From NCBI GenBank assembly GCA_029932675.1, contig JAOZPP010000014.1:1-41369 (forward strand): a DNA stretch of 41,369 nucleotides, read 5' to 3'. Shown one piece after another: positions 1 through 41,369 of the stretch; within the stretch, counting starts at the first letter, position 1, and every line of letters starts with the position of its first letter. Source of the stretch: a bacterium (GTDB lineage Bacteria > SM23-81 > DAOVCL01). The notes beneath the pieces were generated by a model. The model saw nothing but the letters and a program-made list of their open reading frames with translations, searched no databases and was not told the DNA's origin. The position numbers and the translations under genes were made by a program.

Positions 1-128
1 AAAATCCAAGAGTAGATTATAAGGCAAGACACAGGTATGAAGAGCCGGGAGAATATCAGATCATGGTGAAGGTTGTGGATGTGTTTGGGAATGATACGAA
101 TAAAGTGATGAGGGTGGAGGTGAAATAA
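1..128 (+). CDS. C-terminal end of a type III-like DNA methyltransferase (Mod), 5' part outside window
   Basis: An open frame enters from the left edge and stops at TAA 126-128. Its last ~40 residues include HRYEEPGEYQIMVKVVDVFG followed by NDT, a beta-rich tail. From memory this tail (a His-x-Tyr, then PGxY, then a VKVxDxFGNDT segment) closes the long adenine-specific methyltransferases that pair with type III-like Res helicases. The nearby Res gene at 4434 supports this reading. The catalytic part (DPPY and FxGxG motifs) is outside the window, so the methyltransferase role is inferred from the tail and the context. The next ORF starts 2 bases after the stop, which suggests one operon. Confidence 0.7.
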   Translation, partial: NPRVDYKARHRYEEPGEYQIMVKVVDVFGNDTNKVMRVEVK

Positions 129-130
129 CT

Positions 131-316
131 ATGGAACAAATATCTGTAATAGGTCAAATCTTTAAAAAATATTTTGAAGCACTTGAAGACAGATTGAATC
201 GCGAGATAATTGAGAATTTGAGGAAAATTTTTGAAAGAGGCGACTTAACAGAAGCTAATTTAAACGAGTTTATTAAATGGCTTGAGGATTATAATGCAAA
301 AGATAAAAAATCTTAA
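131..316 (+). CDS. Small helical protein between Mod and the zinc-hook ATPase, function unknown
   Basis: This is a 61-residue ORF starting ATG two bases after the Mod stop. It ends inside the next gene, overlapping its ATG (294) by 23 nt, so translational coupling on both sides is likely. The sequence is rich in Glu, Lys, Asn, Leu and Ile and should be almost entirely helical; no Cys cluster, signal peptide or membrane segment is seen. I do not recognise a family. Its fixed place between a methyltransferase and an ATPase suggests an accessory or partner protein of the restriction locus, but that is inference from position only. The tight spacing and coupling are the main arguments that it is real. 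Confidence 0.5.
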   Translation: MEQISVIGQIFKKYFEALEDRLNREIIENLRKIFERGDLTEANLNEFIKWLEDYNAKDKKS

Positions 317-2663
317 AATAAAATATTTCCGCGGCATAGTAGAGCGAGATTTACAATTCGAGGGGAAATCTATTGTGCTATTCGGAGAGAACGGGCATGG
401 GAAGAGTTCTTTTGTAGATGCTCTTGAATTTTTCTTTAAGGGAAACGTTCCTTACCTTGATGAAGCACAAACCACATCAACAGTTAGACATGTTCCCCAT
501 ATTTCTTATAAGAAAAAAGATTGTAAAGTAGAAATAGAATTTTTACAAGGAGCTGTAAAAGCATACCGTACCTTCCAGGATGTTCCTCAATTGCCTGTCC
601 ATCTAGAATCTTATTTCAAATTAGGCTCTGCCACCCCTTTTATACTTCGAAGGAAATATCTATTAGATTTTATTGTAGCACAACCAGCTCCGCGATATGC
701 TCAGCTTGCAGCTCTAATGGGGATAAAGAAGTTAGATAATATTGAATTAATCATGATGCGTAAACGTGATGAAATATCTGATAGTGTTGTTTCATTACAA
801 GGTAAACTGGATCGAGCAGGTGAAGAACTTAAGGATATTTTTGGCGAAGAAGTTAGATCAGAATCCCACTTGGTCGAACTTATTAATAAAAGGCTTCAAA
901 AGTATGGAAAGGCGATTTCCTCGATAGAAGACATATTGAAGATAAAACCCAAACTGGTTGAAGAAATCCAAGGTATAGACTTTGAAAAAGCAGGAAAATT
1001 TAAGAAAATCATAGATAAGGCAAAAAATTTGTTTTCAAACATAACCTTTCTTGAAAAGCATAAGGAATTTTGGATGAGCCTTGATACTTTGCTGAAAGAT
1101 AAGCAAAAGATCGAAGAGATAGTCTTTCAGCAACTTTTAGAACAAGGTAAGAACTTGATTGTAGAAAAAGAATTAAATAAATGTCCACTATGCCTGCAAC
1201 CGTTTGAGGTAGTTAAGCGAGATGATGTAATTGCTTCAATAGAACGGCGTCTCAAAGATTATAAAATTGTTGGTGAACAAATCAAAGAGGTTAAACGATT
1301 GCGAACAAAGTTAAATAGCGACTTGTCGGAATATTCTGATAAGTTCGAGGATCTTAGGAAACAGATGTTTCAAGTAGGGTATAAAAAAGATTTGGATTTT
1401 TTGGATAATATAAAGGCATCTTTAGATAAATTAAGAGTAGACTCTTCTAAGGAAATATTAAAAATTAGGCTCGATCCTTTAAATTTGTATCTGAAAAGAT
1501 TAAATGAGGAGGCTCCATTAATAAAGGATATAATTACTTGGTCCGAAGGTGAATTACAAAAAATTACAGTTACTAAAAAGTCTGAAGAAATTGTTAATAT
1601 AATAGATCTTTTAACAAAAGCTAATGAAACCTATAATAAAATTACCAAAACTTCGGCTGAACTGGACAAGAAAAAGAAACTCGAGAGTCACATGAAACTT
1701 ATTTATGATACTTTCATAAAAATTAAAAGCGATGAGGTTCAGAAAATATACAATGAACTTGAAGGTGATTTCTGTCGGTATTACGAACATCTGCATCCTA
1801 ATGAAGAATCAGGAGCAATTAAGTTAGAGGTCAAGCGAAGAGCAAGTGCCGAAATTAAAGGTAGATTTTACGAGAGGGACAACGAAGATCCACGGGGATT
1901 TTATAGCGAAGCTCATCTCGACTCTTTAGGCTTGTGTATTTTCCTTGCCTTTGTTAAAAGATTTAATGCAGGATTTCCGCTCATTGTTTTGGATGACGTA
2001 GTTTCTTCTATTGATGCTTCACACCGAAATCGTATAGGTGAACTTATTTTCACCGAATTTCCTGATAATCAATTTCTTATAACTACTCATGACAATATAT
2101 GGTTCGAAGAGCTATGTGCTGCCCAACAGGCTTTTAATGTTGGTTCTAAATTCAAAAACATAAGAATAATCCGCTGGAGCCTTAACGAAGGGCCTATCTT
2201 GGATAAATATAAACCTAGATGGGAAGACATAGAAGATAAACTGCAAACAAGAGATAAACAAGGAGCTGGTAATGCTGGTAGAATATGCTTGGAATGGATC
2301 TTAGATGAAATGACTATAAATCTGATAGCCACAGTACCACGAAAACGAGGAAATAGATTTGAAGTGGGAGACCTTTATAGTCCATTAAAAAACAGGGTTA
2401 AGAAGCTTCTTCCAGAGTATTACTCGTCAAATGAACAAACTTTTCAAAAATTAGAGACACATAAAATATTTGGTAACCTTCTCTCTCACTATAATCCTGA
2501 TTTTCAAAATATTTCGATCAATGAAATAAGAGATTTTATAGACTCTGTAAAATCGTTTTATAAGCTATTCTATTGCGAGAATTGTAAGGAATTTGTTCGA
2601 TATTTTCAGGATACAAAAATTATTAAATGCAAAAAAGGATGTATGGAGTGGAAGGTTAAATAA
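294..2663 (+). CDS. Rad50/SMC-like AAA ATPase with zinc hook, restriction-locus associated
   Basis: A 789-residue ABC-type ATPase. The start is ATG 294, with GAGG at 284-287 in front; a TTG at 282 in the same frame lacks a site. It has an N-terminal Walker A GENGHGKSS (residues ~31-39), long coiled coils interrupted by a CPLC zinc hook (297-300), a signature-like segment SEAHLDSLGL, Walker B LIVLDDV with an SSIDASH D-loop (~563-575), and a switch ITTHD. The C-terminus adds a second metal-type cluster, Cx2C-x14-Cx3C (Cys 761, 764, 779, 783). Proteins of this build bind or tether DNA and act in repair or phage defence. Here it sits between Mod and Res genes, so I infer a defence role. The gene is markedly more AT-rich than the chromosome to the right. 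It is not a canonical Rad50, because no Mre11 nuclease is adjacent. Confidence 0.85.
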   Translation: MQKIKNLKIKYFRGIVERDLQFEGKSIVLFGENGHGKSSFVDALEFFFKGNVPYLDEAQTTSTVRHVPHISYKKKDCKVEIEFLQGAVKAYRTFQDVPQLPVHLESYFKLGSATPFILRRKYLLDFIVAQPAPRYAQLAALMGIKKLDNIELIMMRKRDEISDSVVSLQGKLDRAGEELKDIFGEEVRSESHLVELINKRLQKYGKAISSIEDILKIKPKLVEEIQGIDFEKAGKFKKIIDKAKNLFSNITFLEKHKEFWMSLDTLLKDKQKIEEIVFQQLLEQGKNLIVEKELNKCPLCLQPFEVVKRDDVIASIERRLKDYKIVGEQIKEVKRLRTKLNSDLSEYSDKFEDLRKQMFQVGYKKDLDFLDNIKASLDKLRVDSSKEILKIRLDPLNLYLKRLNEEAPLIKDIITWSEGELQKITVTKKSEEIVNIIDLLTKANETYNKITKTSAELDKKKKLESHMKLIYDTFIKIKSDEVQKIYNELEGDFCRYYEHLHPNEESGAIKLEVKRRASAEIKGRFYERDNEDPRGFYSEAHLDSLGLCIFLAFVKRFNAGFPLIVLDDVVSSIDASHRNRIGELIFTEFPDNQFLITTHDNIWFEELCAAQQAFNVGSKFKNIRIIRWSLNEGPILDKYKPRWEDIEDKLQTRDKQGAGNAGRICLEWILDEMTINLIATVPRKRGNRFEVGDLYSPLKNRVKKLLPEYYSSNEQTFQKLETHKIFGNLLSHYNPDFQNISINEIRDFIDSVKSFYKLFYCENCKEFVRYFQDTKIIKCKKGCMEWKVK

Positions 2664-2664
2664 A

Positions 2665-2754
2665 ATGAAATCAACCGAACTTTTACATCCAGAACAAAGT
2701 CGCCTAAGCAAGGCATACTTGGCTAATAAACTGAAACTTCAGAGGAATGAGTAG
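2665..2754 (+). pseudogene. 5' remnant of a second res gene (29 codons)
   Basis: ATG 2665 lies one base after the ATPase stop (TAA-A-ATG), and the frame closes at TAG 2752-2754. The first 24 residues align without gaps to the start of the intact Res at 4434: 13 of 24 residues are identical, including the shared block SKAYL. The aligned 72 bases are about 65% identical by my count, so this is a divergent homologue and not a recent copy. Similarity is lost after about codon 24. I read it as the surviving start of an older res gene that directly followed the ATPase before the abiE-res block replaced the rest. Confidence 0.75.
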
Positions 2755-2760
2755 TGGCAT

Positions 2761-2819
2761 TCTCAATTTTGTACACCGAAGTAAACAAAAACAGGGACTA
2801 TGGTGCATAAGACTGAGAA
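2761..2819. promoter_or_regulatory. Upstream copy of a 59-bp repeat with inverted arms (candidate AbiEi operator 1)
   Basis: This 59-base box matches the box at 2861-2919 at 42 of 59 positions without gaps. Its ends form imperfect inverted arms: TCTCAATTTTGTACACC on the left and GGTGCATAAGACTGAGA on the right pair at 13 of 17 positions. AbiEi antitoxins are known to repress their own promoter by cooperative binding to paired inverted repeats, so this is a plausible upstream operator. It could instead be a decayed duplicate of the abiEi control region. Confidence 0.55.
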
Positions 2820-2860
2820 AAATCTGTGTAGGAGAAGACAAAAGAAAGTGAAACATCATT

Positions 2861-2919
2861 TCTCAATTTTATACACCAAACATAACAAAATTGTTAAGGA
2901 TAGTGCATTAAAATGAGAA
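2861..2919 (+). promoter_or_regulatory. Promoter-proximal copy of the 59-bp repeat (candidate AbiEi operator 2)
   Basis: This is the second box, starting exactly 100 bp after the first. Its left arm contains TATACA (2870-2875), a possible -10 element, and its right arm runs across the abiEi start codon at 2913. The arms pair at 13 of 17 positions. An operator covering both the -10 and the start codon would fit negative autoregulation. No good -35 is visible, and AAGGA (2896-2900) is a distant ribosome site 12 nt from the ATG. Confidence 0.55.
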
Positions 2920-3671
2920 TTACCCTCATAGAAGAGTTGGCTAAAAAAGGGAATACATTTACTTTTGATGAGCTCGTGGGCATATCCAATACACGTAAAG
3001 ATGTATTATGGGTAATTCTTTCCCGATTAGAAAAAAAAGGCTGGATTGAGCGCATTGAAAAGGGCAAGTATATGATTATCCCCCTTGGTGCCGAGAAAGG
3101 CAAATATACGCTAAATGAATTTGTTATCGGCTCTCTTCTTGTAAACCCCTACTGTATCGCCTACTGGAGCGCTCTTCATCATTATGGATTGACCGAGCAA
3201 ATTCCAAACACAGTGTTTATTCAGACAACTGCGAGAAAGAAAAAGCAAGAGATCGAAGTTTTTGGAGTTAGATACAGGGTTGTCAGAGTGAAAGACACAA
3301 AATTTTTTGGTATTAGAAAGGAGTGGATTGAAGAAACACAGATAAATATTTCAGATCGAGAGAAGACAATAATAGATTGTCTTGACAAGCCACAGTATTG
3401 TGGTGGCGTGGTAGAGGTTGCCAAGGCATTGAAAAACGAAAATCTTAATAAGGAAAAACTTTTAGAATATGCTCAACAGATTGCAAATTCCGGAGTGGTA
3501 AGAAGATTGGGTTATCTTTACAATTTGTTGGGCACTGATATTGATGCTCCGCCGCTAAAAACAAGAAACTACCTCTTGCTTGATCCCTCTATGCCTCATA
3601 AAGGCCCCAAAAATGCAAGATGGAGATTGATTATTAATCTGGATGAGAAAATGCTGGGAACCCTAGAATGA
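2913..3671 (+). CDS. abiEi: AbiEi-family antitoxin / transcriptional regulator (type IV toxin-antitoxin)
   Basis: A 252-residue protein with an N-terminal winged helix (about residues 1-60; helix-turn-helix around the segment FDELVGISNTRKDVLWVILS). The following AbiEi core includes YCIAYWSALHHYGLTEQIP, then the ISDREKTIIDCLDKPQYCGG segment typical of the family. AbiEi proteins neutralise the AbiEii nucleotidyltransferase without forming a stable complex and repress the shared promoter. The stop overlaps the toxin start by the ATGA at 3668-3671. Two operator-like boxes lie directly upstream. The cassette sits between an ATPase gene and a res gene, an unusual place for a toxin-antitoxin unit. 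Confidence 0.88.
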   Translation: MRITLIEELAKKGNTFTFDELVGISNTRKDVLWVILSRLEKKGWIERIEKGKYMIIPLGAEKGKYTLNEFVIGSLLVNPYCIAYWSALHHYGLTEQIPNTVFIQTTARKKKQEIEVFGVRYRVVRVKDTKFFGIRKEWIEETQINISDREKTIIDCLDKPQYCGGVVEVAKALKNENLNKEKLLEYAQQIANSGVVRRLGYLYNLLGTDIDAPPLKTRNYLLLDPSMPHKGPKNARWRLIINLDEKMLGTLE

Positions 3672-4456
3672 TACCTTCAACAGAGATAAGGGAAAGAGCA
3701 AGAGAATATGGGGTTCCTGAGACAACAGTAGAGCGGGATTACGCACAAAACTGGTTATTGAAGTATCTTTCTCCTATAAACATGGTTCTGAAAGGTGGCA
3801 CAGGAATCAGAAAAATTTACATTAAGAATTACAGATTTTCTGATGACCTCGATTTTACTCTGCTTGAAATGATGAACAAGGATACATTAGCGAAGCTGGC
3901 TGAAGAAGCTGTTCTTGAAGCAAAAGAAGAAAGTGGAGTTAACTTCAGCAATGAGATTCAAATTGAAGAGAATCTCAATGGTTTTGAAGTGACCATTTAT
4001 TTTCACCTTCTGCGAAGCAGTGGGACTCCGCTGAAAATTAAACTGGATTTAACAAGCCCCCAAAAGGAGAGGATTTTGTTGTCCGTAGAGAACCGAAGTG
4101 TTCTGCATCCTTATTCTGATAAGTGCCAATTTCAAATAAAAGCTTATTCTTTAGAGGAAATAATGGCTGAGAAGATACGCTCTCTTTTTGAAAGAACAAG
4201 ACCAAGAGATTTATATGATGTTTGCTATCTCCATAACAGAATTGACAACCAGAAAATGTTGAGCATTTTGGATGAAAAATGTAGACTCAAGAATGTGAAA
4301 CTTGATATATTCTCTCTGGAAGATAGGAGATTGGATTTCGCTAAGGCCTGGGAAAGTTCATTAGGTCATCAGCTCAAAGAACTTCCAAGTTTTAATTATG
4401 TTTATGATGAAGTCACAAAGCTCGTAAGGGAATATGAGACCAGTAGAAATTCTTAG
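3668..4456 (+). CDS. abiEii: AbiEii/AbiGii-family nucleotidyltransferase toxin
   Basis: A 262-residue DNA polymerase beta-like nucleotidyltransferase. Motif I is KGGTGIRKIY (from residue ~42), followed by FSDDLDF (residues 57-63) carrying the metal-binding Asp pair. The later motifs EIMAEKIRSLFERTRPRDLY match the conserved Lys, Arg and RPRDxYD positions of AbiEii. Members are bacteriostatic toxins; studied relatives use GTP or transfer nucleotides to tRNA. All catalytic residues I can check are present, so it should be active. It is translationally coupled to abiEi (4-base overlap), and its last 23 nt overlap the start of res at 4434, so toxin and restriction enzyme are probably co-transcribed. 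Confidence 0.88.
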   Translation: MIPSTEIRERAREYGVPETTVERDYAQNWLLKYLSPINMVLKGGTGIRKIYIKNYRFSDDLDFTLLEMMNKDTLAKLAEEAVLEAKEESGVNFSNEIQIEENLNGFEVTIYFHLLRSSGTPLKIKLDLTSPQKERILLSVENRSVLHPYSDKCQFQIKAYSLEEIMAEKIRSLFERTRPRDLYDVCYLHNRIDNQKMLSILDEKCRLKNVKLDIFSLEDRRLDFAKAWESSLGHQLKELPSFNYVYDEVTKLVREYETSRNS

Positions 4457-7052
4457 TCCAGACCAAAGGCGCCCCAGCAAAGCATATCTGGTCAATGAGC
4501 TTCGCAAGGCAGTTTTTACTTGGAGAAGCCAGGGCTATCCTGGGGTTACCCCAACTACAAAGAGACTTCTGCAATTCTGGTTTGGGGAAGAGCATCTGAT
4601 AAAAGTAGCGAGTAGCGAACAGCAAGTAACCAGAGAAGAGGGGGATAAATTCCCATATACTCATTATTCACCCCACCCTGCTGAGCTATTCCAATTCTGG
4701 TTCTGCCAAAGGGAAGCAATCGAAACCTTGGTCTATCTCTCCGAGGTGATGAAGAAGCGAAACTTCATCGCTATGGCCAGGGATTTTGGATCAGGCCCTA
4801 TTCAGGGCTATGATCCTTCCTACGACCAATACCCTTTATATGCCTTCAAAATGGCTACAGGTTCAGGCAAAACCTTTGTTATGGCATTGAGCATTGTCTG
4901 GCAATACTTCAATCATAAGAAGGAGGACAAAACCAATTACACCTCTAAATTTCTGCTCATCGCTGGGGAGAAGAATGTCATCTATGATAGGCTTCGGAGG
5001 GATTTTGAGGATGGAAAGATATTTAGGGAATTGCCACTTGTTCCACCGGAATGGGAGGGGGAGTTTGACCTAAAAGTGATCCTTAAGGAGGACCCCATCT
5101 ATACCATCCCTGAGGGGGTGCTATTTTTGACCAATATCCAACAATTGGAAAAAAGAGAAGGCAAAAGGAAAGAGACTGAGAGATATGTAGAGAAAGTTAT
5201 GGAATTGCCTGAGGTTTATAATATCCAGGATATCTACCAGGAGAACAGGATCAAGAGAGTCCTTACATCTTGCCCCAACATGATGATTTTGAAAGACGAA
5301 GCTCATCATATATACAGTTTTGAAAAAGCCTGGAAGAAGATCCTCCTTTCCCTGCATAGGAATCTCCTTTCCCAATATGGTAAAGGCATAAATATGGAAT
5401 TAGACTTCTCAGCTACGCCTAAGACCCAGACAGGTGCGTTATTCCCTTGGATTATTGTGGACTTCTCGTTGAAGGAAGCGATTGAGATGAATATTGTAAA
5501 ACTCCCATTGAAGGGAACAGTGAAAGGCGCTGAGGAGATTGCTTCCCAGAAAGCGGCTGAGAGATATAGGGCTTGGATTGATGCAGGGATAAGGAGGTGG
5601 CGGGAGTATAAGAAGAGACTAAAACCCCTATCAAAAAAACCCGTGCTCTTCTTTCAGTGTCCAGAGAACAAAGAGGCCGATGAGATATTTGGGTATGTGA
5701 ATGCTATCCCTGATCTTAAGGACAAAGTTCTGTTGATACATACGGACAGCACCGGTGAGGTCAAAAAAGCGGACCTACCCAAAGCAAGAGAGTTTGCCAA
5801 AACCATTGATGATCCTGACCCAGAAAAGAATCCCTACGAAGCGATTGTAAGCACATTGATGTTAAACGAAGGTTGGGACGTGAGGAATGTAAATGTAATA
5901 GTGGGATTAAGGTCCTACACATCCAAGAGGAAAGTGCTTCCCGAACAGGTCATCGGGAGGGGTCTAAGGAAGATGTTCCCGGAAGAGGAGGCAAGCATAG
6001 ATCAGTCCATAAATGTTCTGGAAGTTATCGGCCCTCCAGGGTTGATGGATATCCTTGAGGAGTTGGAGAGCCAGGAAGGTATAAGGTTCTCCGAATTTGA
6101 CACCGATAAATCGCCCAACATAACCACTATATTTGTTGATAAAGGCAGGTTGGTAAAAGATATTGAAATACCAATTTTGACCCCAAGGATTGTGATAAGG
6201 GAACTCCATTTACCAGAGGCAAATATTGAAAACTTACCCTCCCTCGCCATTCCCTTAGAGAACAAGGTTTTAGACACGGAATACATTGCTGTGGACATGC
6301 TTAAAGGGATGGAGGTTATCAGAAGAAAGTGGGACTTGCCTGTGCCCCAGGATCCCAAGAGCGTAATTGCCTACTATACAGACCAGATACTCAAACAACT
6401 GAGGGTCAGCGGTTCCTTTGCCAGTTTTTACCCCTTGGTAAAGAAATATGTTGTGGAAAAGCTGTTTACCGAAGAAATCAGCCTCGACGACCCCAGAGTT
6501 CTTTACAAGTTGAGCTCCCCTGTTGTGCAAGAGAAATTGATTGACTTAATGGTGGGTGCCTTCAAAGATTTGACCTTCAAAGAGAGGGAGCCTAAAAAGA
6601 CGGATAGGATAAGGCTTTCGGATATGAGACCTTTTGTATGGTCCAAATTGGTTTATCCGGCCAATAGATGTATCTTCAACTATGTCCCTTGTGACAACGA
6701 TTTTGAGGTGGATTTTGCTAAATTCTTAGACAGGGCTGAGGATGTTAAATCGTTTTCCAGCCTCCACAAAATTGGATTCTTTATGGAATACAGGGATTCA
6801 AAGGGAAATTTCCACCCCGCTTACCATCCTGATTTTATATTGGAAACGGAGAAGGGAGAGTTTTTTATCATAGAGACCAAGGGAAGGGTTGATGTTGATG
6901 TCCAAGCCAAAGACAACAGGGCCAAGGTTTGGTGTGAGGACGCATCTCAACTAACCGGGAGTAAGTGGTTGTTCCTCAGGGTTAATCAGGATGAGTTTGA
7001 GAGGTACAGATTCAAGAGCATCAAACAATTAGCCGCTGCCCAGAACAAGTAA
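4434..7052 (+). CDS. res: Type III-like restriction enzyme subunit (Res), SF2 helicase plus nuclease
   Basis: An 872-residue protein beginning at ATG 4434, inside the 3' end of abiEii. The helicase part has Walker A ATGSGKT (141-147), DEAH (288-291), motif III SATP (~326) and motif VI QVIGRGLRK (~505). The C-terminal PD-(D/E)xK nuclease shows HPDFIL (~797) and IIETKGR (~813). In type III systems Res works with Mod to translocate or switch along DNA and cut unmethylated sites; a matching Mod tail is at the left edge. It appears intact, with no frameshift. Base composition is intermediate between the AT-rich ATPase gene and the GC-richer genes to the right. A divergent remnant of its own N-terminus lies at 2665-2754. 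Confidence 0.92.
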   Translation: MRPVEILSPDQRRPSKAYLVNELRKAVFTWRSQGYPGVTPTTKRLLQFWFGEEHLIKVASSEQQVTREEGDKFPYTHYSPHPAELFQFWFCQREAIETLVYLSEVMKKRNFIAMARDFGSGPIQGYDPSYDQYPLYAFKMATGSGKTFVMALSIVWQYFNHKKEDKTNYTSKFLLIAGEKNVIYDRLRRDFEDGKIFRELPLVPPEWEGEFDLKVILKEDPIYTIPEGVLFLTNIQQLEKREGKRKETERYVEKVMELPEVYNIQDIYQENRIKRVLTSCPNMMILKDEAHHIYSFEKAWKKILLSLHRNLLSQYGKGINMELDFSATPKTQTGALFPWIIVDFSLKEAIEMNIVKLPLKGTVKGAEEIASQKAAERYRAWIDAGIRRWREYKKRLKPLSKKPVLFFQCPENKEADEIFGYVNAIPDLKDKVLLIHTDSTGEVKKADLPKAREFAKTIDDPDPEKNPYEAIVSTLMLNEGWDVRNVNVIVGLRSYTSKRKVLPEQVIGRGLRKMFPEEEASIDQSINVLEVIGPPGLMDILEELESQEGIRFSEFDTDKSPNITTIFVDKGRLVKDIEIPILTPRIVIRELHLPEANIENLPSLAIPLENKVLDTEYIAVDMLKGMEVIRRKWDLPVPQDPKSVIAYYTDQILKQLRVSGSFASFYPLVKKYVVEKLFTEEISLDDPRVLYKLSSPVVQEKLIDLMVGAFKDLTFKEREPKKTDRIRLSDMRPFVWSKLVYPANRCIFNYVPCDNDFEVDFAKFLDRAEDVKSFSSLHKIGFFMEYRDSKGNFHPAYHPDFILETEKGEFFIIETKGRVDVDVQAKDNRAKVWCEDASQLTGSKWLFLRVNQDEFERYRFKSIKQLAAAQNK

Positions 7053-7153
7053 TTATGCTTCCTCTTTTAAAGTTCGGTTCACAGGTTTAGTATTTTGGGG
7101 GCGCTTCGTCGGTTTGGGATTGCATTTCGTTCCCAGTGGTAAAACTAACTTTT

Positions 7154-7172
7154 TTTCTAAGAAATTCCGAAA
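7154..7172 (+). repeat. Short dispersed palindromic repeat (half copy)
   Basis: The 19 bases TTTCTAAGAAATTCCGAAA differ at one position from 24946-24964, where the same motif forms one side of a large perfect hairpin. Inner symmetry is TTTCtaaGAAA. It lies in the 279-bp gap after res, which holds no other recognisable gene. This could be a decayed copy of a REP-like element marking the right end of the defence island. Confidence 0.5.
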
Positions 7173-7331
7173 GATGGGAGATATTTGAAGTCCCGTAACT
7201 ATACATAGGTGCGGGAGTTCAAGGGGTAACAGCAGGGCAGTCTAACCAAGAGGAGGATTGTGGAGCGCCAGAGGGAGGAAGGTCCCTTGGAGGACGCGGC
7301 GAGCCGTGCTCGCCAAAGGGGGGATTATAGA

Positions 7332-8081
7332 ATGCAGGAAGCAAAGCCGTGGTATGAGGAGGATTCCTTTTGGGAGGGGGTGGCTCCCATACTATTTAAC
7401 GAGAACCGTTGGTTGAACGCCTCGAAAGAGGTGGAGGCCATTTTGTCCTTGCTCGGAATAGTCCCTGGGGCGTCTATCCTGGACCTCTGCTGTGGGGTGG
7501 GGAGGCACTCCCTGGAGTTGGCCCGTCGGGGGTTTCGGGTTACAGGGGTGGATAGAACGGCAAAATACTTAGAGGAGGCCAAACAACGGGCCAGAGCTGA
7601 GGAGGTCGAGGCGGAGTTCGTTAAAGAGGACATGAGGTCCTTTTGCAGGCCAATGGCTTTTGACGCCGTCCTCAACCTATTCACTTCTTTCGGCTACTTC
7701 GAAGACCCAGAGGATGATCGCCAGGTGATTGTAAATGTATATAGGTCACTCGGCTCCGGTGGAACCTTTCTCATGGATCTGATGGGCAAGGAGGTCCTTG
7801 CTCGCATCTTCCAGGAAAGGGATTGGCAAAGGATAGATGGAACCCTTATCCTGGAGGAACGTCAACTGAGTAAGAACTGGGGATGGGTAGAGAACCGTTG
7901 GATCATGCTAAAAGGTGGGGAGAGGCTGGAGTTTAAGATCTCCCATCGTCTCTACTCAGCGACCGAACTGAGCCGGTTGCTCGCCGAATGCGGCTTTCAA
8001 AAGGTGGATGTATATGGTGATCTCTGGGGTGCCCCCTACGACCATAGGGCGAAGAGGCTTGTAGTGGTGGCCCTCAAATGA
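7332..8081 (+). CDS. Class I SAM-dependent methyltransferase
   Basis: A 249-residue Rossmann-fold methyltransferase. Motif I is ILDLCCGVGRHSLELA (~48-63), followed by GVDRT (motif II) and a DMRSF stretch, with FDAVLNLFTSFGYF as motif IV. The N-terminal KPWYEEDSFWEGVAPILFNE is typical of small-molecule-type methyltransferases of this group; the substrate cannot be told. I chose ATG 7332, preceded by GGGGGG at about 7317-7322, because the family usually begins with this WYE-x-D-x-FW segment. An upstream GTG at 7260 behind AGGAGG (7251-7256) would add 24 charged residues without family support, and its spacing is very short. The gene is probably not part of the restriction unit, since a 200-bp gap and a change in base composition separate them. 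Confidence 0.85.
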   Translation: MQEAKPWYEEDSFWEGVAPILFNENRWLNASKEVEAILSLLGIVPGASILDLCCGVGRHSLELARRGFRVTGVDRTAKYLEEAKQRARAEEVEAEFVKEDMRSFCRPMAFDAVLNLFTSFGYFEDPEDDRQVIVNVYRSLGSGGTFLMDLMGKEVLARIFQERDWQRIDGTLILEERQLSKNWGWVENRWIMLKGGERLEFKISHRLYSATELSRLLAECGFQKVDVYGDLWGAPYDHRAKRLVVVALK

Positions 8082-8131
8082 GCTCCTGGGCAGGCTCCTG
8101 TAAATGTCAGTGATTTCGCTTAGGCTAAAGG

Positions 8132-8572
8132 ATGAAAGTCACCATCCGTGAAGCAAATTCTCCAGCCGATATAGACTTTATCGCCAGACACTTTGAAGAG
8201 ACAATCGCCTTGTGGGAAAATTACGAGGTTACCGAGGAATCTATTGCTGAGAGAAGGAAATCGGTTGGTGAATGGATTAAACAGTCCCATACCCATCTTA
8301 CCGTTGCTTTGGCCCCAGATGGGCAGGTTATAGGCTTCAATTTGGATATCTGAGGGGTATGGGGTTTGGTAGGATCTGTATTTTGTTCGTTTTACCTGAA
8401 TTTCGCCGGAAGGGAGTTGCCCATCAACTGAAATTGGAAGGGGAGGAGTGGTTGAAAGGGGATCAAAAAGGTCCTCACTGAGATAGACGCCAGGAATAAA
8501 AGGATGCTTAAGATTAGCCAAGAAGCAGGATTCAAAATCAAGGGGTATACAAAAGAGGCTATGATTAAGTGA
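8132..8572 (+). pseudogene. GNAT-family N-acetyltransferase, broken by two frameshifts
   Basis: Three consecutive frames together spell one acetyltransferase. Frame 1 (8132-8350) gives the N-terminus through VIGFNLD. The frame then shifts near 8347-8350, and the next frame reads LRGMGFGRICILFVLPEFRR followed by KGVAHQL, the acetyl-CoA binding motif region. A second shift near 8466-8472 leads to LTEIDARNKRMLKISQEAGF, the normal GNAT C-terminal segment, ending at TGA 8570-8572. One missing base at the first site would restore D-Y-L. The whole fold is recognisable, so the damage is recent or is a sequencing error. If intact, it would acetylate an unknown amine. Confidence 0.8.
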
Positions 8573-8706
8573 CAGAGGGGGTAGTCGACGATAGGGCTAG
8601 CCAGCTTTTCTGTTTCTGAGAAGAGGCAAGCTAATATTTTCATCTGCTATGAGCAAGGAGGTTTCTGGACCATCTATCAAAGGCCATTTAGTTAATGGGA
8701 GGTAAA

Positions 8707-9678
8707 ATGGAAGGTCTCACTTTTTCCATAAAAAAACAGCCACCCACAGAGGTTGAAGGAAGGTATGATCTGGTTATCTTGGGAGCCGGACCGGCTGGGC
8801 TCACCGCGGCCATCTATGCGGCCAGGGCTAAGCTCAAAACCCTGGTAGTAGAAAAGGAGGTGATAGGGGGGGAGATAGCCTCCACCGATGTAGTGGAAAA
8901 CTACCCTGGCTTTCCAGAAGGGGTAAATGGAGCAGCCCTTGCTCAAAGGATGGAGGAACAGGTGAGGAGGTTTGGCGCCCAGATATTTCAGGGAGCCGTG
9001 GACAGGGTTGAGCTGAAGGGGGAACCGAAGAGGGTGGAACTTGATGGGAAACCCGTAGAGGCAGAGGCATTGATCGTAGCCACAGGGACTTCGCCCAAAC
9101 TGTTGGGTGTCCCTGGGGAGAAGGAGTTTAAGGGAAGGGGCGTCTCCTATTGCGCTACCTGCGATGGACCCATCTTTTCTGGCAAGGATATTGCAGTTGT
9201 TGGCTGCGGGAACTCAGGTATTCAGGAGGGATTATTTATCCTCAAGTTCGTGAAATCCATCTCCTTTGTCGAGTTTCTGCCCACCATTCAGGCGGAGAAG
9301 ATCCTGCAGGATCGAATAAAGGGGTTTAAGAATGTGAAGTTTTACCTCAACCATCAGGTGCTCTCCATAAATGGAGATAAGACCGTGGAAAGCATCACGG
9401 TGAAGGATAGGGAGAGCGGCCAGACCAAGGAGATACCAGTAAGTGGTGTCTTCATCTATGTGGGATTGATTCCCAACACAGACTTCTTGAAAGGACAGCT
9501 AAGGCTCAATAGTTGGGGGTATGTCATAGCCGATGATAAGCTGCAGACCTCGGAATCAGGGGTCTTCGTAGCCGGTGATGTGCGGGAAAAGGAGATAAGA
9601 CAGGTGGCCACAGCGATCGGAGACGGAGCGGTGGCCGCAGTCTCCGCAGAGCGGTATATCCAGAAACTGAGGGGGTAA
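8707..9678 (+). CDS. trxB: Thioredoxin-reductase-like FAD oxidoreductase
   Basis: A 323-residue flavoprotein. The FAD site is GAGPAG (26-31), the redox-active disulfide CATC is at 149-152, a second Rossmann motif GCGNSG follows at ~167, and the closing FAD motif is VFVAGDVREKEIRQVATAIG. Length and order match low-Mr thioredoxin reductases. The NADPH-binding HRRxxxR stretch is absent; the equivalent region reads FVEFLPTIQAEKILQDR. The electron donor may therefore be NADH, ferredoxin or something else. The start is ATG 8707 behind GGGAGG (8697-8702); ATG 8695 in the same frame has no site. No thioredoxin gene is adjacent. The next gene is a MazG-like protein 58 bp downstream. Confidence 0.88.
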   Translation: MEGLTFSIKKQPPTEVEGRYDLVILGAGPAGLTAAIYAARAKLKTLVVEKEVIGGEIASTDVVENYPGFPEGVNGAALAQRMEEQVRRFGAQIFQGAVDRVELKGEPKRVELDGKPVEAEALIVATGTSPKLLGVPGEKEFKGRGVSYCATCDGPIFSGKDIAVVGCGNSGIQEGLFILKFVKSISFVEFLPTIQAEKILQDRIKGFKNVKFYLNHQVLSINGDKTVESITVKDRESGQTKEIPVSGVFIYVGLIPNTDFLKGQLRLNSWGYVIADDKLQTSESGVFVAGDVREKEIRQVATAIGDGAVAAVSAERYIQKLRG

Positions 9679-9736
9679 CATTCTGCTGTGCAGGCCATTT
9701 ATCGAGTAGGTTTGGTCCATTTGTGAAGGGGGATCT

Positions 9737-10036
9737 TTGGGTGAATTGAACGGTTTGGCTCAGGAGATTGCCCAGTGGAGAGAGGGGAAGGGGTTTGTTA
9801 CCAACTGGGAGGGGATGTTAGCCAAGCTTATGCTGGTTGTCACTGAGGTTTCCGAAGCCGCTGAGGCGGTGAGGGAGGATGATCGGGAGAAATTTGCTGA
9901 GGAGATAGCCGATACATTCATCAGGCTCTTGGATATCTGTGGGAGTATGGGTATCGACATAGAGGCGGAGATAGAGAGGAAGATGGAGGTCAATAGGGGC
10001 AGGCCTTATAGGCATGGGAAGAAAAGCCAATGGTAG
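9737..10036 (+). CDS. MazG-like nucleotide pyrophosphohydrolase
   Basis: A 99-residue all-helical protein with the MazG metal-binding pattern: TEVSEAAEAVREDD, then FAEEIADTFIRLLDICGSMG, giving the E-x2-E and E-x3-D acidic cluster. Family members hydrolyse non-canonical or excess NTPs to NMP and pyrophosphate. The single-domain short form is typical of housecleaning enzymes. The start is TTG 9737, with AAGGGGGA at 9726-9733 in front. The ATG further in would lose the first helix. The next gene starts about 37 bp downstream in another frame, so co-transcription is likely. Confidence 0.8.
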   Translation: MGELNGLAQEIAQWREGKGFVTNWEGMLAKLMLVVTEVSEAAEAVREDDREKFAEEIADTFIRLLDICGSMGIDIEAEIERKMEVNRGRPYRHGKKSQW

Positions 10037-10073
10037 AGGGGTTATTGTGGAGAGTGGGTCAAGAGGAGGGGAG

Positions 10074-11210
10074 TTGAGGATAGCGGTTTTGGGGGCGGGG
10101 AAGATGGGGCGAGGTGCAGCGTTTGACTTGGTAAACTCCTCCCCCGTAGAGGAGGTTTTGCTCGCCGATAGGGACCAAGCGAGGGCAGAAGGCCTTGCTC
10201 GCTGGTTAAAGAGCCCCAAGGTAAAGCCGCTGGGAGTGGATGCTCAGGAACCGGAGGAGATGATTAAGCTCTTGGAAGGCTGTGATGCGGCCATATCTTG
10301 CCTGCCCTATAGGTGCAACTTAGAGGTGGTTAAGTGCGCAATTAGGGCATAGACTAATCTCTGCGATTTAGGGGGAAATATAGAGGTGGTAAAGGAGGAG
10401 CTGGCCCTCTGCGAAGAGGCCAGGAGGGCAGAAGTGACCGTAATCCCTGACTGTGGCTTGGCCCCAGGGATGGTGAGCATCTTAGTGGCCTTGGGGATGA
10501 GGAGATTGAGCGATGTTTCCGAGGTACATATCAGGGTTGGAGGGCTTCCCCAGAACCCACGGCCTCCCTTAAATTATATGCTCAGCTTTTCAGTCTCTGG
10601 CCTAATAAACGAGTATATAGAACCCTGCCTCATCCTCAGGGATGGCCGGCTTACCACAGTTGCGCCCCTTACGGAGGTGGAGGAGATAAGGTTCCCCCCT
10701 CCTTGGGGGAGGCTGGAGGCTTTCCATACATCAGGAGGGGCATCCACCCTTCCCTTTACCTACCAGGGGAGGGTGAAGGAACTTGACTACAAAACCATAA
10801 GATATCCTGGTCATTGCCAGGTAGTCAAGGCAATGATTGAGCTGGGGTTGGGGAGTACCCAACCAGTCGTTGTTGATGGCCAAGAGGTTATCCCCCGTGC
10901 CCTCTTTGAGCACCTACTCCTTTCCCACCTTCCCACCACCGGGCCAGATGTTGTGCTTCTCCGGGTGAGCCTCTCCGGAGGGGGGAAGAGACTTACTTAC
11001 CAGATGGTTGACTCATATGACCCTGGGACAGGGCTTTCGGCTATGATGCGCACCACTGCTTTTCCCGCATCGATAATCGCCCAGATGCTTGGCTCCGCAC
11101 GAATAGGCGAGAAGGGGGTGCTCCCCCAAGAACTTTCCGTCCCCCCAGGGGATTTCTGCCAGGAACTGGAAAAGAGGGGGATAAGGGTGGAGGAGAGATG
11201 GGATAGCTGA
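10074..11210 (+). pseudogene. Saccharopine dehydrogenase-family gene interrupted by one in-frame TAG
   Basis: The first part encodes the Rossmann start LRIAVLGAGKMGRGAAFDLV and continues to EVVKCAIRA, then TAG at 10350-10352. In the same frame the next codons give TNLCDLGGNIEVVKEEL and continue to 11210 as a normal family C-terminus (PDCGLAPGM, then LDYKTIRYPGHC). The two parts add up to one standard-length protein of ~378 residues with one internal stop where relatives usually have Gly or another small residue. The family includes lysine 6-dehydrogenase and saccharopine reductases; substrate unknown. The start TTG 10074 follows AGGAGG (10064-10069); GTG 10047 is an alternative. The stop could be a mutation, a sequencing error or read-through. 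Confidence 0.82.
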
Positions 11211-11376
11211 CCTCACCCTTTCAGCCAGCCTGAGCATTTCCTGATTTGGACCTCCAGGAGATCTGTGAAGCACTCCTATGAGGCAGCTCAGGAAAAGAAC
11301 TCCCCTGAGTGAAGGGATCGGGAAATTCATAGTGGAGGAGGTATTCCACAGAGGATTAAGCAGATAGGAGGAGGCC

Positions 11377-12063
11377 ATGAGAGCGACTATAACCTTCAAT
11401 AATGTTCCCTTTGACAGGAGACTTCAGCCCGAATGGGGATTTTCTGTCTACATCGAGGGGTTCCCCCAGAAGATACTCTTCGACACCGGGGCAGATGGGG
11501 AGATACTCCTCTCCAATATGCGGTTATTAGGGATAGATCCCAAATCCATCGGCCTACTCTTCTTCTCCCACTCCCACTGGGATCACACCGGAGGGGCAGA
11601 GGCTTTTTTGAAGGAGAATCCAGACGTATCCATATATGTGTTGTCATCTTTTGCCTCTATGTTCCGGGATTACAGAGAAGTTATTTCCGACGAGCCTCAA
11701 AGGCTGCTGGGGGGAGTGCTCTCCACTGGCAAGATGGGCATAACCATTGAGGAACAATCTCTTCTGGTGAACACAGCCAAAGGTTGGGTTATCTTTACGG
11801 GATGTTCCCACCCTAATGTGGCTAGTATCGTGGAGAGGGCCAAGGAGGTGACCAAGGGGAGGATCCATCTGGTGATGGGGGGATTTCACTTGCCAGGCTA
11901 TGAAGAACCGGTTATCAAGGGGATAATCAGAAGGTTTAGGCAGGCTGGGGTGGAGAAGGTGGCCCCCTCCCATTGCACCGGTGAACCAGCCTTCAGGCTC
12001 TTTAAGGAGGAGTATGGGGAGGATTATCTGGAGACAGGGGTGGGGAGCGTTATCGAGATATGA
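11377..12063 (+). CDS. Metallo-beta-lactamase-fold hydrolase, cytoplasmic paralogue
   Basis: A 228-residue protein with HSHWDHTGG (the HxHxDH metal site), FDTGADGEILLSNM near the start, TGCSHPN for the third metal ligand and GGFHL and PSHCTG at the end. This set and order match the branch annotated as dihydropterin-ribofuranosyl-aminobenzene phosphate synthase-like MBL proteins, whose true substrates are mostly unknown. No signal peptide is seen. The start is ATG 11377 behind a strong GGAGGAGG-type site. A paralogue at 13212-13967 shares nearly every motif, and the two bracket a DUF123 and a NUDIX gene, suggesting a duplication within one operon. Confidence 0.87.
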   Translation: MRATITFNNVPFDRRLQPEWGFSVYIEGFPQKILFDTGADGEILLSNMRLLGIDPKSIGLLFFSHSHWDHTGGAEAFLKENPDVSIYVLSSFASMFRDYREVISDEPQRLLGGVLSTGKMGITIEEQSLLVNTAKGWVIFTGCSHPNVASIVERAKEVTKGRIHLVMGGFHLPGYEEPVIKGIIRRFRQAGVEKVAPSHCTGEPAFRLFKEEYGEDYLETGVGSVIEI

Positions 12064-12274
12064 AACAGTTCCTCGTAGGGTTAAACCCTCTTCAACCCTG
12101 GGAATTTGCGTTTAGATTACGCACCCCCTATTCGTTTAGCTGGGGGGTGGAGGAGGTGGGATATCTCGCACAGGGGCAAAGCTCTGCCCCCACAAAATGA
12201 AACATCAGAGATCAAGCTGCCATAGAGTTTCCTGCCAAAAGGAAAGGGTTCCTTTACCCAATTCTGGTTTTGAA

Positions 12275-12661
12275 ATGGACACAACTTACCTCTTGGAGAT
12301 AGAGTTAGAAAGGGAGCGAGATATTCGCATAGGGAAGTTAGGGGAATTCCATTTCCCCTCAGGTTTGTATCTCTATGTGGGTTCGGCGAAGAAAAATTTA
12401 AGGCAAAGAATTGAAAGGCACTTAAGAAAGGAGAAAAAGAGGTTCTGGCATATAGACTATCTCCTCGCCTATGGAACCATAAGGGGTGTCTGGACTGGAG
12501 AAGCCAAGGAGGAAGATGTGGCCGATCGCTTGGAGAAAAGCTTAGCCACACCTATTCTGGGGTTTGGTTCATCCGATACCCGGAGAAACAGGACGCACCT
12601 CTTTAGGGGGGATATTAATGGGAACCTCCTATCATCACTTGGATTTAAGAGGTGGAGATGA
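12275..12661 (+). CDS. DUF123 / GIY-YIG-like protein
   Basis: A 128-residue protein with the DUF123 pattern: TYLLEIELERERDIRIGKLG, FPSGLYLYVGSA (GIY-YIG-like strand), LRQRIERHLR, FWHIDYLL and GFGSSD near the end. DUF123 domains occur alone or fused to endonuclease III in archaea and thermophilic bacteria and are thought to be nuclease-like. The usual Cys pair after GFGSSD is replaced here by TRRNRT, then HLF. The start is ATG 12275, where family similarity begins; ATG 12197 adds 26 low-complexity residues. Neither has a good ribosome site. The stop overlaps the next start as ATGA (12658-12661). Confidence 0.8.
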   Translation: MDTTYLLEIELERERDIRIGKLGEFHFPSGLYLYVGSAKKNLRQRIERHLRKEKKRFWHIDYLLAYGTIRGVWTGEAKEEDVADRLEKSLATPILGFGSSDTRRNRTHLFRGDINGNLLSSLGFKRWR

Positions 12662-13143
12662 AGGACTATAGGTTTTGCCCCCACTGTGGGGTTTCCCTCC
12701 AAACCAGTCAAATTGAGGGAAGAAGAAGAGGACATTGCCCCCAATGTGGATATATCGCCTACAAAAACCCCCTTCCCTCTGTGGGGGCCATTGGGGTAAG
12801 GGATGGGAAGATCCTCCTGGTGAAGAGGGGGAGGGAACCAGGCAAAGGGAAGTGGGCACCCCCATCTGGCTTTATGGAAGGGGGCGAGACCCCGGAAGAG
12901 GCTTGCCTCCGGGAGTTGAAGGAGGAGACGGGAATGGAAGGGGTGATTAAGGAACTCATCGGTGTCTATTTAGAGGAATCGAGGGTCTATGGTGAGGTTC
13001 TCGTGGTTGTCTACCTGGTGGAGATAACCGGAGGGGTATTGAAACCCGGTGATGATGCAGATGAGGCGAGGTTTTTCCCTAAGGGGGAATTACCAGACCT
13101 CCATTTCAGTTGCTTCCGGAAGGCGATAGAAAAGGCCTTTTGA
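12658..13143 (+). CDS. NUDIX hydrolase with N-terminal zinc ribbon
   Basis: A 161-residue protein. The N-terminal zinc ribbon is FCPHCG and HCPQCGY (two CxxC pairs), and the NUDIX box GFMEGGETPEEACLRELKEE is complete through TG. This architecture is that of NADH-pyrophosphatase-like and ADP-ribose-type NUDIX enzymes that cleave nucleoside diphosphates linked to another group; the substrate is not defined by sequence. The start is ATG 12658 (ATGA overlap with DUF123) preceded by AAGAGGTGG; GTG 12652 is less likely. It shares an operon with the DUF123 gene and lies between the two MBL paralogues. Confidence 0.88.
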   Translation: MKDYRFCPHCGVSLQTSQIEGRRRGHCPQCGYIAYKNPLPSVGAIGVRDGKILLVKRGREPGKGKWAPPSGFMEGGETPEEACLRELKEETGMEGVIKELIGVYLEESRVYGEVLVVVYLVEITGGVLKPGDDADEARFFPKGELPDLHFSCFRKAIEKAF

Positions 13144-13211
13144 AGAATGGGGGCAGGCGAAAGCAGGCTTTCCCTCAATCCATTTTTTAACCTCATTGGA
13201 AAGGAGCAAAG

Positions 13212-13967
13212 ATGTTTTTTCTCTACCTATTTGTAGCTATTGCCCTGAGCTCACCTCCCTCCTTTACCATCCTCTATAACAATGTCCCCTGGGATGAGAG
13301 GCTGGAAACATCCTGGGGGTTCTCCTGTTTGGTGGAGGATGGGGGGAAAAGGATACTCTTTGATACGGGCGGAGATGGGGATATACTCCTCTCCAATATG
13401 AAGATCTTAAAGGTCAACCCGAAGAATGTTGATGCTGTGGTCATCTCCCACATCCATGCCGATCACCTTGGGGGGCTCTGGAGGTTTCTCGAGGTAAATA
13501 AAAAAGTAACCGTTTACCTTCCCTCATCGTTCCCAGGGAGGATAAAGAAGAGGGTGGAGAAGATGGGGGCCGAAGAGGTTGATGTCCAGGGGCCTATGGA
13601 GATATTTCCTAATATCTATACCACAGGGGAGCTGGGGAAAGGGATGAAGGAACAATCCTTAATGGTGAAGACGGACGAGGGGATTGTCCTGGTTACGGGT
13701 TGTGCCCACCCAGGGATTGTGCACATCGCCAGATTTGCTCGGGAATTTCTACAAGAAGAGATATATTTGACTATTGGCGGTTTCCATCTTATAGGAATGG
13801 ATGAAAAGGATGTGGAAAAGATAATAAAGGGGTTGAGAACCCTCGGTGTAAAGAAGGTAGCTCCCTCCCACTGCACAGGCGGTAAGCCTATAGAGATGTT
13901 CAGAAAGGCCTGGGGGAAGGATTTTTATGATATGGGATGTGGGAGGAAGATAAAATTAATGAGGTGA
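13212..13967 (+). CDS. Metallo-beta-lactamase-fold hydrolase, paralogue with hydrophobic N-terminus
   Basis: A 251-residue paralogue of the protein at 11377. Shared landmarks are NNVPWDERLETSWGFSCLVE, FDTGGDGDILLSNM, HIHADHLGG (HxHxDH), TGCAHPG, GGFHL and PSHCTGG. Unlike its paralogue it starts with FFLYLFVAIALSSPPS, a short hydrophobic stretch that could be a signal peptide or anchor, suggesting export or membrane attachment of one copy. The start ATG 13212 has AAGGAG (13201-13206) at good spacing. It ends 5 bases before the radical SAM gene, so they are co-transcribed. Confidence 0.87.
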   Translation: MFFLYLFVAIALSSPPSFTILYNNVPWDERLETSWGFSCLVEDGGKRILFDTGGDGDILLSNMKILKVNPKNVDAVVISHIHADHLGGLWRFLEVNKKVTVYLPSSFPGRIKKRVEKMGAEEVDVQGPMEIFPNIYTTGELGKGMKEQSLMVKTDEGIVLVTGCAHPGIVHIARFAREFLQEEIYLTIGGFHLIGMDEKDVEKIIKGLRTLGVKKVAPSHCTGGKPIEMFRKAWGKDFYDMGCGRKIKLMR

Positions 13968-13972
13968 AGCAG

Positions 13973-15313
13973 ATGAGGAGAATAAGGATTGCCTTGGGCT
14001 CAGAGGATGGGATAAACATCTGCCCTACTCATTTAGGTATGGCAGATAGGTTCTATATCTACGAACTCTGGGAGAATGGGGATTACAAGCTCGTAGAGTG
14101 GAGGTTGAACAGCTCTCCCCAAGAGAAGAGGCATGCCGATCCTGAGAAGAGGAGGGCAATTACAGAGATACTCAAGGATTGTGAGATCTTTGTGGGCAGG
14201 AAGTTGAGTCCAAATTTCATCAAACTGCGGGACAATACCCAGTTCCAGCCTGTGTTGACGGAGATAGAGACGATCTCAGATCTTATGGATGAACTACGGA
14301 ACTTCTTCCCCCGGCTCTTTGACTTGGTGGAGAGGAGAAGGAGAGGGGCCAGGCCAAAGGAGATACCCCAGGTAAGCAAGCCATTGACCCTTAGCCATAT
14401 CTATGGGCCTGTCCCCTCAAGGAGGCTGGGCTTCTCCTTAGGGGTTGACCTTGTTCCTTACAAGACCTGTAGCTTCGACTGCATCTACTGTCAACTGGGA
14501 GGGACTACTGAAAGGACGGTAGAGAGGAGGGAGTGGGTCCCGCAAGGGGAGGTCCTCTCCCAGATAAGGGAAGCCTTAGCCACCAGGGGGAGGATAGACT
14601 ACATCACCTTCTCCGGTTCAGGTGAACCCACCCTCCATTCAGGCCTCGGTTGGCTTATTAGGGAGATTAAAAAGGTCACCGATATCCCAGTGGCCGTGCT
14701 CACCAATGGGTCCCTTCTTTTCAGGGAAGACCTGAGGGAGGAACTCTTGGCCGCAGACTTGGTAGTTCCCTCCTTAGATGCGGGAACCCAGAAAACACTG
14801 GAGAGGGTAAATAGGCCTCACCCCTCTTTAAATCTAAAAGGAATAATCCAGGGGCTTTTGCAGTTTAGGAGGGAGTTTAAGGGCAGATTATGGTTAGAGG
14901 TAATGCTGGTTGAGGGGATAAATGACACAGAGGAAGAGGTTGGGGAAATGGTTAAGATAGTGGGGAAGCTAAAGCCAGATAAGGTTCACCTGAACACAGT
15001 AGTCAGACCGCCCAGCGAGGGTTATGCCCATCCTCTCTCCGCGCCCGCTCTGCAGAGGATAAAGGCATCCTTTGGCCCAGGATGTGAGATCATAGCCGGA
15101 TTTAAAGGGGAGAGGGAGGAGCCCTACCTGCAAGATATGGAGGGTGGTATCTTAGAGTTGGTTCGTAGAAGGCCTGTTACCCTCTCCGATATAGCCCATT
15201 CCCTAGGCCTCCATGAAAATGAGGTGATAAAATGCCTGCAAGTTTTGGAGGAGAGAGGGATGGTCAAAACCCACTGGTTTGAAGGAGAGCGATACTATAA
15301 GCCTGGAGTATGA
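13973..15313 (+). CDS. NifX-like domain / radical SAM / winged-helix fusion protein
   Basis: A 446-residue protein in three parts. Residues ~1-115 resemble the dinitrogenase iron-molybdenum cofactor (NifX/NafY/NifB C-terminal) fold: IRIALGSEDGINICPTHLG, FYIYELWENG, EILKDCEIFVGRK. Residues ~130-375 form a radical SAM domain with the cluster motif CSFDCIYC (Cys 166, 170, 173), GPVPSRRLGFSLG before it and FSGSGEPTLH after it. The last ~60 residues look like a winged helix (VTLSDIAHSLGLHENEVIK). The order is the reverse of NifB, where radical SAM comes first. No nitrogenase genes are present, so a role in nitrogenase cofactor synthesis is unlikely; the reaction is unknown. The start ATG 13973 follows GAGGTG. 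The stop overlaps yggS by ATGA. Confidence 0.85.
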   Translation: MRRIRIALGSEDGINICPTHLGMADRFYIYELWENGDYKLVEWRLNSSPQEKRHADPEKRRAITEILKDCEIFVGRKLSPNFIKLRDNTQFQPVLTEIETISDLMDELRNFFPRLFDLVERRRRGARPKEIPQVSKPLTLSHIYGPVPSRRLGFSLGVDLVPYKTCSFDCIYCQLGGTTERTVERREWVPQGEVLSQIREALATRGRIDYITFSGSGEPTLHSGLGWLIREIKKVTDIPVAVLTNGSLLFREDLREELLAADLVVPSLDAGTQKTLERVNRPHPSLNLKGIIQGLLQFRREFKGRLWLEVMLVEGINDTEEEVGEMVKIVGKLKPDKVHLNTVVRPPSEGYAHPLSAPALQRIKASFGPGCEIIAGFKGEREEPYLQDMEGGILELVRRRPVTLSDIAHSLGLHENEVIKCLQVLEERGMVKTHWFEGERYYKPGV

Positions 15314-15972
15314 TTATGGGGATTAGGGAGAATGTGCGTGCAATACTCTCCGAGTTGCCTTCAGGGGTTACCCTGGTGGCAGCAACAAAGCAGCGTAGCC
15401 CGGAGGAGATCTTGGAGGCAATAGAAGGGGGGATTGAGGTGGTTGGGGAGAACTATGCCCAGGAGGCGGAGGCCAAGTATGGGGTAATTGGGAATAGGGT
15501 AAAGTGGCATTTCATTGGTCATCCTCAGAGAAACAAGATCAAAAAGCTCGTTCAGTTCGTTGATATGATTGAAACGGTTGATTCCTGGGAAATCGCCTTG
15601 GAGATTGAGAAGAGGTGTGCGGCCCTAAACAGGGTTATGCCGGTTCTGGTGGAGGTTAATAGCGGGAGGGAACCCCAGAAGGCAGGCGTTCTGCCTGAGG
15701 AGGCAGAAGGGTTAATTAGGGAGATTGCTAAACACCCCCATCTAAGGGTTATGGGAGTAATGACTATGGGACCGATGTTCGGAGACCCAGAGGATTCTCG
15801 GCCCTATTTTGTGGAGACACGGAAGGTCTTTGAAAGGATAAGGTCACTTAAAATCCCTGGGGTGGAGCTAAAATACCTCTCAATGGGGATGAGCAACTCC
15901 TATAGGGTGGCTATCGAAGAGGGGGCCAACATCGTCAGGATTGGAACCAAGATCTTTGGCAGGAGGGAATAG
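15310..15972 (+). CDS. yggS: YggS/PROSC-family pyridoxal phosphate homeostasis protein
   Basis: A 220-residue TIM-barrel PLP-binding protein. The PLP lysine is in LVAATKQRSPEEI (K27), followed by VVGENYAQEAEAKY, WHFIGHPQRNKIKKLV, VLVEVNSGREPQKAG and LSMGMSNSYRVAIEEGANIV with RIGTKIFG at the end, all family hallmarks in order. It maintains B6 vitamer and amino acid balance in the cytoplasm and has no known catalysis. The start ATG 15310 overlaps the radical SAM stop by 4 nt, so it is translated as part of that operon. The operon likely ends here; 155 bp and a new promoter separate it from nadB. Confidence 0.92.
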   Translation: MIMGIRENVRAILSELPSGVTLVAATKQRSPEEILEAIEGGIEVVGENYAQEAEAKYGVIGNRVKWHFIGHPQRNKIKKLVQFVDMIETVDSWEIALEIEKRCAALNRVMPVLVEVNSGREPQKAGVLPEEAEGLIREIAKHPHLRVMGVMTMGPMFGDPEDSRPYFVETRKVFERIRSLKIPGVELKYLSMGMSNSYRVAIEEGANIVRIGTKIFGRRE

Positions 15973-16092
15973 CTTCAACGGAGGGGGCTGAGGATCTCCC
16001 CCTACCCAAAGGGCTGAGCGGCTTAGATAATCCGGGCTATGGGTTCCTCCGTCTCAAAACCTATACCGCAAAAAGCTTTCTCCATATTCGGC

Positions 16093-16121
16093 TTGACTTA
16101 CCCTATAGAGAAGGATATAAT
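16093..16121 (+). promoter_or_regulatory. Sigma70-type promoter of nadB, predicted leaderless
   Basis: TTGACT (16093-16098), a 17-nt spacer and a consensus TATAAT (16116-16121) form a near-perfect promoter. The nadB ATG is at 16128, only 6 bases after the -10, so transcription would start on or next to the start codon. AAGGAT (16111-16116) overlaps the -10 and would not be in the message. This predicts a leaderless nadB mRNA. Confidence 0.7.
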
Positions 16122-16127
16122 AACTGC

Positions 16128-17732
16128 ATGGCTATAGCCGAGGTAAACCGATCAGATTTTTTGGTCATCGGCAGTGGAATTGCCGGTCTCTCCTTTGCCC
16201 TCAAGGCTTCCCGGAAAGGGAGGGTCACCGTTATTACCAAAAAGGGAGAGGCAGATGCCAACACCAACTATGCTCAGGGAGGGATAGCGGTTGCTGTCTC
16301 CCCTGAGGATTCGTTTGCCTCCCACATTGAAGATACGATCAACGCAGGAGACGGCCTCTGTAAGGCAGAAGTAGTGGAGGCAGTAGTGACCAGTGGACCG
16401 CGATTGATCCTTGAACTCATCAATTGGGGGGTGGAATTCAGTAGGACAAAGGATGGAAATACGCTCGATTTGGGCACCGAAGGGGGGCACTCCCACCGGA
16501 GGGTTATTCATTCCTCAGATCTCACCGGCGAGGAGATAGAGAGATCCTTGGTCAAGGCGGCAATAAAGGAGAGAAGGATAAGGATTTTGGAGGATCACTT
16601 GGCCCTTGATCTCATCATCACTGATGAGCAAGGGAGAAAGGTCTGCCAAGGGGTTTATGTTCTGGAACCAAGTTCTGGGAGGGTCATCCCCTTCCTCTCC
16701 CCTAATACCTTCTTGGCTACAGGCGGATGTGGGCAGATCTATTTGTATACTACAAATCCAGATATAGCCACTGGTGATGGGGTGGCCATGGCCTATCGAG
16801 CGGGGGCAGAGGTGGGCAACTTAGAGTTTGTCCAATTTCATCCCACCAGCCTCTGCAACTCCGGGAAAAGGGCTTTCCTCATCTCAGAGGCTGTTAGGGG
16901 GGAGGGGGGGAAGCTAAGATTGTCCTCCGGGGAACAATTTATGAACAGATATCACCCCTTGCGTGATCTCGCCCCCCGGGATGTAGTGGCCAGGGCCATT
17001 GATATAGAATTGAAGAGGTCAGGCCAACCATGTGTCTATCTTGATGTTACCCACCTCCCTCCCGCCAAAGTGAAGGAAAGGTTCCCCCACATCTATGAAA
17101 AATGTCTTAGTTTGGGTTTGGATATGACTAAGGATTGGCTACCCGTGGTTCCAGCGGCCCACTATATGTGTGGAGGGGTGATCACCGATGGGTGGGGGAG
17201 GACGAACATCGAAGGGCTTTATGCCTTCGGCGAGGTGGCTTGCACCGGCATGCATGGGGCCAATAGGTTGGCCAGCAACTCCCTCCTGGAGGCGCTGGCC
17301 TTTGCCGATTTTTCCTACAAAAAGGCCACAGAAGAACTGGGTAAAAGGGAGATCCCTAAATCCTTCCCCCCTCCCTTAGAGGGGAAAATTGGGGGTGAAT
17401 TCCAGGAAGGGGAATGGAGGAGGATCTCCTCCTATAAGGGAGAGATAAAGGAGTTGATGTGGAGGTTGGTGGGGATAGCCAGGTCAGATGAGAGGTTAAA
17501 GAAGGCAGGGGAGATGATCGAGAGGGTACTGTCAGATGTGGAGGCGTTTTACCAAGCCAATCCACCCCAGCCGAGATCCGCAGAATTGAGAAATATGGCC
17601 CTCACTGCTTGGCTTATAATTAAATGTGCGCTCCGCAGGAAGGAGAGTAGGGGGCTCCATTACAATGAGGACCACCCGGATAAAGCCAATGGGAACTGGG
17701 CAAAAGATACAATCCTCCAACGGAAGAGCTGA
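16128..17732 (+). CDS. nadB: L-aspartate oxidase
   Basis: A 534-residue FAD enzyme that oxidises L-aspartate to iminoaspartate, the first step of de novo NAD synthesis. It shows the FAD motif VIGSGIAGLSFALKA (G15, G17, G20), NTNYAQGGIAVA, TEGGHSHRRVIHSSDLTG, FLATGGCGQIY, QFHPTSL and MCGGVITD with RTNIEGLYAFGE, all diagnostic of NadB versus succinate dehydrogenase. Length is normal. nadA and nadC are not in the window. It probably starts at ATG 16128 from a leaderless promoter. Its 3' end overlaps the guaA coding region, an unusual pair: both lead to nucleotide products, but no known coupling exists. Confidence 0.93.
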   Translation: MAIAEVNRSDFLVIGSGIAGLSFALKASRKGRVTVITKKGEADANTNYAQGGIAVAVSPEDSFASHIEDTINAGDGLCKAEVVEAVVTSGPRLILELINWGVEFSRTKDGNTLDLGTEGGHSHRRVIHSSDLTGEEIERSLVKAAIKERRIRILEDHLALDLIITDEQGRKVCQGVYVLEPSSGRVIPFLSPNTFLATGGCGQIYLYTTNPDIATGDGVAMAYRAGAEVGNLEFVQFHPTSLCNSGKRAFLISEAVRGEGGKLRLSSGEQFMNRYHPLRDLAPRDVVARAIDIELKRSGQPCVYLDVTHLPPAKVKERFPHIYEKCLSLGLDMTKDWLPVVPAAHYMCGGVITDGWGRTNIEGLYAFGEVACTGMHGANRLASNSLLEALAFADFSYKKATEELGKREIPKSFPPPLEGKIGGEFQEGEWRRISSYKGEIKELMWRLVGIARSDERLKKAGEMIERVLSDVEAFYQANPPQPRSAELRNMALTAWLIIKCALRRKESRGLHYNEDHPDKANGNWAKDTILQRKS

Positions 17733-19266
17733 AGGGAGGCAGTGGCTGGCCATTCTCGATTTCGGCTCTCAATATACCCAGCTTATTGCCCGGAGGGTAA
17801 GGGAGTTGGGGGTCTACGCCCGGATCTTCCCCCCTCAAATTGATCCCCTCCAGCTAACCAATTCCCATCTAAAGGGGATTATCCTCTCCGGTGGGCCAGC
17901 AAGCATATATGAAGAGAATGCACCCCGCCTGCCCTCTTTCCTCCTTAACGGTAATCTTCCCATCCTGGGGATCTGCTATGGCCTTCACCTCTTGACCCAG
18001 GCCTTTGGTGGCCAGGTGAAGAGGGGCCCCAAGCGGGAGTATGGGAGGGCAATGCTGAAGATAAAGCGGGGGAGTAGGCTACTCAATGGGATTAGGGAGG
18101 GAAGCCTGGTCTGGATGAGCCATGGGGATCGTTTGACCTCTCTGCCTCCGGGCTTTGAAGCCACTGGCTCCACCTCTAACGCTCCCTATGCGGTAATTGA
18201 GGCCCGGGAGAGGAAGGTCTATGGGGTGCAGTTCCACCCAGAGGTGGCCCACACCGAGCAGGGAAGAAGGATCCTCAAGAACTTCCTTTACTCCATATGT
18301 GGGTGTTCAGGGGGATGGACGGCCAGATCGTTCATCCCTGAGGCCATAGATAAGATAAGGGAGGGGGTTAGGGAGGGAGGGGTGGTCTGTGGGGTTAGTG
18401 GTGGGGTTGACTCCACGGTGATGGCTGTTTTGTTAAAAAAGGCCTTGGGCGAGAGGGCCGGCCTTCTTTTAGTGGAGAATGGCTTGATGAGGAAGGGGGA
18501 AGTTGAGGGGATATTAGAGACTTACGATGCTTTAGGGCTTGAGGTCAAACTGGTCGATGCTCAGCGACTCTTTCTAAAGAGGCTTCAGGGGGTAGAGGAC
18601 CCGGAGGAGAAGAGGAAACAGATAGGCCACAGCTTCATAGAGGTCTTCGAGGAAGAGGCCAAAAAGGTGGGTGCAGAGTTCTTGGCTCAGGGGACCCTCT
18701 ATCCCGATTTGGTGGAGAGCAGATCCGCTTTTGGAGGTCCCTCGGCGGTGATTAAAAGCCATCATAATGTGGGGGGACTTCCTCCGCAGATGAGCCTCAA
18801 ACTGGTTGAGCCCCTGAAGGAGCTCTTCAAAGACGAAGTAAGGAAGGTGGGAAGGGAATTGGGGCTTCCTGAGAAGGTGCTCCTCAGACATCCCTTTCCT
18901 GGTCCAGGGCTTGCGGTGAGGATAATCGGGGAGGTAACCGAGGAGAGGCTACGGATGTTGCGGGAGGCTGATGCCATCTTCATTGCGGAGTTAAAAAAGA
19001 GGGGTTATTACCAGCGGGTTTGGCAGGCATTTGCTGTTCTGCTCCCCCTCCGCTCAGTGGGAGTAATGGGTGATTACCGCACCTACGAGCGGACGATAGC
19101 CTTGCGCGCGGTGACCAGCAGGGATGGGATGACCGCCGACTGGGCTAAGCTACCCGATGGCCTCCTCCGAGCCGTCTCCAGCCGAATAATAAATGAGGTG
19201 GAGGGGATTAATAGGGTGGTCTATGATATCAGCTCCAAGCCCCCCAGTACCATCGAGTGGGAGTAG
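17689..19266 (+). CDS. guaA: GMP synthase (glutamine-hydrolysing)
   Basis: A ~525-residue enzyme that aminates XMP to GMP. The class I amidotransferase domain has LAILDFGSQYTQLIARRVRE, the Cys nucleophile in GICYGLH (C96) and the His/Glu in VQFHPEV. The ATP-pyrophosphatase domain has VSGGVDSTV (~235). The C-terminal dimerisation domain ends with INRVVYDISSKPPSTIEWE, the normal GuaA terminus. The start is uncertain. ATG 17689 leaves 19 extra residues before the conserved strand and overlaps nadB by 44 nt; GTG 17626 and ATG 17665 are longer options. None has a good ribosome site, so translation may depend on ribosomes finishing nadB. Confidence 0.93.
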   Translation: MGTGQKIQSSNGRAEGRQWLAILDFGSQYTQLIARRVRELGVYARIFPPQIDPLQLTNSHLKGIILSGGPASIYEENAPRLPSFLLNGNLPILGICYGLHLLTQAFGGQVKRGPKREYGRAMLKIKRGSRLLNGIREGSLVWMSHGDRLTSLPPGFEATGSTSNAPYAVIEARERKVYGVQFHPEVAHTEQGRRILKNFLYSICGCSGGWTARSFIPEAIDKIREGVREGGVVCGVSGGVDSTVMAVLLKKALGERAGLLLVENGLMRKGEVEGILETYDALGLEVKLVDAQRLFLKRLQGVEDPEEKRKQIGHSFIEVFEEEAKKVGAEFLAQGTLYPDLVESRSAFGGPSAVIKSHHNVGGLPPQMSLKLVEPLKELFKDEVRKVGRELGLPEKVLLRHPFPGPGLAVRIIGEVTEERLRMLREADAIFIAELKKRGYYQRVWQAFAVLLPLRSVGVMGDYRTYERTIALRAVTSRDGMTADWAKLPDGLLRAVSSRIINEVEGINRVVYDISSKPPSTIEWE

Positions 19267-19271
19267 AGAAG

Positions 19272-19544
19272 GTGACTGATCGGGAATCTCAGAGGGAGAG
19301 AGAAAGGAGATGGAAAAGATTTCACCAGTGGGAATCAGAATATGAGAAGGAGAAGTTGAGGAGCCTCTCCCCACTGGAAAAACTGCGGATCTATGAGGGT
19401 TTTTATGAGGAATACCTCCAATTCCAGGGACGAGATCCGTCTGGTTATTCATTTTCGGATGATGCCGAGATAGAGGCGATGCATAAGAAGGGGTTTTGGA
19501 TTTTGCGGGAGAGGTTTTTAAGGAAAGAACAAAATGATAATTGA
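19272..19544 (+). CDS. Small charged protein paired with a nucleotidyltransferase (candidate partner/antitoxin)
   Basis: A 90-residue protein very rich in Arg, Glu, Lys and aromatic residues (RWKRFHQWESEYEKEKLRSL, then LSPLEKLRIYEGFYEEYLQF), predicted helical. I know of no named family, but short proteins with a W-x2-F-x2-W-E start followed by an S-x2-E-K-L-R-x2-E segment recur next to AbiEii/DUF6036-type nucleotidyltransferases. The start GTG 19272 has GGGAG (19259-19263) upstream; GTG 19257 would overlap guaA and has no site. It begins 5 bases after the guaA stop and overlaps the nucleotidyltransferase by 11 nt, so it is read together with both. A toxin-antitoxin role is inference from context. 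Confidence 0.7.
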   Translation: MTDRESQRERERRWKRFHQWESEYEKEKLRSLSPLEKLRIYEGFYEEYLQFQGRDPSGYSFSDDAEIEAMHKKGFWILRERFLRKEQNDN

Positions 19545-20079
19545 AACCTTGAAGGATATCGTCTCTTCCTTAGCTAAGGCGGGAATCGCTTATATGGTCA
19601 CTGGTGGGCAGGCAACTTTGCAATATGGTATCCCTCGGTTTACTCAAGACATTGACCTCACCGTTGCCCTTACTCCTGAAGATTCTCCTTCAGTGGTAAG
19701 CGCAATAGAGGACAGATTTAGAGTCTTACCTAACGATATGGAGAGATTTGTTAAACAAACTTGGGTTTTGCCCTTACAACATAAGGGGACAAAAGTAAGG
19801 GTAGATGTAATATTCTCCGCCACCCAATTGGAAAGGAAGGCAATTAAGAGGGCAAGGAAAATCCAGATGGGGGATACAACGATCAACTACATCCCTCCTG
19901 AGGAGTTGGTGGTGCAAAAGCTAATTGCGGGTAGGCCAAAGGATTTGGAGGACGCTAAAGGGATCCTAAAGGTGCAAGGCGAAGGTATTAATAGGGATAG
20001 AATCGAAAGGCTGATTAGATCACTTGCCCAGGAGACAGGTGAGATGGAATGGCTCTCCCGATGGAGAGCCCTTAAGTGA
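19534..20079 (+). CDS. Nucleotidyltransferase, DUF6036/AbiEii-like
   Basis: A 181-residue nucleotidyltransferase. The N-terminal motif is YMVTGGQATLQYGIPRFTQD, followed directly by IDLTV, giving the G-G and D-x-D pair of the pol-beta fold. VRVDVIFSA supplies the third acidic residue. EELVVQKLIAGRPKDLEDAK matches the K-x-x-x-R-x-K-D-x-x-D closing motif of AbiEii-type enzymes. The start ATG 19534 follows AAGGAAAG. It overlaps the small charged gene upstream, a layout typical of a two-gene toxin-antitoxin unit; the target is unknown. A decayed MNT-like fragment lies 80 bp downstream. Confidence 0.82.
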   Translation: MIIETLKDIVSSLAKAGIAYMVTGGQATLQYGIPRFTQDIDLTVALTPEDSPSVVSAIEDRFRVLPNDMERFVKQTWVLPLQHKGTKVRVDVIFSATQLERKAIKRARKIQMGDTTINYIPPEELVVQKLIAGRPKDLEDAKGILKVQGEGINRDRIERLIRSLAQETGEMEWLSRWRALK

Positions 20080-20117
20080 GGTGAGAACACCTGACAACCC
20101 CTCGGCACACTTTACAA

Positions 20118-20140
20118 CCTCAGCTAAGGCTGGGTAGAAA
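20118..20140 (+). repeat. 23-bp dispersed repeat, copy 1
   Basis: It matches 38419-38441 at 22 of 23 bases. The core is an inverted repeat CAGCT-AA-(A/G)GCTG followed by GGTAGAAA. Both copies sit in non-coding, decayed stretches just before or after gene islands, so this looks like a dispersed intergenic element. It is too short to classify. Confidence 0.55.
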
Positions 20141-20160
20141 AACTGTAGGGAGACGAGATC

Positions 20161-20346
20161 TTGCGAATTTTGGCTCAATTCTGGAAATCGAGGCGTAGCG
20201 AGTTTGGCTCTGCGGCTAAAGACGAGATGGCTGATACCAGCGATGTGGACATTGCAGTGGAGCCTGCTCGCCCTGACAAGAAGGTAAAGCATTTTATCAT
20301 ATGGGTGGCACCATGGGCGGGAAATGCCATCCAATCCCGGCCGTAG
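20161..20346 (+). pseudogene. Remnant of an MNT-type minimal nucleotidyltransferase
   Basis: An open frame of about 61 codons starting TTG contains FGSAAKDEMADTSDVDIAVE, close to the MNT signature (L-F-G-S-x-A, then S-D-x-D-x-x-V). The residues before it (ILAQFWKSRRS) fit the preceding helix and strand but are shortened. After the signature the family similarity stops, and the reading frame runs into GC-rich hairpin sequence. MNT proteins are the AMPylating antitoxins of HEPN/MNT pairs; no HEPN gene is visible. No ribosome site is seen. I judge it a decayed fragment, not a working gene. Confidence 0.55.
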
Positions 20347-20415
20347 CGGACAGCGGCTATGCCGCTTGGGAATCGCGGTGGCTTTGCAAGCCATTAGGTG
20401 ACGGAAGGAAAAGGG

Positions 20416-20880
20416 ATGAAGACAGAAGATGAAAGTCTAATCGCATATTGTGGCCTCTACTGTGGGGATTGCCATGGTTATACTGGTAAAATTCCTGATT
20501 TAGCAAGAGATCTTAGAAAAGAATTAAGGGCATACAGATATGATAAGTTTGCAGAGTTCATTGCCGGCGAAGGTTTTGGTAAGGTCTTTAAGGACTACAA
20601 CAAATGTTACGAAGTCCTTGGAGGGATGGTCAAGTTTCGTTGCAGAAAAGGGTGCAAGAATGGAGGAGGTCCACCCTTTTGCAAGATAAGGAAATGCTGT
20701 CAAAAGAAAGGTATTGAAGGGTGTTGGGAATGCGATGATTTTGAGACATGTGGGAAACTAAGCTTTTTGGAACCAGTCCATGGAAATGCTCATATAAAGA
20801 ATCTAAAAACACTCAAGAAAAAAGGAGTTGAGGGATTCCTGAGGGGGAAAAGGTATTGGTATACGGAGAGCACCACCTAA
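20416..20880 (+). CDS. DUF3795-type cysteine-rich protein
   Basis: A 154-residue protein with many Cys. The start YCGLYCGDCHGYTG is the DUF3795 hallmark, then FRCRKGCKNGGGPPFCKIRK, CCQKKG and CWECDDFETC. It probably binds Zn or an Fe-S cluster; no enzymatic role is established. The start ATG 20416 has GAAGG upstream; GTG 20398 in frame is less likely. Its 3' end overlaps the metalloprotease-like gene by 25 nt. It begins just after a CATTAGGTGA junction also seen before the NUDIX gene at 22412. Confidence 0.8.
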   Translation: MKTEDESLIAYCGLYCGDCHGYTGKIPDLARDLRKELRAYRYDKFAEFIAGEGFGKVFKDYNKCYEVLGGMVKFRCRKGCKNGGGPPFCKIRKCCQKKGIEGCWECDDFETCGKLSFLEPVHGNAHIKNLKTLKKKGVEGFLRGKRYWYTESTT

Positions 20881-21959
20881 CCAAAAACGGCGATCATGTT
20901 GTTGTGGACTTCTCGATGGTCGAGAAGGGCGTGCTATGGCTGAGGATGATTAGAGATGGAGTGGATGACCAGGCAGTAAGGGCATATTTCATGCATGAAG
21001 TGGCCCCTACTGCGGGATGCAAGTCAATCATCCGCCATTGGCAGCGATTCATGGAGTGGGGCAATGAAGAGTTCTTTCGGTTCATTATGGAGGCGCTTGG
21101 CCGCGTTCCGACAGAGGAAGTGGCCAGGGACGAGAACAGGAATCTCACATCGTTCGGAAGGAGACAGTTCTTTTGGCAAGAAGCTATGCGTGATCCTGAT
21201 AGGATCAGCCGAGACCTTGAAGAGCTAAGGGCAGCAAATCTGGTGGATAGTGCCCTAACCCTTGCTAAGAAGTGCCTGCCTGAGGAAGCAATTGTGAGGA
21301 ATCATTTCTTTATCGTCCTCTTTGGTGGGTCGTCAGCCTACGCCGTTGGGGATGTAAATGGGTTCGATCTGCTTCAGCTTCCCAAACAGCCAGATGGCTC
21401 TATTGATATAGATAATGTTATCCGGACATTTGCGCACGAGATGCATCACACCGGTGTGCGTTTCTGCCATAAACGGTACATGTCTGGTATTCGCCATAAG
21501 GAGAGGCTCGGACTCGTGGCGCGCCTGGCGAATGAAGGTATGCCAATCTACTATATCAATCAGACAAGGGAGCGATTGCCTATGCTTGAGAAGAGCCTGA
21601 ACCCTACGCAGCAGGCTGATGTACAGGATTGGAAGCGTCATCTTGCCCGACTGCCTGAAATCTATGCCGAGGCAGAACGTGACATTCGGCTTAATCTCGA
21701 TGGCAAAATTGGGGATGAGGAGGTCATGTCGAGATGGATGATGGGATCTCAGGGCCAAGCGTATGTGCTTGGGTCGGACTTGGTTTCTGTGATAGATTTG
21801 CAGTTAGGATTGGATGCTGTGCTTGATGTAGCGCGTGATTATCGGCAGCTTTTGTTGGTGTACAATCGGGCTGCTAAGAAGGCTAACCGATCCGGCCTGA
21901 GTTGCTTCGTTTTTAGCGATGAACTTGCGAATCGCGTGGCAAATTTCACAGGCCGGTGA
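20856..21959 (+). CDS. DUF5700-like putative zinc metalloprotease
   Basis: A 367-residue protein with a gluzincin-type site, FAHEMHHTGVRF (HExxH, His ~203 and 207), and a downstream EGMPIYYINQ segment that could supply the Glu ligand. The N-terminal VVVDFSMVEKGVLWL resembles DUF5700 proteins, which have no established substrate. No signal peptide is seen, so it is probably intracellular. The start TTG 20856 lies 8 nt after GAGGGGG; ATG 20916 is an alternative. Codon use stands out: Arg is often CGT, CGC or CGA here, while flanking core genes use AGG/AGA almost exclusively. This suggests recent transfer. Confidence 0.72.
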   Translation: MVYGEHHLTKNGDHVVVDFSMVEKGVLWLRMIRDGVDDQAVRAYFMHEVAPTAGCKSIIRHWQRFMEWGNEEFFRFIMEALGRVPTEEVARDENRNLTSFGRRQFFWQEAMRDPDRISRDLEELRAANLVDSALTLAKKCLPEEAIVRNHFFIVLFGGSSAYAVGDVNGFDLLQLPKQPDGSIDIDNVIRTFAHEMHHTGVRFCHKRYMSGIRHKERLGLVARLANEGMPIYYINQTRERLPMLEKSLNPTQQADVQDWKRHLARLPEIYAEAERDIRLNLDGKIGDEEVMSRWMMGSQGQAYVLGSDLVSVIDLQLGLDAVLDVARDYRQLLLVYNRAAKKANRSGLSCFVFSDELANRVANFTGR

Positions 21960-22411
21960 GATATTATCCGGCAATGGAAACTATTTGGGGGTTGAATTCG
22001 CCGCCGTGACTGATGCGCCAACCGCGGGCAAAGGGGAACAGACCACCCGATATGGAAGTGGATCTGAGCGAGTGGAGTGATAGGGCATGAGTTCAAATGA
22101 AAGTTTCTTTGTCGGAAGGAAGAAGGTGCTTGAGAGTGTGGGATGGGTCATGCCCCTTTGGCCTTCCTTGAAGCTCTTCTGCTTGCCTTTGAAGGGAGAA
22201 ACCGCACAGAGAACGAACAATGCTCAAGCCACTTCCAAATCCGTCAAAAAACAAGACCTGACCCCGCGACTTTCCAAAACTGGGAAATTTGTGAATAATC
22301 CAGGGCCTGAGGAGACATGGATAATAAACATCAACCACTCAATCTACCTGACCGCTATTCCGCGACGCTCCATAGAGGCACTGCCAATTCAGCCGTCATT
22401 AGGTGAGGAAT
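21960..22411. other. Gene-free stretch of ~450 bp with decayed sequence and a cassette-like right boundary
   Basis: No convincing gene. A + frame at 22087-22419 has no ribosome site or recognisable domain and runs into the NUDIX start. The right end holds the 32-bp direct repeat (22346-22377) and then CATTAGGTGA (22396-22405), just before the NUDIX ATG. The arms ACCTGAC (22346) and ATTAGGT (22398) are roughly complementary. Confidence 0.5.
22346..22377 (+). repeat. 32-bp direct repeat left of the NUDIX gene
   Basis: It matches 22853-22884 at 27 of 32 bases, starting with ACCTG(A/G)CCGCTATTCCGC. The pair brackets the NUDIX gene 507 bp apart. The copy lies in a 59-bp stretch ending ATTAGGT whose ends can pair, loosely like an attC recombination site, but one base is off consensus at each end. 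Confidence 0.55.
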
Positions 22412-22882
22412 ATGAGTAGAGCTAAATTTCAGGTGTTAATAATCCCATATAGAATCAAGGGAAATGGTATCGCCGAATTTGCGGTTGTGAAACGGATAGA
22501 TGCTGATGTTTGGCAGTTTCTCTCTGGAGGCGGGGAAGATAACGAAACGCCTATGGAGGCTGCGAAGCGCGAAGCAAATGAAGAAGGTGGTATTCCATAT
22601 GGTGTCGAACTCTTGCAGCTTGAGTCTACAGCATCGGTTCCTGCCTGTAATTTTCCTGCCAGGAAGGAATGGGGGAATGATATTTATGTTGTACCTGAAT
22701 ACTCCTTTGCGGTTGAAGTCGAGGATTTAACGCTGGGTTTTGAGCATACTGAGATGAAGTGGGTAAGTTATGAAGATGCCATTAAACTACTTACATGGGA
22801 CAGCAATAAGACCGCACTGTGGGAATTAAAAGAACGCATAACCAGATGCTCCACCTGGCCGCTATTCCGCTGTGCTTCATAG
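22412..22882 (+). CDS. NUDIX hydrolase
   Basis: A 156-residue protein. The NUDIX box GGEDNETPMEAAKREANEEG is complete through GI (G-x5-E-x7-R-E-x2-E-E). The N-terminal KFQVLIIPYRI and the late FEHTEMKWVSYEDAIKLLTW fit dATP/dihydroneopterin-triphosphate-type or general NTP pyrophosphohydrolases; the substrate is not defined. The start is ATG 12 nt inside the CATTAGGTGA junction, with AGGTGAGG as ribosome site; GTG 22403 in frame is less likely. The last residues (STWPLFRC) are encoded by the right-hand direct repeat, so the C-terminus may have been made by the insertion. No zinc ribbon, unlike the NUDIX at 12658. Confidence 0.85.
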   Translation: MSRAKFQVLIIPYRIKGNGIAEFAVVKRIDADVWQFLSGGGEDNETPMEAAKREANEEGGIPYGVELLQLESTASVPACNFPARKEWGNDIYVVPEYSFAVEVEDLTLGFEHTEMKWVSYEDAIKLLTWDSNKTALWELKERITRCSTWPLFRCAS

Positions 22883-22884
22883 AG
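22853..22884 (+). repeat. 32-bp direct repeat right of the NUDIX gene
   Basis: Second copy of the 22346-22377 repeat. It overlaps the NUDIX stop region and continues as a short hairpin with ends ACCTG (22853) and CAGGT (22886-22890). Confidence 0.55.
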
Positions 22885-23250
22885 ACAGGTGAATTTGATG
22901 TTGGCAAGGAGAAAGGATATAATGGATCGCCCGAGATGTAAGTGGAGTGAATCGTACCTACTACATCCGGACAAGAAATGCGAGAGTGGATAAAAGGTGG
23001 GATGGTGGGGTAGGGGTCCCCACGTACTGGGTATATGAGGTTGGAAAACCCAGGGTGTTAAGACGAAGCCCTTAGAAGCCAATTAATCCATTGGGGGAGC
23101 GCCTCCATCGGTATGCATATCCACCCCACCTTGAGGGCAAGCGGGCTCGCTCATCCATGGTCAGCGTGGGACAGTAGGACCTTGCCTTTTGTCTCCTTCG
23201 AGCCTTAATTGCTTGCCTTGAACTTTGTCACAAATGGACCAATTCTCCCT
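22883..23250. other. Gene-free stretch between convergent genes
   Basis: About 370 bp between the + strand NUDIX gene and the - strand PII-like gene. I see no gene, RNA or clear terminator. The sequence around 22921-22985 weakly resembles the 22045-22085 region, both carrying AAGTGGAGTGA-like pieces. Confidence 0.4.
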
Positions 23251-23595
23251 TCAGATCTCCACTTCCCCCAGCCTCCCTATTAACGACTCCACCTTTATGG
23301 TGGCGATGAGACCAGTCCCCGGCTTGTCTAAGTCTATCTCCACGTCCTTGAGAAGCCTGGCGATCTTCCGATCTGCCTCCCTGTCCTCCACCAGGGCCAG
23401 GATAGTCTTGGAGTAGGTCCTCCCCCCCTCCATACCAAATCTCAGACCAGCAAAGATGGGCACCTTATAGGCCAAAACCCTTCCCAGGGCCTGGCTATCC
23501 AAGATGGAGGCATCGGTGATCCCCAGCTCGATGAGCACGGAGAGGACATCTTCTAAGATGCCCTCCTTGGTGAGTATGATGACCAAAAGATACAT
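23251..23595 (-). CDS. PII-like signalling protein, antiporter-associated
   Basis: A 114-residue protein with a ferredoxin-like, PII-type layout: MYLLVIILTKEGILEDVLSV, then VLSVLIELGITDASILDSQA, GRVLAY, FGMEGGRTYSKTILALVED and a closing GTGLIATIKVES strand. The pattern (beta1, helix, beta2, flexible loop, beta3, helix, beta4) resembles PII/CutA superfamily proteins that sense nucleotides or metabolites. The glnB signature is absent, so it is not a canonical nitrogen regulator. It is the last gene of a - strand run with a CBS-EIIA protein and two antiporters, so I infer that it modulates ion transport. Start CAT at 23593-23595; upstream GGGGGAAAG serves as ribosome site. Confidence 0.7.
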   Translation of the reverse strand: MYLLVIILTKEGILEDVLSVLIELGITDASILDSQALGRVLAYKVPIFAGLRFGMEGGRTYSKTILALVEDREADRKIARLLKDVEIDLDKPGTGLIATIKVESLIGRLGEVEI

Positions 23596-23809
23596 TGATC
23601 TTTCCCCCTTGTGAACTTAGCGCCCTGTGGGCAAACTATAAAGGACGCATATAAACAGGATTTCTTAACACCTCCTTCCCATAAATAGGGAGGGAGATTA
23701 TCTCATTACCCCTTAACCCCTCCCCCTGCTCAAAGAGGAAGGGAAGTATCTATTGCAATGGCAGTTGGCCCCTTTAGCCTGCAACAAACCAGGAGAGATT
23801 CCGAATTAT

Positions 23810-24787
23810 TCAACTATGGATGACCCTTCCTTCCTTTGGTTTCACCCTTATCTCCCCCCTAAACTTTAGGTCAAACTCCTGGATTACCTGGAGGAGATCA
23901 TCGACCGTTCTCGCCTTCAGGAGCTTTTCCTTCCAGGGCTTGCTCTTCAATAGCCTGGCCACCTTGGCCACGGTTTGCAGGTATTCCTGGCGAGCGCTTG
24001 GAGGGGCGGCGATCATAAAGATCAGGTGAACGGGCTGGGCATCAAGTGCCTCAAAATCAACTCCTTGGTTTGATCTTCCAATACCAATAGCCATCCTCTT
24101 TACCCCTGTAGATCTCCCATGAGGGATGGCTATCCCATTGCCGATGGCTGTAGACTCAATCTCTTCCCTCTTCTCTATGGCTTCCAGGAAAGCCTCTTTG
24201 GATTCTACAACCCCCGCCTGGGGGAAGGGGGCGATCATCTCCTTGATCACCCCTTGTTTCTCCCTGCTCTTTAGCTCCGTAATGATTAAATCCCTTTGCA
24301 CCAACTCAGAGAGGGTTACCCCACCTCTACCTGCCTTCTCTTCCTGGAATCCCAGCTTTTCCAACCAGACCGAGAGCAATTCAAGGAGGTCAAGTTCGCC
24401 GATGATCCTTTCCTCTTCATCTATAACAGGGATTTCCTCTACCCCTTCATCGAGCATCCTGGAGAGGGCCTCCTCTAAGTCCTCCTCATCCCTCAAAGGG
24501 GAGGTTACTCCAGAGAGGAGATCTGAAGCCTTTTGGGTGGCAACAACTCTATAGGCCGAGTAACCAAGGGTATCGATCTCCATTAGGTGAGGGAAGATCA
24601 CCTTCACCAGATCCTTGAGGGTGATCAGCCCTTTTAGTTTACCCTCCTTATCCACCACACACAAGCTCCTCTTCTTGGGATCCTCAGTGATGGCCAGGGC
24701 GAGTTCCTCCAGAGTGGCATCCTCAGAGACCAAGGTAGGCATCACATTGATTAGTTTGCGGGCATTACTTACCTTATACTTTCTCAT
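23810..24787 (-). CDS. CBS-pair / PTS EIIA (PtsN-type) regulatory protein
   Basis: A 325-residue cytoplasmic protein. Residues 1-140 hold two CBS motifs (the first around INVMPTLVSEDATLEEL and SLCVVDKEGKLKGLITLKDL, the second around LEEALSRMLDEGVEEIPVID). Residues ~160-310 are an EIIA type-2 domain with the phospho-acceptor His in GNGIAIPHGRST (H223). CBS pairs bind adenosine nucleotides. Here phosphorylation and nucleotide sensing may jointly control the two neighbouring antiporters, as PtsN controls K+ systems elsewhere. No PTS EI/HPr or sugar permease is nearby. It is separated by 133 bp from the antiporter gene and by 214 bp from the PII-like gene. Confidence 0.85.
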   Translation of the reverse strand: MRKYKVSNARKLINVMPTLVSEDATLEELALAITEDPKKRSLCVVDKEGKLKGLITLKDLVKVIFPHLMEIDTLGYSAYRVVATQKASDLLSGVTSPLRDEEDLEEALSRMLDEGVEEIPVIDEEERIIGELDLLELLSVWLEKLGFQEEKAGRGGVTLSELVQRDLIITELKSREKQGVIKEMIAPFPQAGVVESKEAFLEAIEKREEIESTAIGNGIAIPHGRSTGVKRMAIGIGRSNQGVDFEALDAQPVHLIFMIAAPPSARQEYLQTVAKVARLLKSKPWKEKLLKARTVDDLLQVIQEFDLKFRGEIRVKPKEGRVIHS

Positions 24788-24801
24788 TTCTACCTCCCTC
24801 G

Positions 24802-24900
24802 AACTTAGCTCCCTTGCGGTCGCTAACTTCTCCAGAGGGCCTCACCGGCCCTATGGCGCTCCGCAGTCCTCCGCCAGCTCGGATTGCTTCGCTGTCACCC
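24802..24900 (+). repeat. Dispersed ~100-bp intergenic repeat, copy A
   Basis: It starts AACTTAGCTC and ends near GTCACCC. By eye it aligns with 28387-28484 over its length at roughly 70% identity, and its ends match 28641-28719 in reverse orientation (shared GGTCGCTAAC and TGCTTCGC blocks). It lies between the CBS-EIIA and antiporter genes. No ORF is shared between copies, so it acts at DNA or RNA level or is mobile. Confidence 0.6.
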
Positions 24901-24920
24901 TTGAAGGGGGCATACCCCCT

Positions 24921-26096
24921 TCAAATATCCCCCGACGTTTCAGAATTTCTTAGAAATTCCGAAACGTCGAGATAACCTCTAAAGGTAAATTTTAAAAGCA
25001 TTGGGGTCATGATGGCGGTAATGACCACCATAAGCACGGTGCCAGAGAGCTCAGGTTGGCCGATTAAGTGGTTGCTCATCCCCAGCGAGGCTATCACCAA
25101 GGCAACTTCCCCGCGGGGCAGCATCCCCACCCCCACTCTCAGGGCCCCTTTGTGCCCCAGACCAGAGAGATGCCCCCCTAATCCAGCCCCAGCAACCTTA
25201 CCCAAAATTGCCGCTATGATGAGGAGAAAGATGAAAAGATACCCTCCATTCAGGCCTCTCAACTCTGCCTCTAAGCCCACTTCTACAAAGAAGATACTGA
25301 TAAAAAGCGACTGACCCAAGGTTTCCATACCAGCCAGTATCCTCCGTTTCATTGGCGTCCTGCCCAAGAGGAGCCCAGCGATATAAGCCCCGGTTATATG
25401 GGCTACACCTGCATATTCGGCTGACCAGGAGTAGAAGAAAGCAATGCCTAAGGCCAAGGCCACCACACCGTGGCTGGCATGGAGCCTCTCGGCGAACCTC
25501 ATTATCCTGCCGAAGAGGAGGAAGCCCAAGAGGGCGGCGAGGAGGAAGAAGGCCACTACCTTGCTCAGGGGAAGCCAAAAGTTTGGTGAACTGCTGGCCA
25601 AACCCAGAATGAAGGTTAGAAGGATGATGGCCATTACGTCATCAAGGACTGCTGCCCCCAAGATCACCGTTCCCTCATCTGATTTGAGCCGTTTCATATC
25701 CATCAAGGTCATTACCGTGACACTCACACTGGTGGCGGTAAGGATGGCCCCGATGATCAGCCCCTTTGTTAGATTATAGCCAAAGGGAAGGGAAAGGCCA
25801 AATCCGAAGAGGAAGGGGAGCAATACCCCACCTGAGGCAGTGATCAGGGAGAATCTTCCCACCCGACGCATCTGGAGGATATCTGTCTGCAGTCCAGCCA
25901 TAAAGAGAAGGATGATGACCCCTAACTTAGCCAACCATTTGAGGACGATGTCTGCTTGGATTAGGCCAAACCCAGATGGTCCTAAGAGCAACCCCAAAAG
26001 CAACATCCCCAACACAGGGGGTTGTTTAAACCTGTTCCCTAAAGCGGTAGTAAATTTTGATAGGGTAATGATAACTGCAAGATGTAAGAGGATCAT
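24921..26096 (-). CDS. CPA2-type cation/proton antiporter (first copy)
   Basis: A 391-residue membrane protein with about 11-12 hydrophobic segments. Landmarks are LGMLLLGLLLGPSGFGLI, ILLFMAGLQTD, ILTATSVSVTVMTLMDM and GAAVLDDVMAIILL, which carries the paired Asp of the ion site. This fits the KefB/NapA branch that exchanges Na+ or K+ for H+. It lacks the C-terminal RCK domain of KefB; regulation may come from the CBS-EIIA protein just downstream in the transcript. A ribosome site GAGGAAGGGAG precedes the start. A large hairpin spans its last codons (24933-24969), encoding the tail FLRNSETSGDI. Confidence 0.88.
   Translation of the reverse strand: MILLHLAVIITLSKFTTALGNRFKQPPVLGMLLLGLLLGPSGFGLIQADIVLKWLAKLGVIILLFMAGLQTDILQMRRVGRFSLITASGGVLLPFLFGFGLSLPFGYNLTKGLIIGAILTATSVSVTVMTLMDMKRLKSDEGTVILGAAVLDDVMAIILLTFILGLASSSPNFWLPLSKVVAFFLLAALLGFLLFGRIMRFAERLHASHGVVALALGIAFFYSWSAEYAGVAHITGAYIAGLLLGRTPMKRRILAGMETLGQSLFISIFFVEVGLEAELRGLNGGYLFIFLLIIAAILGKVAGAGLGGHLSGLGHKGALRVGVGMLPRGEVALVIASLGMSNHLIGQPELSGTVLMVVITAIMTPMLLKFTFRGYLDVSEFLRNSETSGDI
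24933..24969. repeat. Large hairpin at the 3' end of the antiporter gene
   Basis: Stem CGACGTTTC plus GAATTTC pairs with GAAATTC plus GAAACGTCG, giving 16 bp with one A-C mismatch and a TTA loop. It covers the last codons of the - strand antiporter gene. There is no U-tract, so it is not a standard terminator. It shares 18 of 19 bases with 7154-7172, suggesting a REP-like element inserted at the gene end. Confidence 0.65.
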
Positions 26097-26242
26097 TGAG
26101 TAAATCTCCCTTCCTCATGAGGAGGGAGGGGTTCAAATTTATCAATCTTCAAATCAGTGAGACCTAACCTGAAGGGGGGTGGCTCTCAGGGAGGAAATCT
26201 ACCAGCAGGGGGTATCTGCTCAAAAACCATTACCGCGGATAA

Positions 26243-27415
26243 CTAACCCCTCCCTATCTCCCCTGCTCGCTGAAGGGAAAACTTGGTGAAGATGGGTCCC
26301 ACTATCTCGTAGAGGACAGTTGTTCCCACGATAACCGTGAGAATGAGGTTACCTGCCTCCGGAAACGCTGCTTTGACATAGAGGGCCATCCCTAAGGCTA
26401 CCCCAGCTTGCGGGATTAAGCCCAGCCCTAAATACCTCTTCACCACCTTAGTCGATTTGGCGATTGTGGCCCCCAGCCAGGAGCCCAACCATTCACCAAA
26501 GGGCCGAGTGAAGAAGTAGGCAAGTCCAATTAAGCTCAACTCCTTAAGGACCCTAAGCTCCAGGTTTGCCCCAGCCAAGACGAAAAAGAGAAGGTAGAGG
26601 GGAAAATCCACATCCTTGATCACATCAAAGAACCTCTTCCCCCTGGGGTGAAGGTTAACAACAACTGTGCCAAAGAACATATTGGTCAAGAGCACAGAGG
26701 TATCAACGAGCTTGGAGAGGCCAACACCTAAAAAAAGGAACCCCAAACCATAGATTAGGGTCTCCTCCCGGTGGCGGGCAAACCTGGAGAGGAAAGTAAA
26801 TATCCAACCCAAGATTCCTCCGATGATAAAGGATCCCAAGACCTTGAGGAGGGCAAGCCCCACGACCTTCCAGGGGAGGAGGTGAGAGGCATAGAATAAT
26901 TCTCTGGCCACGGCCAAGGAGACAGCAAAGAGGATCAACCCCCAGGCATCGTCAATTGCCACCACCCCTAAGAGGGTATCGGTGAGTACCCCCTTGCTCC
27001 TGTATTCCCTGATTACCATAATGGTTGCCGCGGGGGCAGTGGCCGGGGCTATAGCCCCAAAGAGAAGGCAGATATAGAGCGGCTGACCTAAGAATAACCG
27101 CAAGCTAAGGCTAACCAGACCCCAGGAGACAACCACTTCACCTATGGAGATCCATAAGACAGACTTCCCCAGCCTTTTAAACTGGCGAAGGGAGAAGTTC
27201 TCCCCGATGACAAAGGCAATCACCCCTAAGACGAACTCAGAGAAGAGGCCAGATGCCCCTAATATCTTGGGGGTAATCAGGTTCCCTAATTCTGGACCGA
27301 TGAGGATTCCCACTATGAGATAAGCGGTCACCATAGGTAGCCTAACCCAATGGATGAGCTTGGCGGCCAGAAAGGCTACCAGGAATATTAACCCCAAGCT
27401 GAGGATTGAGTTCAT
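26243..27415 (-). CDS. CPA2-type cation/proton antiporter (second copy)
   Basis: A 390-residue polytopic membrane protein, distinct from the first antiporter. It has LPMVTAYLIVGILIGPELGN, FVLGVIAFVIGENFSLRQF, IAPATAPAATIMVIREYRSK and VVAIDDAWGLILFA with the paired Asp. The gene is first in the - strand run; the ATG is at 27413-27415. Together with the second antiporter, CBS-EIIA and PII-like genes it makes a four-gene locus, possibly a hetero-oligomeric or differently regulated pair. It could transport Na+, K+ or another monovalent cation. Confidence 0.88.
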   Translation of the reverse strand: MNSILSLGLIFLVAFLAAKLIHWVRLPMVTAYLIVGILIGPELGNLITPKILGASGLFSEFVLGVIAFVIGENFSLRQFKRLGKSVLWISIGEVVVSWGLVSLSLRLFLGQPLYICLLFGAIAPATAPAATIMVIREYRSKGVLTDTLLGVVAIDDAWGLILFAVSLAVARELFYASHLLPWKVVGLALLKVLGSFIIGGILGWIFTFLSRFARHREETLIYGLGFLFLGVGLSKLVDTSVLLTNMFFGTVVVNLHPRGKRFFDVIKDVDFPLYLLFFVLAGANLELRVLKELSLIGLAYFFTRPFGEWLGSWLGATIAKSTKVVKRYLGLGLIPQAGVALGMALYVKAAFPEAGNLILTVIVGTTVLYEIVGPIFTKFSLQRAGEIGRG

Positions 27416-27590
27416 AGGGTGTCCCTATATTGGTAACAGTCCCTAAGGGGGGATTGCGGCGCGCCAGAGGGGCCAAAGTCCCCAGAGATCGATTGCCGGG
27501 GATCTCTCCATCCCCCTGTCCTTTGGAAATCGACCTCAGCCTCTCTTATTTCCCGCTTCCGGTAAACCCTTCCCCGATTACTGATGGTCC

Positions 27591-28196
27591 TTAAAATCGC
27601 TGAGCCCCTTGCTTAACCTGCAGAAAATACTTTTTGTATGCATGGTTTACCTCCCCTGATTTGATCATCACCGAAGTTTCGTTGTTCTCCTCCAAGGCAT
27701 AGTAGGTCCAGTTGGTGGAACCAACTATGGTCAGGTCATCGTCAACCAGGATGAGTTTGTCGTGGGTGGTGACCCGGGGATCGTCGAGGAAGACCTTAAC
27801 CCCTCCCTCTTTTAACATCCCGGCAAAGAAACGATTCTTCTCCGTATTCTCCTTGTTCCAGTCAGAGGAATCCAAGATTACTATAACTTTTACTCCCCTT
27901 TTGGCGGCCTCGACGAGGTCCTCCAAGAGGAGGTTTGTGTTGCTGTAGGGCTGGCCTTCTCCGTGGGTATAGTGTCGGGCATACTTTGGGGGTTCAGTAT
28001 AGTATCTGGCCGAATACATCATCACCCAGATGGAACCCTTTGCCTGGTTGATGACTTCCTCTACTGCTGGGAAGTAGTCCCTGTTGTTTAAAACCTTTAT
28101 CCATTCCACAGGGAGCCTGGGTGCATTGGCTTGAGCTAATATTTGGCTGAAGGGGAAAAGAACTATTGTGATCGCCAGAGCAAGATGCCTCTTCAT
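27591..28196 (-). CDS. Secreted single-domain PLD-family nuclease/phospholipase
   Basis: A 201-residue protein with a signal peptide (MKRHLALAITIVLFPFSQIL, cleavage after AQA) and one HKD motif near the end: THDKLILVDDDLTIVGSTNW (H-x-K-x4-D). The AKGSIWVMMYSARYY start is the usual first strand of the PLD fold. Single-HKD proteins of this size (Nuc-like) act as dimers, often as nucleases. The export signal points to periplasm or outside. I chose ATG 28194-28196 because AGGAGGTAAA precedes it; a longer frame upstream lacks a site and would hide the signal peptide. Confidence 0.87.
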   Translation of the reverse strand: MKRHLALAITIVLFPFSQILAQANAPRLPVEWIKVLNNRDYFPAVEEVINQAKGSIWVMMYSARYYTEPPKYARHYTHGEGQPYSNTNLLLEDLVEAAKRGVKVIVILDSSDWNKENTEKNRFFAGMLKEGGVKVFLDDPRVTTHDKLILVDDDLTIVGSTNWTYYALEENNETSVMIKSGEVNHAYKKYFLQVKQGAQRF

Positions 28197-28386
28197 TTTA
28201 CCTCCTATTTTTGCTAAGAAGGAAACTGTGCCTAAGATTGGGCTCTGCCACCTGAACCTTACTCTGTGGCAAAGATGATCCTCCATAAAGGTGGGGTCCC
28301 TAAGGCTGTTCCTCTCCCGATACCCCTACTAAAGATGTTGCTAAGCAAAGAAGAGGATGTTTTCCCTCTGGAAACCATCCTCGAAA

Positions 28387-28484
28387 AACTTAGCTCGCTA
28401 TGCTCGCAAAGTCCTCCATAGAGGCTTTCGCCCCTCTGGCGCTGCGCAATCCTTCCCCTTGGTCGGATTGCTCCACTATCTCCC
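28387..28484 (+). repeat. Dispersed ~100-bp intergenic repeat, copy B
   Basis: It starts AACTTAGCTC, shares TGGCGCT and TCGGATTGCT with copy A in the same order, and is about 70% identical overall by eye. Same orientation as copy A. Confidence 0.6.
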
Positions 28485-28640
28485 CACTCAAAAGAGGTCA
28501 ATGGAGACCCTATTTGCATCGAGAAGCGAGGCGAGGAAAAGGAGAAGAAGGAAATGGATCAACTCCGGGGAAGATCGTAGGGAGGCCTCTTATATCATGT
28601 CTCAGAACCCTTGGAAATTACCAATTGAAAATAGGGTAAG

Positions 28641-28719
28641 CCCCTTCAATGGTGATTGCGAAGCACCCTAAGGGCATGACACCCTGGGGAGAGGTTAGCG
28701 ACCACAAGGGGGGCTAACC
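28641..28719 (-). repeat. Dispersed intergenic repeat, copy C (inverted, internally shortened)
   Basis: Read on the - strand it begins GGTTAGCCCCCCTTG and has GGTCGCTAAC. It ends with TGCTTCGCAATCACC then TTGAAGGGG, matching copy A at 24885-24908 closely. The middle ~25 bp are missing compared with copy A. Confidence 0.55.
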
Positions 28720-28722
28720 CCT

Positions 28723-29790
28723 TTAAGGGGTAAAGTCCAACCTTTCATCTATTTCCATTATGAAAGAGGCCAACAGTTTGGAGACATTCTCTAAATCATC
28801 AAGGGAGATGATCTCCACAGGAGTGTGCATATAACGGTTGGGGACACCCACCAATCCAGCAGCAACTCCTTCCCTTGTAGTTTGAATGACATTAGCATCT
28901 GTCCCTGTTCCTGATGGGGCTCCGGCCATCTGATAGGGTATCTTCTCCCTCTCTGCCGTCTGCACCAAAAGCCGTTCAACGACCGGGTTTATGTTTGCCC
29001 CCCTAACGATCACTGGCCCTCCTCCCAGTCTAAGCTCGCCGAATCTTCCTTTCTCCTCTGATGTCCCCGGGTGATCGGTGGTGTGATCTACATCAACAGC
29101 AATACCCACCTTTGGTGAGATACCAAAGGCACTGGTCCGTGCCCCCCTCATCCCCAACTCCTCTTGCACGGTGGCCACAGCATAAACCGCGGCCTGGGGA
29201 TGGGTCTGAGAGAGGAGCCTTAAGGCCTCCCCGACAGCAAAACTTCCCACCCTGTCGTCGAACCCCCTTCCTACGACTAAATTCCCTCGCAACTCCTGAA
29301 ATCCCTGGTCAAAAACAATAGGATCTCCAATGGAAACTATAGACTCCGCCTCCTTCTTGTCCTTAGCTCCAATGTCAATCCAGAGCTTATGAAACTTAGG
29401 GGCCTTTTTTCTTTCCTCTTCATCCATTAGATGAATGGCCTTTCTCCCCACAACCCCCAATACGATGCCTTTCTTTGTATAGATCCTCACCCTGCGGGCG
29501 GAGACAATGCTGGAGTCCACACCTCCTATGGGGGCAAAGTAGATGAAACCATCATCGTTTATGTATCTGACCATAAATCCAACTTCATCACAATGGCCAG
29601 CAAGCATCACCTTTGGCTTACCATTTGGATTAAGAACGGCAATCACATTGCCATGGAGGTCGACCCTTACCTCATCGGCGAACTTCTCCATCCTCTCCTG
29701 CCAGATCATCCGCACTGGCCCCTCAAACCCAGATGGGCTGGGAGCGTCGATAAGTCGCTTTAAGAAATCTACGGAGTCCTTTTCCATCAT
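28723..29790 (-). CDS. M42-family metallopeptidase (aminopeptidase)
   Basis: A 355-residue di-zinc peptidase. The metal and catalytic residues are visible: AGHCDEVGF (H66, D68), VVGRGFDDRVG (D178/D179), VQEELGMRG (E210/E211), VDVDHTTDH (D235) and YMHTPVEI (H322). M42 enzymes (TET/FrvX type) form dodecameric aminopeptidases that clear short peptides in the cytoplasm; no signal peptide is seen, in agreement. It starts ATG-ATG at 29785-29790 with AAGGGTAG upstream. It is divergent from the VWA gene across a 400-bp AT-rich spacer and appears monocistronic. Confidence 0.92.
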   Translation of the reverse strand: MMEKDSVDFLKRLIDAPSPSGFEGPVRMIWQERMEKFADEVRVDLHGNVIAVLNPNGKPKVMLAGHCDEVGFMVRYINDDGFIYFAPIGGVDSSIVSARRVRIYTKKGIVLGVVGRKAIHLMDEEERKKAPKFHKLWIDIGAKDKKEAESIVSIGDPIVFDQGFQELRGNLVVGRGFDDRVGSFAVGEALRLLSQTHPQAAVYAVATVQEELGMRGARTSAFGISPKVGIAVDVDHTTDHPGTSEEKGRFGELRLGGGPVIVRGANINPVVERLLVQTAEREKIPYQMAGAPSGTGTDANVIQTTREGVAAGLVGVPNRYMHTPVEIISLDDLENVSKLLASFIMEIDERLDFTP

Positions 29791-30189
29791 TCTACCCTTT
29801 CTCTTATAGATTCAGAAAGAAACCAACAAACTACCCCTTATTTAGGTCCATTCTGGGGGAAACAACCAAAACTAATCCAAAAAATCTCCGATGTCAAACC
29901 ATTTTTGGAGTGACTTATGAAGTGAGCTCATTTAAGGGTTAGGAATAAGAGGATACAAATGCTCAAGTAAATCCTCAATTAGATAAATTTTTGTCCTATA
30001 CTTGTATAGCGGTTTGGTGTTTCACAATCCTCGCTTAAACTCTCCGCCTATACCCCTTTAAAGGTAGCCTTCCCCTTTTAGCATTGGAAATTCTAAAATG
30101 TTTAGTGAGAGCAATCCTTAGGTATTTTTGGGGTTGACTGATGGATAAAAATTGTGTATAAATGTATGCTGAAAGAAGGGAGTAGTTTT
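29791..30189. other. AT-rich divergent regulatory region between M42 and VWA genes
   Basis: About 400 bp without a gene. It holds the strong + strand promoter at 30134-30162 and, further left, a perfect dyad CTATAC-TT-GTATAG (29996-30009) that could be a repressor site. On the - strand, TTGACA (29892-29897) is a possible -35 for the M42 gene, but no matching -10 is clear. Confidence 0.5.
30134..30162 (+). promoter_or_regulatory. Sigma70-type promoter of the VWA operon
   Basis: TTGACT (30134-30139), a 17-nt spacer, then TATAAA (30157-30162). Transcription should start near 30169. This excludes in-frame start codons before that point and supports ATG 30190, which has AAGGGAG at 30176-30182. 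Confidence 0.7.
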
Positions 30190-32382
30190 ATGTTTGGCAT
30201 CATCCATTTAGGATTGACATTACATGGGGGGAGGATTTGGTTGGGGTTGGGCATTTTTTTGTTAACCGCCGGTTTGGCCTACTACTCCTATCGAACAACC
30301 AACCCCCCAGTATCCAGGGCGAAGAGGTTTTTCCTTATGGGATTACGCACCTTAGCCTTTTTTCTGCTCCTCCTCGCTCTCACTGAACCCGTCTTCTCCT
30401 TAGTGCGGAGATTTACCCGCCCCCCTCGGGTCGTCCTGTTAGTGGATACATCGAAGAGTATGTCCTTGGAGGAGGAGGGGAGGGGGAGGTTGGAAAGGGT
30501 AAAGGAGCTTTTGGATTCTGGATGGGGAAAGGAACTTACCCCCAACGGGGAGTTCTCTGCTTACCAGTTCTCCTCTCAAATCAAACCATTAACTCCTTCC
30601 GATAGCTTAATCGCCTCCGGGGAGGGGACTGCCATTGGGGATGCGCTCATCGAGGTAAAGAAGAGGCTCTCAGGAGAAAATTTAGTGGGGATGATCATCC
30701 TCACCGATGGACAGAACAACTTGGGACGAGATCCCCTGCAGGTGGCCAGAGGGTTAGGGGTTCGGCTCTACCCAGTTGGGGTGGGAAGTCCCTCCCCTCT
30801 TAAGGATCTGGCAATAACTGGGTACAGGACGAATGAGGTGGCTTACGTGGGGGCAAAGCTTCCTGTGGAGGCCACTATAAGAGGATCAGGCTTCTTCGGC
30901 CAGAAGGGATTACTCCTCCTTAAGGAAGGAGGGGTGATCTTAGATCGCAAAGAGTTTTCCCTGCCAAGTGAAGGGGGTGAGGTCAGGGTCACCCTTGACC
31001 TTATCCCGCAGAAGGAGGGGCTGCATAGATATACGCTTTCCCTTCCTCAAAAGGAAGGTGAGCTTACTGGGGAAAACAACCAAAGGCAGTTCTGGGTTCA
31101 GGTGTTAAAGAGCAAGATAAAAGTTCTTATCATCTCCGGTGGACCGAGTTGGGAGTTCTCCTTCCTGCGCCGAGCCTTAGAGGAAGATGAAAATGTAGAG
31201 CCCAAATTTTTTGTGGGCAAAAGGGATGGGTTCTATGAAGGAAGGCCTCCAACTACCATAGAGAGGTTAAGGGGATACGATCTGGTCATTCTTCAGAACT
31301 GCCCTCGCCGGTTACTAAAAGGGAGGACAGAAAGTTTATTGGTGGATTATGTAGAGGAGGGCGGAGCTCTTCTCATGACCGGTGGGGAGAGGTCATTCGG
31401 CAGAGGAGGCTATTCCTCTTCCCCCTTGGCCAAGATCCTCCCCCTCACCCTTTCCCCTAAGGAGGCAGTGATCAATAGGGACTTTTCTCCACTCCTTACC
31501 CTAAAGGGAAGAGCCCATCCGGTGATGGGATTGGAGGCTGATCCTAACCTAAATGAGCTCGCCTGGGCTGACCTTCCTCCCCTTCAGGGGGTTAACTTTG
31601 TGGCTGGAACATCTCCGCAAGCTGAGGTCTTGGCCATTCACCCCACCCTTAAGTTGGGAAGCCAACCCCTCCCAGTAATTGCAGTGAGGAGGTATGGTCA
31701 AGGCAAACTCATGGTTATCACCGGATTCCCCCTTTGGAGATGGGATTTCCTCGAATGGGGGGTTGGCAAGAGTAACAGCTATTACCTCAGGTTTTGGTCC
31801 AATGCTCTCAGGTGGTTGGTTACCAGGGAGGAGGCAAAGTTGGTGAAGATCACCCCCTCTCAAAAGATCTACAGGACCGGGGAGAGGATCGGCTTTTCGG
31901 CGAGGGTTTTCGATGAAAACTATCAGCCCCTGAGTAATGCAAGGGTCTCCTTGGAGGTGAGGCCTAAGAAGGGCAAGGGGGAGCCAATTGCCCTTACCCT
32001 TGCCCCAGGAGCAAAGGGAGGAAGGTATATCGGGACCCTGGGCATCCTTCCCCAAGGCGATTACCACTATTGGGGCAAGGCGAGTTTGGAGGGGGTAACC
32101 CTGGGCAAGGACGAGGGGGAATTTACAGTAAGCCGTTATAGCATCGAGTTTGAGGATACCAGGATGGATAGGGAGACCCTCTTAGAGTTGGCTCAGCTCA
32201 GCGGTGGGGAGTATTATGACCTTAAGGATGCCTCCGCGCTTCCCTCTCACCTCCCCTTGGCCAAGGAAGAGGTGAAGGTAGAGAGGGAAATAGAGCTTTG
32301 GAATAATCCCCTCCTTATGGCTTTCATAGTGGTGCTCCTGGCCGCGGAATGGACGATACGCAAGAGGAGCAGGATGCTTTAG
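30190..32382 (+). CDS. Membrane-anchored VWA-domain protein
   Basis: A 730-residue protein. Two N-terminal membrane segments (~14-35 and ~47-68) precede a von Willebrand A domain with the MIDAS residues VDTSKSMS (D86, S88, S90), GEGTAIGDAL and LTDGQNN. The middle contains a glutamine-amidotransferase-like region (KVLIISGGPSWEFSFLRRAL, GGALLMTGGERSFGRGGYS) and a beta-rich stretch. A final membrane segment (LLMAFIVVLLAAEWTI) ends in RKRSR. Such proteins are widespread in Bacteroidota, Planctomycetota and related lineages with no assigned function; most of this one should face the periplasm. The next gene's ATG follows its stop directly, so they form an operon. Confidence 0.85.
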   Translation: MFGIIHLGLTLHGGRIWLGLGIFLLTAGLAYYSYRTTNPPVSRAKRFFLMGLRTLAFFLLLLALTEPVFSLVRRFTRPPRVVLLVDTSKSMSLEEEGRGRLERVKELLDSGWGKELTPNGEFSAYQFSSQIKPLTPSDSLIASGEGTAIGDALIEVKKRLSGENLVGMIILTDGQNNLGRDPLQVARGLGVRLYPVGVGSPSPLKDLAITGYRTNEVAYVGAKLPVEATIRGSGFFGQKGLLLLKEGGVILDRKEFSLPSEGGEVRVTLDLIPQKEGLHRYTLSLPQKEGELTGENNQRQFWVQVLKSKIKVLIISGGPSWEFSFLRRALEEDENVEPKFFVGKRDGFYEGRPPTTIERLRGYDLVILQNCPRRLLKGRTESLLVDYVEEGGALLMTGGERSFGRGGYSSSPLAKILPLTLSPKEAVINRDFSPLLTLKGRAHPVMGLEADPNLNELAWADLPPLQGVNFVAGTSPQAEVLAIHPTLKLGSQPLPVIAVRRYGQGKLMVITGFPLWRWDFLEWGVGKSNSYYLRFWSNALRWLVTREEAKLVKITPSQKIYRTGERIGFSARVFDENYQPLSNARVSLEVRPKKGKGEPIALTLAPGAKGGRYIGTLGILPQGDYHYWGKASLEGVTLGKDEGEFTVSRYSIEFEDTRMDRETLLELAQLSGGEYYDLKDASALPSHLPLAKEEVKVEREIELWNNPLLMAFIVVLLAAEWTIRKRSRML

Positions 32383-34095
32383 ATGCTCAGGTGGCTTCTG
32401 CTCATCTCGATCATCCTTCCCTCTATGGCCAGGGCGCAGGGGGTGGTAATCAATGAAGTGCTGGCCGATCCGGGTCAGAGCGATGCTGACTGTGAATGGG
32501 TTGAGCTATTTAACCCTGGTTCTACAGAGGTGGACATCGAGGGTTGGAGATTTGGGGACAATCCCCTCTCTGACACCTCCCTCATCCTTCAGCCCGAGGG
32601 GTTCCTCCTTTTGGCGCGAGACCTTATCGATGATGATGGGGATGGGTTGAGCTTTGAATCGATTTGGGGTAACGGTAGTGGGGTATGGGGTGATGACAGC
32701 CTTTTGGAGGGCTATCCAGCCCTTAAGGTATCCATGGTCTTAAGGAATGAGGACGGCTCGGTGACCATTAGGAGCCCACAGGGGGTGGAGGAGACCTTTC
32801 ACTGGGACTATACCCAGAGGGACAGATCCTGGGAGAAGGTCAACCCCCTGGGAGGCGACGGGCCGGAGAACTGGAAGCTCTGCCAGGAGCTTTCCACCCC
32901 AGGAAGAAGAAACACTTGGACCCTCCCCCATTGGGATGCAGCCATCTTCGCCAGAGGGATAACCTTCTTCCCCTTCCCTCCTCAACCGGGAGCCGGGGTA
33001 GAGCTCAAGGGGTGGGTGTACAACTTAGGGGATCGGCAGATACTACCCTCCAGCCTGATAATCTATTTCTTTGAGGATTCTGACCTCGATTCGGTCATCG
33101 ACGAAGGGGAGGAGATAGAGCAGAGGGGGTTAGAGAAGCCAATTCCCCCTGGGGATTCCGCTGAGGTCTCCTGTCTGGGAGGGCCTTTTAGCGCGGGGAG
33201 CCATCTTATCTGCCTCTTGGTCCACTATCCCCAGGATGAGGATCTCAGCAATAACCTGGCCGGGAGGTTCTTGGGGGTTCCCTTTGTCCGTTCATCGGTA
33301 GTGATAAACGAGATAATGTATGACCCTGGGAAGGGGCCGGAGTGGGTGGAACTACTGAACAGAGGGGAGGGGGAGATAAACCTAAGGGGATGGATGATCG
33401 GAGATGAGGTGGGGATGAGCGCACCGCTATCTCCAGCCGGGGCCACCCTCCCGGAGGGGGGATTTGCCATAGTCACCTCAGATTCCTCGGCTTTCTCCTC
33501 CGTCTATCCCTGGGTGAGGGCTCCCATCTGGGGGGTTAAAGGTTTCCCCAGCCTAAACAACGATGGCGATGTGGTTAAGCTCGTCGATGTCGGAGACCAA
33601 CGGGTGGACAGCCTCTCCTACTCCTCTAAGTGGGGAGGGGATAAGGGAGTCTCCTTGGAGAGGATAAATCCTCAGCTTTCTTCCTCCGATTCGGCCAACT
33701 GGTCATCCTGTGTCGCCCCCCGGGGCTCTACCCCGGGAGAAGAGAACAGCATCTATGCCCCGATTCTACCCCCCAAAGGGAGCCTCTCCATCAGCCCCAA
33801 CCCCTTCTCTCCCGATGGGGATGGCCGGGATGAGCGGGCGATTATCTCCTATAGGCTGCCGATGGAGACAGCGCTTATCACCATTAGAGTTTATGACCTG
33901 CAAGGGAGGGTATTGGCTACTATTGCCGACCAGGAACCTACGGGATACAAAGGGGAGAAGGTCTGGGATGGAAGGGATAAACAGGGGAAGAGGCTTTCAA
34001 TTGGTTTTTATATCCTCTACTTAGAGGCTTTGAGCTCCTCCCGGGGTGTATTGGTTAACTTAAAGGCACCCTTGGTGATAGCAGGAAGGCTCTGA
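32383..34095 (+). CDS. Secreted lamin-tail (LTD) protein with FlgD-like C-terminal module
   Basis: A 570-residue exported protein with signal peptide LLLISIILPSMARA then Q. Two lamin-tail domains are visible: GVVINEVLADPGQSDADCEW then VELFNP (~20-150), and SVVINEIMYDPGKGPEWVEL (~308-420). A CARDB-like spacer sits between them. The C-terminal SISPNPFSPDGDGRDER and DLQGRVLATI then WDGRDKQGKRLSIGFY form a FlgD Ig-like module, typical of sorted surface proteins in FCB-group bacteria. The function may be surface binding; no enzyme domain is seen. The ATG abuts the VWA stop with no clear ribosome site, so translation is probably coupled. Confidence 0.82.
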   Translation: MLRWLLLISIILPSMARAQGVVINEVLADPGQSDADCEWVELFNPGSTEVDIEGWRFGDNPLSDTSLILQPEGFLLLARDLIDDDGDGLSFESIWGNGSGVWGDDSLLEGYPALKVSMVLRNEDGSVTIRSPQGVEETFHWDYTQRDRSWEKVNPLGGDGPENWKLCQELSTPGRRNTWTLPHWDAAIFARGITFFPFPPQPGAGVELKGWVYNLGDRQILPSSLIIYFFEDSDLDSVIDEGEEIEQRGLEKPIPPGDSAEVSCLGGPFSAGSHLICLLVHYPQDEDLSNNLAGRFLGVPFVRSSVVINEIMYDPGKGPEWVELLNRGEGEINLRGWMIGDEVGMSAPLSPAGATLPEGGFAIVTSDSSAFSSVYPWVRAPIWGVKGFPSLNNDGDVVKLVDVGDQRVDSLSYSSKWGGDKGVSLERINPQLSSSDSANWSSCVAPRGSTPGEENSIYAPILPPKGSLSISPNPFSPDGDGRDERAIISYRLPMETALITIRVYDLQGRVLATIADQEPTGYKGEKVWDGRDKQGKRLSIGFYILYLEALSSSRGVLVNLKAPLVIAGRL

Positions 34096-34149
34096 TAATC
34101 CCAGACAACTGACTGAACTGATGGGAAGATTGGAGGATTTTAGAAGGCG

Positions 34150-35295
34150 ATGAAGAAAGAGCAGAGACTTTATACTCCTGGGCCGACTCAGATACCGCCG
34201 CGGATCCTGCGGGCCATCTCCCGGCCCCTCATCCATCATCGCTCAGATGAGTTTAAGGATCTGTTCCATGAAGTGAGGGAGAGATTGAAGTATCCCTTTC
34301 AAACCCAAAACGAAATCCTGATCCTCACCTCATCTGGGACGGGAGCTATGGAGGCAGCCATCTCCAACCTCTTCTCCCCGGGGGAGAGGGTGCTGGTGAT
34401 TGAGGGGGGGAAGTTTGGCCGCAGGTGGACGGGGATCTCCCAGGCCTTTGGTCTGGAGGTGGTGAAGTTCCCAGTGAACTTAGGAGAGGTTGCCGATCCA
34501 GAAGCGGTGGACAGAGCAGTCGCCCAAGATGGGAAGATAAGAGGGATATTAACCACCCTTTGCGAGACATCTACCGGGACCGTGGAGGATATTCAGGGTT
34601 TAGGCAGGGTACTAAGAGGCTCTGCTATCCTTTTTATCGTGGATGCGGTCAGTGGCCTGGCAGTTGACGAACTACGGCCCGATGATTGGGGGGTGGACGT
34701 GGTGGTCTCCGCCTCCCAGAAGGGGCTGATGCTCCCCCCGGGTTTGGCCTTTCTCTCCCTCAGTCCCCGTGCCTGGGAGAGGGTAGAGAAGTCTTCCTCC
34801 CCCAGATACTATTGGGATCTGAGGGAATATAGGGAATTTGGGGAGAGGAAGCTTACCCCTTATACCCCCGCTATTTCCCTTCTCTTTGGCCTCAAGGAGG
34901 TTCTGGCGCTTATTGAGGAGGAGGGGATCGAGGGGGTTTGGGCCAGGCACAGAAGGCTTGCCCAGGCGACGAGGAAGGGGATGGAGGCCCTTGGGCTGGA
35001 GCTATTTCCCCAGCGCCCCTCCAATGGGCTTACCGTGGTGAGGATCCCCTCTGGCTTAGATGGGGAGAAATTGCTTGGGACCCTCAGGACTGACTTTGGA
35101 GTCCTCCTCGCCCACGGTCAGGAGGAGCTTAAGGGAAGGATATTCCGATTGGCCCATATGGGGTGGGTAGCAGAAGGTGACATCCTCAGGGTAATTGGTG
35201 CTCTGGAGCTGGCTTTAAGGAAACTTGGCCTTCAGGTGGCGGTGGGGGAGGGAACGGGAGCAGCGATGGATCTGCTTATGGGGGTGAACCGATGA
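34150..35295 (+). CDS. Class V aminotransferase, probable phosphoserine/alanine-glyoxylate type
   Basis: A 381-residue PLP enzyme. It has YTPGPTQIPPRIL, ILTSSGTGAMEAAISNLFSP, FIVDAVSGLAVDEL and the PLP lysine in VVVSASQKGLMLPPG (K191). The family covers alanine-glyoxylate, serine-pyruvate and, in several archaea and thermophiles, the phosphoserine aminotransferase used for serine synthesis. Overlap by ATGA with serA (35292-35295) makes the last role the most likely: 3-phosphohydroxypyruvate plus glutamate to phosphoserine. A serine phosphatase gene is not in the window. A conventional SerC is also absent here. Confidence 0.88.
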   Translation: MKKEQRLYTPGPTQIPPRILRAISRPLIHHRSDEFKDLFHEVRERLKYPFQTQNEILILTSSGTGAMEAAISNLFSPGERVLVIEGGKFGRRWTGISQAFGLEVVKFPVNLGEVADPEAVDRAVAQDGKIRGILTTLCETSTGTVEDIQGLGRVLRGSAILFIVDAVSGLAVDELRPDDWGVDVVVSASQKGLMLPPGLAFLSLSPRAWERVEKSSSPRYYWDLREYREFGERKLTPYTPAISLLFGLKEVLALIEEEGIEGVWARHRRLAQATRKGMEALGLELFPQRPSNGLTVVRIPSGLDGEKLLGTLRTDFGVLLAHGQEELKGRIFRLAHMGWVAEGDILRVIGALELALRKLGLQVAVGEGTGAAMDLLMGVNR

Positions 35296-36869
35296 GGGTG
35301 TTGGTTGCCGAGCCGATCTCCCAGGAGGGGTTGACCAAGCTCCAGGCAGAGCTGGAGACGGATATTAGGTATGGGCTCTCACGCCAGGAGCTTCTCAGGG
35401 TAATCGGCCACTATACCGGCCTTATAGTCAGGGGTCACATCCGAGTAGATGATGAGCTCCTGGGGAGAGGTAAGAGGTTAAAGGTGGTGGGAAGGGCGGG
35501 GACCGGGGTGGACAACATCGATGTAGAGGCAGCCACCAGGAGGGGGATACTGGTGGTGAATGCGCCGGAGAGCAACACCGTCTCCGCTGCCGAACACACA
35601 ATGGCCCTCCTCTTGGGTCAGATGAGGAATCTCCCGCTGGCCACCGCTCTGGTGAGAAAGGGTAGATGGAAGGAGGCCCGCATCCGGGGAGTTGAGGTTT
35701 TGGGGAAGACCCTGGGTATCATTGGGCTGGGGAGAATTGGCTCTCTGGTCTCTCAGATGGCCCAGGGGATGGGGATGAGGGTGGTGGCCTATGACCCTTA
35801 TATCCCTTTGGAGAGGTTTGAGAGGTTTGGGGCAGAGAGGATGGCTACCTTAGAGGAACTGCTGCACTGTTCTGACTTTATCACCGTGCATACCCCCAAA
35901 AACGAGGAGACCTATGGGATGATTGGAAAGAGGGAATTTCAACTGATGAAGGATGGGGTAAGGGTGGTGAACTGCGCTCGTGGCGGAATAATCAATGAGG
36001 AAGCCCTTTACCAGGCCCTCAAATCCGGAAAGGTGAAGAGCGCTGCCCTGGATGTCTTTGACCAGGAACCCTGTCGGGAGAATCCCCTATTTGAGCTTGA
36101 CTCCGTGGCCTTCACCCCTCACTTGGGGGCGATGACCGTAGAGGCCCAGAGGAAAGTGGGGAAGGCTATTGCCGAGGAGATGATCAGGGCAATGAAGGGA
36201 GAGCTGGTCAGGTATGCGGTTAATCTCCCCTCGGTAAAGCCTAAGCTCCTCCCCCATATCAGTCCCTATATCTCACTGGCCGAGAGGATGGGTTCCCTCT
36301 ATACCCAGCTCTTCAGGCCCCAGATGGGGGAGGTCGAGATCCAGTATAGAGGGGAGATCACCGATTACAACCTGCAATTGGTAACCACAGGCTTCTTGAA
36401 GGGGCTTTTGAACCCGATCTTAGAGGAGAAGGTCAATTTGGTCAATGCCTCCCTGGTGGCCGAGGAGAGGGGTATCAAGGTGAAGGAGACCAGGATGAGG
36501 CAGAGCGATGATAAGGGCAGTTTGCTCACTCTTCAAGGGAAGGAGGGAAAGGTCTCTGGCACTGTCTATGGCAAGAAGGATCTACGCATCACGGGTATTG
36601 ATGGTTTCCAGGTAGATTTCGTCCCCTCTGGCCACATCCTCATCGACTACCACAGCCTTCCCCACACCACCACCCCAGGGATTATCGGCCAGATAGGGAT
36701 GGTCCTGGGCAGGGCAGGGGTAAACATCAAGAAGATCCAGGTAGAGGGGGACCCTCAGAGGGAGATGGCCATGATGGTTTTAAACATCGATAACCTTCTC
36801 CCTCCTGAGGCGAAGGAGGAGCTACTAAAGATAGAGGGCCTTTTGGAGGTGAGGCCAATCAAACTTTAG
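35292..36869 (+). CDS. serA: D-3-phosphoglycerate dehydrogenase
   Basis: A 525-residue enzyme, the long SerA type. The NAD site is [16 protein letters not shown] (145-160), followed by [15 protein letters not shown] and [14 protein letters not shown] with the catalytic Arg. The catalytic His lies in [12 protein letters not shown], where the usual HLGAST Ser is Met. An intervening domain and a C-terminal ACT domain ([20 protein letters not shown], then NIKKIQ) allow serine feedback inhibition. It catalyses the first committed step of serine synthesis. It is translationally coupled to the aminotransferase, and the following trpB2 uses serine. Confidence 0.94.
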
Positions 36870-36975
36870 CCGATTTTTAGACGGGATTGGCAGGAGAATA
36901 AAGATAAAAAAACATGTAAATCCCATTCATCCTGTTTACTGTAAGCGGTCAGTTTCAGTTAGAGAGGAGGACTTT

Positions 36976-38322
36976 GTGGAGAGCAAGAAGATATTTTTAG
37001 ATGAAGGGGAGCTTCCCAGGAGCTGGTATAACATACAGGCCGATCTCCCCCGGCCTTTGGAGCCCCCCTTGAACCCCAAGACAGGTAAGCCCATAGGTCC
37101 TGAGGATTTGGCGCCCATCTTTCCCCAGGAGCTTATCAGGCAGGAGGTTTCCACCGAGAGATGGATCGAGATCCCGGAAACCGTCTCAGATGTGTACAGG
37201 ATTTGGCGGCCCACCCCCCTACACCGGGCCAGGAGGCTGGAGAAAGCCCTGGGAACTCCGGCCAGGATCTACTATAAAAACGAGTCGGTGAGCCCTCCGG
37301 GGTCTCATAAGCCCAACACCGCAGTGGCCCAGGCCTACTATAATAAAAAAGAGGGAGTGAAGAGGCTGGTCACCGAGACCGGGGCTGGACAATGGGGCTC
37401 TGCCTTAGCCTTTGCCACCAATCTCTTCGGTCTGGAGTGTCAGGTGTATATGGTGAAGATCAGCTATGAGCAGAAGCCCTACCGCAAATCCCTGATGCAG
37501 GTCTGGGGGGCGGATGTGGTGGCCTCCCCCAGCTCACGGACTCAAGCGGGAAGGGAGATATTAGAGAAGGACCCCAGCTCCCTGGGCAGCTTGGGGATTG
37601 CCATCAGCGAGGCGGTGGAAGATGCCGCCACCCATGAGGATACAAAATACTGCTTGGGCAGCGTCCTCAACCATGTCCTCCTCCATCAGACCATAGTGGG
37701 TTTGGAGGCAAAACTGCAGATGGAAAAGCTGGGGGAATACCCTGATCTCCTTATCGGCTGTGTGGGAGGGGGCAGCAACTTCTCTGGTTTTGCCTTCCCC
37801 TTCGTCAGAGATAAACTTACCGGCGAGAAGCCAGACCTGAGGGTTATTGCCGTCGAGCCCACCGCCTGTCCAACCTTGACCAAGGGTCCTTACAGGTATG
37901 ACTTCGGGGACACTGCGGAGCTTACCCCGCTTCTGAAGATGTTCACCTTGGGCCATAGCTTCGTTCCCCCAGGCATCCATGCTGGAGGGCTGCGCTACCA
38001 TGGGGATGCCCCTCTGCTCTGCCTCTTGGTCGATCAAAAGCTTATCGAGGCCAGGGCCTACCCCCAGAATTCTGTCTTCGAATCGGCTCTCCTCTTCGCC
38101 CGCACAGAGGGGGTCGTCCCCGCGCCGGAGACGGCCCATGCCATCAAGGCCGTGGTGGATGAGGCCCGCAGGTGCAAGGAGGAGGTCATAGTCTTCAACT
38201 ACAGCGGCCATGGCCACTTTGACTTAGCCGCCTATGATGCCTACTTGGGAGGTAGGCTCCAGGACTTCGCCTACCCCCAGGAGGAGATCGAAAAGGCCCT
38301 CTCCACCCTGCCGCAGATGTAG
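36976..38322 (+). CDS. trpB2: Tryptophan synthase beta chain, TrpB2 type
   Basis: A 448-residue PLP enzyme. The PLP lysine is in [20 protein letters not shown] (K112). Other landmarks are [29 protein letters not shown] for phosphate binding and [14 protein letters not shown]. The long N-terminal extension and these motifs define TrpB2, which condenses indole with L-serine without a standard TrpA partner and may salvage indole. The start is GTG 36976 with GGAGG (36966-36970). No trpA or other trp gene is near. The 106-bp gap before it carries AT-rich repetitive sequence (AATCCCATTCATCCTGTTTA), so it may have its own promoter. Confidence 0.92.
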
Positions 38323-38418
38323 GGGTAGAATGTTTCTGCCGCACTTTAGTGCAGGGTTACTATGGAGTGCTGTAACAGGAGCTCCCTAGCAGTCCAAAAG
38401 GGCTTAAGCCCCAGGAAC

Positions 38419-38441
38419 CCTCAGCTAAAGCTGGGTAGAAA
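38419..38441 (+). repeat. 23-bp dispersed repeat, copy 2
   Basis: It matches 20118-20140 at 22 of 23 positions. The perfect core dyad CAGCT-AA-AGCTG is at 38422-38433. Confidence 0.55.
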
Positions 38442-38488
38442 CGTGAAGGCAATTAAGAATTGAGAATTAAGAATTAAGTTTTACTGAG

Positions 38489-38512
38489 CCGTCAGAACCC
38501 CGATTCTGACGG
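38489..38512. repeat. Perfect 9-bp-stem hairpin
   Basis: CCGTCAGAA (38489-38497) pairs with TTCTGACGG (38504-38512) around a 6-base loop. There is no T-tract, so terminator activity is uncertain. Confidence 0.6.
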
Positions 38513-38665
38513 CAGAAGAAGAGAAAGCGAAAAGGAGTCTTCAAGAGAGCCAGAAGCTTTTTAAAGAGCTGGGGGTGAAGGGATAGTAATCGGTTGTCAG
38601 CAGTCAGTTGTCGGTTGCCAGTTGTCAGGGAGTTACTCTGATCCCCTTGAATTGTTGAATGTGCT

Positions 38666-38684
38666 GTCAGGGCTCTGCCCTGAC
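38666..38684. repeat. Perfect 8-bp-stem hairpin
   Basis: GTCAGGGC (38666-38673) pairs with GCCCTGAC (38677-38684) across a 3-base loop. The outer bases share the GTCAG/CTGAC theme of the previous hairpin. Confidence 0.6.
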
Positions 38685-38762
38685 GGAGTATGCCGGTGAA
38701 CCCAAAGGTTTGCTTCTATGCGGTTATCCATAATATTTCCCTCCCGGCAAATTACGCAAACT

Positions 38763-39112
38763 CTAGCGAAGCTTCGAATGGAGAATTAAGAATGAAAAAG
38801 ACCTGCAGCCAAGGAACCTGGGTCTAAGCTCATAGTTCCCCTCTTATCCTGAATTATTCATAAATCACTGCTATTCATTCTCAACGCCGTGGCTACTTCC
38901 TGTAGGGACTCCGCCTTAGAAAGGGGCGGACAGACCTGAAGGTCTGTCCCTACAGGTGATAAGAAAACCTCTGAATTACAAACTCGTTAGCAGTTTATGA
39001 ACAATCCGGGCTCCCCCCTGAAACTTGACACAAATTCCTGAACCCCTGGCCAGCCAAGGGGCAGGCCTGTTAGGAACAGGTTTTAAGAAGTTGTCCTATG
39101 AAGCTTCGCTAG
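38763..39112. repeat. Inverted-repeat pair framing 350 bp
   Basis: CTAGCGAAGCTTC (38763-38775) is the exact reverse complement of GAAGCTTCGCTAG (39100-39112). The framed segment holds the nested palindrome at 38899-38956 and no ORF. It could be a small non-autonomous element; no target duplication was confirmed. Confidence 0.5.
38899..38956. repeat. Nested palindrome with 11-bp terminal inverted repeats (MITE/REP-like)
   Basis: The outer arms CCTGTAGGGAC (38899-38909) and GTCCCTACAGG (38946-38956) are perfect reverse complements. Two competing inner stems exist: TCCGCC/GGCGGA (38910-38915/38925-38930) and GGACAGACCT/AGGTCTGTCC (38928-38937/38940-38949). It is 58 bp long. Confidence 0.65.
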
Positions 39113-39171
39113 TTTAGAATAAATAGGGTTAGGTTGCTGCAAATCCAAAAGCTACAGAAGAGGAGAGCAAG

Positions 39172-40401
39172 ATGAAAGCCGAAAGTTTGGTTCAGGTGCT
39201 CAATATCTTCGATCCCAAAAGGCCACTTTCCACCCCGGAGGAACTGGAAAGCTACTTTGTTGAGAGACCAAGGGGGGCTTTAAATGAGATGAAGACCTAT
39301 CTTGAGGGGGTTGAGCGTCCGGTTAAGATACTCTTCACCGGCCATCGAGGGAGCGGGAAGACTACCCAATTGAGCAAGCTTACCTCCCTGCTTGAGAAGA
39401 AATTCTTTATCGTCAAGTTCTCCATCACCGAGTGCCTGAACCTCTTTGATCTCAACTATGTTGATGTGATCTTGGCCACCGCATTGAGGCTTTTTCAGAG
39501 GGCCGCCGAGGAGAGGGTAGGGATAAAGAAAGAACTGCTCCAGGATGTATATGACTGGCTTTACAATGAGCTTACCAAGGAGAAGGTAATAGAGATTCCC
39601 AAAGGGGGAAGCATATCAGCGAATATTAACCTTCTTGCCTTGAAAGTAGAGGGGAAATTCGGTGCGGAGACATCTACTCGCATAAGCATGCGAGAGAGGA
39701 TAGAGAGAAGAATTGCTGATCTCATTGAAAGGATAAATCTTACCTCCTCTGAGATAAAAAGGGTGATGGGCAAAGAGCTTCTCATCATTATTGAGGATAT
39801 AGACAAAACGGACCTCGACAGGGCAAGACATCTCTTCTTTGAACATGGGATGAGCCTTTTGGGGATTAACTGCCGAATTATCTACACCTTCCCTATAGCT
39901 CTCCGTTATTCAAACGATTTCCAGCAGATTGCTCGCACTTTCGATACCCACTTTGTCCTGCCCAATATAAAGATTTTCGATAAACAGGGAAGTTTAGACG
40001 AGGCCGGATATCTGATTCTGAAAGACGTTTGCTCAAGGCGGATGGAAGAGGAGTTGATTGAGCCAGAAGCCCTGAAGGAGGTGATTGAGTCAAGTGGGGG
40101 TCTGATGCTGGATCTGATTCGACTCATCCAGGGGGCAGCCAATTATGCCTTAAGCGGAGACAAAGACAGGATTGATTTGGAGAGCGTTGAACGGATGGCC
40201 AACGAAATCCGCAATGACTACCGCGCCCTATTGCAGCCAAAACATTACAGGGTTCTCCAGCAGACCCAAAAGGACAAGGAGAAGAGGATAGTAAATGAGG
40301 AGGTGGTTCAAGAGTTGCTCCACAATCTGAGCCTTTTGGAATATCGAAATGATGAGACCTGGGGGGATGTGCACCCCATCGTCAAACCGCTTTTGAGGTA
40401 A
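39172..40401 (+). CDS. STAND-like P-loop ATPase
   Basis: A 409-residue ATPase. Walker A is FTGHRGSGKTTQLSKL (G57-T65), and Walker B is ELLIIIEDIDKTD (~201-213). A helical region then ends in a winged-helix-like C-terminus (VNEEVVQELLHNLSLLEYRN). This is the ATPase layout of STAND/AAA conflict-system proteins. A regulatory or defence role is inferred from the layout and from the TPR partner starting 2 nt after the stop. The start ATG 39172 has GAGGAGAG upstream. An 850-bp repeat region precedes it, and base composition resembles the core genes more than the left-hand defence island. Confidence 0.8.
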   Translation: MKAESLVQVLNIFDPKRPLSTPEELESYFVERPRGALNEMKTYLEGVERPVKILFTGHRGSGKTTQLSKLTSLLEKKFFIVKFSITECLNLFDLNYVDVILATALRLFQRAAEERVGIKKELLQDVYDWLYNELTKEKVIEIPKGGSISANINLLALKVEGKFGAETSTRISMRERIERRIADLIERINLTSSEIKRVMGKELLIIIEDIDKTDLDRARHLFFEHGMSLLGINCRIIYTFPIALRYSNDFQQIARTFDTHFVLPNIKIFDKQGSLDEAGYLILKDVCSRRMEEELIEPEALKEVIESSGGLMLDLIRLIQGAANYALSGDKDRIDLESVERMANEIRNDYRALLQPKHYRVLQQTQKDKEKRIVNEEVVQELLHNLSLLEYRNDETWGDVHPIVKPLLR

Positions 40402-40403
40402 GG

Positions 40404-41369
40404 ATGCCTCTGGATCTCTACATTGAGGAGGAGATCAACCGGATGTTGACCCTCCTAAATAATGCCTCTGATGGTTGCCTTGTCTTCGCCCTCTATAACA
40501 CCGTTGCAAACAGGCAGGAGTTGGTGCGGAAGCTCAAGGAGAAGCTTAAAATCCCCTTCGAGGAGCTCTATGTTACCCCCAACGAGAAAAATCCGGTTAA
40601 TCTGCTCAAAACCCTCCAGCCCTCCCGTAGAGCAGCCGTGGCTTTTTATAACATAGAACAGGGGTTCCCTGATGCTTTGGGATACATAAACTATCAGCGA
40701 GAGGTTTTCTGGAAGTATAGTTATGGGTTCATCTTCTGGGTCACGGAGTATGGCAGGAATGAAATCGCTGTGAAAGCGCCGGATTTTTGGTCGAGGCGGA
40801 GCGGGGTCTTTGATTTTAGGGTTAAGGAGTCAGGGCGGATTGGAGAGATGAGGGAAAGGCTTGTTGGGGAGCCCATCTATTATGAAAATAAGGACGAGCT
40901 GTTAAAGAAGCTTACCCTCTACAAAAGCCTATTAGTTGAATATCAGAAAGAAGAGGAGCCGAATAAGGAAAACATAGCGGACCTTATGGGTAAGATTGCT
41001 AAAATCCATTATTTAACTGCCGATTATGCACTTGCACTTGAATGGTTTAGAAAGGCGCTCCCTCTATATCAGGAATTAAAATCTCAATCGAGATTAGCCA
41101 CCACTTACAACAACATCGGTGGGATTTACGATGCCCAGGGAGACTACCCGGAGGCGCTCAAGTGGTACCAGAAGAGCTTGAGGATCCGGGAAGAGATAGG
41201 TGATCGGGCGGGCCTGGCCACCACCTACAACAACATCGGTGGGATTTACCATGCCCAGGGCGACTACCCGGAGGCGCTCGGGTGGTACGAGAAGAGCCTG
41301 AAGATCAGGGAAGAGATAGGCGATCGGGCGGGCCTGGCCACCACTTACAACAACATCGGTGGGATTTAC
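40404..41369 (+). CDS. TPR-repeat protein with FWSRRSGVF-type N-terminal domain (3' end outside window)
   Basis: The gene starts ATG 40404, two bases after the ATPase stop, with GAGGT as ribosome site, and stays open to the window end (322 residues seen). Residues 1-~170 form an alpha/beta domain ending PDFWSRRSGVFDFR, a segment I associate with the sensor-like domain fused to TPRs in STAND conflict proteins. It seems to match a partner of the ATPase. From ~residue 190 on, tetratricopeptide units begin, with 40-residue repeats (TYNNIGGIYDAQGDYPEALK then WYQKSLRIREEIGD). Function likely involves recognising a partner or invader; not proven. Confidence 0.85.
   Translation, partial: MPLDLYIEEEINRMLTLLNNASDGCLVFALYNTVANRQELVRKLKEKLKIPFEELYVTPNEKNPVNLLKTLQPSRRAAVAFYNIEQGFPDALGYINYQREVFWKYSYGFIFWVTEYGRNEIAVKAPDFWSRRSGVFDFRVKESGRIGEMRERLVGEPIYYENKDELLKKLTLYKSLLVEYQKEEEPNKENIADLMGKIAKIHYLTADYALALEWFRKALPLYQELKSQSRLATTYNNIGGIYDAQGDYPEALKWYQKSLRIREEIGDRAGLATTYNNIGGIYHAQGDYPEALGWYEKSLKIREEIGDRAGLATTYNNIGGIY
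41097..41369 (+). repeat. 120-bp tandem DNA repeats inside the TPR gene
   Basis: Units start at 41097, 41217 and 41337 (each with GCCACCAC(T/C)TACAACAAC) and continue beyond the window. Units 1 and 2 differ at about 10 of 120 positions, including silent sites. One unit is exactly one 40-residue TPR. Such DNA-level identity means recent amplification or gene conversion, and copy number may vary between strains. Confidence 0.85.

Follow-up and report, generated by a model that had tools for sequence, protein, structure and literature searches.

Linked EIIA and PII-like genes recur beside cation/proton antiporter genes in many bacterial lineages and may form a metabolically gated switch

What could bring a PII-like protein, a fusion of a CBS pair with an EIIA domain of the phosphotransferase system (PTS) and two cation/proton antiporters together at one locus? 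This question is raised by the window, the whole stretch of 41,369 nucleotides that was analysed here. The preliminary description of it saw four genes in the same direction, and all four open reading frames were indeed found, on the minus strand. According to the ORF call their order from upstream to downstream is antiporter B (26243..27415, 390 aa), antiporter A (24921..26096, 391 aa), CBS-EIIA (23810..24787, 325 aa) and the PII-like protein (23251..23595, 114 aa), each preceded by a purine-rich stretch which, read by eye, resembles a ribosome binding site. The spacers measure 133-214 bp, most relatives having narrower ones, and promoter and terminator scans of the cassette gave no clear excess over chance; the four genes may be co-transcribed. 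The gap of 133 bp between antiporter A and CBS-EIIA lies within a dispersed repeat of ~167 bp (24801..24967, no strand assigned), which also supplies the last ~15 codons and the stop of antiporter A. This repeat, which ends in an 18-nt near-perfect inverted repeat, exists in some 30 full or partial copies genome-wide, and we do not think that it is part of the cassette's function. A PLD-like gene just upstream of antiporter B (27591-28286, minus strand) was weighed as a possible fifth gene of the cassette and rejected, since it is not a recurrent neighbour of the other cassettes. A further ORF of the window, at 20856-21959 on the plus strand, encodes a putative DUF5700 zinc peptidase.

Both antiporters belong to the CPA type, with Pfam matches to Na_H_Exchanger (PF00999) at 5.9e-34 and 2.9e-67. 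No further domain exceeded the cut-off in either of them with Pfam, and NCBIfam agrees; both proteins stop right after the transmembrane domain. They are thus devoid of a cytosolic regulatory domain of their own, as had been proposed at the outset, and the RCK/CorC docking region of the YcgO type is likewise absent from both (Pfam). Antiporter A is a NapA-like CPA2 protein (E 5.5e-44) and antiporter B a more remote CPA. The Asp-Asp pair of the CPA antiporter core is kept in both, at residues 152-153 of A and 155-156 of B. In six tandem CPA pairs from other loci (L094, L101, L113, L117, L118, L123) the alignment shows one antiporter apparently without Asp-Asp, its partner having KD, GD or SD; these sequences suggest that such pairs may be heterodimers with a degenerate subunit.

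The third gene product consists of two CBS domains (residues 1-150, 24338..24787) and a Fru/Ntr-type PTS_EIIA_2 domain (23876..24304; PF00359 at 7.6e-36 in Pfam, with 123.7 bits against a cut-off of 27); NCBIfam was applied to it as well, and its CbpB model scored far below cut-off. The phospho-acceptor histidine of the EIIA domain is intact, as stated in the preliminary description: His223 (codon 24119..24121) sits in the motif AIPHGR, within a stretch that aligns with PtsN-type structures. The claim that the CBS pair is intact holds for one half of it. CBS1 keeps the pattern G-x-x-T-x-x-D (GLITLKD), and CBS2 is degenerate at this position (GELDLLE).

The 114-aa protein encoded by the fourth gene has no family match in Pfam or NCBIfam, and its designation as PII-like had to be approached through its relatives. 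Four of 19 relatives match P-II (PF00543), at best with 3.4e-5. A profile of ten members has a PII protein as its best PDB match (E 0.005), and ten of its twelve best PDB matches are PII or GlnK chains. An AlphaFold model built on the 19-sequence alignment reached a pLDDT of 84.6, compared to 41.5 in a single-sequence run. The model has the beta-alpha-beta-beta-alpha-beta fold of the PII superfamily, a ferredoxin-like fold, with the T-loop between strands 2 and 3, and its top 50 Foldseek matches are all PII, SbtB or PotN, at a modest TM of ~0.5-0.6. Thus the naming was right but the relationship is remote: by profile and predicted fold, the fourth protein is a distant PII-like protein.

The hallmark of this family is the motif PIFAGL at the T-loop position (residues 46-51, 23443..23460; P46 conserved to 94% and F48 to 93%). 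The residues by which GlnB and GlnK bind ATP and 2-oxoglutarate (T-loop Tyr, B-loop Gly-Asp-Gly-Lys, C-loop Arg) are not conserved in the family alignment, which has PIFAGL and PGxG in their stead and neither a conserved B-loop Lys nor a C-terminal Arg pair. Hence binding of ATP or 2-oxoglutarate by the PII-like protein is not assured. In genome G003 a second, apparently broken PII-like copy lies at 107362-107696 of contig C70, in two pieces with stops.

The preliminary description named co-occurrence of the regulators and antiporters in other genomes as the observation on which the proposal would stand or fall. The only queries in the search for homologues were the PII-like protein and its profile, and the choice was thus independent of the neighbours; for the scoring of the flanking ORFs, profiles were made here for EIIA, CPA, CBS and PII-like. 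The search covered 60 genomes, a scan of genome contigs with 19 matches (in Latescibacterota, KSB1, WOR-3, Zixibacteria, Aerophobetes and Coatesbacteria) and 386 genomes, 63 of them positive. After five duplicate contigs had been dropped, 86 PII-like copies remained, some close relatives still included. An EIIA gene on the same strand within 2.5 kb was found for 61 of these copies and a CPA antiporter gene for 58; both were present in 47, at least one in 72 and neither in 14, one of which lies beside Mrp genes. For a random gene of the window's own genome the expected chance of such nearness is ~0.6% with its three antiporters and ~0.5% with its three EIIA domains. The link is seen in 39 of the 47 family-level lineages with a PII-like gene, and 27 of the 47 have a fusion, a link to Mrp, or EIIA together with an antiporter. 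On the level of whole genomes, counted by eye, an EIIA is present in 57 of the 63 PII-like-positive genomes versus 213 of the 323 others (p=4e-5). The joint recurrence of regulators and antiporters in many lineages therefore far exceeds what chance would give.

The two regulators behave, to all appearance, as one unit. This follows from their arrangement: in 47 of the 51 unfused pairs the EIIA gene comes first, the median gap is 19 bp, and 11 copies (from seven families) are outright EIIA–PII-like fusions with the EIIA at the N-terminus and a length of ~270-280 aa where complete. A CPA gene adjoins nine of the 11 fusions; in the remaining two the contig breaks off. In a tree of the PII-like domain the fusions have at least two origins on well-supported branches, a tentative result given few alignment columns and long branches. 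The phospho-histidine motif is kept in nearly all cassette EIIAs. In contrast to this pair, the CBS domains are rare. They occur in three of the 86 cassettes, fused to EIIA in the window and as a separate gene in L024 and L040, and among the 386 genomes the CBS-EIIA fusion was found in the window's own genome only. A universal role of CBS in the cassette was rejected on these counts; the pair is an accessory found now and then, probably a lineage-specific extra input. The three separate signals of the preliminary description would thus reduce to one EIIA–PII-like unit with an occasional CBS addition. Two antiporters as a fixed design did not hold up either, since number and type of the antiporters vary: some cassettes have a single CPA, others a pair of CPAs and others again an Mrp complex.

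The Mrp cases are informative with respect to the partner of this unit. In four genomes (L016, L100, L102, L105) MrpE and further Mrp (CPA3) subunits follow immediately after the PII-like gene, and in three of the four an EIIA is present. Mrp and CPA antiporters are not related to each other. The PII-like module has thus moved between unrelated antiporters, and the common denominator would be cation/proton antiport itself. Other neighbourhoods were also observed. In L110, L111 and L112 an EIIA–PII-like pair lies on the same strand as a gene for a ClC channel/antiporter with CBS domains, 0.4-2.9 kb away. In L087 and L133 the neighbours of the PII-like gene belong to an F-ATPase: the ATP synthase a subunit in both and, in L087, also the ATP synthase I chain. 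No EIIA or CPA is near it in these two. A link to a Na+-type F-ATPase was considered for L133 and discarded, as the c-subunit, read by eye, looks H+-type.

These neighbourhoods allow other interpretations. One is that EIIA and the PII-like protein act mainly upon one another or upon some other shared target, for instance a kinase or a system for K+ uptake, and that the antiporters are co-regulated passengers. This would account for the 14 copies which have an EIIA and no CPA within 2.5 kb (three of these are Mrp-linked, two are cut by contig ends and some are near the ClC-CBS genes), as well as for the 14 copies with neither; moreover, E. coli PtsN binds TrkA and KdpD too (PMC13104625). However, the linkage to both CPA and Mrp and the fusions lying directly beside CPA genes speak for antiport as the shared denominator, and we regard the passenger role as unlikely.

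It is somewhat less likely still that the PII-like protein serves the antiporter as an accessory subunit with a structural role and senses no ligand, so that only EIIA and CBS carry signals. KefF, the accessory subunit of KefC, would be the model for such an arrangement. It would fit with the conservation of PIFAGL while the canonical PII ligand residues are not conserved, and with the 11 copies in which a CPA gene without EIIA adjoins the PII-like gene. Yet some PII-like genes are alone or beside F-ATPase genes, and PII-like relatives, SbtB among them, are ligand sensors despite their divergence from classical PII. Chance, or synteny running through whole lineages with no functional link, is very improbable. 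The wide spacers of the window, which hold a dispersed repeat, might be taken as a sign of it, but a link in 39 of 47 lineages, where the order of the genes shifts, fusions have arisen repeatedly and one antiporter family has been exchanged for another, excludes simple synteny.

The window's own genome (3.03 Mb, 97% complete) gives an indication of the signal which the EIIA could carry. Its PF00999 antiporters number three, as do its EIIA_2 domains. Another cassette, in the order antiporter–EIIA–PII-like, is located on contig C109, and the two cassettes of this genome contain all three antiporters and two of the three EIIA domains. The third EIIA_2 is the C-terminal tail of an amino-acid permease of the APC type (L051:3865-5721; genome G000, contig C28). 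HPr and EI are adjacent on contig C14 of genome G000, beside dprA. The 97%-complete genome gave no match to PF02378 or PF03609, the two EIIC families searched. Since every EIIA_2 is tied to a secondary transporter and no EIIC was found, the PTS looks like a regulatory phosphorelay, and it appears to serve regulation only. A CdaA-type diadenylate cyclase is encoded ~2.6 kb from the HPr and EI genes (this group of genes lies at L052:6337-8341 and 10973-11755), so that the CBS pair or the PII-like protein may have c-di-AMP as its ligand.

Our preferred interpretation, to which we assign a probability of roughly 60%, is that the cassette is a PTS- and ligand-gated switch in which EIIA and the PII-like protein set the activity of a cation/proton antiporter in trans. 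Phosphate would pass from PEP via EI and HPr to His223 of the EIIA, which would then report the phosphorylation of the PTS. The PII-like protein, presumably a trimer, would report a small ligand and offer its conserved hydrophobic T-loop (PIFAGL) to the target. One phosphorylation or ligand state would keep the antiporter at low activity and the other would free it; by analogy to E. coli PtsN, the low-activity state would most likely be that with unphosphorylated EIIA. In the window lineage, adenine nucleotides or c-di-AMP probably provide a further input through the CBS pair that EIIA carries there. As the antiporters lack a cytosolic docking domain, the contact would have to be made with the membrane domain or through the PII-like protein. 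The mismatch in symmetry between a PII trimer and a CPA dimer has to be counted against this model, and so have the 14 copies with neither EIIA nor CPA nearby and the wide spacers of the window. Control in trans, as suggested in the preliminary description, is in line with the recurrence of regulators together with antiporters and with the tail-less form of the latter; the regulation itself, and with it the physical contact, the ligand, the direction of control and the transported ion, we infer.

Parts of such a switch are known from other organisms. In E. coli, unphosphorylated PtsN (EIIANtr) binds and inhibits the K+/H+ antiporter YcgO (PMC11808508), and PtsN interacts with further partners as mentioned above. 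The similarity to the cassette lies in a Fru/Ntr-type EIIA acting in trans on a cation/proton antiporter under control of its phosphorylation state, as we propose it here. The E. coli system differs in its PtsP-PtsO relay, compared to EI and HPr here, and in having no PII-like partner. Furthermore YcgO has an RCK and a putative C-terminal CorC domain which mediates PtsN binding, whereas the window antiporters are without both; hence the contact of the EIIA must differ from that between PtsN and YcgO. The second precedent is the PII-like protein SbtB of cyanobacteria, which locks SbtA by direct binding (PMC8352866, PMC10710835). SbtA, however, is a bicarbonate transporter, no EIIA is involved there, and the PII-like family of the cassette has its own T-loop motif, PIFAGL, with a window protein that matches no Pfam family. 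By analogy, the cassette looks like the PtsN–YcgO and SbtB–SbtA systems merged and physically linked.

Two further groups of proteins invite comparison. EIIA domains as likely regulators of secondary transporters are also represented by LacS (PMC10710835) and by the EIIA-APC permease of the window's own genome; in contrast to these, EIIA and transporter are distinct proteins in the cassette, and the fusion partner of the EIIA is CBS here and the PII-like domain in some relatives. PII-like and CBS proteins tied to K+ homeostasis are the likeness to PstA/DarA, CbpB/DarB and the TM0935-type CBS proteins, and a CdaA-type cyclase is present here as well. PstA/DarA and CbpB/DarB are receptors of c-di-AMP. 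PstA, however, was not among the top 50 Foldseek matches of the PII-like model.

No description of the EIIA–PII-like–antiporter cassette, its fusion, the movement between CPA and Mrp or the PII-like family was found in open-licence full-text papers. What appears to be new is the linked EIIA–PII-like unit, with the fusion that occurs in nature and the change of partner from CPA to Mrp or back, and the PII-like family; the parts and principles are already known. For the broader reading, in which EIIA and the PII-like protein are a portable two-input unit mounted on CPA and Mrp antiporters and the PTS is used for regulation only in at least one host, we consider the odds to be even.

If these interpretations are correct, PTS and PII signaling would meet in a single unit that controls the homeostasis of ions and pH, and this in many uncultured phyla, among them Latescibacterota, KSB1, WOR-3, Zixibacteria, Aerophobetes and Coatesbacteria. 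The natural single-protein fusion of EIIA and PII-like beside an antiporter would be a compact object for biochemistry. The cassette also suggests a purpose that a PTS without sugar permeases may have. The extrusion of Na+ or K+ and the control of pH would be linked to the energy and carbon status of the cell, so that the balance of ions and pH is probably coupled to metabolism through the cassette.
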